Shown: one piece after another, positions 1-64,000 of the stretch | Layout of the letters: the number at the start of each line of letters is the position of its first letter | Position numbering within the stretch: the stretch's first letter is position 1 | Assembly (NCBI GenBank): GCA_020445765.1 | Contig: JAGRFY010000028.1 | Span: 1 to 64,000 of the forward strand | From: Rhodocyclaceae bacterium | Lineage (GTDB): Bacteria; Pseudomonadota; Gammaproteobacteria; Burkholderiales; Rhodocyclaceae | Reading direction: 5' to 3' | DNA: 64,000 nt | The notes under the pieces: generated by a model | Told to the model about the DNA's origin: nothing | Seen by the model: only the letters and a program-made list of their open reading frames with translations | The model's database searches: none | Program-made: the position numbers and the translations under genes

Positions 1-728
1 ACGGTGGCCGCATCGACGACTTCCTGGCGATCAACGGCAGCCGGGCGCTCGAATGCGCGCGCGACCTGGCCCGCAAGGAGGGGATCTTCGTCGGCATCTC
101 GTCCGGCGCCACCTTCGCCGGGGCGCTGGCCATCGCCGAGCACGCCGCCGAGGGCGCCAACATCCTGTGCATGCTGCCGGACACCGGCGAGCGCTATCTG
201 TCGACGCCGTTGTTCGAGGACGTCTCGGCGGAAATGAGCGAGGAGGAGATGGCGATCTCGCGCTCGACCGCCAACTACCGCTTCGACGTCGCCGCGCCGG
301 CGGCGCCGGCGACCGCTGACGCCGCCGAGCCCGAAGCGGAAGCGGTGGCCGAGGTCGAGCAACTGACTACGGACGCCAGCCAGCCGGTCGTGATGTTCGC
401 GCTCGAGTGGTGCGAGTTCTGCTGGTCGGTGCGCAAGGTACTGGCGAAGTACGGCATCGAATACCGTTCGGTGGATCTCGACTCGGTCGCCTATCAGGCC
501 GACAACCGCGGCGGCAAGGTGCGCGAGGCGCTGCGGGCGAAGACCGGCTGGAACACCTTCCCGCAGATCTTCATCGCCGGCGAATTCGTCGGTGGCTGCA
601 CCGACCTGTTCGACGCCTTGAAGGACGGCAGTCTGGCCGAACGTCTGGATCGCCACGAAATACCCTTCGACCGCTCGGTCGGCGACGACCCGTACGGCTA
701 TCTGCCGAAATGGCTGCACCCGCGCTGA
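1..728 (+). CDS. Cysteine synthase-glutaredoxin fusion (3' part)
   Basis: The gene is cut by the window start; the frame opens at base 3. The first ~80 visible residues are the C-terminal part of a PLP-dependent cysteine synthase of the CysK/CysM type, with the phosphate-binding GISSGA loop and the conserved PDTGERYLST segment. After an Ala/Glu-rich linker (about bases 290-370) comes a complete glutaredoxin domain with the redox motif CEFC and the glutathione-site signature TFPQIF followed by GGCTD. The enzyme would make cysteine from an activated serine and sulfide, with an attached thiol-disulfide module. The fusion is seen directly. The idea that the glutaredoxin reduces or senses something for the synthase is inference. 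Confidence 0.88.
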   Translation, partial: GGRIDDFLAINGSRALECARDLARKEGIFVGISSGATFAGALAIAEHAAEGANILCMLPDTGERYLSTPLFEDVSAEMSEEEMAISRSTANYRFDVAAPAAPATADAAEPEAEAVAEVEQLTTDASQPVVMFALEWCEFCWSVRKVLAKYGIEYRSVDLDSVAYQADNRGGKVREALRAKTGWNTFPQIFIAGEFVGGCTDLFDALKDGSLAERLDRHEIPFDRSVGDDPYGYLPKWLHPR

Positions 729-811
729 GCGCGACCGGGTCGCGTCTGGCGGCTGCCGCGTCATCGCGCCGTTGCCAGCGCGCTGCAGCACTGTTTATTG
801 GCGGTCATGAA

Positions 812-830
812 CTGTCGAAAAGTCTTACAA
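812..830. repeat. Copy 1 of a CTGTCGAAAA...TTACA motif
   Basis: This AT-rich 19-mer starts CTGTCGAAAA and ends TTACAA. A second copy lies at 947-965 in the same orientation, about 135 bases away, with the two ends conserved and the middle diverged. The flanks (729-1053) carry no gene. The layout resembles paired activator sites, but the nearest candidate target, the PEP-CTERM gene at 1736, lies on the far side of the HTH gene. Confidence 0.5.
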
Positions 831-946
831 ATAGGCGAAGAGATAACACGAGAATGCGCCGAACAAGGGTCGTGCATGCACTCATCAAGATCATTGAAAT
901 CAAATAATTGACTTGATTCCTGAGTTGAGATGGTGGCGCCAATAAG

Positions 947-965
947 CTGTCGAAAAATATTACAG
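947..965. repeat. Copy 2 of a CTGTCGAAAA...TTACA motif
   Basis: This copy reads CTGTCGAAAAATATTACAG and shares CTGTCGAAAA and TTACA with the copy at 812-830. The surrounding sequence from about 800 to 1010 is much richer in A+T than the rest of the window, as expected of a regulatory region or a foreign insert. I find no -24/-12 promoter with correct spacing beside it. Confidence 0.5.
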
Positions 966-1053
966 TTACAGCATTGCGGTATAACAAGTCGTTGACTAAT
1001 GGCGAAAGGCGTCAGAATTGGTGACGCGTGCGCCCGGTTCGAGGGCCGCGCAC

Positions 1054-1479
1054 CTACTCGCCGCGAAGCTGTCGCAGCAGTCGCTGGCACTGACGGATGC
1101 CGAGGTGGACCCGATAGCGCTCGGCAATGTATTCGGCGAGCCGACTGCCGTTCCACGATGCAGTGCTGTCCGCCGGTCCCGGCCTGCGCTGGAATTCGGC
1201 GTGAAGCGCCCGCATGGCATCGTCGGCAAGCCGCGACCGCCGGCCGCAGCGACGTCCGTCCTGCAGCGCAGCGAGACCCTCCTGCACGAAGGAATTCATC
1301 CACCGTTCGACGCTGCGGGTAGACGCGCCGAAGGTCTCGGCGACGATCCGGCAGGGCGTACCACTCGCCACCATCAGCACGCAGTGCAGGCGGTGCAGGT
1401 AGCGCAGGTCCGCTGAGCCTCGGACTGCCCGTCTGAGTTCCCGGCGCAAGCGCAGGGACTGGGGCGTGCTCTGCAACAT
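1054..1479 (-). CDS. Orphan helix-turn-helix protein, IS630-transposase N-terminus type
   Basis: The product has 141 residues. The region with GTPCRIVAETFGASTRSVERW is a Homeodomain-like HTH of the type opening IS630-family transposases. It is followed by the usual GRR..RRSRL basic segment and a second helical part (SRLAEYIAERY, QCQRLLRQL). The DDE catalytic domain is absent and the frame ends cleanly. It is therefore either a stand-alone DNA-binding protein, as found in several proteobacteria, or a transposase remnant. It sits alone, convergent with the cysteine synthase gene and divergent from the PEP-CTERM gene. No inverted repeats were recognised around it. Confidence 0.6.
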   Translation of the reverse strand: MLQSTPQSLRLRRELRRAVRGSADLRYLHRLHCVLMVASGTPCRIVAETFGASTRSVERWMNSFVQEGLAALQDGRRCGRRSRLADDAMRALHAEFQRRPGPADSTASWNGSRLAEYIAERYRVHLGIRQCQRLLRQLRGE

Positions 1480-1735
1480 CGTTCGCGCTCCGTCGAGGCG
1501 GGTGCCGGGTCGTCCGGTGCCCGCGCTCGCGACAATTCAATTGTCGTCCGTGCGTCGCCTTGCCTTCGGCATGTTCGATGCAGATCGAGTCCTTGCCAAG
1601 CGCATCTTGCCGGACTCGGTCGGAGAGGTGTACGACGACGCACTCCTGCCTTGGTCGCGTCGTCGCCGCGAATGGTTTTGACCGTTCGACCGGCGGCATC
1701 TCCGCGAGCACCGACCCGGCGAAAGGAGAACGGAA

Positions 1736-2623
1736 ATGCTTGACTCAGGCATTCGTCGCACGCTGTGCCATTCGATCGCCTGCATCGCGATCGCCACGCT
1801 GGCGTCGCCGGCCCTGGCCACCACCGGCGCGGTCGGCCAGCCGGCCGACGGCGGCACCCTCGAGATCACGATTCGGACCGAGAAGGGCAGTTCGTCGCTG
1901 CAGAAATTCTCGATCGAAGTGGTCAAGAACGAGAGCATCGAATCGAAGACCCAGAAGATCGTGAACGTGATCAACGGCCTGACCGAGGATGGCAAGAATC
2001 CGAAGAAGCCGAAGGATCGGGACGGCAAGGAGGAAGACACCAAGTACATCGCGCAGGTGAATCCGAAGAACAAGCAGTTGTTCGATGTCGTCCTGCGCTC
2101 CGAACGGAACATTCCCAGGACCACGGCACTGAATTTCAGCTTCCGCGGACCGGTCGAGCAGGGGCGGGCAGTGGCGGCGCTCAACCCGGGGGATACGCAG
2201 TCGATCTACGTGCTGCACAACCCCACCGATCCGCTGACCGGGCTCGATCCGCAGGGCAATCCGGCGGTGCTCGCGCTGGCCACCGACAAGGGCGACTTCC
2301 TGTTCGAGACTGGCGCGGGTGACCTGGCCGCGGGTGTGTTCGAGAGTTTCGTGGCCAGTGTCCTGCGCGGCTACGGCGGCGCCTACGATCCGTCGGCCTT
2401 CACGTTTGCGCTCGATCTGACGCCGGAGGTCGGTTTCGCCTACCTGGACTGGACCGACACCGCATTCGACATCAGCTATGGCTTCACCCACAGCGAGCCC
2501 GGTTCGAATTCGTTCATTCCGGAACCCGCTTCGCTGGCCCTGTCGGCCCTGGGCCTGGCGGTATTGGGCTGGTCCGGCAGATCGGGGCGCTCGCGGACCG
2601 GCGGCGGACCGGCGCCCTCCTGA
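1736..2623 (+). CDS. PEP-CTERM sorting-domain secreted protein
   Basis: The product has 295 residues. It has an N-terminal Sec signal (about residues 1-29, ending ASPALA) and a long charged, Lys/Glu-rich region with no recognised domain. The C-terminal tripartite signal consists of IPEP, a hydrophobic helix (SLALSALGLAVLG) and a short Arg-rich tail. In this family the tail is removed by an exosortase and the protein reaches the cell surface or exopolysaccharide matrix. No exosortase or EPS gene is in the window, so the machinery lies elsewhere. A strong AAAGGAGA Shine-Dalgarno precedes the ATG. The passenger region resembles nothing I can name. Confidence 0.85.
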   Translation: MLDSGIRRTLCHSIACIAIATLASPALATTGAVGQPADGGTLEITIRTEKGSSSLQKFSIEVVKNESIESKTQKIVNVINGLTEDGKNPKKPKDRDGKEEDTKYIAQVNPKNKQLFDVVLRSERNIPRTTALNFSFRGPVEQGRAVAALNPGDTQSIYVLHNPTDPLTGLDPQGNPAVLALATDKGDFLFETGAGDLAAGVFESFVASVLRGYGGAYDPSAFTFALDLTPEVGFAYLDWTDTAFDISYGFTHSEPGSNSFIPEPASLALSALGLAVLGWSGRSGRSRTGGGPAPS

Positions 2624-2633
2624 CACGCAGGCA

Positions 2634-2653
2634 CGGCCGGCGTGAGCCGGCCG
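2634..2653. terminator. Hairpin between convergent genes
   Basis: A perfect 8-bp stem (CGGCCGGC/GCCGGCCG) with a GTGA tetraloop lies between the stop of the PEP-CTERM gene and the stop of yfdX1. There is no T-run on either side, so termination in both directions is plausible but not certain. Confidence 0.45.
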
Positions 2654-2717
2654 CATGGGCGGCGCCATGGTCTCGCCAACGCGGGTGACGGCGCCATTCG
2701 CGCTGCGACGGTGAAGG

Positions 2718-3431
2718 TCAATTGGCCTGGGTCGATGCCTGTGCCGGCGTGGCGGCGATGGTGTCGCCCGTGGCGGTCGCCGTCGCCACCGGTTTCGGCG
2801 TCTCGACCAGCATCACGGTCTCGACCGAAAGCCCGTCCTCGGCCGCCTTCAGCGCCAGATTGGCATCGAAGAAGTTCCGGTCGTGGATCTTGCCGGCCGC
2901 CTCATCGACATGGGCACGGGTTTCCTGCAGCGGCATCAGCAACTGGGTGTAGCCGATGTCCTCCTCGGCGAGCTTCAACTGCTCGATCGCCTCCTGGGTC
3001 TTGCCGTTCTTCAGGTGCTGCTCGCCCTGGTCGAGGTGCGCGGCCTTCTCCGGCGTCCCGACGTAATCCTGGTCGACGACGAGTTGTCCGTCGATCGAGA
3101 TCAGGTTGGTGTCGCCGCTCTGGCCGACCCCCGTCGCCTTCTCGTCGGTGGCGGCCTTGGCGAGCGACTGCTGGGCCTGCTGGACCAGTTCCCGCGCCTG
3201 ATCGGTGTCGCCGTTGAACAGGGCGACCCGCGCCGATCGCACGGCGCGCATGGCGTCGAAGCCGTCTTGCGAGACCTGCAGATTCATTTCCTTCTGCTGC
3301 TCGGCCTGGCGGGCCTTGACCGGTGCCGAATCCGGCACGCCGGCGATCGCGCCGAGCGGGGCGAAGCCGGCGCTGGCGAGGGCGGTGGCGGCGAACAGGC
3401 CGATGATGCTATTGCGAAGAACGTTGCTCAT
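2718..3431 (-). CDS. yfdX: YfdX family periplasmic protein, copy 1
   Basis: The product has 237 residues, with an N-terminal Sec signal (about residues 1-31) followed by the helical YfdX domain. Family marks include DGFDAMRAVRSARVALFNGD, NLISIDGQLVV and EDIGYTQLLMPLQETRAHVDEA. E. coli YfdX belongs to the EvgA acid/multidrug-resistance regulon and is a periplasmic helical protein of unclear activity. A close paralogue lies at 6738-7445. Both start codons sit in the same leader, GGAGCCAGATCATGA. A sigma-54 promoter at 3537-3551 and paired upstream sites at 3616-3649 precede this copy. Confidence 0.88.
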   Translation of the reverse strand: MSNVLRNSIIGLFAATALASAGFAPLGAIAGVPDSAPVKARQAEQQKEMNLQVSQDGFDAMRAVRSARVALFNGDTDQARELVQQAQQSLAKAATDEKATGVGQSGDTNLISIDGQLVVDQDYVGTPEKAAHLDQGEQHLKNGKTQEAIEQLKLAEEDIGYTQLLMPLQETRAHVDEAAGKIHDRNFFDANLALKAAEDGLSVETVMLVETPKPVATATATGDTIAATPAQASTQAN

Positions 3432-3536
3432 GATCTGGCTCCTTGCACCCGGTTTCGGATATCAGGGTGGTCGCGACGGGGTGTCGGGTCGCCTGGCCAT
3501 CCTTCGGCTTTTTCGGTTGAGCCTGCCAATTGATTC

Positions 3537-3551
3537 GCATCGACCGTGCCA
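3537..3551 (-). promoter_or_regulatory. Sigma-54 promoter of yfdX copy 1
   Basis: On the minus strand this reads TGGCAC-GGTCG-ATGC, against the consensus TGGCAC-N5-TTGC. The -24 GG and -12 GC are exactly 10 bp apart. The predicted start is near 3525, giving a leader of about 94 nt to yfdX1. The -12 element differs from consensus by one base. Confidence 0.75.
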
Positions 3552-3615
3552 ACCGTTCAACTCGTTGTTAACAAACAAAATTACGTCGATTCGCGATGTC
3601 ATGGGGCGGCACTTT

Positions 3616-3649
3616 GGCGGCTATAACCACCAGCCCGGCGAAATCCACC
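3616..3649. promoter_or_regulatory. Paired upstream activator sites for yfdX copy 1
   Basis: Site 1 (3616-3631) is GGCGGCTATAACCACC, a near-palindrome centred about 98 bp upstream of the predicted start. Site 2 (3637-3649, GGCGAAATCCACC) lies 21 bp further out, about two helical turns away. Site 1 differs by a single base from site 1 of yfdX copy 2 (7629-7644). Pairs of dimer sites at about -100 are typical of enhancer-binding proteins. Confidence 0.65.
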
Positions 3650-3733
3650 AGTGACCGCGCCTGCGGCAGGCACATCACGGCTGGGTGGATCGTGGCGCGC
3701 CGGGTGGGCCGCGCCAACGCGAGCGCGGTCCGG

Positions 3734-3767
3734 AAAATGCCGAACCCGCCACAGCGTGGCGGGTTCG
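3734..3767 (-). terminator. Terminator of the patatin-bdhA-sel1 operon
   Basis: A perfect 12-bp stem (CGAACCCGCCAC/GTGGCGGGTTCG) with a 3-nt loop is followed, after GC, by TTTT in minus-strand reading. It lies about 40 bases past the sel1 stop and matches the end of the operon. Confidence 0.75.
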
Positions 3768-3804
3768 GGCGGTATCGGTGCGGCGGGCGCCAGCCTGCGG
3801 CGGA

Positions 3805-4515
3805 TCATCCCGGGCTGGCTGCGGCCGGCCGGGGGGCGGCTGGGCTCGTCGTGGGCGGCGATCCCGGCATCGCAGGCGGCGCGGCAGGCTTGTCCGTCTG
3901 AACCAACTGCCTGGCCCGCTGCTCGCCGTCGGTCTGCTGGGCGACCGACAGCTGTCCAGCCTGGTCGTCCCGGCGCCGTGCCGCCAGCGAATCGCCGAGG
4001 GTTGCGGCCGCCGCGTAGTCGGCATAGGCCGCCACCGGATCAGCGGCGCCCCCGAGACCGACCGCATTCATGTCACCGAGGTGGCGCATGGCTTCAGCGT
4101 CGCCGCCGACGGCGGCCTGCCGAAGCCAGTGACGGGCGGCGCCGAGATCCTGTACCTGATCGTGGCCGGCGAGATAGAGCAGACCGAGTTGGCGCGCGGC
4201 ACGGATGTTGCCGGCCTCGGCGGCCTGGCTCAGCCACTTGACCGCCTTGCCGGCGTCGCGCCCGACGCCGTCGCCATACTGGTACATGGCCCCGAGGAAA
4301 TAGGCGGCGGTGGCGTCGCCGTGCGCTGCCAGCCGCTCGAACAGCGGCCTCGCCTCGGCGGCATGGCCGCCACGGTATTCGCCGATGGCCGTCGCTTCGG
4401 CGCGGGCGTCGTTGTTGCCGCCGGAATTTGTCACGCGGCCGGCGGCGAAGGCGAGCGGGATCAAGAGCGCAATGAAGAGCATGATTGCCTGTCGGTTGAT
4501 GTGGTCGTTTGTCAT
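3805..4515 (-). CDS. Sel1-repeat (tetratricopeptide-like) envelope protein
   Basis: The product has 236 residues. A hydrophobic N-terminal segment (about 11-25) acts as signal or anchor. Three to four Sel1-like repeats follow, with repeated AAYFLGAMYQYGDGVGRD, AARQLGLLYLAG and AMRHLGDMNAVGLGG patterns. The tail is disordered and rich in Pro/Ala. Sel1 repeats mediate protein-protein contacts, often in envelope signalling, and the partner here is unknown. It is the last gene of the operon begun by the patatin gene: the bdhA stop is 48 bases upstream and a strong terminator follows. It should share the sigma-54 promoter at 6559-6573. Confidence 0.8.
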   Translation of the reverse strand: MTNDHINRQAIMLFIALLIPLAFAAGRVTNSGGNNDARAEATAIGEYRGGHAAEARPLFERLAAHGDATAAYFLGAMYQYGDGVGRDAGKAVKWLSQAAEAGNIRAARQLGLLYLAGHDQVQDLGAARHWLRQAAVGGDAEAMRHLGDMNAVGLGGAADPVAAYADYAAAATLGDSLAARRRDDQAGQLSVAQQTDGEQRARQLVQTDKPAAPPAMPGSPPTTSPAAPRPAAASPG

Positions 4516-4563
4516 GGTCGATCTCCCGTTGATGACGTCGGCGTGTCGCCGCGCACCGCAGTG

Positions 4564-5346
4564 CTACTTCATGCACCAGCCATGGCTGACGATGATCGAC
4601 TGGCCGGTCAGTGCGTTGTTGCCGAAGCCGGCCAGGAACACCGCGACGTCGGCGACGTCCTGCATCGTCGTGAAGCGCTGATCCACGGTCTCGCCGAGCA
4701 TCACCCGGCTGACCACCTCCTGTTCGCTGATACCGAGTTCCTTCGCCTGTTCGGGAATCTGTCGGTCGACCAGAGGCGTGCGGACGAAGCCGGGGCAGAT
4801 CACGTTGGCGCGCACGCCGTGGGCCGCCCCTTCCTTCGCTGCCACCCGCGCCAGCCCTAGGATCGCGTGCTTCGCGGCGACGTAGGCGGACTTCAGCGCC
4901 GATGCCTCGTGGCTGTGCACCGAGCCCATGTAGATCAGCGAACCGGAACCCTGCGCGTACATGTGGCGGACCGCCGCGCGCGTCGTCAGGAAGGCGCCTT
5001 CGACGTGGATCGCCATCAGCCGGCGGAAATCGGCGAGCGGGAACGACTCGATCGGGTGCACCCGCTGGATGCCGGCGTTGGACACCAGCGTGTCGATGCG
5101 GCCGAAGCGGCGTGCCACCGAATCGATGCCTTCGTCCACCGCCGCTTCGTCGGTGACGTCCATGTGCAGCACGATCGCTTCCGGGCCGCCGGCGGCAGCA
5201 ATGCGCTCGACCGTGCGGTGGGCGCCGTCGAGGTCCACATCGGCGATCGCGACGCGAGCACCTTCGGCGGCGAAGGAAAGGGCGATCTGGCGGCCGATGC
5301 CGGAGCCGCCACCGGTGACGACGGCGACCTGGTTGTCGAGTTTCAT
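4564..5346 (-). CDS. bdhA: D-3-hydroxybutyrate dehydrogenase (SDR)
   Basis: The product has 260 residues and is a classical short-chain dehydrogenase that oxidises D-3-hydroxybutyrate to acetoacetate with NAD+, a step in polyhydroxybutyrate breakdown. The coenzyme motif TGGGSGIG lies at about residues 12-19, NAG at the usual place, catalytic Ser in MGSVHS and the YVAAK pair. The C-terminus GQSIIVSHGW is characteristic of 3-hydroxybutyrate dehydrogenases and separates it from FabG-type reductases. The start is MKLDN, since the upstream frame extension is not SDR-like. It lies 37 bases after the patatin gene. bdhA-patatin pairing is known in Legionella (bdhA-patD). Confidence 0.9.
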   Translation of the reverse strand: MKLDNQVAVVTGGGSGIGRQIALSFAAEGARVAIADVDLDGAHRTVERIAAAGGPEAIVLHMDVTDEAAVDEGIDSVARRFGRIDTLVSNAGIQRVHPIESFPLADFRRLMAIHVEGAFLTTRAAVRHMYAQGSGSLIYMGSVHSHEASALKSAYVAAKHAILGLARVAAKEGAAHGVRANVICPGFVRTPLVDRQIPEQAKELGISEQEVVSRVMLGETVDQRFTTMQDVADVAVFLAGFGNNALTGQSIIVSHGWCMK

Positions 5347-5383
5347 GATGAATCTCCTGTGCAAGTGAGTCGAGCGCGAAGCG

Positions 5384-6523
5384 TCACGGAACGCCCGCGC
5401 GGTTGGTGTCGAACACGGCGATGCCCTGGTCGGCACGGGGTGGCTGGCGCCAGATCTGGCTTCGCAGCGTGCGGTGCGCATCGCCGAGCCCGGCGCGCCA
5501 GTGGTCGCCCATTGCGCGACGCGAGAATTCGTAGTCCTTGTTGGGGCCGTCGTAGGCCGCGCGCCGGTAGATCAGGTGCACCACCGAAAATGCGTTGCGT
5601 GGTCGCAACGCACACAACTCGGCGATTCCGGCCTCGTGCATTGCCTCCGCCGGCAGCCGGTCGGCGAGGCGGCCGATCGCCAGCCGGAGGGCGTGCATGG
5701 CCCGGTAGTGGTCGGTGTTGAGGCGGGTGCGACTGGAGAAGACGATGTCCTTGCGGCGCTCCTCGACTTCGATCAGCGTCTGCGGAAACGGCCCGAGGGC
5801 GCTGAACAGATCGACCTGGAAGACCAGCGTGCGGTCGGCTTCGGCCTGATCGAGGACGTGGGCGAGCGGCGTGTTCGATACCAGCCCGCCATCCCAGAAG
5901 TACTCGCCGTCGATCTCGATCGGCGGAAAGCCCGGCGGCAGCGCACCGCTGGCCATCACGTGCTCCGGGCCGATCTGCATGCGACGGGAATCGAAGAAGC
6001 TGAAATTGCCGGTACGGACATTGACCGCGCCGAGGCTCAGCCGCACCGGACCGTCGTTGATGCGAGCGAAGTCCACATGCTCGAGCAGGGTGCGGCGCAG
6101 CGGGGCGGTGTCGTAGTGGCTCAGCGCCTGCGGCGAACCGGGCAGGGCGAACCATGCCGAGGGCAGGCGCGGGCGAAAGAAGCCGGCGATGCCGCCGGCG
6201 ACCGCCCATGCACTGCTCATCAGTCCGAACGCCCGCCGCGAGGCGGTGTCGTCGAGGGCCAGCGCGGAGAGACCGTCGTCGCGGGTGATGCGCTGCCAGA
6301 ACGAACGCAGCCGCTCGAGGCGATGCGCCGGTGGATTGCCGGCGAGGATCGCGGCGTTGATCGCGCCGATCGAGATGCCGGCGATCCAACCCGGCTCGAC
6401 GCCGGCTTCGTGCAGCGCTTCATAGACGCCCGCCTGATAGGCGCCGAGGGCGCCGCCACCCTGCAGCACGAGGGCGGTCTGATCGAACAAGGCGTCCGGC
6501 GACAGGCTTTCGGGGGCATTCAT
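5384..6523 (-). CDS. Patatin-like phospholipase (DUF3734 type)
   Basis: The product has 379 residues. The patatin fold is marked by the oxyanion loop GGGALGAY, the nucleophile elbow GISIG and the catalytic Asp in DGGLVSNTP. This predicts a Ser-Asp lipid acyl hydrolase in the cytoplasm or at the inner membrane. The C-terminal ~120 residues match the DUF3734 extension, including the YEFSRRAM segment. The MNAPES start at 6523 is chosen because AGGAG precedes it and because the sigma-54 promoter at 6559-6573 would begin transcription near 6547, excluding the longer starts. It is the first gene of a patatin-bdhA-sel1 operon. The substrate, membrane lipid or polymer-granule lipid, is not evident. 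Confidence 0.88.
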   Translation of the reverse strand: MNAPESLSPDALFDQTALVLQGGGALGAYQAGVYEALHEAGVEPGWIAGISIGAINAAILAGNPPAHRLERLRSFWQRITRDDGLSALALDDTASRRAFGLMSSAWAVAGGIAGFFRPRLPSAWFALPGSPQALSHYDTAPLRRTLLEHVDFARINDGPVRLSLGAVNVRTGNFSFFDSRRMQIGPEHVMASGALPPGFPPIEIDGEYFWDGGLVSNTPLAHVLDQAEADRTLVFQVDLFSALGPFPQTLIEVEERRKDIVFSSRTRLNTDHYRAMHALRLAIGRLADRLPAEAMHEAGIAELCALRPRNAFSVVHLIYRRAAYDGPNKDYEFSRRAMGDHWRAGLGDAHRTLRSQIWRQPPRADQGIAVFDTNRAGVP

Positions 6524-6558
6524 CAGATCGATCTCCTGGAGGATTCGCTGATGCATTG

Positions 6559-6573
6559 GCAGCATCCATGCCA
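6559..6573 (-). promoter_or_regulatory. Sigma-54 promoter of the patatin-bdhA-sel1 operon
   Basis: On the minus strand this reads TGGCAT-GGATG-CTGC, with the invariant GG and GC exactly 10 bp apart. Two bases differ from consensus. The predicted start near 6547 gives a 24-nt leader to the MNAPES start codon. Confidence 0.62.
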
Positions 6574-6625
6574 AGGAAAAACTTGAGTGAGAACAGTTGC
6601 TTGTGAGAATCTGGCGCGGGCGGAT

Positions 6626-6664
6626 GGTGGCTTTGCGCCGGTCAGGCCGGTGGATATCCACCGG
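6626..6664. promoter_or_regulatory. Paired upstream activator sites for the patatin operon
   Basis: The stronger site (6647-6664) is the perfect 18-bp palindrome CCGGTGGATATCCACCGG. A weaker site, GGTGGCTTTGCGCC, lies at 6626-6639, 23 bp away. Their centres are about 108 and 85 bp upstream of the predicted start, one helical turn closer than at the yfdX promoters. The inner GGTGG/CCACC arms match the sites at 3616, 7629 and 11422. Confidence 0.65.
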
Positions 6665-6687
6665 TCGCCGGCAAGGGCCCCGACGCG

Positions 6688-6714
6688 AAAACGGCCGGGC
6701 AGCGGCCCGGCCGT
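6688..6714 (-). terminator. Terminator of yfdX copy 2
   Basis: A perfect 10-bp stem (ACGGCCGGGC/GCCCGGCCGT) with an AGCG loop is followed by TTTT on the minus strand, 24 bases past the yfdX2 stop. It separates yfdX2 transcripts from the activator sites of the patatin operon. Confidence 0.7.
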
Positions 6715-6737
6715 GTCGGCGTCGCGGATGCGGCGGG

Positions 6738-7445
6738 TCAATTCACCTTGCTGGGAGGCTGCGCCGGTGTCGTCGCGGTGCTGGCCGCAGTCGCGGCATT
6801 GGCCTGCTTGGGTACTTCGACCAGCATCACGGTCTCGACGGCAAGCCCTTCCTCGGCACCCTTGAGCGCAAGATTGGCGTCGAAATAGTCGCCTTTCTGG
6901 ATCATCCGATCGGCATCGTCCACGTGGCTGCGAGTCTCCTTCAGCGGCATCAGCAGCCGCGTGTAGCCGATGTCTTCCTCGGTGAGCTTCAGCTGCTCGA
7001 TGGCCTCCTGGGTGTTGCCGTCCTTGAGGTGCCGTTCGCCGCGGTTGAGGTGGGCGGCCTTGTCCGGTGACCCGATGTAGCCTTCGCCGACGACGAGCTG
7101 GCCGTCGATCGAGATCAGGTTGGGGTCGCCGCTCCGGCTCGTGCCGACGGCCTTTTCGTCGGTGGCCGCCTTGGTCAGCGCCTGCTGCGCCTGTCCGACG
7201 TACGCCTTCGCGTGCTCGGTGTCGCCGTTGAACAGCGCCACGCGGGCGGCGCGTACGTTGCGCATGGCTTCGAAGCCGTCGCGCGAGAGATGGACGTTGA
7301 TCGGCTGCTGCTTGCCGGCATGGGCCGATCCGGCCGACGCCGAGCCAGCGGCGCCGGCCATCGCCCTTAGCGGGGCGAGGCCGGCGCCGGCGAGCGCGGT
7401 GGCGGCGAACAGGCCGATGACGGTGTTGCGAAGGATCGTGTTCAT
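6738..7445 (-). CDS. yfdX: YfdX family periplasmic protein, copy 2
   Basis: The product has 235 residues and is a close paralogue of the protein at 2718-3431. It has the same N-terminal signal (FAATALAGAGLAPL), the same DGFEAMRNVRAARVALFNGD and NLISIDGQLVVGE motifs and the same EEDIGYTRLLMPLKETRSHVDDA region. The C-terminal tails differ. The leader GGAGCCAGATCATGA is identical to that of copy 1. The sigma-54 promoter at 7550-7564 and paired sites at 7629-7662 match copy 1 in type and distance, so the duplication carried its regulatory region. The periplasmic chaperone-like role is inferred from the family only. Confidence 0.88.
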   Translation of the reverse strand: MNTILRNTVIGLFAATALAGAGLAPLRAMAGAAGSASAGSAHAGKQQPINVHLSRDGFEAMRNVRAARVALFNGDTEHAKAYVGQAQQALTKAATDEKAVGTSRSGDPNLISIDGQLVVGEGYIGSPDKAAHLNRGERHLKDGNTQEAIEQLKLTEEDIGYTRLLMPLKETRSHVDDADRMIQKGDYFDANLALKGAEEGLAVETVMLVEVPKQANAATAASTATTPAQPPSKVN

Positions 7446-7549
7446 GATCTGGCTCCTGGCACCCGGTTTCTGGGATCAGGCCGCCGGCGACGGGGTGTCG
7501 GGTCGCCAGGCCTTCGTTCGGCTATTGCTGCCTTGCCGATGGTGCCGTT

Positions 7550-7564
7550 GCAGCGCCCGTGCCA
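7550..7564 (-). promoter_or_regulatory. Sigma-54 promoter of yfdX copy 2
   Basis: On the minus strand this reads TGGCAC-GGGCG-CTGC, with exact GG-N10-GC spacing and a perfect -24 hexamer. The predicted start is near 7538, about 93 nt before the yfdX2 start codon, almost the same leader length as for copy 1. Confidence 0.75.
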
Positions 7565-7628
7565 TTTATGCAACCATCTGAAACGAAACGATTGTTGTGC
7601 CGAACTGTGGACTCGGGTGGCCGCGGCT

Positions 7629-7662
7629 GGCGGTTATAACCACCACTGTCGGCAGAACCACC
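7629..7662. promoter_or_regulatory. Paired upstream activator sites for yfdX copy 2
   Basis: Site 1 (7629-7644) is GGCGGTTATAACCACC, a 16-bp palindrome with one mismatch, centred about 98 bp upstream of the predicted start. Site 2 (7651-7662, GGCAGAACCACC) lies 22 bp further out. The arrangement copies that of yfdX copy 1. The SH3-like gene at 7741 is divergent, but I see no -24/-12 element on its side. Confidence 0.65.
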
Positions 7663-7740
7663 GGTGCCATGTCGCGCGGCCGCCGCATGTTCCGGGGAGC
7701 AGCAACGCCGCGGGAGCGGCCATCGACGAAGGGAGTCGCC

Positions 7741-8397
7741 ATGCGTGTCGCAATCCGTGCCCTGTTGCTTGCCGGCTGCTGGCCGGGGATCGTGCTCGCG
7801 CAGGACGTGCCGCCCGGGCCCGAGCAGGGTGGACCGCTCAACTGGACCGTGAGCGGCAATGTCGGCGCCGTCGACGTCCGCCGGCAGGCGGCAGCGGATG
7901 CGCCGGTCGTAGGAAGGTTCGCGCCGGGCACGTTGCTGGACAACCTCGGATGCCTGCGGCATGAGGGCCATGTCTGGTGCGATGTCCAGCGCTTCGGGGG
8001 CGGGCTGCGCGGCTTCGTTTCGGCAAGGTATCTGGCGCCGGTGCGCTCGTCGCAGGGCGAGGTCATCGTCGGGCCCGACGATTCGGCGCTGCGGGCCGGT
8101 CTCGGCGAATTCGACGCCACCGGCGAGATCCAGTGCGCGTACGGAGGTGGGCAAGCGCTGCGCAAATGCCGGTTCGGCGTCGCGCGGGGCGCCGGCGGCT
8201 ACGCCACGATCGTGGTCGATCTGCCGAACGGTCGGCGCAGATCCATCTTCTTTCGCCTCGGCGTGGCGATGGGGGCCGATACCAGTCAGGCCGACGGCTA
8301 TCCCGAATTCCACGCCAGCCGGGTCGGCGACCACCATGCGATCGGCATCGGCGACGAACGCTACGAGGTTCCGGCTGCGCTGATCGCCGGCGATTGA
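7741..8397 (+). CDS. Secreted bacterial SH3-like domain protein
   Basis: The product has 218 residues with a clear Sec signal ending at VLAQ (about residue 20). Residues ~33-95 form a bacterial SH3-like domain: VDVRRQAAADAPVVGRFAPGTLL is followed by CLRHEGHVWCDVQ and the GFVSARYL end. These domains often bind cell-wall peptide. The C-terminal half (about 100-218) has a GEIQCAYGGG...CRFGVARG segment with two cysteines found in similar uncharacterised proteins. GAAGGGAG precedes the ATG. It is divergent from yfdX copy 2 and faces the response-regulator gene tail to tail. The function is unknown. Confidence 0.75.
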   Translation: MRVAIRALLLAGCWPGIVLAQDVPPGPEQGGPLNWTVSGNVGAVDVRRQAAADAPVVGRFAPGTLLDNLGCLRHEGHVWCDVQRFGGGLRGFVSARYLAPVRSSQGEVIVGPDDSALRAGLGEFDATGEIQCAYGGGQALRKCRFGVARGAGGYATIVVDLPNGRRRSIFFRLGVAMGADTSQADGYPEFHASRVGDHHAIGIGDERYEVPAALIAGD

Positions 8398-8436
8398 ACC
8401 GGCCTTGTCCGAGTCCAGCCGACGCGGCTGGGCCGT

Positions 8437-9831
8437 TCAGCTTCGACTGTCGCTGCCGAGGCCGTATTTCTGAATGCGGTAGCGCAGTGTCTCGCGCGTC
8501 GTGCCGAGGGCGCGCGCCGTGGCCATCACGTTGAAATCGTTGCGCTGGAGGGCGGTCTGGATGATGAAGCGGTCCATTTCGTCGAGCGCCATCGACCCGT
8601 CCAGCGGCAACCGAATCCAGTCGCCGCAGCCTTGCGCGCCGTCGTCGCCGGCGCCGGCCGGGCGCGGCAGGCCAAGCCATTCGGCCGGCAACTCGGCGCT
8701 GGCCGACAGCAGCACGCTGCGCTCGATCACGTTGCGCAATTCACGCACGTTGCCGGGCCAGTCGTAGCCGGCGAGGGCGGACCACACGGCGTCCGGCACG
8801 TGCGTCACGTGCTTGCCGGCCTGCGTGTTGAATTCGCGCACCATCGACTCGACCAGGGCCGGGATGTCCTCCTTGCGTTCGCGCAGGCTGGGCAGCCGTA
8901 CCTCGAACACCGAAATGCGGTGGTAGAGATCGCTGCGAAAGCTGCCTTCAGCGGCCGCGCGGCGCAGGTCGCGGTTCGACGCCGCGACCAGCCGCACGTC
9001 GACCTCGATCTCTTGCTCGCCGCCGACGCGGCGGAAGCGTTGGTCCTCGAGCGCTTTCAGCAACTTGGCCTGCAGGCCCGGATCGAGTTCGCCGATCTCG
9101 TCGAGGAACAACGTACCGCCGTCGGCCTGTTCCAGCAGCCCCCGGTGACGGCCCTTGGCGCCGGTGAAGGCTCCCGGTTCGTGGCCGAAAAGTTGCGATT
9201 CGAGCAGATCCTTCGGGAATGCCGCGCAATTGACGTCGACGAAGGGACCGTCGCTGCGCTCGCCCGAGTAGTGCAGGATCTTCGCGGTGAGGCCCTTGCC
9301 GGTGCCGGTCTCTCCCGACAGCAGCACGCTCGAGATCGGCACCCCGGTGAGCTGGGCCAGCATCGTGCGCACGCGGGCGGCTGCCGGGCTCGGGCCGACG
9401 AAGGCCTCCGGCGAAAAACGTCGCGCCTCGTGTTCGGTGCTGTCGGCGATGCGCTGGCGGGCGCGGGCGCCGCGGGTGGCGGCGGCGATCGTGAGGTCGA
9501 GCTTGTGGGTGTCGAGGGGCTTGGCGAGGAAGTCCAGCGCGCCGAGTTCGGCGGCGCGCTCGATGTCGCGGCGGGTGCCGTAGCCGGACAGAAAGATCCA
9601 CTCGCCGTGGCCGCCTGCAGCGCGCACCTCCTCGAGAAAGTCGAGGCCATTGCCGTCCGGCAGGTTCATGTCGGACAGCACGATGGTCGGCGACATGCCG
9701 AGTTCGACGATCAGGTGCCGGGCGTCGGCGATCGTCTCGGACACCGTCACCTGCCAGCCGCCGCGCTCGAAGCGCCGCTTCAGCTCCGAGCCCAGTAGCC
9801 GCTCGTCCTCGATGATGCTCATCGTACGCAT
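8437..9831 (-). CDS. Sigma-54-dependent response regulator (NtrC family)
   Basis: The product has 464 residues. The receiver domain (about 1-120) has the acidic pair E8-D9, phospho-acceptor Asp54 and Lys104. The AAA+ domain (about 150-385) has Walker A GETGTGKG, an intact GAFTGA loop for sigma-54 contact, Walker B TLFLDEIGE and the arginine-finger region. A Fis-type HTH (MATARALGTTRETLRYRI) ends the protein. It therefore opens sigma-54 promoters on phosphorylation. The start lies 5 bases after the kinase stop, so the pair is one operon. It is the natural candidate for binding the paired palindromes at 3616, 6626, 7629 and 11422. It is not obviously PrsR or NtrC itself. Confidence 0.92.
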   Translation of the reverse strand: MRTMSIIEDERLLGSELKRRFERGGWQVTVSETIADARHLIVELGMSPTIVLSDMNLPDGNGLDFLEEVRAAGGHGEWIFLSGYGTRRDIERAAELGALDFLAKPLDTHKLDLTIAAATRGARARQRIADSTEHEARRFSPEAFVGPSPAAARVRTMLAQLTGVPISSVLLSGETGTGKGLTAKILHYSGERSDGPFVDVNCAAFPKDLLESQLFGHEPGAFTGAKGRHRGLLEQADGGTLFLDEIGELDPGLQAKLLKALEDQRFRRVGGEQEIEVDVRLVAASNRDLRRAAAEGSFRSDLYHRISVFEVRLPSLRERKEDIPALVESMVREFNTQAGKHVTHVPDAVWSALAGYDWPGNVRELRNVIERSVLLSASAELPAEWLGLPRPAGAGDDGAQGCGDWIRLPLDGSMALDEMDRFIIQTALQRNDFNVMATARALGTTRETLRYRIQKYGLGSDSRS

Positions 9832-9836
9832 GATGT

Positions 9837-11294
9837 TCAGTCTCCGCAGGGCAGCGTGACGACGGTCCTGGCGCCGCCATCGCGACTGCGTCCGAGATGG
9901 ATCTCGCCGCCCGCCGATCGCACCAGCCGCTGGATGATCGACATGCCGAGTCCGGTGCCGTCGGCCTTGCTCGTCTGGAACGGACGGATGCCGCGACTGA
10001 GCAAGGCTTCCGGATAGCCGGGGCCGTTGTCGGCGACTGTCAGCGTGAGCTGGTCGCCGGCGCGCTCGATGTCGATGCTGATGACGCCGGGGGCGTCGCC
10101 GATCGCTTCCGAGGCATTGCGCAGGAGGTTGATCAGCACCTGTCGCAGGGTGTCGCGCGGCAGCATGCAGGTGGTGTCGTCGACGCGGGCGCGGATCTCG
10201 ATCGGGTCCGGCACCTGGTAGCGGAGCAGGCGCACGATGTCGTCGACCAGCTGGCGGGTGTCGACCTGCACCGGCGTTTCGAGATGGGCGCGACCCTGCT
10301 CGAGCATGCGGTTGAGCAGGCCGGTGACCCGTTCCATCTCGTCGGCGATCAGGCGCACGCGATCCTGTTCGTCGCCGGGCGGCAGCTCTTCTTCCATGTT
10401 GTGCAGTGCAGCCGAGATGCCCGAGATCGGATTGCGCAGTTCGTGCGCAAGGCGCGCCGCGAACTCGCCGACCGCGGCCAGGCGTGCGCCGTTCTCCAGT
10501 TCGGCCTGCTGGCGCAACAGCGTCTCGGAGGCGGCACGCACCTGCGATTCGAGCGCGCTGGCGTGGGCCTCCGCCTCGCTGCTGGCGGCCCGCAGGCGGG
10601 CGGCCATGTCGTTGTAGCGCTTATAGACATCGGCCAGCGGATCGTCCGATGGCACTGGCGCGACGGCAGAAAAGTCGAGATTGCCGACGTTTTCGAGCAG
10701 GCGCGACAGGCGATCGATCGAGCGGAATCCGCGACGCTGCACGCCGATCATCAGTCCGAGGGCGAGCAGGGGCGTCAGCACCATGGCGCTGATCGCGACT
10801 GCCGTCTCGACGTCGGCCGCGCGCCGGCTCGCAACCACCACCTCGTGCTGCAGGCGGTTCTCCTGGTCGAGGGTGCGCCGGATGATCGCCAGCGCGGCGA
10901 GCAGGCCGGTCTTGGCGTCGACCCGCGAATCGTCGAGGAAGCTCTTCGCCTGTCGCAGGTTGGCCGGCGTCTGCGGATGAAGCTGGGCGCCGCGGCGCAC
11001 CAGCGCATCGAGCGCGGCGCTGATGCGATCGACCTGGGCCGGATCGGGGTCGGTCGCGGAGCGGAAGTGATGGATCAACAGTTCCTGGATGTCGATGTTC
11101 ACCTGCTGCAGGTCCCGCAGGTGCGACATGTGGCGTTCGAGCGGGTCGAGTCGCTGCGACGACTGGGCGGCGGTGTAGGCGAGGAAGCCGAGCGACAACA
11201 CGACGGCGCCGACCGCCAGGAACACCGCGAAGCGCGATGGCTGCAGCAGGGTCTTCTGGATTGCGCCGGCGCGTGGCTGGGCGGCAGTACTCAT
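9837..11294 (-). CDS. Membrane sensor histidine kinase, partner of the NtrC-type regulator
   Basis: The product has 485 residues. A transmembrane helix (about 24-45) is followed by a periplasmic helical sensor region (about 46-180), a second transmembrane helix near IAVSAISAMVLTPLLALGL, a HAMP-like linker and a coiled coil. The transmitter has the H-box HELRNPISG, N-box NLLRNASEA, G1 DNGPGYP and G2 GTGLGMSI, all intact. The sensor region resembles four-helix-bundle domains; the signal is unknown. The start at 11294 has GGAGAGGAC just upstream and fits the sigma-54 promoter at 11345-11359. The longer upstream frame is excluded by that promoter. Confidence 0.9.
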   Translation of the reverse strand: MSTAAQPRAGAIQKTLLQPSRFAVFLAVGAVVLSLGFLAYTAAQSSQRLDPLERHMSHLRDLQQVNIDIQELLIHHFRSATDPDPAQVDRISAALDALVRRGAQLHPQTPANLRQAKSFLDDSRVDAKTGLLAALAIIRRTLDQENRLQHEVVVASRRAADVETAVAISAMVLTPLLALGLMIGVQRRGFRSIDRLSRLLENVGNLDFSAVAPVPSDDPLADVYKRYNDMAARLRAASSEAEAHASALESQVRAASETLLRQQAELENGARLAAVGEFAARLAHELRNPISGISAALHNMEEELPPGDEQDRVRLIADEMERVTGLLNRMLEQGRAHLETPVQVDTRQLVDDIVRLLRYQVPDPIEIRARVDDTTCMLPRDTLRQVLINLLRNASEAIGDAPGVISIDIERAGDQLTLTVADNGPGYPEALLSRGIRPFQTSKADGTGLGMSIIQRLVRSAGGEIHLGRSRDGGARTVVTLPCGD

Positions 11295-11344
11295 GTCCTC
11301 TCCATCGTTGCCCGCCTCGACCGAGGCTGTCCGATAAGGCGTTC

Positions 11345-11359
11345 GCAACGCCTGTGCCA
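11345..11359 (-). promoter_or_regulatory. Sigma-54 promoter of the kinase-regulator operon
   Basis: On the minus strand this is a perfect consensus: TGGCAC-AGGCG-TTGC. The predicted start near 11333 gives a leader of about 39 nt to the kinase start codon. A sigma-54 regulator whose own operon uses sigma-54 implies positive feedback. Confidence 0.82.
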
Positions 11360-11421
11360 AGCCGCGTCGCCCGCGATTACCGCAGATACGGGCAGGCTGG
11401 CCGTGATCGGTTGGTTGGTCT

Positions 11422-11457
11422 GGTGGATTTGAACCGCTTGCGTGGTTGATATCAACC
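11422..11457. promoter_or_regulatory. Shared activator sites between two divergent sigma-54 promoters
   Basis: The perfect palindrome GGTTGATATCAACC (11444-11457) and the related GGTGGATTTGAACC (11422-11435) lie 22 bp apart. From the rightward start (about 11545) their centres are near -95 and -117. From the leftward start (about 11333) they are near -117 and -96. The pair is thus almost equidistant from both promoters and could serve both. Confidence 0.68.
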
Positions 11458-11519
11458 GTCTGCGACGCCTTCTCGTCCAGATTCCAGAAAAATGGATGAG
11501 TTTTCAAAGAGGTGACATC

Positions 11520-11534
11520 TGGCACGTGGATTGC
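11520..11534 (+). promoter_or_regulatory. Sigma-54 promoter of the DUF1269 gene
   Basis: The sequence TGGCAC-GTGGA-TTGC is a perfect match to the -24/-12 consensus. The predicted start near 11545 gives a leader of about 43 nt to the ATG at 11588. Confidence 0.85.
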
Positions 11535-11587
11535 GCGCGTATCCGTTGAAGCTGTACCGAATCCGAACCGACCGCCAGGAGGACACC

Positions 11588-12082
11588 ATGTACGAACTGC
11601 TCGTGATTCCCTACGACGATGTTTCCGAAGCCGAAGCCGCCCGCGAACAGGTGGTGACACTCGCCAGCCGCTATCTCGTCTATGTGGCCGATGCCGTGGT
11701 CGCGACCGGCGACGGCCGGCATCACATTCGTCTTCAGCATCTCGTCGACCAATGGCCGCCGGAGCCTTCCGACCGCCCGGTCTGGGGCACGCTGGCCGGG
11801 CTGTTTCAGCGACACGAACTGGTCGCCGCATCGGCCCGTTCCGGCTTCGGCAGCCTCGAGACCTTCGGACTGGACGACGCGTTCATGGAACAGATGGCGA
11901 CCCTGCTCGAATCCCACGCCGCGGCCTTGTGCGTCCTGGCCCGGAAGACGAATTCCGAGCACGTCATCGAGCGTCTCGGCCGCCGCTGCGAGGACGTGCT
12001 GCGCACCGGGCTTCAGCGGCCGGTGGCGAACGAATCCAAGGGCCCGCGTGGCGTCGGACTCGAGAACCGGGCGCTGGCTTGA
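11588..12082 (+). CDS. DUF1269 family protein lacking the glycine-rich segment
   Basis: The product has 164 residues. The N-terminal half shows the DUF1269 pattern: a short strand, then a Glu/Ala-rich helix and VYVADAVVATGDGRHHIRLQ. The C-terminal half shows LDDAFMEQMATLLESHAAALCVLARK and a final VLRTGL strand. The Gly-rich hydrophobic stretch that usually sits between the halves is missing, and only WGTLAGLF remains, so this copy is probably soluble. CCAGGAGG precedes the ATG. It is divergent from the kinase gene with its own perfect sigma-54 promoter. The function of the family is unknown. Confidence 0.78.
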   Translation: MYELLVIPYDDVSEAEAAREQVVTLASRYLVYVADAVVATGDGRHHIRLQHLVDQWPPEPSDRPVWGTLAGLFQRHELVAASARSGFGSLETFGLDDAFMEQMATLLESHAAALCVLARKTNSEHVIERLGRRCEDVLRTGLQRPVANESKGPRGVGLENRALA

Positions 12083-12128
12083 GGGCAGTGGTGGCTCGGT
12101 GGCGGGTGGCGCGACCGTCACGCCGCGA

Positions 12129-12809
12129 TCAGAACTCCGGCTGGGCGCCCTCGTAGGCGTATCGGGCCGATACCGAGCCGAAGGCCCTCGCCAACTGCGC
12201 CTCGAAGGCTGGAAGCGCCGACAGGTCGTAGCGAAGCAGACGGGCGGTCGATACGTCGAACGGGGGCGCCTCGGTGCCCTGGGCGAGCATGATGACCTCC
12301 TTGCCCAGCGCATGGGCCAGCCCCAGCTCGTAGAAGACGTTCGGGTTGCTGCCGGTGATGTCGGCGACGACGACGTCAGCGCGCCGAATGCCCTGCCAGA
12401 TCTGATCGATGATATGGCCGGGCGTGGCCAGATCGATCGACACCTCGGCGTGAAAGCCGCAGCCGCCGGCAGTCGCGACGACGAGTTCGCTGACCTGCCG
12501 GAACCAGGAAGGGCCATAAGGCATGGCAACGAAGGCCGGCCGAGGTTCGCCGGATCGGCGCGGCGGCTGGCTCAGCGGATAGCCGAACACGAAATCCGGC
12601 CGCGGGATGCCGGCCATCTGGTTCTCCGTGGCCTTGATGAAGCGGATCAACGGCGCTTCGAGACGCATGCGGTTGCCCGCGGCGGCGGCCAGGCCATCGA
12701 GGTCCGGGCGTGTATCCGGGCCGCACCAGAGGCGTCCCATCAGCTCGCCGGCATCCATCTCGCCGTTCTGATAGAGCGCGTGGATGGCATTGACGGTGTC
12801 CCTGTCCAT
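12129..12809 (-). CDS. Nucleoside 2-deoxyribosyltransferase/TIR-like protein
   Basis: The product has 226 residues. Residues ~100-200 form a Rossmann-like domain with AFVAMPYG, RADVVVADITGSNPNVFYELGLAHALGK. This is the pattern of the deoxyribosyltransferase/TIR-like superfamily, in which the Glu of the FYELG motif is catalytic. An N-terminal helical region (about 1-95) resembles nothing I can name. Such proteins cleave N-glycosidic bonds of nucleosides or NAD+, and some act in phage defence; which applies here is not shown. GGGGAG precedes the MDRDTV start. It converges with the DUF1269 gene and stands alone. Confidence 0.7.
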   Translation of the reverse strand: MDRDTVNAIHALYQNGEMDAGELMGRLWCGPDTRPDLDGLAAAAGNRMRLEAPLIRFIKATENQMAGIPRPDFVFGYPLSQPPRRSGEPRPAFVAMPYGPSWFRQVSELVVATAGGCGFHAEVSIDLATPGHIIDQIWQGIRRADVVVADITGSNPNVFYELGLAHALGKEVIMLAQGTEAPPFDVSTARLLRYDLSALPAFEAQLARAFGSVSARYAYEGAQPEF

Positions 12810-13007
12810 TGACGAATCTCCCCTTCGCGATTGGCATGCACGGTCGTGAGTCCGCCTACTGCAAGGCCGGGTGGCCACCGGCCGTATGCAAGCCTTCAAC
12901 CCAAGCGTAGCAAAGGGTATGAACCGCGCCAGCGACCGATCATGCGGCCGTCTTGCGCCATCCCGGACCTCGAAGCTGCAAAGCGGGGCCCGGCGCAGCG
13001 ACCACGA

Positions 13008-13628
13008 TCACGGCAGTGGGTCGCGACGTTCGCCCATGCCGGCATCGGGCGCGCCGACGATCGCACTGAATTCCTTGAGGATCTCCGGGTCGCGGCGTCT
13101 GCCGGCCTCGCTGTCGAGGATTTCCATGATTTCGTCGTGTCCGCGCCGGTTGTGGTACGGGCGGGCTTCGTCCATCGCGTCGTAGGCGTCGACGATGCTG
13201 ACGATCCTGGCGCCCAGCGGAATCGCGTCGCCGCGCAACCCTTCGGGGTAGCCCGAGCCGTCCACGTGTTCATGGTGGTGACGGACGATCTCGGCGAGTT
13301 CCGCGGCACCGTCGAAGCCGCCGGCCAGCAGGATCTCCGCGCCCATCGCCGGATGGGTGCGGATGGCCTCCCAGTCTTCGGCGGTGAGCCGCGACCGCTT
13401 CCCGAGGATGCTGTCCGGGATGCCGATCTTGCCGATGTCGTGGACGCCGGCCGCGATGCGCAGGAGCGCCAGGTCGCGAGCCGTTATGCCGCAGCGCGCG
13501 CCGAGAGCCACCGCCCGTTGTGCGACCCGCGTCGAGTGCAATTGGGTCTGCTGGTCGCGGTAGCCGAGGGCGATCGAAAGTGCGCCGGTGTGGCGCTGCA
13601 GGTACTGGAAATAGGTTTCGTCGACCAT
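13008..13628 (-). CDS. Stand-alone HD-GYP domain protein
   Basis: The product has 206 residues, essentially a bare HD-GYP domain. The metal-binding HDIGK with following GIP, the paired histidines and HVDGSGYP, and the IVSIVDAYDAM helix are all present. It is therefore likely an active c-di-GMP phosphodiesterase. No receiver or sensor domain precedes it. The start MVDETYF is the first in-frame ATG giving a normal domain start. It is divergent from a GGDEF gene, and the 302-base gap between them holds an 11-G run and an FNR-type box. The pair could set local c-di-GMP in opposite directions, which is inference. Confidence 0.85.
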   Translation of the reverse strand: MVDETYFQYLQRHTGALSIALGYRDQQTQLHSTRVAQRAVALGARCGITARDLALLRIAAGVHDIGKIGIPDSILGKRSRLTAEDWEAIRTHPAMGAEILLAGGFDGAAELAEIVRHHHEHVDGSGYPEGLRGDAIPLGARIVSIVDAYDAMDEARPYHNRRGHDEIMEILDSEAGRRRDPEILKEFSAIVGAPDAGMGERRDPLP

Positions 13629-13705
13629 GTGGAGTGCTTTGCGTCTCAGGCCTCGCCGCTGCGGCGTCCGGTGCGCGCATTGCGGTTGGCCACGTCGGTG
13701 TCGTC

Positions 13706-13716
13706 GGGGGGGGGGG
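13706..13716. repeat. Run of eleven G residues
   Basis: This homopolymer lies 78 bases upstream of the HD-GYP start codon and about 63 bases from the FNR-type box. Runs this long are prone to slippage and can change promoter spacing. It could also be a sequencing-length uncertainty. Confidence 0.9.
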
Positions 13717-13778
13717 CGATCGCGGCGCCCGACCAGTCTAACGGCAGTGTGACTGGGCAAGTTTATATTCGATGCTTG

Positions 13779-13792
13779 TTGATCCACGTCAA
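13779..13792. promoter_or_regulatory. FNR/Anr-type binding site
   Basis: TTGATCCACGTCAA matches the FNR-family palindrome TTGAT-N4-ATCAA with one mismatch. It lies between the divergent HD-GYP and GGDEF genes, so oxygen or nitrogen-oxide control of one or both is plausible. No transcription start could be placed. Confidence 0.55.
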
Positions 13793-13930
13793 CAGTAGCG
13801 GCCGACGCATGTGTTGCAATGCAACATCTGTAATCCCGCCCGGGCGACATCCCGCATGGCCGACCCGACGGCCGATGGATCGATTCCATGCGGCCCGGCG
13901 ACAGGCGCGCCATTGGTCGGCGCGGAGAAT

Positions 13931-15190
13931 ATGCGAGTGAAACCTGCCATCCGGTCATTGCCCGAAGATCCCCGCATCGCCGCCTATCGCGACGCCGTTC
14001 GCGCGATGCGCGAAGGGCGCTTCGCGCTCGACTTCGATACCGGTTGCGGCGACCTCATCGGCGAACTCGGCGAAGAGCTGAAGGCACTGGCCGACCATCT
14101 CGACTGGCACCTGTCGCATGCCGGCAAGCTGCACGAAATCACCGACAATGTCGTCGGCGGGCTGCTGCTCGACGACGTGCTGGATCGCATCTTCGATTCC
14201 TTCCAGACCGTGATCCCATACGACCGGATCGGATTGGCCCTGTTGTCGGAGGACGGTCGGTCGGCGCGCTCGTGCTGGGCCCGCGCCAATTTCGAGCCGA
14301 TACGGCTCGGCAGCGGATTCTCGGCCCGGCTCGAGGGGAGCAGCCTCGGCGACATCATCGCCACCGGCCAGCCCAGGATCATCAACGATCTGGAAGCCTA
14401 TCTCGCCAGTCATCCGCAATCCCATTCGACCCGGCTGATCGTCTCCGAGGGCATCCGGTCGAGTCTGACCTGCCCGCTGGTGAGCCAGGACAAGCCGATC
14501 GGGTTCCTGTTCTTCTCCAGTCTCGAACGCAATGCCTACGAGGTCGTCCACCAGGGCATCTTCCTGCGCATCGCGGCCCAGATGTCGGCGCTGATCGAGA
14601 AGGGGCGCCTGTACAAGCAGATTGTCGAGCTGAACCAGCGACTGACCGTCGAACAGGCCGAGCTGCAGCAACTGGCGACGCGCGACGCCCTGACCGGTGT
14701 GCTCAACCGCCGCGGCATCCTCGACCAGCTAGCTTCCCAGTTCTCGCGCGCGTGCCGGGGCAGGGGCCAGATGGCGCTGATCCTGATCGACGTCGATCAC
14801 TTCAAGTCGGTCAACGATCGCTTCGGACATGCCGTCGGCGATGCGGTGCTGAAGGAGATTGCCCGCCGCATCGACCGGGACCTTCGCCAGTACAACCATC
14901 TCGGCCGGCTGGGTGGCGAGGAATTTCTGGTGGTGCTGAGCGACGACGACAGCGCACATGGTCCGGCGATCGCCGAACGGCTGCGCCATCTGGTGGCCGC
15001 CACGCCGATTTCGTTTGAAGGCGAGGAGATTCCGGTGACCTTCAGCGCCGGCGTCGTGCAGGCGATCGATCCGGCCATGGCCGGCACTATCGAGATGCTG
15101 ATCGCGGTCGCCGACCAGGCCCTCTACGAGGCCAAGCATTCAGGCCGCAACCGGATCGCGCAGCGCGTCATCGTGGCGCCCTCCGAGTGA
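13931..15190 (+). CDS. GAF-GGDEF diguanylate cyclase
   Basis: The product has 419 residues. An N-terminal helical region is followed by a GAF domain (about 95-245) and a GGDEF domain (about 260-415). The active-site motif is LGGEEF, with DVDHFKSVND and the ALYEAKHSGRN end intact, so it should make c-di-GMP from two GTP. No transmembrane segment is seen, so sensing is cytoplasmic. The ATG at 13931 has GGAG six bases upstream; an in-frame ATG at 13811 lacks one and would add a non-domain segment. It is divergent from the HD-GYP gene. Confidence 0.88.
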   Translation: MRVKPAIRSLPEDPRIAAYRDAVRAMREGRFALDFDTGCGDLIGELGEELKALADHLDWHLSHAGKLHEITDNVVGGLLLDDVLDRIFDSFQTVIPYDRIGLALLSEDGRSARSCWARANFEPIRLGSGFSARLEGSSLGDIIATGQPRIINDLEAYLASHPQSHSTRLIVSEGIRSSLTCPLVSQDKPIGFLFFSSLERNAYEVVHQGIFLRIAAQMSALIEKGRLYKQIVELNQRLTVEQAELQQLATRDALTGVLNRRGILDQLASQFSRACRGRGQMALILIDVDHFKSVNDRFGHAVGDAVLKEIARRIDRDLRQYNHLGRLGGEEFLVVLSDDDSAHGPAIAERLRHLVAATPISFEGEEIPVTFSAGVVQAIDPAMAGTIEMLIAVADQALYEAKHSGRNRIAQRVIVAPSE

Positions 15191-15334
15191 CCGACCGGCG
15201 GCGCGCAACGCCGCTCCGGACGGCGTCGCGCTGTCGGAGGCCGGTGCTTCGTGGCGGCCACTGAGCCTGCCTGCGCGAACTCCGGCGACGATCGTCGCGC
15301 CCGCCGGAATTGCGTCGTGCCCGCGCCGCGCCGG

Positions 15335-15634
15335 TCAGCGCAAGTTCAGGCGCAGTCGGGCGAGCGCATCGTCGGTGCCGATCAGCACGCCGAGGCCGTC
15401 CGCCGAGGGCTGGGCGCAGGGGCGTGCGTCGAAGTCCCTGGCGAGGGCCGCGAGTTCGGGCGGGAAGTAGAGCTTGAGCTCACAGTGCAGCCGGCCGTCG
15501 GATTCATGACGCATCAATACCGCGGAGTCGCCGCCGTGCTCGGCAAAGCGTGCCCGCACCAAGTCAACCGCCGTGCCGGCGAGCATCGCGTCGCCGAGGT
15601 TGGCGACATGCCAGCGGTCTTCTCGAACGTCCAT
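15335..15634 (-). CDS. Small hypothetical protein
   Basis: The product has 99 residues with even codon use. It begins MDVREDRWHVANLGDAML and has a central RLHCELKLYFPPELAALA segment, followed by a short C-terminal part with a Cys-Ala-Gln-Pro stretch. There is no signal peptide or membrane helix. I do not recognise a domain. It stands alone between the GGDEF gene and the MerT-like gene. It could be a conserved beta-proteobacterial orphan; the coding call rests on the clean frame and protein-like composition. Confidence 0.5.
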   Translation of the reverse strand: MDVREDRWHVANLGDAMLAGTAVDLVRARFAEHGGDSAVLMRHESDGRLHCELKLYFPPELAALARDFDARPCAQPSADGLGVLIGTDDALARLRLNLR

Positions 15635-15957
15635 CGTATATGGCGGCCCGTCGGTGGCAGGGCCTCGGCCCCGTTCGATCCAGCTTAGCAGGCTTTCCGC
15701 GACCGCCTGCGTGCGCCGTCACGGTCCGGCGCCATCCCGACGACCGGTCGTGCTCGCAGTGCCGCGCCGTTCACGCCGAGCGAGCGCGACGCCCCGGCTG
15801 CCGGCGGATTCTTCAGGGTTTCTCCAGCACAACAACAGACGCGCTTCAAGCTTGGTATCGGGGCCGGGCCCACACTTCAGCCATGTCGAACGGAGGCTGC
15901 AGTGGTGGCACCGGCGGCGATGAAAACCGACAGGCAAGCCCAAAGGAGATGATGGAC
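15635..15957. other. Intergenic region, no gene seen
   Basis: These 323 bases separate the small hypothetical gene from the MerT-like gene. Open frames here look like composition artefacts. The AAAGGAG of the next gene lies at its right end. I see no clear promoter or MerR-type operator. Confidence 0.5.
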
Positions 15958-16302
15958 ATGAACCCACAATCGAACGCACTCGATTCTTCCCGCGTCGGTG
16001 TCGCGGCAGCGCTGGCCGGCATGGCTGCCGCGATGGTCACCGGCGCAGCCTGCATTGGCCCGATGATCGGCATCGCCCTTGGCCTCGGCGGCCTCGGCTG
16101 GCTGACACGCTATGCGCATCTGCAGCTGCCGGCGTCCGTGCTGACAGTCACGCTGCTGGCGCTCGCCTTCCAGCAGCTCTATCGGCGTCGGGCATGCAGC
16201 GGCACGGCAACGCGGCGCGCACGCAGGGTGCTGTGGGTCGCGGTGGCCTTCGCCGCCGCGATCAACGTCGTCGAATATCTGATCCTGCCGACGCTGGGCT
16301 GA
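15958..16302 (+). CDS. MerT-like small membrane protein with a lone cysteine
   Basis: The product has 114 residues and three predicted membrane helices (about 13-31, 36-72 including the loop, and 88-110). The segment GAACIGPMIGIALGLGGLGW resembles the first helix of mercuric transporter MerT, where a Cys-Cys pair precedes GP; here only Cys32 remains. A MerP-like gene follows after 16 bases, the usual mer order, and it also lacks one cysteine of its motif. ATG triplets occur at 15949, 15952 and 15958; the last has the best spacing from AAAGGAG. The transported ion, if any, is unknown. Homology to MerT is inferred from the motif and the neighbour. Confidence 0.6.
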   Translation: MNPQSNALDSSRVGVAAALAGMAAAMVTGAACIGPMIGIALGLGGLGWLTRYAHLQLPASVLTVTLLALAFQQLYRRRACSGTATRRARRVLWVAVAFAAAINVVEYLILPTLG

Positions 16303-16318
16303 GCCAAGGGAGACCACC

Positions 16319-16639
16319 ATGAAAAGCACGAGAAACCTCATCGCCGCGAGCGTCGTCTTGCTCGTCCAGTGGATCGCCGCGCCGGGCACGGCGCTGGCCG
16401 ATCCGGCCGCGCCGTCGTCGATGGCGCGCAGGGTCCTGCACGTGGATGGGATGGTCGGCGACAGCTGCCCGGTGCTGATCACCTCGGCACTGAAGCAGGT
16501 CGATGGCGTGGCCCATGTCGAGGCCAGCTACGCAACCCACTCGGCCACCGTCGAGTACGACCCGCGGCGGGTCAGTCTCGAGCAGATCCGCCGCACGATC
16601 CGCCGCCAGGCAGGATTCGACACCACCGTCGCCGAGTGA
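16319..16639 (+). CDS. MerP-like periplasmic HMA-domain protein with an altered metal motif
   Basis: The product has 106 residues with a Sec signal ending ALA (about residues 1-27) and one heavy-metal-associated domain. The order is LHVDGM, then CPVLITSALKQVDGVAHVEA, VEYDPRRVSLEQIRR and GF. The canonical GMxCxxC reads GMVGDSC, so the first cysteine is glycine and only Cys at about residue 49 remains. A single thiol cannot chelate Hg(II) or Cu(I) as the usual pair does. It follows the MerT-like gene with GGGAG upstream, and the two are likely cotranscribed. Confidence 0.78.
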   Translation: MKSTRNLIAASVVLLVQWIAAPGTALADPAAPSSMARRVLHVDGMVGDSCPVLITSALKQVDGVAHVEASYATHSATVEYDPRRVSLEQIRRTIRRQAGFDTTVAE

Positions 16640-16747
16640 AACCGGAGGCCGGCCCCGGGCGGCCGGCGCCGGTACGAATCGACGGTCCGCCCATGTTGTT
16701 ATCGTATGGTCTTCGAACTCGACCGCGGCGACACTGTCCGAAGCGCG

Positions 16748-19240
16748 ATGCAGACCTTCAAACTTGCTTATCGGATGCTGCGCCGGGACCTGCGGGCCGG
16801 CGAGCTCAACCTGCTGGTGCTTGCGCTGGCGATCGCGGTGGCCAGCCTGACCAGCGTCGGCTTCCTGACCGATCGGGTCGCCCAGGCGCTCGACCGCGAG
16901 GCGAACCAGTTGCTCGGCGGCGACCTGCTCTTGAAAGCCGACCACCCGTGGCCGCCGGAGATCCTGCGCGAGGCCCGCGCGCGCAGCCTGGGCGTCGTCA
17001 CGACGACGCAATTCACCAGCATGGCAAGCACCGCCGAGACCGCCCAGCTGGCCGGGGTCAAGGCGGTCGAGCCCGGCTACCCGTTGCGCGGCAGCCTGCG
17101 CATCGCCGCCGGCCCCAACCGCGCGGACGCCCCGGCGCCGGGCATACCGCCGCGTGGCGAGGCGTGGCTCGACGAGCGATTGTTCGCGGCACTGGCGATC
17201 GCGCCGGGCGACAAGGTCGGCCTCGGCAACATCGAACTGAGCGCCAGCGCCATGGTGAGCTTCGAATCCGATCGGGGTGCCAACTTCTTCAGCCTGTTGC
17301 CGCGCATCATGATCAATGCCGGCGACCTGCCGGCGACCGGGCTGATCCAGGTCGGCAGCCGTGTCAGCCATCAATTGCAGCTGGCCGGCGAGGCCGGCGC
17401 GGTCGAGCGCTTTCGTGCATGGGTAGAGCCGCGGCTAGGCCGCGGCGAACGGCTCGAGTCGGTCGACAACGCACGCCCGGAAGTGCGCAACGCACTCGAC
17501 CAGGCCCAACGATTCCTGCGATTGGCGGCGCTGCTCGCGGTAATCCTGGCGGCCGTCGCGGTCGGTCTGTCGGCGCGTCGATTCATGCAGCGACACGTCG
17601 ATGGCTGCGCCGTGATGCGCTGCCTCGGGGCGCCGGCCCGGCGCGTGATGCACCTGATCCTGCTGGAGTTCCTGATGTTGGCGCTGGTGGTCTCACTGAT
17701 CGGCGCAGCGCTCGGCTGGGCGGTGCAGTGGGGCCTTGGCCGCATGCTCGCGGATCTGCTCGGTGCCTTGCTGCCGGCGCCGTCGGCATTGCCCCTGGTG
17801 CACGGCTTGCTGATCGGACTGGCGTTGCTGGTGGGTTTCGCGCTGCCGCAGTTGATCCAGCTCGGCAGCGTGCCGATGCTGCGCGTGCTGCGTCGCGAAT
17901 GGGGGCGGGTCGAGCCGGCCTCCGGCGCAGCCTGGCTGATCGGCGCGGTAGTGCTCATGGCCTTGCTGGTATGGATCGCCGGCGAACCCAGGCTCGGCCT
18001 GCTGGTGGCCGGTGGCTTCGCCGCCGCGCTGGGCCTGTTCGCAATCGCCGCGTGGGCGGTGCTGCTGGCCTTGGCCCGCCTGCGCGGCGGGCCGATGCGG
18101 GGCGGTTGGCGCTACGGCGTCGCCGCGTTGACCCGCCGCATGGGCGGCAGCGTGGTGCAGGCGGTGGCGCTCGGTTCGGGGCTGACCGCCCTGCTGCTGC
18201 TGACCGTGATCCGGGCCGACCTGCTCGACAGCTGGCACAGGACCACGCCCGAGAACGCACCGAACCGCTTCGTGATCAATCTGCAGCCGGACCAGACCGA
18301 GCGCTTCGAAGCCTTCTTCGTCGAGCACGGCCTCGAACGGCCCGGTCTGATGCCGATGATCCGCGGCCGCCTGACGGCCATCAACGGCGAGCCGGTACGG
18401 CCAGAGGACTACCCGGAGGGCCGCCCGCGGCGGCTGATCGAGCGCGAGTTCAACCTCTCGTTCATGGCCGACCTGCCCGCCGGCAACCGTATCGTGGACG
18501 GACGCTGGCACGGTCGCGGCAAAACTCGGTCGTGGTCGGTCGAGAAGGGCATTGCCGACCTTTTCGGCCTCGAGCTCGGCGACCGCCTCGAATACGAGGT
18601 TGCCGGCGAGCGGGTGGAGGCTGTGATCGGCAGCATCCGAGCGCTCGACTGGGATTCGATGCGGGTCAATTTCTTCGTCATCGCCTCGCCCGGCGTGCTC
18701 GACGACCGTCCGGCGAGCATGATCACGGCCTTTCATCTGCCCGCCGCGGAGCATACCTTCACGACGCAACTGGTGGCAGCGTTTCCGAACATTTCGATCA
18801 TCGATGTGACCGCGGTGATCGCCCAGATCCAGTCGATGATGGATCGCCTGATCGCGATCGTGCAGTTCGTCTTCGGCTTCGCGCTGCTGGCGGGGCTGGT
18901 GGTGCTGTGGGCGGCGCTGCAGTCCACCCATGACGAGCGTGAGTACGAGCTGGCGATGCTGCGCACGCTCGGCGCGCGACACCGCCAGCTGCGCCATTCG
19001 CTGCTCGCTGAATTTTCGGTGCTCGGTGTGGTTGCCGGCGTGCTCGCTGGCCTCGGCGCCAGTGCCATCGGCTGGGCACTCGGCAATCACGCCTTCCGTC
19101 TCGACGACTACATGCCCGGGGCGTCGGCCACCTTGCTGGGGGCGCTTGCCGGCGGCGTCGGCGTGATGCTGGCGGGCTGGATCGGCACCCGGACCTTGCT
19201 GACCCGGGCGCCGCTGGCGAGCCTGCGCGCCCTGGGCTGA
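16748..19240 (+). CDS. FtsX-like ABC permease, YbbP type
   Basis: The product has 830 residues. An N-terminal membrane helix (about 20-42) leads into a large extracytoplasmic domain. Two FtsX-type membrane units follow, including a run of about six helices between residues ~250 and 480, with the final helices after about 700. This is the YbbP family layout (about 800 residues), which normally pairs with the ATPase YbbA. No ATPase gene is adjacent: rmuC follows directly. Either the partner lies elsewhere or the protein works with another ATPase. The start MQTFKLAYRMLRRDL fits family beginnings; an in-frame ATG at 16706 is an alternative. Confidence 0.82.
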   Translation: MQTFKLAYRMLRRDLRAGELNLLVLALAIAVASLTSVGFLTDRVAQALDREANQLLGGDLLLKADHPWPPEILREARARSLGVVTTTQFTSMASTAETAQLAGVKAVEPGYPLRGSLRIAAGPNRADAPAPGIPPRGEAWLDERLFAALAIAPGDKVGLGNIELSASAMVSFESDRGANFFSLLPRIMINAGDLPATGLIQVGSRVSHQLQLAGEAGAVERFRAWVEPRLGRGERLESVDNARPEVRNALDQAQRFLRLAALLAVILAAVAVGLSARRFMQRHVDGCAVMRCLGAPARRVMHLILLEFLMLALVVSLIGAALGWAVQWGLGRMLADLLGALLPAPSALPLVHGLLIGLALLVGFALPQLIQLGSVPMLRVLRREWGRVEPASGAAWLIGAVVLMALLVWIAGEPRLGLLVAGGFAAALGLFAIAAWAVLLALARLRGGPMRGGWRYGVAALTRRMGGSVVQAVALGSGLTALLLLTVIRADLLDSWHRTTPENAPNRFVINLQPDQTERFEAFFVEHGLERPGLMPMIRGRLTAINGEPVRPEDYPEGRPRRLIEREFNLSFMADLPAGNRIVDGRWHGRGKTRSWSVEKGIADLFGLELGDRLEYEVAGERVEAVIGSIRALDWDSMRVNFFVIASPGVLDDRPASMITAFHLPAAEHTFTTQLVAAFPNISIIDVTAVIAQIQSMMDRLIAIVQFVFGFALLAGLVVLWAALQSTHDEREYELAMLRTLGARHRQLRHSLLAEFSVLGVVAGVLAGLGASAIGWALGNHAFRLDDYMPGASATLLGALAGGVGVMLAGWIGTRTLLTRAPLASLRALG

Positions 19241-19292
19241 GGGTAGGGGCTGGTCCGTGCCGGGCGGCTTGCCGGTTATACTCGCCGACGTC

Positions 19293-20711
19293 ATGAACCC
19301 CGCGGCCCTTGCCATCGACATTCCGAATTTCCAGTTGTGGCTGCTTGGCGCCGTATCGGTGCTGGTGGGGGCCACGTTGTGGCAGGCGGTCCGTCTCGAC
19401 CGGCTGCAACGCCGCCAGGAGACCTTGCCCGACGAGATTGCCGAGGTCCTCGCGCTCGAACTCGGCGAGCGGCACCGGGAGATGCTGGCAGACCTGCACC
19501 AGGGGCTGGCGCGCCAGAGCGATCGTCTCGACATGCGGGCGCAGGAGCACGCGGATCGGCTCGGCCGGCGGATGCAGGCCGAGCTCGGCGCCACTCGCGA
19601 GGCGATGCAGTCCCTGCAACTGGCCTTGCACAAAGCCATGGACGGCCAGCGCGAGGACCTGTCGACTCGACTCGCGGCCGTCACGACGACCCTCACCGAT
19701 GGTCTCGCGAAGATGCGCAGCGAGGTGCTGGAGAGCACCCTGCAGACCCTGTCCGAGCACGGCCGCAAGGATCGCGAACTGCTGGCCGCGAGCATCGAGG
19801 CCTTGAGCCGCGGCATCAATGAACGCATGGAGGCGATCAGCGGCCGTGTGGACGAGCGGCTCGACGAGGGCTTCCGCAAGACCAACGAGACCTTTGCCAA
19901 CGTCATGGCGCGGCTTGCGACGATCGACGAAGCGCAGAAGAAGATTGACGGACTGACCACCAACGTGGTCGGGCTGCAGGAACTGCTCGGCGACCGCCAG
20001 GCACGTGGCGCCTTCGGCGAGGTGCAGCTCGAGGCCTTGGTGAGGAACGCCCTGCCGCCCGATGCCTACGAGTTCCAGGCGACGTTGCCCAATGGCACCC
20101 GCGTCGACTGCCTGCTGTGTCTGCCCGAGCCGACCGGTCGGGTCGCCGTGGATTCCAAGTTTCCGCTCGAGAATTTCCGGCGCATGGTGGATCCGGCGAC
20201 CGGCGACTTCGAGCGGCGCGCCGCCCGCAGCGCCTTCCGCGCCGATCTGCGCCGCCACGCCGACGCCATTGCCGAAAAGTACATCGTGCCGGACGTGACC
20301 TCCGACGGCGCGGTGATGTTCGTGCCGGCCGAGGCGGTGTTCGCCGAGATCCACGCGGCGCACCCCGAATTCGTCGCCCATGCCCAGGCGCGCCGGGTCT
20401 GGGTTGTGTCGCCGACCACGCTGATGGCGGTGCTGAACACGGCCCGCGCGGTGCTGAAGGATGTCGAGACGCGCAAGCAGATCCACGTCATACGCGATGC
20501 CCTGGGCAAGCTCTCGAAGGACTTCACGCGATTCGACGAGCGCATGCAGAAACTCGCCGCACACATCGAGCAGGCGAATCGCGACGTTCGCGAAGTGCAG
20601 GTGTCGAGCCGCAAGATCAGCGCGCGCTTTCAGCGCATCGAATCGGCCCAGCTCGACGAGCCCGAGGATGCCGCCGAGCCGCAGCCGCGCCTGGTCGACG
20701 GTGGCGGCTGA
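19293..20711 (+). CDS. rmuC: DNA recombination protein RmuC
   Basis: The product has 472 residues. One N-terminal membrane helix (about 12-30) is followed by a long coiled coil (about 40-200) and the RmuC nuclease-like core (about 210-400). Core marks are VDSKFPLENFRRM, EKYIVPDVTSDGAVMFVPAEAVFAEI and WVVSPTTLMAVLNTARAVLKD. RmuC limits recombination at inverted repeats in E. coli, and its biochemical activity is unproven. A possible -10 TATACT lies about 20 bases before the ATG, suggesting its own promoter after ybbP. Confidence 0.9.
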   Translation: MNPAALAIDIPNFQLWLLGAVSVLVGATLWQAVRLDRLQRRQETLPDEIAEVLALELGERHREMLADLHQGLARQSDRLDMRAQEHADRLGRRMQAELGATREAMQSLQLALHKAMDGQREDLSTRLAAVTTTLTDGLAKMRSEVLESTLQTLSEHGRKDRELLAASIEALSRGINERMEAISGRVDERLDEGFRKTNETFANVMARLATIDEAQKKIDGLTTNVVGLQELLGDRQARGAFGEVQLEALVRNALPPDAYEFQATLPNGTRVDCLLCLPEPTGRVAVDSKFPLENFRRMVDPATGDFERRAARSAFRADLRRHADAIAEKYIVPDVTSDGAVMFVPAEAVFAEIHAAHPEFVAHAQARRVWVVSPTTLMAVLNTARAVLKDVETRKQIHVIRDALGKLSKDFTRFDERMQKLAAHIEQANRDVREVQVSSRKISARFQRIESAQLDEPEDAAEPQPRLVDGGG

Positions 20712-20726
20712 AGGTCGACGCGCGGC

Positions 20727-21806
20727 TCAGCCGCCGATGTAGGACATCTCGATCTTGCGCGCGGCTGCGGTTTCCGCCGTGCGGATCTCCGAATAGCGGT
20801 CTTCGCGCTGCTGCCAGACCGCAGCGATCGCCGAACGCAGGCGATCGTCGTCGGCGCCGCCACGCAACAGGGTGCGAAGGTCGTGACCCTGCTGCGCGAA
20901 GAGGCAGGTGTAGAGCTTGCCTTCGGTCGACAGCCGCAGTCGCGTGCAGGTCGCGCAGAAGGCCTGGGTGACAGACGAGATGACGCCGATCTCGCCGCTG
21001 CCGTCGGCGTAGTGCCAGCGCTGGGCCACTTCCCCGGCGTAGTTGGCATCGGCCGGCTGCAGCGGGAATTCGGCCGAAATGCGATCGACCACCTCGCGTG
21101 ATGGCATCACTTCGTCCATGCGCCAGCCATTGGAACTGCCCACGTCCATGTATTCGATGAAGCGCACGATGTGGCCGCTGCCCCGGAAATGGCGGGCCAG
21201 ATCCATCACGGCGTGATCGTTCACGCCGCGCTTGACCACCATGTTGACCTTGATCTGGTCGAAGCCGGCCCGTTCCGCCGCCGCGATGCCGGCCAGCACG
21301 TCGGCCACCGGGAAATCGACGTCGTTCATGCGGCGAAAGGTTTCCTCGTCGAGGGCGTCGAGGCTGACGGTGATCCGGTCCAGGCCGGCGTCGCGCAGGC
21401 GGGTCGCCAGTCGGGGCAACAAGACGCCGTTGGTGGTCAGTGTCAGCTCGATGCCGCCGACCTTGGCCAGCGCGGCGATCAGGTGCTCTACACCGCGACG
21501 CAGCAGCGGCTCGCCGCCGGTGATTCGAATCTTGCGGACCCCTTGCTCGGCAAAGATCCGTGCCAGCCGGGTGATCTCCTCGAAGCTGAGCAGTTCCTTG
21601 CGCCCGAGGAAGGGATAGTCCTTGCCGAACACGCCCTTTGGCATGCAGTAGATGCAGCGGAAGTTGCAGCGGTCGGTGATCGAGATGCGCAGATCGCGCA
21701 GCGCGCGGCCGCGGCGATCGCTGAGCTCGCGGCCGGGTTCGAACCGGCCGGTGCCCGGCAGCCGGCTGCGTTCGTCGATGATCGGGATGGTCGGGCGGCG
21801 GGTCAT
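20727..21806 (-). CDS. moaA: GTP 3',8-cyclase MoaA (molybdenum cofactor)
   Basis: The product has 359 residues. It is a radical-SAM enzyme that converts GTP to the 3',8-cyclised precursor of molybdopterin, with MoaC. The first cluster motif CNFRCIYC (about residues 47-54), the RITGGEP segment, the second cluster cysteines [11 protein letters not shown] with a later TC, and the essential C-terminal GG are all present. A short N-terminal extension of about 35 residues precedes the core. It stands alone here; other moa genes are not in the window. Family identity is certain. Confidence 0.95.
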
Positions 21807-21975
21807 GGAGGTGGAAGCAAGATTGCAGACACCACCCGATTATCGGCCGGCCGGCGTCCGCCAACAAGCTTGGGACCCGCTGGCGTCACGGTGGTTCGGC
21901 CAAGCCGCGTGGTAAGCCGGAAGCGGCGATGCGCGCGGCCTGCGGCGTGAGTCGCGCGTGGTCGCGAGCGGCCGG

Positions 21976-22299
21976 CTATCGGGAGGCAGCGGGCGGTGAG
22001 GCGACTTCGCCTGCCGCGGCACGGGCTCTCGCCGGCGCTGCGCCTCTGCCACCGGCATCGCTGCCGGGCGCCTCACCGGGGCGCTTGAGTACCTGTGCGC
22101 GAATGCCGGTCGTGCCGCGATCGGCGTCGAGTGCAAGGACGCCGGTCATCGTGCTGAGGCCCGACACGCGGGGCGGCACGTCGTGCTGCGCGTCGTCGCC
22201 CGCGTCCCAGACAAGCAGCATGGCCAGCGAAAGCAGGACCATGCCCGCCGCAGCGCCGAACGCCATTCCGAAACCAGTCTCCTCTTCGCGATCCGTCAT
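21976..22299 (-). CDS. Small single-pass membrane protein, unknown
   Basis: The product has 107 residues. A charged start (MTDREEE) is followed by one hydrophobic helix (about 10-31, GMAFGAAAGMVLLSLAMLLVWD) and a Pro/Ala-rich, low-complexity C-terminal part. TTGGAG is placed five bases before the ATG. I recognise no domain. It lies between moaA and the VanY-type peptidase, both also on the minus strand, but gaps of ~170-200 bases argue against an operon. It could be a minor envelope protein; the coding call is moderate. Confidence 0.5.
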   Translation of the reverse strand: MTDREEETGFGMAFGAAAGMVLLSLAMLLVWDAGDDAQHDVPPRVSGLSTMTGVLALDADRGTTGIRAQVLKRPGEAPGSDAGGRGAAPARARAAAGEVASPPAASR

Positions 22300-22500
22300 G
22301 TCGACTCCAAGCCAGACTCTAAGCCCCGCTGGACTTCACAACGCCTGCGGAAACCCGTTCATCATAGTCGAGTCGACCGGAATGTTGCAGTGCGTAATTG
22401 CGAGCGATTGCAAGCGGGTGCGCGTGCGGATCGCCGGCAGGATTGCGACGGCGACGCATTTCACCGCCCGGCGCGGCGTCCGGGCGCGCTTAGGGAGAAT

Positions 22501-23334
22501 TCAGCCCACGCGAATGTGCCAGGGCTCGAAGCGCACGCCGAGGCGATTGTCGAGCGGATAGCGGATGGCGACGTAGCCGAGATCGATCAGGCGCTTGAAG
22601 ATCTCGGTTTCGGCAAAATCCGCGGTGAAGTTGCGTGCGCCCCAGCCGGCAATACCGACATCGAAATCACCGATGCCGTGGAAGGAGTAGCCCGGCGGCG
22701 CCAGCGAGCGCGATGCCAGCGACAGGTTGCCGTCGAAACTGGTGGCCTTGGCGACGAACAATCGCAATTGCTTGACGATGCCACGCACACCTGAGGTGAG
22801 GACGACGTCGCTGCCGAGCGCAGCGCGGATCTCGTCGTACATCGAGGTGGGCCGGCCGCGATAAAGGTAATGGCCGGAGCCCCGGATCTTGACGATCTCG
22901 TTGCGGCCGATGCTCTGGGTCAGGCTGTCCAGCGGCTTGGTTCCGAGGAAGCCGTAGTGACTCGCGTCTTCATAGAATAGCCGTTCGATCAGATCGGTCT
23001 CGGCGCGGGAGAATTCGCCGATCTGCGTGAAGTTGCGCGCAAAGCCCAGGATGTCGTCGAGGCTGGCGACGGTGAAGTTGGCGTAGCCGATGACGTCTTC
23101 CGCCCGCTCGAGCCTGGCGTCGATCGCGTTGAGCAGGTTCAGCATCTTCCCGTCCGCACGAATATCGCCCGGATAATGGTGGTCCGGTTCGCGCATGCGG
23201 AACAGGTAATCCTTGACCGGGTCTGCCGCCGGGGACGCGGCTTCCGGGCGCTCGGTGGCCGGCTTGGCCAGAGCCTGCAACGGGCTGGCGAAGGGGGCGA
23301 GCAAGGCCAGGCGAACGAAGTCTCTACGCTGCAT
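22501..23334 (-). CDS. VanY-type D-alanyl-D-alanine carboxypeptidase (M15B)
   Basis: The product has 277 residues. The N-terminal signal begins MQRRDF with twin arginines, followed by a hydrophobic stretch ending at ALA (about residue 23), so Tat export is possible. The C-terminal half has the M15 zinc-site patterns SFHGIGDFDVG and EPWHIR. It should trim the terminal D-Ala of peptidoglycan peptides in the periplasm. The long insert before the core is typical of this subgroup. The first in-frame ATG ahead of the signal is 23334, and upstream frame residues are not signal-like. Confidence 0.85.
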   Translation of the reverse strand: MQRRDFVRLALLAPFASPLQALAKPATERPEAASPAADPVKDYLFRMREPDHHYPGDIRADGKMLNLLNAIDARLERAEDVIGYANFTVASLDDILGFARNFTQIGEFSRAETDLIERLFYEDASHYGFLGTKPLDSLTQSIGRNEIVKIRGSGHYLYRGRPTSMYDEIRAALGSDVVLTSGVRGIVKQLRLFVAKATSFDGNLSLASRSLAPPGYSFHGIGDFDVGIAGWGARNFTADFAETEIFKRLIDLGYVAIRYPLDNRLGVRFEPWHIRVG

Positions 23335-23725
23335 AATTGTCTTGCAATCTTCTCGTTGACACGTTGATAGCCCAGCTCGCCTCTCCGAGGCAAGCGGGAT
23401 CGCACGCTCGAGGCATTTTCCCCCGGTGTCGTGGCGTGCGCGCGCAACGCCGTTGACTTCGGGGCAAACAATCGTTTCGTGGCGACGCTTCCGTGCAAGC
23501 CGTCCGATGCTAGCCAAGTGCCTGCAGTAAGGAATCGACCGAATGGGCGAACGGCGGGTAATGGCGGGCCGCCGGCAAGTCGTGCGTCGCCCGAGGGGCC
23601 CGATCGCCCGTCCGGACGAGGACACCGGCGCCGGTCAACGTTTCTTTCGTCAGCGCGATCTACCATTCTGGCGTCGATCGAGTGCACCGCAAGGGCCTGC
23701 CGCAGGTGGGCGGAGGAAGCGAGCC
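23335..23725. other. Intergenic region, no gene seen
   Basis: These 391 bases lie between divergent genes (VanY-type peptidase and a lipoprotein). It must hold both promoters, but I could not place a convincing -35/-10 pair. The open frames are G+C artefacts without protein-like patterns. Confidence 0.5.
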
Positions 23726-24121
23726 GTGAATATGATCCGAACCCTGTGCGTCAGTGTCGCGACTCTGGCAGCGCTTTCTGCCTGCAGCGGCGCGAGTCGA
23801 TCGATGTCGTTCGACGGTCCGCCGGCGATGAGCGCGCCGGAGTTGCTGCAGTTGCTCACCTCAGACGGCCACTTCGACTTCGTCGACGCCGACGGCGCCG
23901 CCGCGACGATGCAATTCTCGCGCGACGGCTCGGTGGTCGCAGCGGGGCCGGGCGGTGAGCGCCGCGGCCGCTGGCGCATCGCCAGCGACCGCTACTGCCT
24001 GGCATGGCAATCCGGCGGCGCCGGTGAACGCTGCTACCGCGCCCGACGGACGGGCGATGGTGTGCATGCGCTGACCGGGCTGGACGGCGCCGCCGCCGGT
24101 ACGTTGACCATTCGTCGATGA
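23726..24121 (+). CDS. Small lipoprotein, unknown
   Basis: The product has 131 residues counted from a GTG start. GGAGG lies nine bases before this GTG, whereas the internal ATG two codons later is too far from it. The signal ends in lipobox LSAC (Cys20), so the mature protein is membrane-anchored. The mature part has VVAAGPGGERRGRWRI and RYCLAWQSGGAGERCYRARR, a small beta-rich fold with a Cys pair seen in several short periplasmic proteins. The function is not known. Confidence 0.7.
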   Translation: MNMIRTLCVSVATLAALSACSGASRSMSFDGPPAMSAPELLQLLTSDGHFDFVDADGAAATMQFSRDGSVVAAGPGGERRGRWRIASDRYCLAWQSGGAGERCYRARRTGDGVHALTGLDGAAAGTLTIRR

Positions 24122-24242
24122 TCGTAACCCCGACGGCTCTCGCCAATTGGCGGCGGCACGCCTGAGTTGACCGCGATCGTGACAACTCCGATTGATGGCG
24201 CCAGGCGCCACAGATCCAGCCGTCACGGTCGTCGTTCGTTCG

Positions 24243-24608
24243 TCATCTTTGCCAGTATTCGGAATAGGTGCCGTTCTCGCGCACCGGCAGTTTGCTGCGG
24301 AGGCCGTGATCGACATAGGTGGACCTGTCGCCGGCATGGACCAGGGCCGTGCCTGGCATCACGTCGCTGCCGGGTGCCGTGCGCAGCGGTGGTGTTCCAG
24401 TCGTCGGCGATGAGCTCCAGCACGACATCCGATTGCGGCATGGCCTGCGCGATAGATTCGGGAAGATCCTGTCCCGGCGTGCTTGAGGCGACGTCGAGAA
24501 GCAGCGAACCCTTGTCGAAAATTCGCGCCAGCTCATCGCGCGGTGCCAGTGCACGTGGGCGAATTCATCGCGTCGATGGGAAATGAAGGCTCGGATCCGG
24601 CGCTTCAT
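24243..24608 (-). pseudogene. Degraded TIR-domain gene remnant
   Basis: In one minus frame the sequence starts RAFISHRRDE, the opening strand of a TIR domain. Downstream, another minus frame (about 24400-24520) reads FDKGSLLLDVASSTPGQDL then SDVVLELIADDW, which matches the middle and fourth-strand regions of TIR proteins. No single frame joins them, so at least one frameshift has occurred. The remaining frame ends at 24243 with an unrecognised tail. The assignment rests on motif likeness only, and no intact TIR gene is present. Confidence 0.45.
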
Positions 24609-24913
24609 CAGGCTCGAATGCGTTTCGGCTCGGAGTCGATCGGGTCTTCAGCATCGATGAGCTCGCGACGTCGACGGTGGTACCGCGGCGGGTGCGTCGG
24701 CCCGGATTCGATCCCGCGGAAATCGAACCGTCATTCGTTTCGGGGGCGCCCGGCCGCCGACGCTCGCGTGGCCCGCAGCGAAGCTGCCGCGTCAATTCGC
24801 GGGGAGATGCCGGAGCCGCCCTGTCCTCGCCGATTCGAGCGAACGTGGCGGGGTCGGGCGCTCGCCACTGCATGCGCACCGCAATCGCCACCGCGCCGCG
24901 CCGAGGCCGATGG
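24609..24913. other. Intergenic region, no gene seen
   Basis: These 305 bases lie between the TIR remnant and the TetR gene. Frames here show no family pattern. It may hold further remains of the decayed gene. Confidence 0.4.
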
Positions 24914-25522
24914 TCAGGCCGGTTGGTCGAGGGCGACGTCGAGCGCCTGGATCATGCCGCTTGCGGCCTCGAGCAACTCGTCCCGGCTCTTGCCCTTTGC
25001 CAGCGGTCCGTCCACCAGCAGGCTGGCCAGACCATGAACCGAAGACCAGGCCAGTAGTTCCTGGGCGCTGAAGGCTTCGGGGTCTTCGTCCCGAAGCGTC
25101 TGCGCGAATCCGCCCTGGATGCACTGCGCGAGCTTGCGCGTCGCGGCGAGGTAGTCGCCGTCCTGCACGTAGATGGTCTCCTCGCGCCACATCGCGCGGA
25201 AGAATGCCGGCTTGGCGATGGCGAAGGCGACGTAGGCCAAACCCACCGCGTGGAACGCGTTGCCGCCATGGTGCTGAACCTGCTGCTTGGCCCCTTCCAT
25301 CGCGTCGACGAGCTGGTTCAACGCGCGCGTCGCAAAGGCGGTGAGCAGCGCGCGCTTGTCAACGTAATGGCGGAACGCCGAGGACGGCGAAACGCCCACC
25401 CTTTTCGCGCACGCGCGCAGCGTCACGGCTTCGATACCGAACTGTGACGCGATCTCGTCGACAGCCTCGAGCAGGGATTCGGCGAGGTGGCCGTGGTGGT
25501 AGCGGGTCTTTTCTGTGCTCAT
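24914..25522 (-). CDS. TetR family transcriptional regulator
   Basis: The product has 202 residues. The N-terminal HTH (about 10-57) includes GIEAVTLRACAKRVGVSPSSAFRHYVDKRALL. The C-terminal ligand domain is all-helical with a TetR_C/WHG-like pattern (AFFRAMWREE, LLAWSSVHGLASLLVDGPL). The start is MSTEKTRYHHG. It is divergent from the DUF2852 gene. Two matching sites GTGAACnGCGTTAAC at 25545-25559 and 25610-25624 lie in the gap and are probably its operators, giving autorepression and control of the neighbour. Confidence 0.9.
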   Translation of the reverse strand: MSTEKTRYHHGHLAESLLEAVDEIASQFGIEAVTLRACAKRVGVSPSSAFRHYVDKRALLTAFATRALNQLVDAMEGAKQQVQHHGGNAFHAVGLAYVAFAIAKPAFFRAMWREETIYVQDGDYLAATRKLAQCIQGGFAQTLRDEDPEAFSAQELLAWSSVHGLASLLVDGPLAKGKSRDELLEAASGMIQALDVALDQPA

Positions 25523-25543
25523 GGGGGTAGTGATAGCACGGAA

Positions 25544-25559
25544 TGTGAACAGCGTTAAC
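25544..25559. promoter_or_regulatory. TetR operator 1
   Basis: TGTGAACAGCGTTAAC is an imperfect palindrome with half-sites GTGAAC/GTTAAC separated by 3 bp. It lies 22 bases upstream of the TetR start codon, where a bound repressor would block TetR transcription or initiation. Confidence 0.65.
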
Positions 25560-25576
25560 TTTTTTTGTCCCGGCCC

Positions 25577-25605
25577 TTGAAATTCCCCCGGGCTTCCCTT
25601 ACATT
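25577..25605 (+). promoter_or_regulatory. Sigma-70 promoter of the DUF2852 gene
   Basis: TTGAAA (25577-25582) and TACATT (25600-25605) are separated by 17 bp, a good housekeeping promoter. The predicted start near 25612 falls inside operator 2. Confidence 0.6.
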
Positions 25606-25609
25606 GCAT

Positions 25610-25624
25610 GTGAACGGCGTTAAC
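25610..25624. promoter_or_regulatory. TetR operator 2
   Basis: GTGAACGGCGTTAAC differs from operator 1 by one base over 15. It covers the predicted transcription start of the DUF2852 gene, the classical position for repression. Centre-to-centre distance between operators is 65 bp. Confidence 0.65.
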
Positions 25625-25682
25625 ATTGCCTCGCCAGTCGTGTTGGCCCGTGCGTTCCGCTACCAGATGGAGACCATAGACC

Positions 25683-26126
25683 ATGTCATCGACCCAATAT
25701 TCACAGGCTTCCCAGTCCGGTTCGCGCTGTTCACATCGTGGCGCGTCGTGTCGCTGGGGCGGACACTGGAGTGCCGCCAACATTGGCGCAATCGTGTTGG
25801 CGTTCTTCATATGGGTGCCGCTCGGTTTCGCGGTCCTGCTCTGGGCGGCCACCGGCCATGCAATCGATGATCTGCCCGCTTGGCTGCGCGACAAGTGGCG
25901 CCAGGTCAATTCGATCGGCAAGCGGGCCACGGACGACAGCGACAACGCCGTCTTCAACGAATACCAGCAGACCCAGCACGACAGAATTCGCGAAATCAAG
26001 GACGAGATCCGCCGACGTGCAGAGTCTTTCCGCAACTTTCGCAAGGATGCCCGGCGTCGGCAGGACCAGCGGGAATTCGACGAGTTCATGGCCACCAATC
26101 CGGCCGAGGATGCCGTCCGGGATTGA
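25683..26126 (+). CDS. DUF2852 family membrane protein
   Basis: The product has 147 residues. A Ser/Gly/Cys-rich start is followed by one strong membrane helix (about 33-57, IGAIVLAFFIWVPLGFAVLLW). A charged helical C-terminal half follows, ending FDEFMATNP, matching the DUF2852 layout. The family role is unknown. It lies under the putative TetR operators and is probably the only target of that repressor nearby. No efflux or degradation gene follows, which is unusual for a TetR partner. Confidence 0.72.
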   Translation: MSSTQYSQASQSGSRCSHRGASCRWGGHWSAANIGAIVLAFFIWVPLGFAVLLWAATGHAIDDLPAWLRDKWRQVNSIGKRATDDSDNAVFNEYQQTQHDRIREIKDEIRRRAESFRNFRKDARRRQDQREFDEFMATNPAEDAVRD

Positions 26127-26138
26127 CCTGCGGTAATC

Positions 26139-26157
26139 CCGCGGCATCAAGCCGCGG
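26139..26157. terminator. Hairpin after the DUF2852 gene
   Basis: A perfect 7-bp stem (CCGCGGC/GCCGCGG) with an ATCAA loop lies 13 bases past the stop. There is no T-run, so it may be a terminator stem or a REP-like repeat unit. Confidence 0.4.
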
Positions 26158-26755
26158 TGCTACAACACGCGGGCCTATGCGTCGCCGAGCAAGCGGCGCA
26201 CAGGTCCGCGTTGCCGTGTGGGCGACACCGGCGGGGTGCGGGGGATTCCGGGGGATCTGAGCGCGCAGGGGCGATTTCGCCCGCCACCGCCAGATCGTCC
26301 GGCCCGATAGCCGCGGGTCCGATCACCTACCGCCGAGACGCCCGGCGTCGGCGACAGCGCGACGTCTTCGCGTGGCGGTGAGACTTCCGCGATTGGACAT
26401 CGTGACGGGCAGCCGGTCCCGGCTGTCGAACCGACGATGCGCACGCCGCGTTTCGCCGCGTTCGAGCAAGTGGGACCGTCCAACGGCCTGCGTCGCGCAG
26501 CCGGCGTCAGCGACAGGTACCGGAACCGGACTTCGAATTGCCTGCGCAGCGCTAAAGTTCTTTGCTCTCCATGACGATGGGGTTCATGGGCAACGACTTC
26601 CTTGGATCGGCGTGTCCGCTTCGAGCCGCAAGACCGGTAAGGGTCGTGTGGCCCATGGTTGACGGCAGCCGGAGCGGAGCAGGGTGGTCCGGCGGCCGTA
26701 AGCGGACGAGAACCGTCGGCACGGTGCGCGCGGGTCGACCGGGCATGAGGGCTAG
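26158..26755. other. Intergenic region, no gene seen
   Basis: Nearly 600 bases without a supportable gene. Open frames on both strands are Arg/Pro/Ser-rich shadow types. Together with the TIR remnant it suggests this stretch is tolerant of decay. The right end carries the GAGGG before hemerythrin. Confidence 0.5.
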
Positions 26756-27235
26756 ATGATGGTTGAAACAGCGGAGAAGAAAGCGCCGTTCGTCGTGGAA
26801 TGGCGCGATGGATTCAAGATCAACGTCCAGCAGGTGGACAGCGAGCACAAGCACCTGTTCGCGCTGGTCAAGCGGCTCGATCTGACGACTGTGGACGAAA
26901 CACTCGACGAATTGCTCGAGTACGTCGTCACGCATTTCTCGAACGAGCAGCAGCTGATGGAAGACAGCGGCTATCCCGATTTCCCGAGCCACCTGAAACT
27001 GCACGAGGAATTCAGTTCCACCGTTGCCGACTTTCTTAGTGCCAGCGAAACATGGGACGACGACCGTATCCAGGCGCTTCGCAGGTTCCTCAACAAGTGG
27101 CTGATCGGGCACATCATGACCCACGACCTGCGCTTCGGGAACTGGTACCGGGACCACCATGGCGACAATGCGCCGGCGGCTGTCAAGGCACGCAAGAAGG
27201 TAGGCTGGTTCGATCGTCTGCTCGGACGCGGCTGA
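26756..27235 (+). CDS. Bacteriohemerythrin
   Basis: The product has 159 residues forming a four-helix di-iron O2-binding domain. The iron ligands are visible in VDSEHKHLF, HFSNEQQLM (His and Glu), HLKLHEEF and HIMTHDLRFGNW. This gives the H...H...E...H-H...H...D set of prokaryotic hemerythrins. It is a likely cytoplasmic O2 carrier or scavenger, useful to a facultative anaerobe. The tail is Lys-rich and ends WFDRLLGRG. Two adjacent ATGs occur at 26756 and 26759, with GAGGG just upstream. Confidence 0.93.
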   Translation: MMVETAEKKAPFVVEWRDGFKINVQQVDSEHKHLFALVKRLDLTTVDETLDELLEYVVTHFSNEQQLMEDSGYPDFPSHLKLHEEFSSTVADFLSASETWDDDRIQALRRFLNKWLIGHIMTHDLRFGNWYRDHHGDNAPAAVKARKKVGWFDRLLGRG

Positions 27236-27552
27236 GCAGGGAGCTGCGCACGCCGTAGATCGGCCTGGCCGACGGCAGGACGGAATCCGAAATGCCCGCT
27301 GCGGCCGATTTCGCAGCCCGCGACGTCCTCATCGCTGAACCGCCCGGTGCACGAGGCCCGGTTGAGAAGGGCCGCCCCGGCATCATCGTATATGCTCATG
27401 GCATTCAGTTCGTATCGTGTTCCGCATGCCATTTTCACCAGCCCTGGGGGCAGGTCTCGACGCCAACGGACACCACGCCGCGGTGACTTGAGCCAGCCTT
27501 CGTGTCCAGTTCGGCGCTATCATGCCGTCCGCATCAATGACAGCATCGGAAC
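27236..27552. other. Intergenic region, no gene seen
   Basis: These 317 bases separate hemerythrin from the NERD gene. The frames show no family pattern. Base composition begins to fall towards the right end. Confidence 0.45.
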
Positions 27553-28566
27553 ATGATCCTCAAGGGTATCGACGACAAGACTTCCCAGCTGGCTTCACTG
27601 GAAGCCCTCCTAACGACAGCGCAGGCGTCAGCACGGGCTGGCATCCAGAGGGACATTGCGGCAATCCGTGCAGGTATCAAGGCAGAGCAGGAGGCCGCTT
27701 ACTACATCGATTTTGACCTGCGGGATTCGGAGCGCACGGCCGTCATTCACGACTTGCGTCTGGAGGTAGATGGTCGCGTCGCTCAGATCGATCATGTGGT
27801 GATCCATAAGACGCTGACTGTATTCGTACTCGAGACGAAGCATATTGCCTCCGGACTGAAGATCACGGAAGACGGCGAATTCCTGCGCTGGAACGATTAC
27901 AAGAAGACGTATGAGGGGATGGCCTCACCGCTTGCCCAGAATGAGCGGCACCTGGCTGTCCTGAAGGATGCGTTCCAGAAGATTGAACTGCCGACTCGCC
28001 TGGGCATGAGGTTGGACCCTGTGTTTCGTTCTTTTATCGTCGTCAGTCCTCAGGCGCGAATCGATCGGCCCAAGAAGTTCGACACATCGTGCGTTATCAA
28101 GTCTGATGGACTCATCGAAGCGATGGAGAAGAGCTTTGACAGGGCGGGTGTGCTCTCGACCTTCGGGGCGGCAGCCAGATTGGTTTCATCTGATACCGTG
28201 TCCGATATCGGCAGGCAGCTTGTTGGGTTGCATCGGCCGTCTCCGATTGACTACACGCAGAAGTATCAAAGTCTTGCGGCTATCGATGCTGGACCCTCGG
28301 CTTGCGAACCTGCTGTAGAAGTCCGAACACAGGTACCGGACGCGGATCGATTCGCATGCCGCCGGTGTGGGAAAGCGGACTTGACTATCCAGCACGGTCG
28401 CTATGGCTACTACTTCAAGTGCAGCTCATGCGATGGCAATACACCAATCAAGATCGACTGCGGCAAGGAAGGTCACAAGGAGCGGCTGAGAAAGCAGGGC
28501 CCGAAGTTCTTCAGGGAGTGCGCTGAGTGTGGGAGCTCATCACTGTTCTTTGAGAACGCCAGCTGA
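27553..28566 (+). CDS. NERD-domain nuclease-like protein with zinc ribbon
   Basis: The product has 337 residues. A helical start (about 1-45) is followed by a NERD domain (about 50-160), with QIDHVVI and LETKH giving the D-ExK pattern of restriction-type nucleases. A linker follows. Near the C-terminus a zinc ribbon has FACRRCG and YYFKCSSCDG, and a further CAECG pair lies near the end. NERD proteins are linked to DNA processing and mobile or defence loci; the substrate is unknown. Two 60-base lines sampled from the gene are 52-53% G+C, well below the surroundings, which suggests transfer. tRNA-Asn lies 582 bases downstream. Confidence 0.82.
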   Translation: MILKGIDDKTSQLASLEALLTTAQASARAGIQRDIAAIRAGIKAEQEAAYYIDFDLRDSERTAVIHDLRLEVDGRVAQIDHVVIHKTLTVFVLETKHIASGLKITEDGEFLRWNDYKKTYEGMASPLAQNERHLAVLKDAFQKIELPTRLGMRLDPVFRSFIVVSPQARIDRPKKFDTSCVIKSDGLIEAMEKSFDRAGVLSTFGAAARLVSSDTVSDIGRQLVGLHRPSPIDYTQKYQSLAAIDAGPSACEPAVEVRTQVPDADRFACRRCGKADLTIQHGRYGYYFKCSSCDGNTPIKIDCGKEGHKERLRKQGPKFFRECAECGSSSLFFENAS

Positions 28567-28613
28567 CAGTTATCTGATACCGACCCCCAACCGAACCCCT
28601 GTCGCGCCCGCTG

Positions 28614-28651
28614 ACCGACCATCGCCCGGTACCCAAGGCCGGGATCCTTCT
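28614..28651. repeat. Diverged direct repeat, copy 1
   Basis: It begins ACCGACCATCGCCCGGTA and continues through GCCGGG to CTTCTG. The second copy is at 28905-28942 in the same orientation with several substitutions. Confidence 0.5.
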
Positions 28652-28904
28652 GAGGCCCACGTCAACGGGAAGTGCCCCGGCACACTGCGGTGGCGTCGAG
28701 GGGCGCAGGAAGTCGGCCGACGGCTGACTTTGTATCCGTGCACGCGGTCGCGATCAAGCGGAAGTTTGGCCGATCGTCGGCTGTAGGCCGCAGGTCGTAG
28801 AAGCAGGCAGGCGGTCTCCATCGGCCCCGACTGCCTGCGCCTGAAGGCGGCGGGCGTCACGATGGTCGGCGGCCCCATCGACCACTCGCGCCGCCGACTC
28901 CCTT

Positions 28905-28942
28905 ACCGACCGTCGCCCAGTAGCCCACGCCGGGTTGCTTCT
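28905..28942. repeat. Diverged direct repeat, copy 2
   Basis: It begins ACCGACCGTCGCCCAGTA and continues through GCCGGG to CTTCTG. It matches copy 1 at most positions over about 38 bases. Confidence 0.5.
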
Positions 28943-29108
28943 GTATTGAAGTTCCACGATTGCGGCCGTAGACACCCTGTAGCATGACGGCCGCCTTGCC
29001 GATCGAAGGCGCGGTGGCGGCCTACCGGTGACGAACGTGGCGATCGATGACGCAGCAGTGCCGAAGGTCGTGCGGTGGCCTGGTGGAGCGGCCCGGGCGG
29101 GCAAACGC

Positions 29109-29135
29109 AAAAAAGCCCAACCATGCGGCTGGGCC
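29109..29135 (-). terminator. Rho-independent terminator of tRNA-Asn
   Basis: In minus-strand reading, an 8-bp stem (GCCCAGCC/GGTTGGGC, one G-T pair) with a GCAT loop is followed by TTTTTT, 15 bases past the tRNA CCA end. Confidence 0.85.
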
Positions 29136-29148
29136 TGTTGCGGTGTCT

Positions 29149-29224
29149 TGGCTCCCCGACCTGGGCTCGAACCAGGGACCTGCGGATTAACAGTCCGTCG
29201 CTCTACCGACTGAGCTATCGGGGA
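29149..29224 (-). tRNA. tRNA-Asn (GTT)
   Basis: The 76-nt minus-strand sequence folds as a full cloverleaf. The acceptor is TCCCCGA/TCGGGGA, the D-loop contains AGCTCAGTCGGTAGA and the anticodon loop CTGTTAA gives GTT. The T-arm is CTGGTTCGAGCCCAG, and the discriminator G is followed by encoded CCA. A terminator follows. TATACT upstream (near 29240) is a likely -10. Confidence 0.97.
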
Positions 29225-29328
29225 TCGAAAGAGCGCGCAGTATAGTCAGCGCTCGTGAGGTGGTCAACAAGGCGCGATGCGGGATTTCAGAGACAATGTC
29301 GATGACGACGAACGAGTGGTGACGGCCG

Positions 29329-31143
29329 ATGGCTCTATTTACCAATGAATCCGTGCTGGTGCGCACCGAGGAGGGCGAGGCCGCGGCGCGGCAGCCCCGC
29401 CGGGTAGCGTCGAACCGGGCGCGGGCGGCGCTGTTGCTGCTCGATGGACAGCTTTCGGTCGGCGAGATGAAGCGGCGATTCGGGGAGTCCCTCGAGGTCG
29501 AGGATGCGCTGATGGAACTGCTTCGCGACGGCCTCGCGGTCGATCGCGACGACGCGGTGACGGATCTGGAGGAAGAGATCGAGATCGAAGATCGACTCGA
29601 GCCCAAGGAGGAGCCGCCGACCGAGCCGCCACCCGATCCCGAAGTGTCGATTCCGCCCGGATTTTCGCTGGCTGGCCGCACACCGTCCCGGTCACCGATG
29701 GTGCCGGAGGTCGATGACATGGCGCCAGTCGAACTGCCGCCGGATCGACTCACCGAGGGGCGGCTGGAGCCGGATCTGGACGTCGATGCGTCGATCAGCG
29801 CAGCCTATGCCGACAAGCGAACGGGTAAGAAGACGAAGAGCAAACAGCGGTCTCAGCGCGGTCCGGACGAGCCGTCGATGCTTGTCCTGTTCATGGACCG
29901 GCTGCGCTTTCATTTGATGCAGCTGTTTCGCGGTGCCGTGATGCTCGGCATCGCGGCGGTGATCGGCGTGTTGCTGGTGATCCTGTGGCAGGTGCCGGAA
30001 TGGTTCCGCAGCGAAATCGAGGCCAAGACGCGTGCGGTGGCCGGCACCGACATCGCCATCGACGACCTGCGCCCGGGCTGGGACGACGGGCCGGTGCTGC
30101 GACTCGCCGGGCTGACCGTGGGCGCCGGTGAGCAGGCCACCCTGATTTCGAGAGTCGATGTGAAGCCCGACTGGTATGCCCTGATGAGGCAGGGCGACGT
30201 CGGTGCGACGGTGCATGTGTCGGGTCTCGAGGGCACGCCCACACAACTTGCAGCCTTTCTCAACCGGCTCGACTTCAGCCAGTTCGAGGCGCTGCGTGTT
30301 GCTGTCGACGGCGTCAGGTTGAAGCTCGCGGACAGTCTCTCGATGATCCTCGCCGGTGACGGCGACATCGAGTACGGTGCCCTGCAGCGATTGAACCTGC
30401 GATCGGTGGAGAGCGCGAGCATTCGCTATCGCGTACCGTTGCCGATGGCGTTCCCGATCGAGGTTTCAGGCACGGCCGAGAACTGGAAACCGCCCTTCCT
30501 CGAGGGCATGATCATCGAATCGCTGCAGTTCGACGGTCTGCTCTACGACGAGGGCGTGCAGGTGCTGTCGGCCGGCGGAGCGCTCTATGGCGGCCGTTAC
30601 GGCGGCCGAATGGAGATCGCTTGGCAGCAATTGCCAGTAGCGCTCAATGGCGAGATCCAGCTCGAAGGACTGCGCCTCGAGCGCGTGATGCCGGCGCTGC
30701 GCAAGAGCGGTGATCTGGAGGGCGGCCTCAACGGAACGCTGGAACTGGCTTCCAAGGCGGAGAGTTTCGACGGACTCGGCGAAGCCATGGCGCTCAATAG
30801 TCGGGTCGAGATCGAGAACGGGCGCTTCGGCGGGCTCGATGTCGGCGCAATCATGCGGGAACGGGGCAACGGCGTCGTGCGCGGCGGCGCGACCCGCTTC
30901 GATTCGATGAAGCTGGACGTCAGCATGAACATGGCCGATCGCCAGTTGAAAGCGGCGATCCGGCAGTTCGATGCGGGCAATCTGCACGTTGGTGGCGGTC
31001 TCGAGATCGCGCCGGACGACGAGTTGTCCGGACGGCTGACCAGCACGCTGGCGACCGGCGAACGCCGGGTGTCGCTGCCAGTGGTGGTCTCGGGGACGCT
31101 CGGTTCGCCGGCCCTTAGACTGGCGCCGGAGGCCCGTAACTGA
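29329..31143 (+). CDS. AsmA-like membrane protein with a cytoplasmic N-terminal domain
   Basis: The product has 604 residues. The first ~80 residues form a small helical domain (LLLLDGQLSVGEMKRRFG, VEDALMELLRDGL). An acidic, Pro-rich linker (about 85-185) leads to one membrane helix (about 203-225, GIAAVIGVLLVILWQVP). The rest is periplasmic with beta-rich AsmA/DUF748-like segments (VAGTDIAIDDLRPGW, GLTVGAG, ALGDGDIEYG types) and a typical LNGEIQLEGLRLERVMP C-terminal unit. AsmA-like proteins are linked to lipid transport or outer-membrane assembly. The cytoplasmic domain of this copy is unusual. Confidence 0.7.
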   Translation: MALFTNESVLVRTEEGEAAARQPRRVASNRARAALLLLDGQLSVGEMKRRFGESLEVEDALMELLRDGLAVDRDDAVTDLEEEIEIEDRLEPKEEPPTEPPPDPEVSIPPGFSLAGRTPSRSPMVPEVDDMAPVELPPDRLTEGRLEPDLDVDASISAAYADKRTGKKTKSKQRSQRGPDEPSMLVLFMDRLRFHLMQLFRGAVMLGIAAVIGVLLVILWQVPEWFRSEIEAKTRAVAGTDIAIDDLRPGWDDGPVLRLAGLTVGAGEQATLISRVDVKPDWYALMRQGDVGATVHVSGLEGTPTQLAAFLNRLDFSQFEALRVAVDGVRLKLADSLSMILAGDGDIEYGALQRLNLRSVESASIRYRVPLPMAFPIEVSGTAENWKPPFLEGMIIESLQFDGLLYDEGVQVLSAGGALYGGRYGGRMEIAWQQLPVALNGEIQLEGLRLERVMPALRKSGDLEGGLNGTLELASKAESFDGLGEAMALNSRVEIENGRFGGLDVGAIMRERGNGVVRGGATRFDSMKLDVSMNMADRQLKAAIRQFDAGNLHVGGGLEIAPDDELSGRLTSTLATGERRVSLPVVVSGTLGSPALRLAPEARN

Positions 31144-31166
31144 ATTGCGGCGAGCCGGCCAGCCTG

Positions 31167-32858
31167 TCAGGCCGGTTCGAAGTAATCGATCAGCAGTTGT
31201 ACGGTGCTGCGACCGTTGAATTCATTGACCGACAGCCGGTAGGCGGCGTGGATTCGCGCCGGCGCGGTCTCGGCGTGGTTGAAGCGGATCGCATCGAAGC
31301 GCGTGCGCCCCTTGCGCAGCGCGAGCTTCAGGTGGCGATCCTTGAGCAGGCGCTGCTGGTCGACGTCGAAGACGTCGTCGAACACCGGGCCCGGAAATCC
31401 CTGGCCCCAGATCTCCTGCTCCAGCCGACGGGCCGCCACGAGCGTCATGTAGCCGGGGTCGAGCGGCCCGTCGCTGTCGATCGTATGTTCGGGCGGCTGT
31501 TCGCCGACGAACGCCCGGACGGCGGTCTCGAAGGCTTTGCAGAACCGCGGGTAGTCGGCTTCTGCGATCGCGAGCCCGGCCGCCATCGCGTGGCCGCCGA
31601 AGCGCAGCAGAAGCCCGGGCTGCCGCTTGCTGACGAGATCCAGCACGTCACGCAGGTGCACGCCGTCGATGGATCGGCCGGAACCCTTCAATTCGCCGTC
31701 GTTGCTGCGAGCGAAAGCGATCGTCGGTCGGTGCACGCGCTCGCGGATGCGGCCGGCGAGGATGCCGATCACCCCCTGGTGCCAGCTCGGTTCGAACAAG
31801 GCCACGCTGGCCTGTCCGCCGATGTCGAGCCGATCCAGCTCGATCAGCGCGTCGGCCTGCATGTCGGCCTCGATCGCGCGGCGTTCCCGGTTCAGGCCGT
31901 CGAGTTCGCGGGCAATGTTGAGTGCGCGGGGGAGGTCGTCGGTGGCCAGGCATTCGATGCCGAGGGACATGTCGGCGAGTCTTCCGGCGGCGTTGAGCCG
32001 CGGCCCCAGTGCAAATCCGAGGTCGAAGGTGGTGGCCCGTTCCACCTCGCGGGCGGCCACCGTGAAGAGCGCGCGCACGCCCGGCTGCACCCGGCCGGCA
32101 CGCATGCGCCGCAGGCCTTGCGACACCAGGATGCGATTGTTGCGGTCCAGGCGCACGACGTCGGCGACGGTGCCGAGGGCGACCAGGTCGAGTAGTGTCG
32201 CAAGATTGGGCTCAGGACGTTCGGCGAAGGCGTCGCGCGTCCGCAACTCGGCCCTAAGTGCCAGCATCACGTAGAACATCACGCCGACACCGGCGATCGA
32301 CTTGCTCGCGAACGGGCAGCCGGGCTGGTTCGGATTGACGATCACGTCCGCATCCGGCAGCACCTCGGCGGGCAGATGATGATCGGTGATCAGGGTGGCC
32401 ATGCCGGCGTCGCGGGCCGCCGCGACCCCGTCCACACTGGCGATGCCGTTGTCGACCGTGATCAGCAGATCGGGCTGCAGCGGTGCCGCCAGTTCGACGA
32501 TGGCTGGTGTCAGGCCGTAGCCGTACTCGAAGCGGTTCGGCACCAGATAGGCGACGTCGGCGCCGAAGGCACGCAGTGCCCGCAGTCCCACTGCACAGGC
32601 GGTGGCGCCATCGCAATCGTAGTCGGCCACGATCAGCATGCGGGCGCCGGCTTCGATCGCGTCGGCCAGCAATGTCGCGGCCTCGGCCGCGCCCTTGAGT
32701 TCACCCGGCGGCAGCAGTCCGGCGACGTCGTACTCGAGTTCGGCTCGTCCTGCAACGCCGCGAGCACAGTAGATGCGGGCGAGCAGCGGGTCGACACCGC
32801 TGTCGACCAGGGCCTGGACCTCGCGAGGGCCGGCGGTGCGGCGGTGGATTCGGGTCAT
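31167..32858 (-). CDS. recJ: Single-stranded-DNA exonuclease RecJ
   Basis: The product has 563 residues. The DHH phosphoesterase core has DYDCDGATA (motif I), LITVDNG, TDHHLPAE and the later DHHA1 motif FGGHAMAAGL. The C-terminal OB-fold ends in LLIDYFEPA. It degrades single-stranded DNA 5'-3' in recombination and mismatch repair. The ATG overlaps the stop of the upstream gene by 4 bases (ATGA), so the two are translationally coupled. Its stop is only 23 bases from the convergent AsmA-like gene. Confidence 0.95.
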   Translation of the reverse strand: MTRIHRRTAGPREVQALVDSGVDPLLARIYCARGVAGRAELEYDVAGLLPPGELKGAAEAATLLADAIEAGARMLIVADYDCDGATACAVGLRALRAFGADVAYLVPNRFEYGYGLTPAIVELAAPLQPDLLITVDNGIASVDGVAAARDAGMATLITDHHLPAEVLPDADVIVNPNQPGCPFASKSIAGVGVMFYVMLALRAELRTRDAFAERPEPNLATLLDLVALGTVADVVRLDRNNRILVSQGLRRMRAGRVQPGVRALFTVAAREVERATTFDLGFALGPRLNAAGRLADMSLGIECLATDDLPRALNIARELDGLNRERRAIEADMQADALIELDRLDIGGQASVALFEPSWHQGVIGILAGRIRERVHRPTIAFARSNDGELKGSGRSIDGVHLRDVLDLVSKRQPGLLLRFGGHAMAAGLAIAEADYPRFCKAFETAVRAFVGEQPPEHTIDSDGPLDPGYMTLVAARRLEQEIWGQGFPGPVFDDVFDVDQQRLLKDRHLKLALRKGRTRFDAIRFNHAETAPARIHAAYRLSVNEFNGRSTVQLLIDYFEPA

Positions 32859-33874
32859 TGCTGGCGGACGATGAATGCCTGCAGCGGTACCGGACGCTTC
32901 CAGAACGGCCACAGGCGCGGTCGGACGAGGTCGGCGACGAGGGTCGCGCGGTCGCCCGGGGCGTGGATCGAGATCCTGCGCGCGCGGCCCTGGCGCAGTG
33001 CTGCCAGAGCTGGCGCCAGCCATTCGCCGTCAAACGATGCCAGGGCGCGCTGCCAGGCACCGAGGTCGAGGTGGCGGGCACCGTCGGCGGCAGCGTCGAC
33101 GCACACCAGTACGTCGCCGCCGGCGGCGATCAGCGCGTCGATCGACTGGTCCCGGCAGGTGACGCCCGCGCTGCGGCACAGTCCGCCGAGCAGGCTGCCA
33201 CTGCCGACCACCACTGCGGCCGGAGCGGTGGCGGCTTGCGGTGAATCACCGGCACCCCACGGCCATAGGCTGTTGATGGTCTGGCGGCCTTCGGATTCCC
33301 GCGCCCGATTGACCGGGTGGTTGTGCAGCCATACCTGGGTCTCGTTGATCAGCCGATGCCATTCGGTGGCGCCTTCGCCCGCGGGCATGAAGTGGGCCAC
33401 CGGCCGGCCGACGACGTCGGCCAGCGGTGCGAAGTCGGTCGGCGTGCTGTCGGCAAGGCCAAGATACCAGCGATACGGATTCGCCATCTCGAAGCGGCCG
33501 ATCGCGCCGAACTCGTCGTTCAGGCCGTCGATCAGCGCCGCTGCCTCGTCTGACGTGATGTCGAGTTCCGATCCTTCGATCAGCAGCAGATGGTCTCGCG
33601 CAAAGCGCAGGCCCACCGGATCCACGCACAGCCAGCTGGCCGTATCCGGCGGCTGCAGATCGCCTTCGCCGAGTCGCCGAAGCGCCGCCAGCGAGCTGCC
33701 GGGCGGCAGTCCGAAGGCCGACAACAGCGCGATCTCGCTGCCCTGGCCCGGCGACAGCTCGCATGCCGCCGCGCCGAGCAGGCGCGCGAGCGCTGGCGTC
33801 TCTAGGCCGCGCGTGGGCGCTTCGGTCTGCAGGCCGGGCCACAGCAGGCCGGGGACGAAGAACTGGATATGCAT
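32855..33874 (-). CDS. Conserved protein coupled to recJ (COG4255/RpfE type)
   Basis: The product has 339 residues and no membrane segment. It begins MHIQFFVPGLLWPG and contains WLCVDPVGLRFARDHLLLI, FGAIGRFEMANPYRWYLGL, HRLINETQVWLHNHPVNRAREAEG-like text and a NSLWPWG motif. These are marks of a beta/gamma-proteobacterial family often labelled regulatory protein RpfE or phosphoglycerate-mutase-like. I know of no tested function. It is coupled by ATGA to recJ, which suggests related expression only. Confidence 0.72.
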   Translation of the reverse strand: MHIQFFVPGLLWPGLQTEAPTRGLETPALARLLGAAACELSPGQGSEIALLSAFGLPPGSSLAALRRLGEGDLQPPDTASWLCVDPVGLRFARDHLLLIEGSELDITSDEAAALIDGLNDEFGAIGRFEMANPYRWYLGLADSTPTDFAPLADVVGRPVAHFMPAGEGATEWHRLINETQVWLHNHPVNRARESEGRQTINSLWPWGAGDSPQAATAPAAVVVGSGSLLGGLCRSAGVTCRDQSIDALIAAGGDVLVCVDAAADGARHLDLGAWQRALASFDGEWLAPALAALRQGRARRISIHAPGDRATLVADLVRPRLWPFWKRPVPLQAFIVRQQ

Positions 33875-34002
33875 CTCGGACGGTCCGGGCGGACCCGGAT
33901 GCTACCACGCGCGCCGGCCTCGATCCTTTCGGCTCGGTCGCAGTTGAGCGGTCGCGCGCACGCCTTCAGGCACAATGGCGGCTTTGCTTCGGTTCCGCCA
34001 GG

Positions 34003-35256
34003 ATGCGCTACGAATGGCTGGTCGGGCTGCGCTACACCCGCTCGCGCAAGCGGGCGCAGGGGCGCAACCGCTTCATCTCCTTCATCTCTCTCGTGTCGAT
34101 GGCGGGCATCGCGCTCGGCGTGACCGCGCTGATCACCGTGCTGTCGGTGATGAACGGCTTCCAGGACGAGCTCCGCAGCCGGATTCTCGGCGTTGCGTCG
34201 CATGCCGAAGTGACGGGTTTCGACGGCCGCCTGACGAACTGGCAACAGGTTTCCGAGCAGGTGCGGCGGAACCCCGAGGTGCTGGCTGCGGCGCCCTACG
34301 TGCAGGCGCAGGGGATGCTTTCGCTCGACGACGCGGTCCGCGGCACCCTGGTCCGCGGCGTGTTGCCCGCCGACGAGGAGACGGTGGCCGACTTCGCCCG
34401 CTACATGCGGGTCGGCAGCCTCGATGCGCTCGCCCCCGGTCGCTTCGGCATCGTGCTCGGGCTCGAACTGGCCCATGCTTTGCGCGCGCAGGTCGGAGAA
34501 AAGGTCACGCTGATCGCGCCCCAGGGCCTGGTGACGCCTGCCGCGGTCTTGCCGCGCCTGAAGCAATTCACCGTGGTCGGCATCTTCGAAGCCGGCATGT
34601 ACGAATTCGATTCCGGCCTGGCGCTGATCCACATGGCCGACGCCCAGGTGCTCTATCGTATGGGGGACGAGGTTTCCGGGCTGCGGATCAAGGTCGGCGA
34701 CCTGTTCGACGCGCCACGCGTCGCTCGCGAACTGGCCAGCGACATGGGAGGCCGGCTGGCGATCCGCGACTGGACGATGAGCCACGCCAACTTCTTCCGG
34801 GCAGTGGCGCTCGAGAAGAAGATGATGGCGATCATCCTGTTCCTGATCGTCGCGGTCGCGGCCTTCAACATCGTGTCGACGCTGGTGATGGCGGTGCAGG
34901 AGAAATACGCCGACATCGCGATCCTGCGCACGCTCGGTGCGTCGCCATCGTCGGTGATGGCGATCTTCGTGCTGCAGGGCACGGTGATCGGCGTGGTCGG
35001 CCTGATCATCGGCACCGCCGGCGGCATCGCGCTGGCGAGCAACCTCGACGTGGTCATTCCGTTTCTCGAGCGGCTGCTCGGCACCACGCTGTGGAACAAG
35101 GAGGTGTACTACATCACCGACATGCCCTCGACGGTGCTGGCGAGTGACGTGTGGACCATCGTCACGGTCTCCTTCGTGCTGACGCTGCTGGCGGCGATCT
35201 ATCCGAGCTGGCGTGCCGCGCGGGTCAATCCGGCGGAGGCATTGCGCTATGAGTGA
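34003..35256 (+). CDS. lolC: Lipoprotein-releasing permease LolC/LolE type
   Basis: The product has 417 residues. A first membrane helix (about 28-50) sits in [23 protein letters not shown], followed by [14 protein letters not shown] and a periplasmic domain. Three C-terminal helices follow (about 270-400), including [20 protein letters not shown]. With LolD it moves mature lipoproteins from the inner membrane to LolA. Only one permease gene is present, so it may act as a homodimer (LolF-like). lolD starts 8 bases before its stop. The upstream in-frame extension is not family-like. Confidence 0.92.
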
Positions 35257-35944
35257 CGCGACGGCGGTGCTGGCCTGCCGGGATCTGGTCAAGCGATTCC
35301 GCGAGGGCCCGGATGCGGTCGAGGTGCTGCGCGGCGTCACCCTCGAAGTCGGCGCCGGCGAGCGGGTGGCGATCGTCGGTGCATCGGGCAGCGGCAAGAG
35401 CACGCTGCTGCATCTGCTCGGCGGCCTCGACGTGCCGAGCGCCGGCGAGGTGTACCTGGCTGGCCGGCAGTTGTCCACGCTGGCCGAAGCCGAGCGCGGC
35501 CGGCTGCGCAACCGAGCCCTCGGATTCGTCTATCAGTTCCATCATCTGCTGCCCGAGTTCACCGCGCTCGAGAACGTGGCGATGCCGCTCTATATCCGCC
35601 GCATGGCGCGCGCCGATGCGGACCGGCGGGCTGCCGCGATGCTCTCGGAAGTCGGCCTGGGGCACCGGCTCGACCACCATCCGGGCGAACTGTCCGGGGG
35701 CGAGCGCCAACGCGCGGCGATCGCACGGGCGCTGGTCACGGAGCCGGCCTGCGTGTTGGCCGACGAACCGACCGGCAATCTCGACCGGAGAACCGCCGAA
35801 ACGGTGTTCGATCTGATGCTCTCGCTCAATCGTCGCCTCAACACCAGCTTCGTCATCGTCACCCACGACAGCGCGCTCGCCGCCCGCGCCGGGCGCAGCC
35901 TGCGCCTCGAGGACGGCAGGCTGTCGGTCGACGCAACTTCCTGA
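35249..35944 (+). CDS. lolD: Lipoprotein-releasing ATPase LolD
   Basis: The product has 231 residues. All ABC motifs are intact: Walker [11 protein letters not shown]-loop [10 protein letters not shown], signature LSGGERQR, Walker [12 protein letters not shown] and the His of [18 protein letters not shown] is characteristic of LolD. It powers lipoprotein release by the LolC-type permease. Its ATG lies inside the 3' end of lolC (8-base overlap), so the two are coupled. Confidence 0.95.
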
Positions 35945-35987
35945 TATGACAAAGGTTATATTCCGACAAAGGGCGCCGGCAACGAGC

Positions 35988-36014
35988 TAAAGTTCTCGGG
36001 TGGCCAACCGTAGG
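35988..36014 (+). promoter_or_regulatory. Possible sigma-28 (FliA) promoter of the chemoreceptor gene
   Basis: TAAAGTTC (35988-35995), 11 bases and ACCGTAGG match the flagellar consensus TAAAGTTT-N11-GCCGATAA at the -35 and at CCG of the -10. The gene served is a chemoreceptor, as expected for this sigma factor. The -10 match is partial. Confidence 0.45.
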
Positions 36015-36058
36015 GTGGCTGAGGCCCGCAGGGCTATTTCCGCAATTCGGAGGCACTC

Positions 36059-38083
36059 GTGAAGACTGTGTTCGCACCCGTGGTTGGTCTGCTCAACCGA
36101 CTGAATTACAAGTCGAAATTCCTCGTCGTCCTGTCCATCGCGGCGGCCACCGGCATCATCATGGCGGGGCAGTTGTACGTCCAGCTCGATCGAAGCATCG
36201 AATCGACCCGGTCGGAGCAACGCGGCCTCGAGAGCTATCCGGCCGCGATCGGCGTCCTCACCCTGATGCAGCAGCACCGTGGCCTGACGGCCGGCCTGCT
36301 CGGCGGCAGCCAGGCGCTCGAAGCGAAGGTCGACGCCAAGGCACGAGCGCTCGACGAGGCCGTCGCCCGATTCGACGCGGTTCTGGCAGGTCCGGCGGCC
36401 GGCTTCGGGCTCGATGCCGGCTGGAACGCGCTGAAGCGGCAGTGGACTGCCCTGCGCGACAGCGGTCGCGGACTCGGTCGCGCCGAGAACTTCGCCCGCC
36501 ATACGGCGATGGTCGAAGCCATGCTGAGCCTGATCAGCGACCTCGGCGAGCGCTCCGGGCTGGGGCTCGACCCGCAGGGCGCGGCGATGAACCTGATCAC
36601 GCCGATGTTCCATTCGATCCCCGAGATCACCGAGCGGCTGGGCCGGCTGCGAGGCAAGGGCACCGGAATCCTGGCCAGCGGTGCGACCCAGTACGCAGAA
36701 CACGACGCCGTCGTCGCGCAACTGGCCGAACTGTCGGTGACCGCAAAGGCACTCGACGAGAACCTGAGGCGGGCCGCCAGCGAGGACATGGCCGACAGTT
36801 CGCGGGTGTCGAGCGCCCGTGGCGAGATCGCCTCGGCCATCGCCAGAATGCACAACGTAGCGACCGAGCAGATCGTCCAGGGCCAGATGAGTCTGCCCCC
36901 GGCCAAGTTCTTCGCCGAGGGCACGGCAGCCATCGACGTCGTGCTCGAGCACCTGAACGAGAGCATTCGTCCGGTCGTCGGCGGGCTGCTGAGCGCCCGC
37001 CTGCAGAAGCTCGAACGACAATTGGCGCTGGAGCTCGGGATCGCGGCGGCGGCGCTCGGCCTGCTCGCCTACATCCTGCTCGGCATGTACTTCGCGATAC
37101 TCGGCTCGGTGCGCGAATTGACCGATGGCGCCCGCCAGCTCGCCGACGGCGATTACACGGTACGGATTCGCTTCAGCGCCCGTGACGAGCTGTCCCGGGT
37201 TGCCGATCAGTTCAACCAGATGACCGGAAGCCTCGGGGCTCTGGTGCGCGAAATCAAGAACCGCGCCGGCGAACTGGCGGCCGCGGCGGGCAGCCTGAGC
37301 GGGGCTGCGCGGGACATCGCGGGCAGTTCGGAAAATCAGAGCGAGGCGGCCACCAGCATGGCGGCGGCGATCGAACAGATGACCGTCAGCATCGGCGAGA
37401 TTGCCCGGCACGCCGAAGATGCAGCCGAAAAATCGGAAACCTCCGGCAAGCTCTCCGGCGAAGGCGGCGAACTGACCGCTCGCACGGTCATCGGCATGGA
37501 ACAACTGGCGGAGGTCGTCGGACGCTCGGCCGGCGTGATCGAAAAGCTGGGCACCCAGTCGAGCGAGATCAGCAACATCGTCAATACCATCCGGGAAATC
37601 GCCGATCAGACCAATCTGCTGGCCTTGAACGCGGCAATCGAGGCCGCGCGTGCCGGCGAGAGTGGTCGCGGCTTCGCCGTGGTGGCCGACGAAGTGCGCA
37701 AGCTCGCCGAACGCACCGCGAGCGCGACCGGCGAGATCACCGGCATGGTCGATGCGATCCAGTCGGGCACCGCCGAGGCCGTCGAAACCATGTCGCAAGG
37801 GGTCGAGCGGGTGCGGGAAGGGGTCGAGCTGAGCGGCCGCTCGGGTGAGGCGATGCAGCAGATCAGCGCTGCCGCGGACCAGGTGATGGCTTCGGTGCGC
37901 GACATCAATCACGCGCTCGGGGAGCAGGGTTCCGTCAGTATCGAAATCGCGCGCAACGTCGAGGCGATTGCACGGATGGCCGAAGAGAACAACGAGTCGG
38001 TCAAGCGCACGTCCCAGACCGCGCTACAACTCGAGGGCGTGGCCGGCGACCTGCTCGATCAGGTTTCCCGCTTCCGCGTCTGA
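36059..38083 (+). CDS. Methyl-accepting chemotaxis protein
   Basis: The product has 674 residues from a GTG start with CGGAGG ideally placed. The first membrane helix is at about 17-38. A periplasmic, all-helical sensor of ~290 residues follows, containing a [13 protein letters not shown] segment like nitrate/nitrite-sensing (NIT) domains. The second membrane helix is at about 325-348. HAMP and the signalling domain follow, with the hairpin [21 protein letters not shown]. No C-terminal CheR-tethering pentapeptide is present. The ligand is unknown, and NIT-like sensing is inference. The 3' end overlaps the convergent DUF2062 gene by 25 bases. Confidence 0.92.
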
Positions 38084-38613
38084 TCTCTCGCCTGACGGCG
38101 CGCCAGTGCGCGCAGCAGGTGCATACGCCAGGCCAGTTTGACTGTCACGTAGCCGACCGCGGCGAGGCCGACCGCCAGCAGCAACAGACCGAGCGCGAGT
38201 GGCTCGCCGAGCCCGAGCAGCCAGTCGAATCCGGCGGACATCCATTCACCGAGGCTGGCGTCGCCGCGCGGCGGCGGTGGCGTGAACGTGCCGCCGCTCG
38301 CCAGCAGCCAGTCGCCGAGTGTGAATGCAGCCAGATACAGCGGGACGATCGTGAACGGATTGCTGTAGAGCGTGGTCACCAGCGCGAGCGGCAGATTGAC
38401 CCGGAACAGCACGCACGCGAGCGCCGCGCCCGGCATCTGGAACGGGCCCGGAATCAATCCGCAAAACAGACCCACCGCGATTGCACCGGCCGCCGAGTGT
38501 CGGTTCAGATGCCACAGCCGCGGGTGCAGAAGGGTACCGGCGAAAGGTCGCATCCAGCGGTTGTGCCGGATCGACGAGGGATCCGGCAAGTGGCGCCGGA
38601 TCAGACGCCGCAC
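38059..38613 (-). CDS. DUF2062 membrane protein
   Basis: The product has 184 residues from the GTG at 38613. The DUF2062 signature is clear: [48 protein letters not shown] and [17 protein letters not shown]. There are three membrane helices, the last (about 150-172) close to a basic tail. The start is uncertain: GTG fits family length but has no clear Shine-Dalgarno, and in-frame ATGs further upstream (to 38736) would add 41 or more residues. The gene end overlaps the 3' end of the chemoreceptor gene. Confidence 0.8.
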
Positions 38614-38885
38614 GGCGATTCGCTTGCGCGACGACGACGGTCGGACTCGGATCTCGTTCGCATGGTGGACGTGTCGACGGCAGCGGAATGACGAAGCGCG
38701 GATTCTAGCCTGCATTTGCTCGCTGCCTCCGGCCACCGCGCGATGGGGCGCGCCCGATCGTTCGGCGACGCCGGGGCGCCCGGTCGGCGCCGCGCGCCAG
38801 TCCGGATGCTCGGAGTTTCGAGACCCGAAACCACCTGCCGGATCGGCGATTGGCGACAGCGGGCCGGCTGCGGTCTAATGATGCG

Positions 38886-41213
38886 ATGTATGCCATTGTC
38901 TTGGCTGTGGTGGCCGCCTGCTGCCTGCTGCAGTCGTTGCCGGTGTTGCCGTCCGCGGGTGTGCTGGCGGCAGTCGCGGTGCTGGGCGGCGGATTGCTCG
39001 CGTGTGGGGCGCAGGCCGGCCGCGGGCCGATGGCTCGGGCGATCACGGCGGTCGCCGCATTTGCGCTGGCCGTCGCATGGGCCGGCATGCGCGCCGAGTG
39101 GCGGATCGCTGACGAGCTTGCGGCCGAGCTGGAAGGGCAGGACCTGAAAGTCAGCGGCGCGATCGTCAGCCTGCCGCTTCGAGCGCCTGGCTCGCTTTCA
39201 TTCGATTTCGAGCTCGACGACGAAATTTCCGGCGTACCCGGCTTGCTGCGCTTGCGCTGGTACGCCGAGCGCACCCAGCCGCGGTCCCTGCCGCGACTGG
39301 TACCGGGCGAACGCTGGCGATTGACGGTGCGGCTCCGCCGTCCGCATGGGCGCTTCAATCCGTACGGCGCCGACAGCGATGCACGAATGCTGCAGGAAGG
39401 CATTCGGGCCGTCGGCTACGTGCGTACTGGTGCCGACGCCGAGCGCCTGCCCGGGCACGGCGGCGGCATTCGGGCCTGGGTTTCGGCGCGGCGTCTGGCG
39501 CTTCGGCAGCGCTTCGAGTCGGCGCTTGCAGGCCGGCCGTGGGCCGGCGTGGCGGTGGCCATCGCGCTCGGTGACCAATCCGCGATTGCGCCCGGACAAT
39601 GGCAGATCCTGCGCGACCTGGGCATCGTCCATCTGGCAGTCGTCTCAGGACTCCACGTCGCCATGGCGGCCGCCTGCGGCGGCCTCGCAGTCGCCGGCAT
39701 GTGGTGCCGCAGCCGCCTTGCGCTGCGGCTTCCGGCACCGACCGCCGGCATGTTCGCCGGCCTCGCGACCGCATGGTCCTACGCGGCCCTTTCCGGTTTC
39801 GGGCTGCCGGTACAGCGCAGCGTGCTGATGCTCAGTATCGTCGTCGCGTGCTGGCTGCTGAAGCGTCGGATGCGGCCCGGCCGGGTTCTGGCGGTGGCAC
39901 TGCTGACGGTGCTGGCAGTCGACCCCTGGGCGGTGCTGGCGCCCGGCATGTGGCTGTCCTTCATCGCCGTCGCGATCCTCCTGGTGGCAGGCCGGCGCGC
40001 CGCCGAGAGCGGCGGCTGGCGGCGGATACCGGTGGCGCTGCTGCAGACCCAGGCGGCAATCGGCGTCGCGATGATCCCGGCCCTGCTGATCCTCTTCCAG
40101 CAGTTCTCGCTGGTGGCGCCGGTCGCCAACTTGCTGGCGGTTCCGGTATTCAGCCTGATCGTGCTGCCGCTCTGCCTGGCCTACGTCGTGCTGCCGCTCG
40201 ACAGCCTGGCCTTGCTTGCCCATGCCGTCGTCGAATGGTCGATGACAGCGCTTGCCTGGCTGTCCGCCAGCGGCGTCGCCAGCTGGCAGCAGGCGGCCCC
40301 GCCGACCCTGCTGGCCGTCGCCGCGGGCCTTGCTTGTGGCTGGGCGATACTGCCCCGGGGGACGCCGGGCCGGATTGCGGCACTGCTTGCCCTGGTGCCG
40401 CTGTTGAGTTTCCGCCCCGAGCGTCCGGCACACGGCGACTTCGAACTGGTGACGCTGGATGTCGGGCAGGGGCTGGCAGTGCACATTGCCACTGCCGGCC
40501 ACGATCTGCTGTTCGACGCCGGGCCGCGCTGGCGCGGCGGCGATGCGGGTCGCGCGGTGATCCTCCCCTATCTGCGTGCCAGCGGCGTCGAGCGGCTGGA
40601 CATGCTGGTCGTCAGCCACGCCGACAGTGACCACGCCGGTGGTGCGCGCAGCATCGGCGATGGGCTGCCGGTGGTGCTCGGCGCCACGGTCGCCGGGGTC
40701 GACACCGGCGAACTCGGGGGCGAATGGACGATCTGCCGCGACGGCGAATCCTGGGTCTGGGACGGCGTGCGCTTCGACTGGCTGAACCCGCTGAGCCGGC
40801 TCGCGGCCGGCGCGGCGAGCAGGAACGACAGATCCTGCGTATTGCGGGTCAGCGCAGCTGCCGGCCGCGCGCTGATCGTGGCCGATATCGGTCAGGCGGC
40901 CGAAGCGCAACTGGTCGCGGCGGATGCGGGCGCACTGCGGGCGGATCTCGTGCTGGTGCCGCATCACGGCAGCGCGACGTCGTCGTCGAGGGCGTTCGTC
41001 GAGGCGGTTGCGCCGGCTGCGGCCGTGTTTTCGGTGGGCCATCGATCGCGCTTCGGCCACCCCAGACCCGAGGTCTGGGCGCGCTGGGACGCGGTCGGGG
41101 CCCGCGGGCTGCGAACCGACAGCCAGGGTGCGATCCGCGCCGGATTCGGCGGAGCCGGGCTGGTCGTCACGACCGAGCGCCAGCGGCGAGAGCGCTACTG
41201 GCACGGCCGCTGA
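38886..41213 (+). CDS. comEC: DNA uptake channel protein ComEC/Rec2
   Basis: The product has 775 residues. N-terminal membrane helices and an OB-like loop (about 75-180) come first. The competence core follows with LAVVSGLHVAM and several helices (about 240-500). A metallo-beta-lactamase-like domain (about 530-775) contains DVGQGLAVHI, SHADSDHAGG and LVPHHGSATSS. ComEC carries single-stranded DNA across the inner membrane in natural transformation. The domain layout is complete, so the locus looks functional. The MYAIVL start follows the first membrane segment of the family. Confidence 0.92.
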   Translation: MYAIVLAVVAACCLLQSLPVLPSAGVLAAVAVLGGGLLACGAQAGRGPMARAITAVAAFALAVAWAGMRAEWRIADELAAELEGQDLKVSGAIVSLPLRAPGSLSFDFELDDEISGVPGLLRLRWYAERTQPRSLPRLVPGERWRLTVRLRRPHGRFNPYGADSDARMLQEGIRAVGYVRTGADAERLPGHGGGIRAWVSARRLALRQRFESALAGRPWAGVAVAIALGDQSAIAPGQWQILRDLGIVHLAVVSGLHVAMAAACGGLAVAGMWCRSRLALRLPAPTAGMFAGLATAWSYAALSGFGLPVQRSVLMLSIVVACWLLKRRMRPGRVLAVALLTVLAVDPWAVLAPGMWLSFIAVAILLVAGRRAAESGGWRRIPVALLQTQAAIGVAMIPALLILFQQFSLVAPVANLLAVPVFSLIVLPLCLAYVVLPLDSLALLAHAVVEWSMTALAWLSASGVASWQQAAPPTLLAVAAGLACGWAILPRGTPGRIAALLALVPLLSFRPERPAHGDFELVTLDVGQGLAVHIATAGHDLLFDAGPRWRGGDAGRAVILPYLRASGVERLDMLVVSHADSDHAGGARSIGDGLPVVLGATVAGVDTGELGGEWTICRDGESWVWDGVRFDWLNPLSRLAAGAASRNDRSCVLRVSAAAGRALIVADIGQAAEAQLVAADAGALRADLVLVPHHGSATSSSRAFVEAVAPAAAVFSVGHRSRFGHPRPEVWARWDAVGARGLRTDSQGAIRAGFGGAGLVVTTERQRRERYWHGR

Positions 41214-41387
41214 GCGATGCCTGCCGGCATGGCGATGCAGTCGCCGCGCCGGTCGGGTCCAGCCGGGCCCTGCCTGATGCCCGCCGTCGATGGGCTGCGT
41301 CGCGCAGCCCGCTTGCCGCGAGCGCTGACCCGGGTCGATCCGCGATAAACTTGCGGGAGCCGAAACCTCGCGGGGAGCGTTCTGCGC

Positions 41388-42308
41388 ATGAGCCTTTCGA
41401 CCTTGTTGGACCGATTCCTCGGCGCCGAGAGTGCCGACCGGCGTGCCGATCGCCCGCCGCAGATGCGTGAGCGCACCGTGCAATGCATCGGCGCTCACGG
41501 TCTTCACCGGATGGCCTATCGGGAGTGGGGCGATCCGATCAATCCGCGGGTGCTGATCTGTGTTCATGGCCTGACGCGAAACGGACGCGATTTCGATACC
41601 CTGGCGTCGATCATGAGCCGGGATTATCGGGTGGTGTGCCCGGACGTGGTCGGCCGTGGCCGAAGCGAATGGCTGAAGGTCAAGGACGACTATGCCTTGC
41701 CCCAGTACGTAGCCGATCTGATCACGCTGATTGCCCGCCTCGACGTCGAATCGGTCCATTGGGTCGGAACCTCGATGGGCGGCCTGATCGGCATGCTGAT
41801 CGCGTCTCAGCCGGGCAATCCGATCCACCGCCTGGTGCTGAACGATGTCGGGCCGGTGGTCACCGTGGCGTCGATCGAGCGTATCGGTCAGTACGTCGGC
41901 ACGGCCCCGCGCTTCGACGACATCGCACAGGCCGAGTCGTACCTGCGGGAAGTCTGTGCGCCGTTCGGTGCACTTGCCGACGAGCAGTGGCGGCACCTGA
42001 CCGAGAACGTCGTGACCGAGGTCGACGGCGGCCTGACGATGGCTTACGATCCCGGCATCGGCGACCCGTTCCGCAAGAATCCGTTGGTCGAGGATGTGGC
42101 GCTCTGGCCGGTGTACGATGCCATCCGCTGTCCGACCCTGGTCCTGCGGGGGGCCGAATCAGACCTGCTGGAGCGTGCCACGGCCGAAGAGATGGCCCGG
42201 CGCGGCCCGTGCGCCAAGGTCGTGGAGGTGCCCGGCGTCGGCCATGCACCGATGCTGCTGGACGAGGCCCAGATCGGCGAAGTGCGAGGCTTCCTGCTGG
42301 CGGAATGA
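41388..42308 (+). CDS. Alpha/beta hydrolase
   Basis: The product has 306 residues with the full alpha/beta-hydrolase frame. The oxyanion HG follows the strand VLICVHGL, the nucleophile is in GTSMGG, an Asp lies in the SDLLERA region and the catalytic His in GVGHAPML. No signal peptide is present. The substrate cannot be told from sequence; the family includes carboxylesterases and polyester depolymerase-like enzymes. It stands alone between comEC and the DUF2863 gene. Confidence 0.85.
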   Translation: MSLSTLLDRFLGAESADRRADRPPQMRERTVQCIGAHGLHRMAYREWGDPINPRVLICVHGLTRNGRDFDTLASIMSRDYRVVCPDVVGRGRSEWLKVKDDYALPQYVADLITLIARLDVESVHWVGTSMGGLIGMLIASQPGNPIHRLVLNDVGPVVTVASIERIGQYVGTAPRFDDIAQAESYLREVCAPFGALADEQWRHLTENVVTEVDGGLTMAYDPGIGDPFRKNPLVEDVALWPVYDAIRCPTLVLRGAESDLLERATAEEMARRGPCAKVVEVPGVGHAPMLLDEAQIGEVRGFLLAE

Positions 42309-42353
42309 CGGCGTCGGGCCCGGCTGGATGCCGGCGTCCGTACCCGGCGCGGG

Positions 42354-43523
42354 TCAGTGCAGGTGGCGCGGCATGTGTTCGGCCGGCTCTTCCGGCAATT
42401 CGGCGTGCACGGCTTCGCCGTCCGGCGACGGATAGTACGGCGCGCCGCAGTCGTCGCAATACTCGACCGGGAAGGCGTGGTCGAGCACCTGAATCTCGAG
42501 CACGCCGCAGTCACGCAGGGTTGCCTCGATCTCGGCGATGGTCTCGGCTTCGTCGTCCTCGGCGCCGAGCAGTGGCCACACCACGCCGTGCACGACCTCG
42601 TTGTTCGGTTTCAGCGTGAAACCGATGCGGAACTCCTCCAGTTGCCGGTCATGGAACGGCGCGACGACTGCCCGCAGGCCGGAAGCAGGCGATTCCAGTG
42701 TGGTGCCGAGGAAGGCCACCGACGCGCGCACCGAATAGGGGCGGCTCTCACGATCGGCCTGGCGGCTGGCCGCGAAGTAGGTCTCCGGCAGCACCACCTC
42801 GACCGCGCAGCCCGGCAGCAACGGCGCAAGGCATGCGCCGCCCTGGCTGCGCCATTGTTCGAGGCTGTGTTCGCGATTGCCGCCACGTTCCTGCCAGCGG
42901 AATACCGGGGCGCCGCGTGGCACGGCGACTGCCGCCAGCAGGTAGCGGGTATCGGACAGGAACTGACTGGTCTCGGGCATGCCCTCGGCGTCGATCTGCA
43001 TGTCCTGGTTGTCGAGGGCGGCGCTACCGAGTTCCTCGGCCAGGCCGGCAGTCGCGCAGTAGCCGACCGGAAGCTGGTCCGGGCTGAAGAGGTGATCCGC
43101 CACCGACAAGCGCACCGCCTCGGCGAGCACGTGGGCCTGCAGGTGCACGCGCAGGTTGGCGAGCACCGCCGGCGGGATGCTGCCGGCCGGGATGCGGAAG
43201 CGCGACCACGCCAGCACCGGCGCCGCGATCATCAGCACATCGTGCTCGCCGCGACCCCGGAACGCGGTCTCCGCGCGGGATTCGACGAAGTCGGCGAGTT
43301 CGTCGTAGGCGCGCGCGCTGACCGGATGGAGGTGATCGAAGGCCTCGTTGAAGATCTCCTCGTCGTTGGCGTCGAGCAGGCTGTCGACGATGTCGACCAG
43401 GCGGGCTTCCCAGAAGCGGTCTTCCTGACGGCTTCCGGACTCGGCCAGTCCGGTCGCCAGCCAGACCAGTTGCTCGGCGTCGTTTGAGAGGCCGCTGCGG
43501 CGGCCGAATCGGCTGCGTTTCAT
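42354..43523 (-). CDS. DUF2863 family protein
   Basis: The product has 389 residues and is soluble. It begins MKRSRFGRRSGLSNDAEQL and includes LMIAAPVLAWSRFRIPAG, YLLAAVAVPRGAPVFRWQE and a C-terminal region with VEYCDDCGAPYYPSPDGE, a CxxC pair. These are marks of DUF2863, a family almost confined to Betaproteobacteria, which helps place the organism. The function is unknown. It converges with the hydrolase gene and is followed upstream by ppsR on the same strand. Confidence 0.85.
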   Translation of the reverse strand: MKRSRFGRRSGLSNDAEQLVWLATGLAESGSRQEDRFWEARLVDIVDSLLDANDEEIFNEAFDHLHPVSARAYDELADFVESRAETAFRGRGEHDVLMIAAPVLAWSRFRIPAGSIPPAVLANLRVHLQAHVLAEAVRLSVADHLFSPDQLPVGYCATAGLAEELGSAALDNQDMQIDAEGMPETSQFLSDTRYLLAAVAVPRGAPVFRWQERGGNREHSLEQWRSQGGACLAPLLPGCAVEVVLPETYFAASRQADRESRPYSVRASVAFLGTTLESPASGLRAVVAPFHDRQLEEFRIGFTLKPNNEVVHGVVWPLLGAEDDEAETIAEIEATLRDCGVLEIQVLDHAFPVEYCDDCGAPYYPSPDGEAVHAELPEEPAEHMPRHLH

Positions 43524-43595
43524 GTCCTTACCTGGGTCGGCTGCGAGCTTGCTCGCGGTCCGGGAGCGGGATTGTAGCCGGCGCGCGGCTTGTCC

Positions 43596-44426
43596 TCAGT
43601 ATACGTGCTTGTTGAGGCGGACCTCGTGCAGGATCTTGGCCGAGATCTCCTCGATCGACTTGGCCGTCGAGTCCATCCACTTGATGCCTTCCCGCCGCAT
43701 CATGCGCTGGGCTTCCTCGATCTCGAAGCGACAGTTCTCGACCGAGGCGTAGCGCGAGTTGGGTCGGCGTTCCTGGCGGATCTGCGACAAGCGCTCGGGC
43801 GAAATGGTGAGGCCGAACAACTTGTTGCGGTAGCGCTGCAATTCGCCCGGCAGGCGATTGCGCTCGAAATCTTCGGGGATCAGCGGGTAGTTGGCCGCCT
43901 TGACGCCGAACTGCATTGCCAGATAGAGGCTGGTCGGCGTCTTGCCGGAGCGTGACACGCCGACCAGGATCACGTCGGACTGTTCGAGGTCGGTCCCGAC
44001 GATGCCGTCGTCGTGGGCGAGGGTGAAGTTGATCGCCTCGATCCGGCCCTTGTACTCGAGGCTCTCGGCGATGCCTCGGAAGCGACCGACGGCGTGGGTC
44101 GATCGCTGGCCGAGTTCGGTCTCGAGCGGGCCGATGAAGGATTCGAACAGGTCGATCAGCATCGCGCCGGTCTCGCGCAGCAACTGCACCGATTCGGGAC
44201 TGACCAGCGTGTTGAAGACGATCGGGCGTACGCCGTCGCGCTCGATCGCTTCGCGGATCGCGCGCACGCAGTCCATGACCTTGTCGAGATTGTCGACGAA
44301 CGGTACCCGCACCTGGCGGAATCGGATGTCCGGAAACTGGGCGAGCAGGCTGTGGCCGAAGGTCTCGGCGGTGATGCCGGTGCCATCGGAAATGAAGAAG
44401 ACGGTTCGGGTGTCGGTGGTGGTCAT
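43596..44426 (-). CDS. ppsR: PEP synthase regulatory kinase/pyrophosphorylase PpsR
   Basis: The product has 276 residues. It begins with [20 protein letters not shown] and has the P-loop [15 protein letters not shown] and the conserved [14 protein letters not shown] segment. PpsR inactivates PEP synthase by ADP-dependent phosphorylation of a threonine and reactivates it with phosphate. It is divergent from ppsA across a 107-base gap, the usual arrangement, so the pair shares a promoter region. Confidence 0.95.
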
Positions 44427-44533
44427 GGCCTGTGGTCGGATCTTGCGGTGGGTTAACCCATGATGTGGCGACGCGCGCCAGCAGCTAGAATTGCGATTTT
44501 GCTTTTACGACAACATTTACGGAAGACCTTCCC

Positions 44534-46900
44534 ATGACCCGTTTCGTCATTCCCTTCGAAGAGCTGCGCATGTCCGACGTGGAACAGGTCGGCGGCAAGA
44601 ATGCGTCGCTCGGCGAGATGATCAGCCAGTTGCCGGCCAGCGTGCGCGTTCCCGGCGGCTTTGCCACCACGGCCGCGGCCTATCGGGAATTCCTCGAGCA
44701 CGGGGGGCTGGCGGGGCGAATCCAGGCTCGCCTCGACACGCTGGACGTCGACGACGTCGATGAACTTGCACGGACCGGCGCCGAAATCCGTGGCTGGATC
44801 GTCGATACGCCGTTTCCGCAGCGTCTCGAGGGCGAAATCAAGGCAGCCTACGAGCGGCTGACCACCGAAGGCGAGGGCAGCTTCGCCGTGCGCTCGTCTG
44901 CGACCGCGGAGGATCTGCCCGACGCTTCGTTCGCCGGCCAGCAGGAATCCTTCCTGAACATCCACGGCTACGAGAACATCCTGCATGCGATCAAGGAGGT
45001 GTTCGCCTCGCTGTACAACGACCGGGCGATCGCCTACCGGGTGCACAAGGGCTTCACCCATGCCGAGGTCGCGCTGTCGGCCGGCGTCCAGCGGATGGTG
45101 CGCTCGGACATCGGCGCCTCGGGGGTGATGTTCACGATGGATACCGAGTCTGGCTTCGACGGCGTGGTGTTCATCACCGCCTCCTACGGCCTGGGCGAGA
45201 CCGTGGTGCAGGGTGCGGTCAATCCGGACGAGTACTACGTGCATAAGCCGACGCTGGCCCTGGGCAAACCCTCGGTGGTGCGCCGCAATCTCGGCTCCAA
45301 GCTGATCAAGATGGTGTTCTCGGAAAACCGCAAGGCGGGTCGTTCGACGGTCACCGTCGATGTTCCCGAGGCCGAGCGCAACCGGTTCTCGTTGAATGAT
45401 GCCGACGTGCTGGAGCTGGCCCGCTACGCGGTGATCATCGAGCAACACTACGGTCGCCCGATGGACATCGAGTGGGGCAAGTCCGGCGATGACGGCAAGC
45501 TCTACATCCTGCAGGCACGCCCCGAGACGGTGAAGAGCCGCCAGAGTGGCAACGTCATGGAGAAATACCGGCTCAAGCAGTACGGCAAGCGGTTGACCCA
45601 TGGCCGCGCGATCGGCCAGAAGATCGGTGTCGGGCCGGTGCGGGTGATCCATTCGGCGAGCGAGATGAACCGGGTGCAGACCGGCGACGTGCTGGTCACC
45701 GACATGACCGACCCCAACTGGGAGCCGGTGATGAAGCGCGCGGCGGCGATCGTCACCAACCGCGGCGGTCGCACCTGCCACGCGGCGATCATCGCGCGCG
45801 AACTGGGCATCCCGGCAATCGTTGGTTGCGGCAATGCCACCGAAGTGCTCGACGAAGGCGACTCGGTCACGGTGTCGTGCGCCGAGGGCGACACCGGCTA
45901 CGTCTATCGCGGTCGCCTCGAATACGAGGTGAATACGACGGACATGGGCAATCTGCCGGACATTCCGGTCAAGATCATGATGAACGTCGGCAACCCGGAA
46001 CTGGCCTTCGAGTTCTCCCAGATCCCGAACGGCGGTGTCGGCCTGGCGCGGCTGGAGTTCGTCATCAACAACATGATCGGCATTCACCCGAAGGCCATCC
46101 TCGAACTCGACCAGGTGCCGGCGAGCCTGCGCAGCGAAATCCTGCGCCGGTCGCGGGGCTACCTTACGCCGAAGCAGTTCTTCATCGAAAAGATCGTCGA
46201 GGGCGTCGCCACGCTCGCCGCTGCGTTCTATCCGCAGCCGGTGATCGTGCGCCTGTCCGACTTCAAGTCCAATGAATACCGCAAGCTTCTCGGCGGCGAG
46301 ATCTACGAGCCGGAAGAAGAAAACCCGATGCTCGGTTTCCGCGGTGCGTCGCGCTACATCGCCCATTCGTTCCGCGATTGCTTCGAGATGGAATGCGTCG
46401 CGATGAAGAAGGTCCGCAACGAGCTCGGGCTGACCAACGTCCAGCTGATGGTGCCGTTCGTGCGCAACCTCGACGAGGCCAAGGCGGTCGTCGATCTGCT
46501 TGCCGAGCACGGGCTGAAGCGCGGCGAGAAGGAACTCAAGCTGATCATGATGTGCGAGATTCCGTCGAACGCGCTGCTGGCCGAGCAGTTCCTCGAACAC
46601 TTCGATGGCTACTCGATCGGTTCCAACGACCTGACCCAGCTCACGCTTGGTCTGGACCGGGATTCGGGCCTGGTGGCCCACGCCTTCGACGAACGCGATC
46701 CGGCCGTCAAGCAGCTGCTGTCGATGGCGATCCAGGCGGCGAACCGGCTCGGCAAGTACGTCGGCATATGCGGCCAGGGACCTTCGGACCATGCCGATTT
46801 CGCCGAATGGCTGATGGACGAGGGCATCCAGACCATCTCACTCAATCCCGACACGGTTGTCGACACTTGGCTGAAGCTGGCGGCCCACGGCAAAAAGTAG
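44534..46900 (+). CDS. ppsA: Phosphoenolpyruvate synthase
   Basis: The product has 788 residues. The ATP-grasp domain starts [11 protein letters not shown], with [20 protein letters not shown]. The swivelling domain has the phosphohistidine motif [14 protein letters not shown], and the TIM-barrel PEP domain ends [12 protein letters not shown] and GICGQ. The enzyme makes PEP from pyruvate and ATP for gluconeogenesis. Length and motifs are complete. It is divergent from its regulator ppsR. A weak terminator follows at 46939-46963. Confidence 0.96.
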
Positions 46901-46938
46901 TTGTTTTTCATGCTGTTGCAGGGGGATTTCGGCATCCG

Positions 46939-46963
46939 GGCGCCGTCGTCCAGGCGGCGTTTT
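46939..46963 (+). terminator. Possible terminator of ppsA
   Basis: A short stem CGCCG/CGGCG with an 8-base loop is followed by TTTT, about 40 bases past the ppsA stop. The stem is short, so confidence is limited. Confidence 0.45.
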
Positions 46964-47067
46964 CAGGGTGACGAAGTGCTATACTGCAAAACTTTCGCGA
47001 ATTGCGACCGTAGATACCTACAAAGCGGGCTAGGCGCGCCCAGAGACAAAACACGGCGGGAGGCTGG

Positions 47068-48030
47068 ATGGCGTTAGTCATTCTTTCGGCAGATGCGGCT
47101 ACGGAATCGAAGGTGCGGACCGTCTCGTCCCGGCGGCTGCTTGTTGGCGTTTCGGCCTTGCTCGCGGGAGCCCTTGCCGGCGGATTCTGGCTTGGCTACG
47201 ACTACGGCCGCAGCGACCATTCGGTCGAAATGGTGCTGGTCGAGCCGGAGATCGACGGCACCGACGCGCAAGTCGTCGTCGAAGTTCCGTCGGCCGAGCC
47301 GGAAAGCCGTTTCCTGATCGGTCGCGTCGGCGAGCTCTCTGGGCGGCTGCTGCGGCTCGAGGCCGAAGCCATCCTGCTCGCCAAGCGGCTCGGCCTCAAG
47401 AGCGACGAAGACGGCGAGGCCGCCGAGGAATCCATAGACGACGCCAAGGGCGATGGGAAGCCGGCCGAGGGCGGCCCGATGATGCCGGCGATCGGCGAGG
47501 GCCTGAGCAGTTCGGAAGAGGCGATGGCGGTGGTGGGCAGCAGCCTGGAAATGCTCGAGGCCGACCTCGGCAGGCTGGCCGAGACCTTGTCGACGATCGA
47601 CGAGATGGCCGCCCAGCAAGTCGTCGAATCGATGATCTACCCGAGCCGTCAGCCGGTGCTCGGCTCCCGCATCGGCTCGCGCTTCGGCAACCGTGCCGAC
47701 CCGTTCAACAGGCGTCGCGCATTCCACAGCGGCCTCGACTTCCCGGCGCCGGCGGGTTCCCCGATCTACGCGAGCGCCGGTGGTGTCGTCCGCTATGCCG
47801 GCTTCCGCGGCGAATATGGTCGGCAGGTCGAGATCGATCACGGCAACGGACTGATCACACGGTACTCGCACGCCCGCCGCCTGCACGTAAGGAGCGGTGA
47901 CGTCGTGACCCCTGGCCAGCACATCGCGGACATCGGCTCGAGTGGCCGTTCCACCGGGCCGCACCTGCATTTCGAGGTCCTCAAGAACGGCAGATTCGTC
48001 GATCCCGAGGACTACCTGCGCGAGGGCTGA
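47068..48030 (+). CDS. M23 family metallopeptidase (LytM type)
   Basis: The product has 320 residues. One N-terminal membrane helix (about 25-45) and a coiled-coil region (about 80-195) come first. The C-terminal M23 domain (about 205-315) has HSGLDF, GNGLITRYSHA and GPHLHFEV, so all zinc ligands and the second His are present. It should cut peptidoglycan cross-bridges. GGGAGG precedes the ATG. The next two genes follow at 8 and 31 bases, so this is an operon that pairs a cell-wall hydrolase with a bactofilin. Confidence 0.92.
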   Translation: MALVILSADAATESKVRTVSSRRLLVGVSALLAGALAGGFWLGYDYGRSDHSVEMVLVEPEIDGTDAQVVVEVPSAEPESRFLIGRVGELSGRLLRLEAEAILLAKRLGLKSDEDGEAAEESIDDAKGDGKPAEGGPMMPAIGEGLSSSEEAMAVVGSSLEMLEADLGRLAETLSTIDEMAAQQVVESMIYPSRQPVLGSRIGSRFGNRADPFNRRRAFHSGLDFPAPAGSPIYASAGGVVRYAGFRGEYGRQVEIDHGNGLITRYSHARRLHVRSGDVVTPGQHIADIGSSGRSTGPHLHFEVLKNGRFVDPEDYLREG

Positions 48031-48038
48031 GAGCGCGC

Positions 48039-48437
48039 ATGCCGGGTCTGTTCGGCGGTAATCGGAACACCAGGGAACTGACCGCGACGTCCTACACCGT
48101 CGAACGTGGCGGTGGCGGCTCGCGGCTCGTGCCCACGCTGCTCGCAGTGTGTTGCGTCGTGCTTGCCGCCTATGCGGCCTATCAGGTGTTGCGCGAGCAG
48201 TTCGCGCCGGCCTCGCGGGTCAGCCAACTGGAGGCCGAAAATCGCCAGTTGCGTCGGCAACTGGTCGACGAGACCGGGCGCTTGAGCGGGGAACTGACCG
48301 ATGCCCGGCTGCAGACCGAGATGGACGCGGCGACGCGGGCCGAACTCGAGCGACAGCTCGAAGAGCTGACCACCCAGCTCAAAGAGGTGAACGAGGAATT
48401 GAGCTTTTTCAAGCAGGCCAAGAAATCGAAGCCTTGA
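48039..48437 (+). CDS. Small membrane-anchored coiled-coil protein
   Basis: The product has 132 residues. One membrane helix (about 37-54, LLAVCCVVLAAYAAYQVL) is followed by a continuous periplasmic coiled coil (about 64-125) rich in Glu, Leu, Arg and Gln. No named domain. It lies between the M23 peptidase and bactofilin genes with 8 and 31-base gaps. It may link or activate the hydrolase, as coiled-coil partners do for LytM factors, but that is inference. Confidence 0.75.
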   Translation: MPGLFGGNRNTRELTATSYTVERGGGGSRLVPTLLAVCCVVLAAYAAYQVLREQFAPASRVSQLEAENRQLRRQLVDETGRLSGELTDARLQTEMDAATRAELERQLEELTTQLKEVNEELSFFKQAKKSKP

Positions 48438-48468
48438 CGAGTACCGGGAACGACCACGGAGGAGAGAC

Positions 48469-48912
48469 ATGCTGCGCCGAAAGAAGACGAACTCGATCGA
48501 GATCACCAAGCTCTCGAGCCTGGTGGCCGACAACGTCGAGATCAACGGTGATCTCGCATTCTCCGACGGACTGCGGGTGGACGGCTCGGTGTGCGGCAAC
48601 CTGTCGAACAAGGACGGGCACAAGGGATTGCTTGTGCTGAGCGAGCGCGGCCGCATCGAAGGCAACGTCCGGGTCCACGACGCCGTCATCAACGGCGTCA
48701 TCGTCGGCGACGTCAGTGTCGAGCATTTTCTCGAACTGCAGCCCAAGGCCAGGATCACCGGCGACATCAAGTACCGGCAACTGCAGATGGACTGCGGCGC
48801 ATCGGTGTCGGGAACCCTGACCTGCGTGTCTGAAGAACCGGCGGCGAGCGGGAAGGTCGAGCCCAAGTCCGATGACAAGGTGGTCGAACTGAACAACACC
48901 AGCCACGGCTAG
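48469..48912 (+). CDS. Bactofilin
   Basis: The product has 147 residues. The bactofilin beta-helix core (about 18-120) shows repeated short strands with glycines (GDLAFSDGLRVDGSVCGNL, SERGRIEGNVRVHDAVINGVIVGDV, ARITGDIKY). Bactofilins polymerise without nucleotide and organise cell-wall enzymes and shape. The clustered M23 peptidase is the typical partner. The Shine-Dalgarno GGAGGAGAG is strong. The tail is short and charged. Confidence 0.93.
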   Translation: MLRRKKTNSIEITKLSSLVADNVEINGDLAFSDGLRVDGSVCGNLSNKDGHKGLLVLSERGRIEGNVRVHDAVINGVIVGDVSVEHFLELQPKARITGDIKYRQLQMDCGASVSGTLTCVSEEPAASGKVEPKSDDKVVELNNTSHG

Positions 48913-48949
48913 ACGAATTGCCTTCGCAAACGCCTCGCACCTGACCGCC

Positions 48950-49414
48950 GTGGATTTCGAACTGCTTTGGTGGCACTGGATCGTGCTCGCCGTAGGCTTG
49001 GCGCTGGCCGAGCTCGCGATCCCGTCGTTCTTCGTGATCTGGTTCGGCGCCGGGGCGGTGCTGGTCGGCTTGGTGACGCTGCTGGTGCACGACCTGTCGC
49101 TTGCCGAACAGCTCTCGATCTGGATCCTGGCTTCACTGGCAATGGTCTATGCGTGGTTTCGGGTGTTCCGAACCAATCGCCACAAGACCCGGATCGGCAT
49201 GGCCGAGGGTGAGGTGATCGGCGAGGTCGGACTGCTGGTGCGGGAGGTCGCACCGTTCCAGCGAGGCAGCGTGCGATTCCAGAAGCCGTTGCTCGGTGCC
49301 GAGGAGTGGGTCTGCATCGGTGACGAGGCGATCGTCGCCGGCGAGCGCGTGCGGGTCGTCGCGATCGAAGGCAGCATTCTGAAAGTGGCGCGCAGCGCGA
49401 AGGGGGATACATGA
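48950..49414 (+). CDS. NfeD-family membrane protein
   Basis: The product has 154 residues from GTG. Two or three membrane helices (about 7-75) include the WFGAGAVLVGLVTLL segment. They are followed by a C-terminal OB-fold (about 90-150) with GEVIGEVGLL, WVCIGDEAIVAGERVRVVAIEGSILKV. It partners an SPFH protein: its stop overlaps the next start by 4 bases (ATGA). No ATG lies upstream in frame, and GTG gives the normal family start at the first helix. Confidence 0.88.
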   Translation: MDFELLWWHWIVLAVGLALAELAIPSFFVIWFGAGAVLVGLVTLLVHDLSLAEQLSIWILASLAMVYAWFRVFRTNRHKTRIGMAEGEVIGEVGLLVREVAPFQRGSVRFQKPLLGAEEWVCIGDEAIVAGERVRVVAIEGSILKVARSAKGDT

Positions 49415-50265
49415 GCGAAGGTCTGATCGTAGTCGTTGCGATCCTGGTGTTCGTGGTGATCACGATCGCCAAGGGCGTTCGAATCATCCCGCAGGGCGAA
49501 GAGTGGATCGTCGAGCGTCTGGGCAAGTATCAGGAGACGCTGAAACCGGGCCTGCGGATCATCATTCCGTATATCGACAACGTCGCTTACAAGCTGGTCA
49601 CCAAGGACATCATCCTGGACGTGCAGGAACAGGAGGTGATCACGCTGGACAACGCCGTGATCCTGGCCAACGCGGTGGCCTTCGTCAAAGTGACCGATCC
49701 GGTCAAGGCGGTGTATGGCGTTACCGACTTCGCCGAGGCGATCCGCAACCTGATCATGACCACCTTGCGCTCGATCATCGGCGAGATGGAACTGGACCAG
49801 GCCCTGTCGTCGCGCGACAAGATCAAGGCGCGCCTGCGAGAGAGCATTGCCGACGAGGCGGTGGATTGGGGGCTCACGGTCAAGTCGGTGGAAATTCAGG
49901 ACATCAATCCGTCGCAATCGATGCAGAAGGCGATGGAGATGCAGGCCGCGGCCGAGCGCGAGCGCAAGGCGATGGTGACCAAGGCTGAGGGCGAAAAGCA
50001 GTCGGCGATTCTCGAGGCGGACGCCCGCCTCGAGGCGGCCAAGCGCGATGCCAACGCCCAGGTCATGCTGGCCGAGGCGTCGGCGGAGGCGATCCGCCGG
50101 GTTTCCAAGGCGATCGGCAGCGAGACGGCACCGGTCTACTACATGCTCGGCGAGCGCTATGTACAAGCGCTGCGGGCGCTGGGCGAGTCCGACAATGCCA
50201 AGCTGGTTGTGCTGCCCGGCGATATTCGCGAGGCCCTGAAGGGGCTGTTCAGCCAGGCTCGTTGA
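49411..50265 (+). CDS. SPFH/Band 7 protein (QmcA/stomatin type)
   Basis: The product has 284 residues. One N-terminal membrane helix (about 3-20) is followed by the SPFH domain (about 22-190) with VRIIPQGEEWIVERLGKY, LDVQEQEVITLDNAV and TTLRSIIGEMELDQALSSRD. The coiled-coil flotillin region (about 195-245) is rich in Ala and Glu. It forms membrane microdomain oligomers and works with NfeD. Translational coupling with nfeD is direct. Its 3' end overlaps the convergent glycosyltransferase gene by 17 bases. Confidence 0.92.
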   Translation: MSEGLIVVVAILVFVVITIAKGVRIIPQGEEWIVERLGKYQETLKPGLRIIIPYIDNVAYKLVTKDIILDVQEQEVITLDNAVILANAVAFVKVTDPVKAVYGVTDFAEAIRNLIMTTLRSIIGEMELDQALSSRDKIKARLRESIADEAVDWGLTVKSVEIQDINPSQSMQKAMEMQAAAERERKAMVTKAEGEKQSAILEADARLEAAKRDANAQVMLAEASAEAIRRVSKAIGSETAPVYYMLGERYVQALRALGESDNAKLVVLPGDIREALKGLFSQAR

Positions 50266-51727
50266 CCGCCGCCGCGGCATAGCCGCGAAATCCCCGCAGC
50301 AGGGTCAGATGGATGCGACGCTCGAAGTCGCGGTGGACCGGCACGATGCGTTCGCCCAGATCCTCGGCCGCGTCGAAGCGGTCGAGTACCGACTGGTCGA
50401 GCGGATCACGGCTGACGAATAGCAGGTCGCGGCCTTTCGCGGCGGACAGGTCGGTGGTCAGCTGGTAGTGGTCGATGACCCGCCCCTGCGGGTTCCAGCT
50501 GGCATATTCCCTGGGGTCGAGGAAGTAGATCAGGTGGGCCAGCAGATCGCGGTCGGGCGCCACCAGGATCGCGTCCGGATGGGCTGCCAGTGCCGGTGCC
50601 ACCGCCTGTGCCATTTCGTGCCAGCCTCGCGCGCGCTTGTACGGATCCTTGCCGCGGGTGATTTCGATATCGGCCATGCGGGCCACGTCGGGCCAGTGAT
50701 ATACCGCGCTTACCAGCAGCAGGTTGACCATGACTGCGGCTGCCACCGTGCGCCATCGCTGCCGGTCACCGAGCCAGCCGACGGTGAGCACGATCCCGGC
50801 GACGAATGCCGGCGCCGCCCAGTTGCTGTTGGCGCCGCCGCGCAGCGCCTGGACGCTGACCAGCGCCAGCAAGGGCAGACTCATGCCCAGCAGCATCCGC
50901 CAGACCGGATCACGCACGCGCATGACGGTGCGTGCGATCGCCCACAGCATGCACAGGAACAGCAGCGGACCCATCGACAGCCACTGTCCGGCCAGGAATT
51001 CGCCGAGGTTGCTTCGGTCGCCCGGTTCGGCGTCGAGCTGGGTGATGTCCGCGGTGTGGCGAAAGGTCGGGAAATCGTGGCTCCAGTTCCACCAAAGATT
51101 TGGTGCAAACACCAATAGTGCGATCAGGACGGCGACCCAGGGCCGTGGGCCGACGAGTGCGGTGCGTCCGCTGCCGCCGGCCAGCATCACCAGCAATGCC
51201 GACGGCAGGAAGGCCGCCATTGTGTACTTGGTGAGCAGGCCGAGGCCGACCACCAGTCCGAGCACCAGCCAGTGGCGCCAGCCGCCGTCCTCGTGCAGCG
51301 CATGCCACAGTGCGAGCATGCCCAGCGACCAGAACAGCAGGAGCGGCGCATCGGTGGACACGAACAGGCCGAGTGCGCCGACCAGCGGCATCGTCAGGAA
51401 TGCGAGACCCGACCAGAAGCCGACGCGATCGTCGAACATCAGCGAGCCGAGGCGGCAGATGATCAATGCGGCCAGCGGATAGCTCAGCAGCGATGGCAGC
51501 TTGATCGCCAGCAGACCGTCGCCGAACAGCGCGGTGCTGCCCGCGATCATCGCCGCGATTACCGGCGGCTTGGAAAAATAGCCCCAGTCGAGCGCCTTCG
51601 ACCAGCCCCAGTAGTAGGCCTCGTCGACGTACAGGTCGATGCCCAAATGCTGGATCACCCACATCCGGTAGGCAGTCAGCAGAACCGCGATCGCGGCCAG
51701 CGTCAGTGCCGGTCGGTCGAGAATCAT
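50249..51727 (-). CDS. GT39-family integral membrane glycosyltransferase
   Basis: The product has 492 residues with about 10-12 membrane helices. The first loop has the acidic motif DEAYYWGWSKALDWGYFSKPP, typical of dolichyl-phosphate-mannose-type (PMT_2) transferases and ArnT. It should move a sugar from a polyprenyl-phosphate donor to an acceptor at the outer face of the inner membrane. The acceptor is unknown. Its start overlaps the stop of the preceding GT39 gene (ATGA). Confidence 0.85.
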   Translation of the reverse strand: MILDRPALTLAAIAVLLTAYRMWVIQHLGIDLYVDEAYYWGWSKALDWGYFSKPPVIAAMIAGSTALFGDGLLAIKLPSLLSYPLAALIICRLGSLMFDDRVGFWSGLAFLTMPLVGALGLFVSTDAPLLLFWSLGMLALWHALHEDGGWRHWLVLGLVVGLGLLTKYTMAAFLPSALLVMLAGGSGRTALVGPRPWVAVLIALLVFAPNLWWNWSHDFPTFRHTADITQLDAEPGDRSNLGEFLAGQWLSMGPLLFLCMLWAIARTVMRVRDPVWRMLLGMSLPLLALVSVQALRGGANSNWAAPAFVAGIVLTVGWLGDRQRWRTVAAAVMVNLLLVSAVYHWPDVARMADIEITRGKDPYKRARGWHEMAQAVAPALAAHPDAILVAPDRDLLAHLIYFLDPREYASWNPQGRVIDHYQLTTDLSAAKGRDLLFVSRDPLDQSVLDRFDAAEDLGERIVPVHRDFERRIHLTLLRGFRGYAAAAVNEPG

Positions 51728-53273
51728 GGCGCGTGCCGCCGCAGGGTGACGACACCACCCTCGACGCCCAGGGTGTCGTAATCGTCCTTGGGCACGCGGT
51801 CGATGCGCGTGACGGCGAGGCCGCCGGGCTCCGGTTGGCGGCGCGGCGTCACTGCCTGGCGATAGACGCTGAAGCTGGGTGCGGTATAGCTCAGCAGGGT
51901 CACCGGCTCGCCGGTCTCGCGCATCGCCAGCGCGGTGCGCTTGACCGGTCCCTGCGCGAGTTCGCCGGCCAGCGGCACCACGAACACCACCAGCAGCAGG
52001 CCCTGCAGGACACCGGCGCCGACCAGCGTGCGCCAGATCGTCGTGCGCCAGTAATGCACCACCGCCAGCCAGCAGGCGATGCCGCCGAAGGTGGCGAGGA
52101 CGTAGAACGGCGTGGTTTCCTCAAGTGCGCGTCCAAGCTGGGCGCGGCTGTAGGCGTCGCCGGCCTGACTCGCCGCCAGGGCCGCGAGGATCCACGGCAG
52201 CATGGCATAGACCGTCAACAGGATCGCCGGCGGCAGCCAGTGTGCCCAGGGTCGCTTGAGTTCGTCGCGGTGGGCGGCGATCAGCAGGAACAGCGGCGTG
52301 CATCCGTACAGCACATAGTGCGGGAGCTTGGTACCCGAGAGGCTGAAGAAGGCGATGACGAAGGCGGCCCAGCACCACAGCAGTCGCCGCACGCCGACGG
52401 CCAGGTCGGCGCGAAAGCCACGGATGGCCGCGAACAATGGCCCGGTCCAGGGCAATAGCAGCAGCGGCACCGTGAACAGGTAGTAGGCGATGCCACCGCC
52501 GTGGCCTTCGAGGGTGCCGGAGAATCGCTCGACGTTGTGGCGAAGAATGAATCCGTCGATGAACAGCTGGCCGTGGATCTTCAATGCAGCCGCATACCAG
52601 GGCACTACCAGCAGCAGGAAGACGAGCCAGCCGAGCGGATCGGTGACGGATTTCAGCCAGCGTCGCCACTGCTTGCGCGAAGCGCAGTAGAGCAGGGTCA
52701 CGGCGGCCGGGATCAGCAAGGCGATCGGACCCTTGGTGAGCGCGCCGAGGCCCATCCACATGAAGCTGCGCAGCAAGGGCGCGCGGCGGCCGGATTCGAG
52801 GTGTCGCCACGCGTCGAACAGGGTCAGCGCCAGCAGCAGGTTCAACAGCGCATCGGCGGTGGCGGCCCGGCCGATGATCATCGGCCCGAGCGAGGTCGAC
52901 GCGATCGCCAGCGCGGCGAGCGCGGCATCGGCACCGAATCGCTGGCGGGCGAAGTGCCAGGTCGCATAGCACCAAGTGATTGCCGCCAGCGCCGATGGCA
53001 GCCGAAACGCCCATTCGCTGGGACCGAGCGCAAGGTAGGCGAGGGCTTGCAGCCAGTAGATCAGGATCGGCTTGTCGAAGCGGTGCTCGCCGTTGAGGTA
53101 GGTGGACAGGAAGTCGCCGCGCTCGAACATCTCGCGGGTGGCTTCCGAAAAAGCGCCTTCGTCGACGTCGAACAGAGGTGCTGCGCCGAGACATAGCAGA
53201 AACATCGTCGGCGGCAGCAGGAATACCAGGATCCGGAACCAGTCCTTCCGCGAATCGAGGGCGACGGCGGGAA

Positions 53274-53277
<4 letters not shown>
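51724..53277 (-). CDS. ArnT-like GT39 glycosyltransferase
   Basis: The product has 517 residues with many membrane helices. The first periplasmic loop has FDVDEGAFSEATREMFERGDFLSTYLNGEHRFDKPILIYW, which carries the ArnT/PMT_2 DE motif. It is homologous in fold to the next gene but distinct in sequence, so the operon holds two different sugar transferases. The MIPAV start overlaps the upstream GT2 stop by 4 bases. ArnT adds aminoarabinose to lipid A; this copy may use another sugar or acceptor. Confidence 0.85.
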
Positions 53278-54325
<1,048 letters not shown>

Positions 54326-54329
<4 letters not shown>

Positions 54330-55249
54330 GGTGTCTTCGAAGTCCGGTTGGGGTCGGTTTCGGGGCGGGCCAGCCCGGCCATCCAGGCCAGCACGCCGGC
54401 CAGTACCGCACTGGCAATGACGAACAGGTGCAGTGCCAAAGCCGCCTGGAGGCCCTGTTCGAGCGCGATGCCGGACGGCAGCATCGCCGCCGCGGCACCG
54501 GCTTCGTAGGTACCGAAGCCGGCCACGCCCTGGACCGGAAGGATTGCGGCAAGCTCGGCGCCGAGGGCGCCGGCGGCACCGGTCGCCAGGCTGGCGGGCA
54601 GCAGTTGCGCCAGGACGTAGGCCTGGGTCGACAGCTTGACCGACCAGTTGGCGACCGTCCAGAGCCAACCCAGTCGTGCGTGTCGCGTCGAATCGGCGAA
54701 GGCGTCTCGCAACCGGCCCAGGCGGGCGGCGATCGCCGACCCCTGGTGCCAGCGATGCGGGGCCCGGGCCCAGCGCGGCAGCCACAACGCGAGCCCGACC
54801 AGCAGCACGATGCCGGCCACGCGCCAGGCCGCCGGAAGCCCGGGCCATACCGCCGCGGTCAGGGCCGCGACGACGAATGCATCCTGCAGCCGGAACCAGA
54901 ACAAGGAGGCGATCGCGCGCGGCAGCGAGGTCCCGAAATGCTGCCGCAGCAGCAAGGGAAAGGCCGCTTCGCCGCCGCGAAACGGCACCAGGTTGACCAT
55001 TGCGTTATGGACCAGGACGATGCGCAGGCAGGTCAGGTAGCGGCCACCGGTGTCGCTGCGAAACTCGTCGCTGACCCGCAATGCACGAAGTGCGTAGCTC
55101 AACGCGAAGCCCGCCAGCGCGAGCCCTATCAGCCCGGGGCTGAAGCGACCGAGGCTGTCGCCGAGGGCGCGCCAGCGGCCGTCGCTTGCCAGCCAGGCCA
55201 GCAGGGCCAGGCTCAGCAGCAGTGCCAGCAGCCGTTTCAGCGATCGCAC
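54326..55249 (-). CDS. LPG-synthase/UPF0104-type membrane protein, possible flippase
   Basis: The product has 307 residues from GTG at 55249, with about eight membrane helices. It matches the lysylphosphatidylglycerol-synthase TM-region family: LKRLLALLLSLALLAWL at the start, VNLVPFRGGEAAFPLLLRQ, and LGAELAAILPVQGVAGFGTYEAG. Members often accompany polyprenyl glycosyltransferases and are thought to flip lipid-linked sugars. It heads the four-gene operon and overlaps the GT2 start by 4 bases. An ATG at 55342 is an alternative start (338 residues); the family usually begins at the first helix. Confidence 0.75.
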
Positions 55250-55413
55250 GGCAGGCTCGCCGGCAAGGCTCGGGCGGCATCTCGGAAGCTCATGGGCAAC
55301 ACGGACGTTCGCTGAAATCGAGGACGCTGGATTGTATCCCATGGGCTCGCCGCCAGCCCGTGGCGGGGCGCCTGGCGTGGCCGTGGCGGGCCGGCGGCGC
55401 GGTGCTGCTCGGG

Positions 55414-55419
55414 TATAAT
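55414..55419 (+). promoter_or_regulatory. Likely -10 element of purL
   Basis: TATAAT is a perfect -10, 60 bases before the purL ATG. No good -35 lies 17 bases upstream in this G+C-rich stretch. A PurR-type operator was not seen. Confidence 0.4.
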
Positions 55420-55478
55420 CCGCGCGTCCCGTTCCACCCGCGGAAATGCACGTTCCGCACCGAGCCCCGACACCGTCC

Positions 55479-58400
55479 ATGTCCCAGATCCTGACCCTGC
55501 GTGGCGCGCCGGCCCTGTCCGCGCCGCGTCTTTCCCGCCTTTCCAAGGAATTGCTGGCGGCGCTGCCCGGCCTGCGCTCGTGCGAGGCCGAGTTCGTCTA
55601 TTTCGTGGAGACCCGCGAGGGCGATATCGACGGCGGGGCGATGTCGCGGCTGAAGGATCTGCTCGACGCGCATCCAGTCCATGACGAGGTGCCGGTCGGG
55701 ACCTTGCTGTTGGTGACGCCGCGCCTCGGAACGATCTCGCCGTGGTCGTCCAAGGCCACCGACATCGTCCATCAGTGCGGATTCGATCAGGTCCTCAGGG
55801 TCGAGCGCGGCATTGCCTACCGCCTCGTGTCGCGTGCCCGTCTCGATGCCGGGCGGCGCAGCGCTGTCGCCGCGCTTCTGCACGACCGCATGACCGAGTC
55901 GGTGCTCGATACGCTCGAAGACGCCGCCGGTCTGTTCCATCACTATTCGCCGCAGCCGCTCGAAACCATCGATCTGGCCGCAGGTGGCCGCGATGCGCTG
56001 GTCGGCGCCAACGCCTCGCTCGGCCTCGCCCTGTCGGAAGACGAGATCGACTATCTGGCCGAGCACTTCGCGGCCAGCGGGCGAGACCCGACCGACGTCG
56101 AACTGATGATGTTCGCCCAGGCCAATTCCGAGCATTGCCGGCACAAGATCTTCAATGCCGACTGGGTGATCGACGCCGGTCCACGCGACAAGACCCTGTT
56201 CGGCATGATCCGCGAGACCCACCAGGCCCACCCCGGCGGCACCGTGGTCGCCTATTCCGACAATGCCTCGGTGATCGAAGGGGCGGTGGTCGATGCCTTC
56301 TACCCGGACGCGTCGGGCGAGTGGCGGTTTCGCGAGGAACTCACCCACGTCCTGGCGAAGGTCGAGACCCACAATCATCCGACGGCAATTTCGCCGTTTC
56401 CAGGCGCGGCCACTGGCGCCGGCGGCGAGATCCGCGACGAAGGTGCCACCGGCCGCGGTTCGCGCCCTAAGGCCGGACTGGCCGGTTTTTCGGTCTCGAA
56501 CCTGAACATTCCCGGCTTCGAGCGCCCCTGGGAACAGGCCTACGGGCGCCCGGAGCGGATTGCCTCGCCGCTGCAGATCATGATCGAGGGCCCGATCGGA
56601 GCGGCCGCGTTCAACAACGAATTCGGGCGGCCGAATCTGGCCGGCTACTTCCGCAGCTTCGAACAGACGGTGATGGGTGAGGTGCGCGGTTACCACAAGC
56701 CCATCATGATCGCCGGTGGCGTCGGCAACATTCGGGCGGATCAGAGCCTGAAGAAGGCGTTCGCGCCGGGCACCCTGCTGATCCAGCTCGGAGGTCCGGG
56801 CATGTTGATCGGCCTCGGAGGGGGTGCGGCCTCGTCGATGTCGACCGGCACCAACGCGGCCGATCTCGACTTTGCCTCGGTGCAGCGCGGCAACCCGGAG
56901 ATCCAGCGCCGCTGCCAGCAGGTGATCGATGCCTGCTGGCAACGGGGCGAGGACAACCCGATCCTGTCGATTCACGACGTCGGTGCCGGCGGTCTGTCGA
57001 ACGCAATGCCGGAACTGGCCGATTCGGCCGGCCTCGGCGCGCGCTTCGAATTGCGCGAGGTCGACATCGAAGAACCCGGCATGAGTCCGCGCGAGATCTG
57101 GTGCAACGAGTCGCAGGAGCGCTATGTGCTCGCGATCGCACCTGCCAGCCTTGACCTGTTCGAGCGCATCTGCCGGCGTGAGCGCTGCCCCTACGCCGTG
57201 CTCGGCGAAGCGAGCGCCGATGGCCGATTGCTGGTCACCGATCGACATTTCGACAATCGGCCGGTCGACATGGCGATGTCGGTGCTGCTCGGCAAGCCGC
57301 CGAAGATGACCCGCAACGTGTCGCGCCGGGCGACCCATCTGCCACCGTTCGACGTCACCGACCTCGAATTCGACGAAACCTGCCGACGGGTGCTGACGAT
57401 GCCGTCGGTGGCGTCAAAGAACTTCCTGATCACGATCGGCGACCGCAGCGTCGGCGGCATGACCGCCCGCGACCAGATGGTCGGCCCGTGGCAGGTGCCG
57501 GTGGCCGACGTGGCAGTGACCACGATGAGCTTTCACGGTTATCGCGGCGAGGCCTTCGCCATGGGCGAGCGCACCACGCTGGCCTGCGTCGATGCGCCCG
57601 CGTCCGGCCGTATCGCGATCGGCGAGGCGATCACCAACATCGCTGCTGCCGACGTCGCCGGACTCGGCGCGGTCAAGCTGTCGGCCAACTGGATGGCGGC
57701 GGCTGGCCATCGTGGCGAGGATGCAAAGCTGTTCGATACGGTCGCGGCGGTGTCCGCATTCTGCCGCGACGCCGGCTTGTCGATCCCGGTCGGTAAGGAC
57801 TCGCTGTCGATGAAGACCGCGTGGCAGTCGGCCGGCGAGGCGCGTGAGGTGGTCGCACCGTTGTCGCTGATCGTCACTGCCTTTGCGCCGGTCGAAGACG
57901 TCCGGCGCACGCTCACGCCGCAACTGCGTTTCCCGCCCGACGAAGCCACCGAACTGTTGTTGATCGACCTCGGCCAGGGCCGTCAGCGCTTTGGCGGCTC
58001 GGCGCTGGCCCAGGCCTACGGTTCGGCCGGGGAACATGCGCCCGACGTGGATCCGAAGGACCTGGCCCGCTTCTTCGAATTGATCCAGCGCTATCGCGAC
58101 GAAGGGCTGCTGCTGGCCTACCACGACAAGGGCGACGGCGGCCTGTTCGCGACCTTGTGCGAGATGGCCTTCGCATCGCGCTGCGGACTGTCGGTGATGC
58201 TCGACACGGTGTGCTACGACCCGTTCATGAACGATGTGGACGGCCTCGACAAGCGGCCGGACACCCTCAAGGGTCGCTTCCACGACCGGATCTTCGGCGG
58301 TCTGTTCGCCGAGGAACTGGGCGCGGTGATCCAGATCCGCAGGGCCGACCGCGCGCGCATCACGGCGCCGTTGCGCGAGGCCGGGCTGGCCTATCATTTC

Positions 58401-59414
58401 ATCGGCGAGCCCAACGACAAGGACGAGATCCGGCTGTGGCGCAACGCCAAGCTGATCTTCAGTGCGCCCCGCGTCGAGCTGCTCCGGCTGTGGTCGGAGA
58501 CCAGCCACCGTATTGCCCGCCTGCGCGACGATGCCGACTGCGCCGACGAGGAATTCGAGGCACTGGCCGACCCTGCCAACCCGGGCCTCGGCGTGGCCAT
58601 CGGCTTCGACGCCGGGCAGGACGTCGCGGCGCCGATGATCGCGACCGGCGCCCGCCCGCGGATTGCGATCCTGCGCGAGCAGGGGGTGAACTCGCAGGCG
58701 GAAATGGCCGCCGCCTTCGCCCGTGCCGGCTTTGCACCGACCGATGTGCACATGACCGACCTGCAGTCCGGCCGCATCGACCTGGCCGACTTCCACGGGC
58801 TGGCGGCCTGCGGTGGCTTCTCCTACGGCGATGTGCTCGGTGCCGGCCAGGGTTGGGCGAAGTCGATCCTGTTCAACCCCCGGATGCACGATCTCTTCGC
58901 CGGCTTCTTCGGCCGCGACGACACGTTCGCGCTGGGCGTGTGCAACGGATGCCAGATGATGGCGCACCTGGCGCCGATCATTCCGGGCGCCGCGCATTGG
59001 CCGCGCTTCCGCCGCAACCGCAGCGAACAGTTCGAGGCGCGCTTCGTGATGGTCGAGGTGCTCGCCAGCCCGTCGATCCTGCTGGCGGGCATGGAAGGCA
59101 GCCGGATGCCGATCGTGGTGTCCCACGGCGAGGGACGGGCGGCGTTCGCGAGCGGCGCCGAGCCCGCGGCCGCCACACCATGCCTGCGCTATGTCGAGAA
59201 CGACGGGCGCGTGGCCGAGCGTTATCCGTTCAATCCCAATGGCTCGCCCGGCGGCTTGACCGGCTTCACCACGGCCGATGGCCGTTTCACGATCATGATG
59301 CCGCACCCCGAGCGGACCGCGCGCACAGTCCAGATGAGCTGGGCGCCGGATTGGCTCGGAGAAGACTCGCCGTGGGCGCGAATGTTCGCCAATGCCCGGG
59401 TCTGGCTGGGCTGA
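55479..59414 (+). CDS. purL: Phosphoribosylformylglycinamidine synthase, large type
   Basis: The product has 1311 residues, the normal size of the proteobacterial fused enzyme. It converts FGAR, ATP and glutamine to FGAM, the fourth step of purine synthesis. An N-terminal PurS-like domain and the linker precede the two synthetase halves, with [16 protein letters not shown] and [15 protein letters not shown]. The C-terminal class I glutaminase has [12 protein letters not shown], nucleophile Cys in GVCNGCQMM and the HPERT His-Glu pair. The MSQILTL start follows the family pattern. It is divergent from the glycosyltransfer operon. Confidence 0.97.
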
Positions 59415-59429
59415 CGACGACACACTCGC

Positions 59430-59849
59430 TCATTTGTTGTCGCGGGAGAAGCGTGCCGCCAGTTGCTGAAGCTTTTCGGTGCGGCGGCTTTCGGCGGCCT
59501 GCTCGCGCCTTTCCCGAGCCTCTTTCTCGCGGCGCTTGTTGCGTTCGTCGAGCATTCCCTGGGCGCGCTTGCGATGTTCGTCGTTGAGCGCGTCGGTCGC
59601 CTCGCCGGTCAGGTTGTAGCGGCGTCGCTCGCTGGCCATCGCCTTCAGGTAGCGCGTCGAACCGGTGTGCATGCGCAGGGCGGCTCGCAGCGTCTTGGCA
59701 TCGATCTCGGGCACGGCAGCGGTGATTTCGCGGTCGATCCCGATCGCCAGCGGTCTCGCCTGTTCGATGACGGGGAACTGCTTCTGCAACTGCCTGAGGA
59801 GCTTGCGCGCAGCTTCCTTGGCGGGCGAGGCTTTGGCGTTTTCGGTCAT
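59430..59849 (-). CDS. proQ: ProQ/FinO-domain RNA chaperone
   Basis: The product has 139 residues. The FinO/ProQ domain (about 10-105) has KLLRQLQKQFPVI, ARPLAIGIDREI, LRAALRMHTGSTRYLKAM and RRRYNLTG. A basic, Glu/Arg-rich tail follows. These proteins bind structured RNAs and act in small-RNA regulation. This is the short form without the C-terminal Tudor-like domain of E. coli ProQ, as in NMB1681. It converges with purL, 15 bases away. Confidence 0.9.
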   Translation of the reverse strand: MTENAKASPAKEAARKLLRQLQKQFPVIEQARPLAIGIDREITAAVPEIDAKTLRAALRMHTGSTRYLKAMASERRRYNLTGEATDALNDEHRKRAQGMLDERNKRREKEARERREQAAESRRTEKLQQLAARFSRDNK

Positions 59850-60049
59850 CGGTGGCCTGCGTCGTCTTGCATTCGGGATCGGTCACCGCAATTATGCCGG
59901 AGCCATCGGCTGTCAAATAGCCTCGCACGGCATCCCAGGCATGCAACTCGCTATCGCAGGCGCTCGAATCGAGGCGGGCATGCGCGGCGCCTGCGTCCAT
60001 AGCGCCGGGTCGCGCTGCGCCTGGGTGGATTGTCGAAATTGGAGACCAA

Positions 60050-61132
60050 ATGCTGACGAGACGACTGGGTCGGCACCGACGCGTGCTTGCGTGGTGCCTT
60101 GGATGGTTGTCGATGATCTCTTGGTTGGGTGGCTGCGCGTCGCTTGAGTCGGAGAAACCAGAGTCGCGCCCGGTGCAGACCATGTGGCCGGCGCCGCCCG
60201 ACCCGACGCGCTTCAAGTTCGTCACGGTCCTTCGCACCATCTCAGACATTCGCGCCGAGACCGAGGACGAGAGCCTGATGCGGACGCTCACCGGCAAGAA
60301 TCCGAGCGAAGAGATCGTCTACGAGAAACCCACCGCCCTGGCTGCGCGCCAGGGCCGCGTGTATGTGGCGGACCCGGAACGGTCGGCGGTGGTCGTCTTC
60401 GACGTGCCTCGGCGCCGGGTCTTCCGCTTCGGCACGCGCGAGCCCAATACGGTATCGCGGCCGAACGGGATCGCGCTCGACGATGAGGGCAAGGCCTATG
60501 TGCTCGATACCCGGCGCCAGACCGTGATGGTGTTCGACGGCCTCGGTCTGTTCCTGCGGTCGATCGGCAAGGAGAAGGATTTCGAGAAGCCGGTCAGCGT
60601 CGCCGTAAGCCGAAGCGGTGACCGCGTCTACGTGGTCGATCGTGGCAGTCTCAACGGAAGCGACCACAAGGTCGTGGTGTTCGACGCCAATGGCGAGAAG
60701 CTGCGGGAGATGGGTCCCCGGGGCAAGCGCGAAGGCGAATTCAACATTCCGCTGGATGCGGCGATCACACCCGACGGATCGCTGGTCGTTCTCGATGCAG
60801 GGAATTTCCGCGTGCAGATTTTCGATTCCGAGGGCAATTTCGTCCGTGCTTTCGGTCGTGTCGGCAACGGGGTCGGACAGTTCTCGCGGCCTCGGGGGCT
60901 GGCCGTGGACGACGACGGCAACATCTACGTCTCCGACGCCAGCTTCAACAATGTCCAGATCTTCAACCCGGAAGGCGAACTGCTGATGGCGATCGGTGGC
61001 ACCGACATGCGCGGTGCCGCGGGCGAGTACGCCCTGGTCGGACCGCTGGCCGTCGACGAGAGAGGCTTTCTCTACGTCGGGGACCTGTTCTTCCGCAAGG
61101 TCGAAGTGTACCAGCGGATGTGGCGGAATTAG
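60050..61132 (+). CDS. NHL-repeat beta-propeller lipoprotein
   Basis: The product has 360 residues. The signal ends in LGGC with Cys29, so it is a lipoprotein. At least five NHL-type repeats follow, each with an xxVxDxxxxxVxVFD pattern: RVYVADPERSAVVVFD, AYVLDTRRQTVMVFD, RVYVVDRG...VVVFD, LVVLDAGNFRVQIFD and IYVSDASFNNVQIFN. NHL propellers are binding platforms or extracellular scaffolds. The next gene encodes a multihaem cytochrome 106 bases on, a pairing often seen in loci for redox proteins. The ligand is unknown. Confidence 0.88.
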   Translation: MLTRRLGRHRRVLAWCLGWLSMISWLGGCASLESEKPESRPVQTMWPAPPDPTRFKFVTVLRTISDIRAETEDESLMRTLTGKNPSEEIVYEKPTALAARQGRVYVADPERSAVVVFDVPRRRVFRFGTREPNTVSRPNGIALDDEGKAYVLDTRRQTVMVFDGLGLFLRSIGKEKDFEKPVSVAVSRSGDRVYVVDRGSLNGSDHKVVVFDANGEKLREMGPRGKREGEFNIPLDAAITPDGSLVVLDAGNFRVQIFDSEGNFVRAFGRVGNGVGQFSRPRGLAVDDDGNIYVSDASFNNVQIFNPEGELLMAIGGTDMRGAAGEYALVGPLAVDERGFLYVGDLFFRKVEVYQRMWRN

Positions 61133-61238
61133 TCGAATGGAATGCTCCGGGCCGATGGCATGAGCCTTGCTACTTCTTTGGCGACCGGTGGTGGGCCCAG
61201 AGGGGATGCCCGCCCCCGCTTTCCAGGGGAGATCAGGA

Positions 61239-62159
61239 ATGGCACGCATGAGGGCCTTGGTTGCAGTCGGTGCGATGTTCGGACTCGCCGCAGGTGCGTC
61301 CTGGGCTGGGGGGCCGGAGATACCGACCAAGTTCACCAACAACACATCGATCACGGAAACGCGGCACAACCTCACCCAGCGCGACAATGCCGGGCAGGTC
61401 GACGCTATCCAGATGGATCCGTATCGCAATGATTACGCGGAAGTGTGCGTCTATTGCCACACGCCCCACGGTGCCAGCAGCGCACTCGGCGCTCCGCTGT
61501 GGAACCGCACGCGGAAGTCGACGTCGTACCAGACCTACGATCTGCTGAATACGGTCACGATCACCCAGACGATCACTACGCCGGGGGTCAACTCGCTGAC
61601 CTGTCTTTCCTGTCACGACGGTACCACCGCGGTCGACTCGATCATCAACATGCCGGGGTCCGGCAACTATGATCCGGCCCAGGAGACGCAGAACGACGAC
61701 GGGGCGATCAACACCTTCCTGAACGGCTGGACCAACCCGTCGGGCACCGAGGCGGTCAACCACCTCAAGCTGCAGACCGGCGCAACCGGCTGCCTCGGCT
61801 GTCACGCGCCGGGTACCTTGGCCAGCAGTGCCCAGGATTTCACGATCTTTGCGATCGGTACGGACCTGCGTAACGACCATCCGGTGGGCATCCACTTCCC
61901 GACCACCAATCCGGATTTCAATCTGACGACCGGCACCAGCGCGCGCGGAGACATCTTCTTCGATCTGGACGGCGACAGCCGGATGGACAAGAACGAAGTG
62001 CGTCTCTACGACACCGGCGAGGGCCCGGAAGTCGAATGTGCTTCGTGTCACGATCCGCACGGCGTCGAAAGCGCCGGCTCGGGCAGCCAGTTCAATCCGA
62101 CTTTCCTGCGGGTCTCGAACGTCGGCAGTGGCCTCTGCATGACCTGTCACGTCAAGTAA
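61239..62159 (+). CDS. Periplasmic or outer-surface pentahaem c-type cytochrome
   Basis: The product has 306 residues with a Sec signal ending WAGG (about residue 25). Five haem sites are seen: CVYCH (about 70), CLSCH (121), CLGCH (185), CASCH (267) and CMTCH (301). The segments VCVYCHTPHG and CASCHDPHG are typical of the doubled-CXXCH/decaheme-like family. No membrane anchor follows. The start is MARMRAL, with GGGGAGATCAGGA upstream. It follows the NHL lipoprotein and ends before a strong terminator. It is probably an electron-transfer protein; the partner is not known. Confidence 0.9.
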   Translation: MARMRALVAVGAMFGLAAGASWAGGPEIPTKFTNNTSITETRHNLTQRDNAGQVDAIQMDPYRNDYAEVCVYCHTPHGASSALGAPLWNRTRKSTSYQTYDLLNTVTITQTITTPGVNSLTCLSCHDGTTAVDSIINMPGSGNYDPAQETQNDDGAINTFLNGWTNPSGTEAVNHLKLQTGATGCLGCHAPGTLASSAQDFTIFAIGTDLRNDHPVGIHFPTTNPDFNLTTGTSARGDIFFDLDGDSRMDKNEVRLYDTGEGPEVECASCHDPHGVESAGSGSQFNPTFLRVSNVGSGLCMTCHVK

Positions 62160-62185
62160 GCTGTCCGCGCAGCGACGGGCAGGCG

Positions 62186-62225
62186 GGCCGGTTTCCCAAC
62201 CCCGGGGAAACCGGCCTTCTACTTT
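62186..62225 (+). terminator. Terminator after the pentahaem cytochrome
   Basis: A perfect 12-bp stem GGCCGGTTTCCC/GGGAAACCGGCC with a short loop is followed by TTCTACTTT. It lies 27 bases past the stop and separates it from the convergent Nudix gene. Confidence 0.8.
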
Positions 62226-62339
62226 CCAGAAGATGGGAAATTCGGCGGCAATGTCGCGCGATCCGGACTCGCGAAACGCGGTACCACGGGCGCGATGACC
62301 CGCGCGGCAACAAAATTTACGATTTCGGCCGAGCTGACC

Positions 62340-62882
62340 TCAATGGCGGCTACCTGCGGTCAGATCTTCGAGGTGGACGCTGAATGCCTGCCGACGGCGG
62401 TCGATCAGGAAGTGACGCAGGGTCAGGGTGGACGAGCGGAACGCGATGTCGTCCCAGGGGATCTCTGCCTCTGTGAAGAGGCGCGCCTCGAGAGACTCCG
62501 TGCCAGGTGCGAACGCCGGCGCCGCCATGGTCGCCAGATAGAACAAGTGCACCTGGCTGATATGGGCGATATTCACCAGCGAGAAGAGCATGCCGAGCTC
62601 GACCTCGGCGCACACTTCTTCGCGGGTTTCCCGGATTGCGGCTTCGCCGGTGGTTTCGTTGTTCTCCATGAATCCGGCGGGCAGGGTCCACAGTCCGCGC
62701 CGCGGCTCGATGGCCCGGCGGGCCAGCAGGATCCGATCCTCGAAGACCGGCAGTGTGCCGACCACCATCTTCGGGTTTTGATAGTGGATCGTGCCGCATG
62801 ATCCGCAGACGAATCGGGGCAGGGTGTCGCCTTCGGGCACCTTTCGGAGCACTTCCTGGCCGCAGTTCGAGCAATAGCGCAT
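62340..62882 (-). CDS. Nudix hydrolase with N-terminal zinc ribbon
   Basis: The product has 180 residues. Two CxxC pairs (CSNCG, CGSCG) form a zinc ribbon at residues 4-29. The Nudix domain (about 35-150) has the box GFMENNETTGEAAIRETREEV, with the Gly and the REtxEE acidic group intact. It hydrolyses a nucleoside diphosphate derivative; the zinc ribbon resembles NudC (NAD+/decapping) but the rest is shorter. The MRYCSNCG start is normal for this family. It converges with the cytochrome gene. Confidence 0.9.
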   Translation of the reverse strand: MRYCSNCGQEVLRKVPEGDTLPRFVCGSCGTIHYQNPKMVVGTLPVFEDRILLARRAIEPRRGLWTLPAGFMENNETTGEAAIRETREEVCAEVELGMLFSLVNIAHISQVHLFYLATMAAPAFAPGTESLEARLFTEAEIPWDDIAFRSSTLTLRHFLIDRRRQAFSVHLEDLTAGSRH

Positions 62883-63212
62883 GGTCTGGCGTCCGTGTTC
62901 GAGTGGCGAGTTTAACAGTCGGCGCGCAGGCGGCCAGCGGCCGTGATCGACCATCCATTGCAGAGCGGTCGACGATAGTCCACTTTAGGTTCCGCCTGGA
63001 GCGCCTTGTTTTACCGGAACTTCGATTCGTGCTGCGAAAATCCGCCTGCATGCCGATGTCTTCGTAACAGAATCTCTCAATTTGTAAGATGAATTCCTAC
63101 CCTTCAAGGCAGGCGATTCCCACTCGATTTTGCCGGACGCCCTGATGGTGCGGCATTCGGGCCCGCGGGACAATTCCAGACGTCGAACGAATACGATCGA
63201 ACGGAGGTCGCG
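62883..63212. other. Regulatory region upstream of flhDC
   Basis: These 330 bases between the divergent Nudix and flhD genes contain no gene. The part from about 63050 to 63110 is AT-rich and a likely promoter zone. I could not fix a -35/-10 pair or name an operator. Confidence 0.45.
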
Positions 63213-63530
63213 ATGAAAGTCACCGCGATTCAAGAGGAAATCAGGGATCTGAACCTGGCCTACCTGATGCTCGCCCAGCAGATGCTGCGCGAGGACCGCG
63301 AGGCGGCGATGTTCCGTCTCGGGATCGGCGCGGACGTCGCCGAGCTGATCGACGACATGTCGCCGGCGCAACTGTTGAAGATGGCCGGCGCGCAGATGCT
63401 GCTGTGCCGGTTCCGCTTCGACGACAGCAACATGCTCGGGGTCATGGCCGGCAAGGGACGGCAGGGTGCCGCTGCCGGTATCCACGCCGCCATCATCGCT
63501 GCCAGCAAACCGGTCGAAGTGCTCGCCTGA
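63213..63530 (+). CDS. flhD: Flagellar master regulator subunit FlhD
   Basis: The product has 105 residues, the normal FlhD size. It begins [25 protein letters not shown] and contains KDRE-type [11 protein letters not shown] and [20 protein letters not shown]. FlhD pairs with FlhC in the FlhD4C2 activator of flagellar class II genes. flhC starts 17 bases after its stop. Class I regulation by FlhDC is typical of beta- and enterobacteria and links to the possible FliA promoter of the chemoreceptor gene at 36059. Confidence 0.95.
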
Positions 63531-63547
63531 GCCACGGTATCGAGGCC

Positions 63548-64000
63548 ATGAGAAACAAGAGCGTCATCCAGGAAGCGGAAGACATCCAACGGGCGATCGA
63601 GATGATCGAACTCGGCGCGCGCATGCAGATGCTGGAAGCCGAAACCCGGCTGAGCCGGGAGCGCCTCCTCAAGCTGTACAAGGAAGTGCGTGGCGTCTCT
63701 CCGCCGAAAGGAATGTTGCCGTTCTCGACCGACTGGTTCATGACCTGGCAGCCGAACGTGCATTCGTCGCTCTTCATGTCGCTCTATCGCTTCATGTGCG
63801 ACACCAGCGGCCTGTCCGGTCTCGATGCCACGCTGAAGGCCTACCGGCTGTATCTCGAACACATCGCCGCCGAAGAGATGGAAGAGGTCTTGAGCCTGAC
63901 CCGGGCCTGGACCCTCGTCCGCTTCTTCGACGCCGACCTGCTCCAGCTCGCCACCTGCTCGGCGTGCGGCGGCCGATTCGTCGCGCACGCCTACGATCCG
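63548..64000 (+). CDS. flhC: Flagellar master regulator subunit FlhC (5' part)
   Basis: The 151 visible residues run to the window end; the stop is not reached. The start is [20 protein letters not shown], followed by [28 protein letters not shown] and [14 protein letters not shown], all clear FlhC marks. The zinc site begins with CSACGGRF near residue 137-140; the second Cys pair lies beyond the window. FlhC gives DNA specificity to the FlhDC complex. It is cotranscribed with flhD. Confidence 0.95.

Follow-up and report, generated by a model that had tools for sequence, protein, structure and literature searches.

The locus lies in a window of 64,000 nucleotides, i.e. the whole stretch of DNA analysed, from contig JAGRFY010000028.1 of a Rhodocyclaceae bacterium. 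It contains two yfdX genes, a patatin-bdhA-sel1 operon, a kinase-regulator operon and a DUF1269 gene, together with predicted sigma-54 promoters and candidate enhancer sites (the latter listed without strand), namely:

2718-3431, minus: yfdX1, putative periplasmic YfdX protein (Pfam YfdX, 117.2 bits)
3537-3551, minus: predicted sigma-54 promoter of yfdX1, TGGCACN6TGC (-24/-12 pattern)
3616-3631: candidate enhancer palindrome GGTGGN6CCGCC of yfdX1, centre -72 (pattern and arm score)
3637-3649: weak distal half-site of yfdX1, at chance level as a palindrome (arm score)
3805-4515, minus: sel1-repeat protein, gene 3 of the patatin operon (Pfam Sel1, 57.8 bits; gap to bdhA 48 bp)
4564-5346, minus: bdhA, 3-hydroxybutyrate dehydrogenase (NCBIfam NF009931, 372.8 bits, cut-off 340)
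5384-6523, minus: patatin-like phospholipase with DUF3734, operon gene 1 (Pfam Patatin 111.2 bits, DUF3734 107.4 bits)
6559-6573, minus: predicted sigma-54 promoter of patatin-bdhA-sel1 (-24/-12 pattern)
6626-6639: proximal candidate enhancer site of patatin, centre -59 (arm score)
6649-6662: distal candidate enhancer palindrome GGTGGATATCCACC of patatin, centre -82 (pattern and arm score)
6738-7445, minus: yfdX2, putative periplasmic YfdX protein (Pfam YfdX, 113.9 bits)
7550-7564, minus: predicted sigma-54 promoter of yfdX2 (-24/-12 pattern)
7629-7644: candidate enhancer palindrome GGTGGTTATAACCGCC of yfdX2, centre -72 (pattern and arm score)
7651-7662: weak distal half-site of yfdX2, at chance level as a palindrome (arm score)
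8437-9831, minus: NtrC-type response regulator with receiver, AAA+ domain with GAFTGA and Fis-type HTH (Pfam Response_reg, Sigma54_activat, HTH_8; GAFTGA in the translation)
9837-11294, minus: sensor histidine kinase with helical sensor region, HAMP, HisKA and HATPase (Pfam; AlphaFold2 model of residues 1-265)
11345-11359, minus: predicted sigma-54 promoter of the kinase-regulator operon (-24/-12 pattern)
11422-11435: shared candidate enhancer site GGTGGATTTGAACC, kinase -69 and DUF1269 -91 (arm score)
11444-11457: shared candidate enhancer site GGTTGATATCAACC, kinase -91 and DUF1269 -69 (arm score)
11520-11534, plus: predicted sigma-54 promoter of the DUF1269 gene (-24/-12 pattern)
11588-12082, plus: DUF1269 protein (Pfam DUF1269, 38.9 bits)

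The gene names of the first-pass annotation agree with Pfam and NCBIfam, and the NtrC-type regulator and kinase that it placed inside the cluster are found there by their Pfam domains. Both YfdX proteins score well above the Pfam gathering score of 26.6, and solved YfdX structures match yfdX2 by sequence. BdhA exceeds the cut-off of a second 3-hydroxybutyrate dehydrogenase model as well (TIGR01963, 323.7 vs. 307.05). All three hallmarks of an NtrC-type response regulator are present in the regulator, by Pfam and translation. In the kinase, the HAMP domain scores 23.2 bits (Pfam cut-off 25), and the AlphaFold2 model of the sensor region is helical. The best Foldseek matches to this model are NarQ entries; since these are weak (E 1e-3 to 4e-2, TM 0.3-0.5, ~15% identity), we refer to the sensor as a helical bundle only.

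All five promoters have the -24/-12 elements with GG-N10-GC spacing claimed in the first-pass annotation, and all match TGGCAYN6TGC, reading TGGCAYNNNNNNTGC. The T of TGG is at 3551, 6573, 7564 and 11359 on the minus strand and at 11520 on the plus strand, and palindrome distances are given from palindrome centre to this T. Each promoter is preceded by a GGTGG/CCACC-type palindrome, whose distance is fixed and in helical phase: -72 for yfdX1 and yfdX2, -59/-82 for patatin, and -69/-91 for both the kinase and DUF1269. As the last two promoters have one pair of sites in common, there are four enhancer regions rather than five. Two GGYGG/CCACC sites 21-23 bp apart had been described at every promoter. 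This is true of patatin (23 bp) and of the common kinase/DUF1269 pair (22 bp), but not of yfdX1 and yfdX2, at which one good site with a 6-bp centre (GGTGGN6CCGCC) is accompanied by a half-site ~18 bp away. These half-sites have arm scores of 7.7-8.0, or 8.7 with other centre lengths, both of which are within chance.

In a genome of 66.6% G+C, strings resembling -24/-12 elements and palindromes might be expected to arise by chance, and half-sites combined with -24/-12 patterns are indeed common genome-wide: outside the cluster, three such patterns gave 10, 15 and 2 matches, and their reversed forms 4, 13 and 0. However, when the window was simulated 200 times under a first-order Markov model, the mean was 0.03 joint sites (maximum 1) against 5 observed, and 1.36 strict -24/-12 sites (maximum 5) against 7 observed. 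The arm scores of the five window promoters are 9.6 to 10, while of 20,000 positions drawn at random outside the cluster, 0.26% score at least 9.7 and 0.35% at least 9.5. The first-pass annotation had found no sites of equal quality elsewhere in the window; across the 4.84-Mb genome, the joint pattern, taken with strict -24/-12 elements at the set spacings, has four matches, every one of them within the cluster; the promoter that is not among these four has GGTTG arms. The half-site searches of this genome returned 23 further places; all were scored and none exceeded 8.7, nor did any of 17 places picked by eye in the other three genomes searched in this way. With the conservation in 11 genomes described below, we give a chance origin of the sites next to no weight.

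A check on related genomes had been suggested, and it shows this arrangement of promoters and enhancers upstream of orthologous or related genes in 10 additional genomes that carry the kinase. The resulting catalogue holds 34 such promoters from 11 kinase-bearing genomes of two classes, upstream of yfdX or YfdX-linked genes, DUF1269, patatin, sel1 and kinase genes. The best sites contain GGT in 33 of these 34, and the longest stretches without variation (5 columns) in the kinase-DUF1269 intergenic DNA of five genomes lie within the palindromes and -24 elements. One catalogued promoter, L063 13694, scores 8.0, under the best non-member score of 8.7. In a second genus, yfdX and patatin-bdhA-sel1 are ~20 kb from the kinase; in G928, yfdX and patatin-bdhA-decarboxylase-sel1 are under the same sites, distant from its kinase. 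Up to five tandem genes are under these promoters in one genus of another class, and in two genomes of that class each of the five has GGTGGAAATAACCACC at -69/-70. Such an array comprises two YfdX-like and three repeat-only genes: in L120 and L121, three of the five resemble repeat proteins without the YfdX domain (the one scanned had no Pfam hit), and two g363 proteins fall just below the Pfam YfdX cut-off. Self-regulation is not a general feature, as the five g363 genomes (L118-L122) lack a strict site upstream of the kinase.

Comparison with kinase-less genomes further strengthened the observation. At an arm score of at least 9, and within distance ranges that were fixed after the first 14 promoters had been inspected (-74 being added from a later promoter), 28 phased sites are found in 11 of 11 kinase-bearing genomes and in none of 13 kinase-less congeners. 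Kinase-less here means that the kinase was unmatched at E 1e-50 (3 congeners) or 1e-80 (10 genomes of another genus, drawn from 23 such genomes). When neither arm score nor distance is filtered, the joint pattern has 36 matches among the 11 kinase-bearing genomes and 8 matches spread over 5 of the 13 kinase-less genomes; filtering by arm score only lowers these counts to 30 and 3, respectively. The reversed-pattern control gave 2 matches over all 24 genomes. Furthermore, the predicted recognition helix of the HTH, GTTRETLRYRI, is identical in all 11 regulators.

These results bear on whether the promoters, if real, are served by another sigma-54 activator, the neighbouring kinase-regulator pair being merely one of its targets. 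The window genome encodes 22 other strong sigma-54 activator domains, and the pairing of regulator with palindrome is itself a prediction from sequence. However, the phased sites follow the kinase gene, they are found near it even in genomes with different neighbours, and the recognition helix is conserved along with the site, all of which makes a different activator improbable. We favour, at a probability of roughly 0.8, a local sigma-54 regulon that is controlled by its own two-component system. The in silico support covers the promoters, the enhancers, their spacing and conservation, and the tie to the kinase-regulator genes; phosphorylation, binding, activation and the signal we infer.

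In such a regulon, a membrane sensor kinase whose sensor region is a helical bundle would phosphorylate the NtrC-type regulator, which would then bind GGTGG/CCACC-type palindromes separated by one or two turns of the helix and centred at -59/-82, -69/-91 or between -69 and -72 relative to the -24 element. The bound regulator would activate the RNA polymerase-sigma-54 complex, and at some promoters IHF might assist by bending the DNA. Suggestively, an IHF-like motif (within 1 mismatch of the consensus) is present in 21 of the 34 catalogued promoters, compared to 2.6 expected from shuffles; it is found in 15 of 15 promoters of one genus, which are paralogous, in 6 of 19 elsewhere, and in 1 of the 5 window promoters. 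The outputs would be the YfdX proteins, the patatin-BdhA-Sel1 operon and DUF1269 and, in the window's family, the kinase-regulator system itself.

The pair was also compared to known systems. As in NtrC/AtoC-type systems, a receiver-AAA+(GAFTGA)-Fis HTH regulator adjoins a HisKA kinase, with enhancer palindromes and -24/-12 promoters. However, the cluster has its own GGTGG/CCACC palindrome and YfdX targets, and it scores far under the NCBIfam cut-offs: 338.8 vs. 714 for AtoC, 139.9 vs. 646 for AtoS and 338.4 vs. 558.6 for NtrC, with ZraR and NtrX also below theirs. QseE-QseF/GlrK-GlrR, a sigma-54 envelope system, likewise combines a kinase bearing a helical sensor bundle with a sigma-54 regulator, but the GlrR model is below its cut-off (249.2 vs. 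763) and the best fold matches are to NarQ, the QseE-QseG entry 9m08_C appearing only weakly (E 0.23). PrsK-PrsR is the sigma-54 two-component pair of PEP-CTERM systems, and here the regulator and the kinase are both under the TIGR cut-offs (TIGR02915 and TIGR02916; 314.3 vs. 502.6 and 89 vs. 300, respectively). A PEP-CTERM protein adjoins the cluster at 1736-2623 (Pfam).

The target genes have precedents of their own. A Klebsiella YfdX is reported to be a periplasmic acid-stress chaperone (PMC6394985), and those encoded by the transmissible locus of stress tolerance are reportedly needed for heat resistance and are predicted chaperones (PMC8290217). The cluster resembles known YfdX stress loci in having YfdX proteins, also in two copies, and in a likely stress context, but differs in its predicted sigma-54 and NtrC-type control. 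It also differs from the transmissible locus in its neighbours: a Pfam scan of nine proteins of the cluster found neither HdeD nor ClpK nor a small heat-shock protein. The pairing of patatin with bdhA is already known from Legionella, in which a bdhA-patD mutant is reported to be defective in the breakdown of poly-3-hydroxybutyrate (PHB; PMC4549902). Similarly, a Pseudomonas study describes HbcR as a sigma-54 activator responding to (R)-3-hydroxybutyrate (PMC10482368). In the window, unlike in either case, Sel1 joins the operon, co-regulation would extend to YfdX and DUF1269, and the regulator belongs to a two-component system. In Pseudomonas, the genes under HbcR control serve the use of 3-hydroxybutyrate.

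The likeliest role of the regulon, which we hold at somewhat less than even odds, is a response to envelope or acid/oxidant stress, in which YfdX would shield proteins of the periplasm and patatin and BdhA would mobilise PHB; in one relative, acetoacetate decarboxylase would dispose of acid. An unlikely alternative is a metabolic regulon that senses carbon state or 3-hydroxybutyrate/acetoacetate, with patatin and BdhA mobilising PHB under sigma-54 control and YfdX being secondary. The Legionella and Pseudomonas precedents would fit such a regulon, as would the patatin-bdhA pair in two of five examined neighbourhoods of the window's family and the acetoacetate decarboxylase gene that follows patatin-bdhA in one genome only, G928. 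However, the partner that recurs over two classes is YfdX, not patatin-bdhA, and the modelled helical sensor region is presumably periplasmic while PHB is cytoplasmic. The stress role could be widened, as a tentative proposal that we consider rather doubtful, to a dedicated and undescribed sigma-54 envelope response in at least two proteobacterial classes, in which a NarQ-like helical sensor would switch on YfdX (in one genus, arrays of YfdX-like and repeat proteins). In some lineages, YfdX would be coupled to a proton/acid sink made up of PHB mobilisation and the decarboxylation of acetoacetate. If true, this response would parallel E. coli, in which yfdX adjoins an oxalyl-CoA decarboxylase gene.

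The literature that we found on YfdX concerns enterobacteria, with control by EvgA or RcsB. No work was found that joins YfdX with sigma-54 or with DUF1269, or that joins patatin, 3-hydroxybutyrate dehydrogenase and sigma-54. YfdX and rpoN co-occur in some texts, one of which places RpoN promoters outside its scope; a search with the motif letters and regulator words gave no match, which says little. A YfdX sigma-54 regulon is thus apparently undescribed. The claim of the first-pass annotation, namely an undescribed sigma-54 regulon run by the cluster's kinase and NtrC-type regulator, is supported in silico by the recurring architecture, the restriction of phased, high-scoring sites to kinase-bearing genomes, the identical HTH helix and these literature searches. 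The physiological role of YfdX is unsettled, and a separate lineage with YfdX genes under one sigma-54 two-component system would provide a clean handle on it: with the regulator, its likely binding sites and a local target set named, the inducing signal would tell much about the purpose of YfdX. It would also tie presumed periplasmic protection and storage-polymer use to a single switch.

Finally, a kinase scan of genome contigs returned 51 loci, of which L007 is the only ortholog; the others have 24-40% identity, mostly in the kinase core. No kinase relatives were found on plasmids at E 1e-40. Distant relatives at 29-35% identity (L064-L067), whose promoters were left out of the 34, differ in part in the genes around them: L064 has an RND pump gene, L066 has DUF1269 (under cut-off), YfdX and a chloride channel, and L067 has a YflT/DUF1269 protein. 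In G1163, one of the five g363 genomes, the kinase frame contains an in-frame TAA.

Judging from sequence comparisons, the cluster is a real, conserved sigma-54 regulon, and it is apparently an undescribed one; its site is well defined, and its main target is poorly understood. It lies on contig C180 of a genome of 210 contigs (G+C content of the window, 66.6%), and its genes are ordered as follows from 2718 to 12082:

yfdX1
sel1
bdhA
patatin-DUF3734
yfdX2
SH3-domain protein (+ strand)
NtrC-type regulator
histidine kinase
DUF1269 protein (+ strand)

The gaps within patatin-bdhA-sel1 are 37 and 48 bp, and these genes are therefore likely to form an operon; the kinase and regulator genes are 5 bp apart. 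The latter two were considered as PrsK and PrsR, and both fall under the respective cut-offs. The SH3-domain gene (7741-8397) is divergent from the yfdX2 enhancer region; none of the 40 top-scoring -24/-12 elements listed belongs to it. A PEP-CTERM protein (1736-2623) adjoins the cluster.

The first-pass annotation proposed five sigma-54 promoters, and all five are present as TGGCAYN6TGC. It also gave each promoter two sites 21-23 bp apart, which holds for three of them: patatin, with palindromes centred at -59 and -82 from the T of TGG, and kinase and DUF1269, which have one pair in common, centred at -69 and -91. It does not hold for yfdX1 and yfdX2, where the palindrome is centred at -72 and the distal sites are half-sites at chance level. 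The 22-23 bp between paired sites correspond to about two helical turns, and -59 and -70 differ by one turn. The palindrome centre is 6 bp long at the yfdX sites and 4 bp long at the other window sites.

Single motifs by themselves are little proof. Strict -24/-12 sites number 7 in the window (mean 1.36 in 200 first-order Markov simulations) and 167 in its genome, vs. 83 for the reversed pattern. Three patterns combining a half-site with the -24/-12 element gave 13, 18 and 4 matches in this genome (reversed: 4, 13 and 0), of which 3, 3 and 2 are inside the cluster. Joint sites, i.e. a -24/-12 element plus an upstream palindrome, number 5 in the window vs. a mean of 0.03 and a maximum of 1 in 200 simulations of the same kind. 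The joint pattern has only 4 matches in the whole 4.84-Mb genome, all within the cluster, in agreement with the earlier statement that no sites of the same quality occur elsewhere in the window; the left arms of the kinase promoter, GGTTG and GGTTC, put it outside the pattern. Scoring covered 60 strict sites, drawn from the window itself, from three neighbourhoods and from a further 40 stretches. Of the 14 promoters then known, 13 reached at least 9.4; the fourteenth (13694 in L063, a relative's locus) scored 8.0, below the best non-members at 8.7.

The kinase is rare. Counting its own genome each time, it was found in 3 of 121 family genomes (E 1e-40), 5 of 395 in a larger family draw (E 1e-50), 4 of 399 genomes of the order (E 1e-60; the other three at 32-35% identity) and 3 of 398 in a phylum draw (E 1e-60). 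With the kinase of G743, a genome of another class, as query, 6 of 29 genomes of that family have it (E 1e-80). The kinase frame of genome G1163 has one in-frame TAA.

Matching promoter and palindrome sites precede related genes in kinase-bearing relatives of two classes. G104 (same genus as the window) and G946 both have such promoters ahead of yfdX, kinase and DUF1269, and G060 has them ahead of sel1, yfdX, kinase and DUF1269. In G928, they precede kinase and DUF1269 at the kinase locus, and matching sites also precede yfdX and patatin about 20 kb away, where yfdX accompanies a run of patatin, bdhA, acetoacetate decarboxylase, sel1 and an FAD enzyme. This operon-like run (L153:4354-9621, the last gene a monooxygenase) is possibly a PHB-to-acetone route. 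In two genomes of the G743 genus, five tandem genes, by reading two YfdX-like and three repeat-only, each have GGTGGAAATAACCACC at -69 or -70. YfdX genes number two in G743 itself and one in each of three further genomes of the genus. No strict site was found before the kinase at any of five loci of this genus (L118-L122). The repeat-only proteins (L120:7012-7497, 5912-6583 and 3329-3919; likewise in L121) are small and secreted-looking and consist of a ~30-residue unit (VPNNxAGPxGAxKEHDIWLA) repeated about three times, and each gene is under a promoter of the cluster type. The one protein scanned has no Pfam match. The repeat also stands N-terminal to the YfdX-like part in neighbouring genes.

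In 11 kinase-bearing genomes, 34 promoters were catalogued beside yfdX or YfdX-linked genes, DUF1269, patatin, sel1 and kinase genes. The best sites are of the 4-bp-centre type in 13 (GGT and ACC in all 13) and the 6-bp-centre type in 21 (GGTGG in 20). When the DNA between kinase and DUF1269 was aligned for 5 genomes, no invariant run exceeded 5 columns, and the runs of that length lie within both palindromes and both -24 elements. A joint search covered these 11 genomes and 13 congeners lacking the kinase: 3 belong to the window's genus, and 10 are among the 23 without it in the other genus. It gave 44 matches, 36 in the kinase-bearing genomes and 8 in 5 of the 13 kinase-less ones; the reversed pattern gave 2. 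None of the 3 kinase-less congeners of the window's genus has a match. At an arm score of at least 9, there are 30 matches vs. 3, and with distances of -69 to -74, -81/-82 and -91 also required, 28 (in all 11 kinase-bearing genomes) vs. 0; these ranges were fixed after the first 14 promoters, with -74 added from G928.

The regulators of the 11 kinase-bearing genomes have an identical GTTRETLRYRI within the helix-turn-helix, with overall identity down to 67%. More distant kinase-regulator pairs occur at L066 (same order; regulator identity 58%), downstream of genes for a YfdX protein (47.3 bits against a cut-off of 26.6) and for a protein whose DUF1269 match is under threshold (20.7 against 26.9), and at the very distant L067 (49%), with GGTTTATATAAACC-type palindromes before the kinase. 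These pairs suggest an old family. L066:7500-13722 has genes for DUF1269 (under the Pfam cut-off), YfdX (412 aa), kinase, regulator and a ClC-type chloride channel in a row; at L067:10470-11300, a TGGCAAGATGTTTGCA site is preceded by three palindromes resembling GGTTTATATAAACC. At L064:5406-8603, in another distant relative, the kinase-regulator pair and a gene for an AcrB-type efflux pump are divergently oriented, and L065 has a divergent ORF of similar length.

The N-terminal region of the kinase is predicted to be all-helical, with a confidently modelled bundle (AlphaFold2; mean pLDDT 75, bundle blocks 88-94); from the sequence we read it as probably periplasmic, between two membrane helices. 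Among solved folds, fragments of NarQ come closest, though they score weakly. A signal would reach this bundle and lead to phosphorylation; regulator dimers would then bind the palindromes on one helix face and contact sigma-54 polymerase, perhaps aided by an IHF bend. An IHF-like motif occurs at 21 of the 34 promoters vs. 2.6 expected (15/15 in one genus, 6/19 elsewhere). Of this mechanism, only the arrangement of the DNA sites and their conservation have been observed.

Within the open-access literature, we found no description of the regulon and no paper joining YfdX with sigma-54, DUF1269 or acetoacetate decarboxylase, or patatin and 3-hydroxybutyrate dehydrogenase with sigma-54; excerpts of a general sigma-54 function study (PMC3162934) name neither YfdX nor patatin. 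Four papers do mention YfdX together with rpoN; one of them (PMC5493296) leaves out RpoN promoters. We lean towards a role in envelope or acid/oxidant stress. Klebsiella YfdX is reported as a periplasmic acid-stress chaperone (PMC6394985), heat resistance from a transmissible stress locus needs its YfdX proteins (PMC8290217), and Legionella patatin with bdhA serves PHB breakdown (PMC4549902, citing Aurass et al. 2009). In E. coli, oxc/frc genes lie beside yfdX (gene order, table in PMC5493296), which we infer to be a parallel to the acetoacetate decarboxylase-family gene added in one relative (G928). In the PDB, YfdX2 (6738-7445) has low-E-value matches to designed SAKe proteins that cover ~40-60 residues and may reflect a shared short motif.
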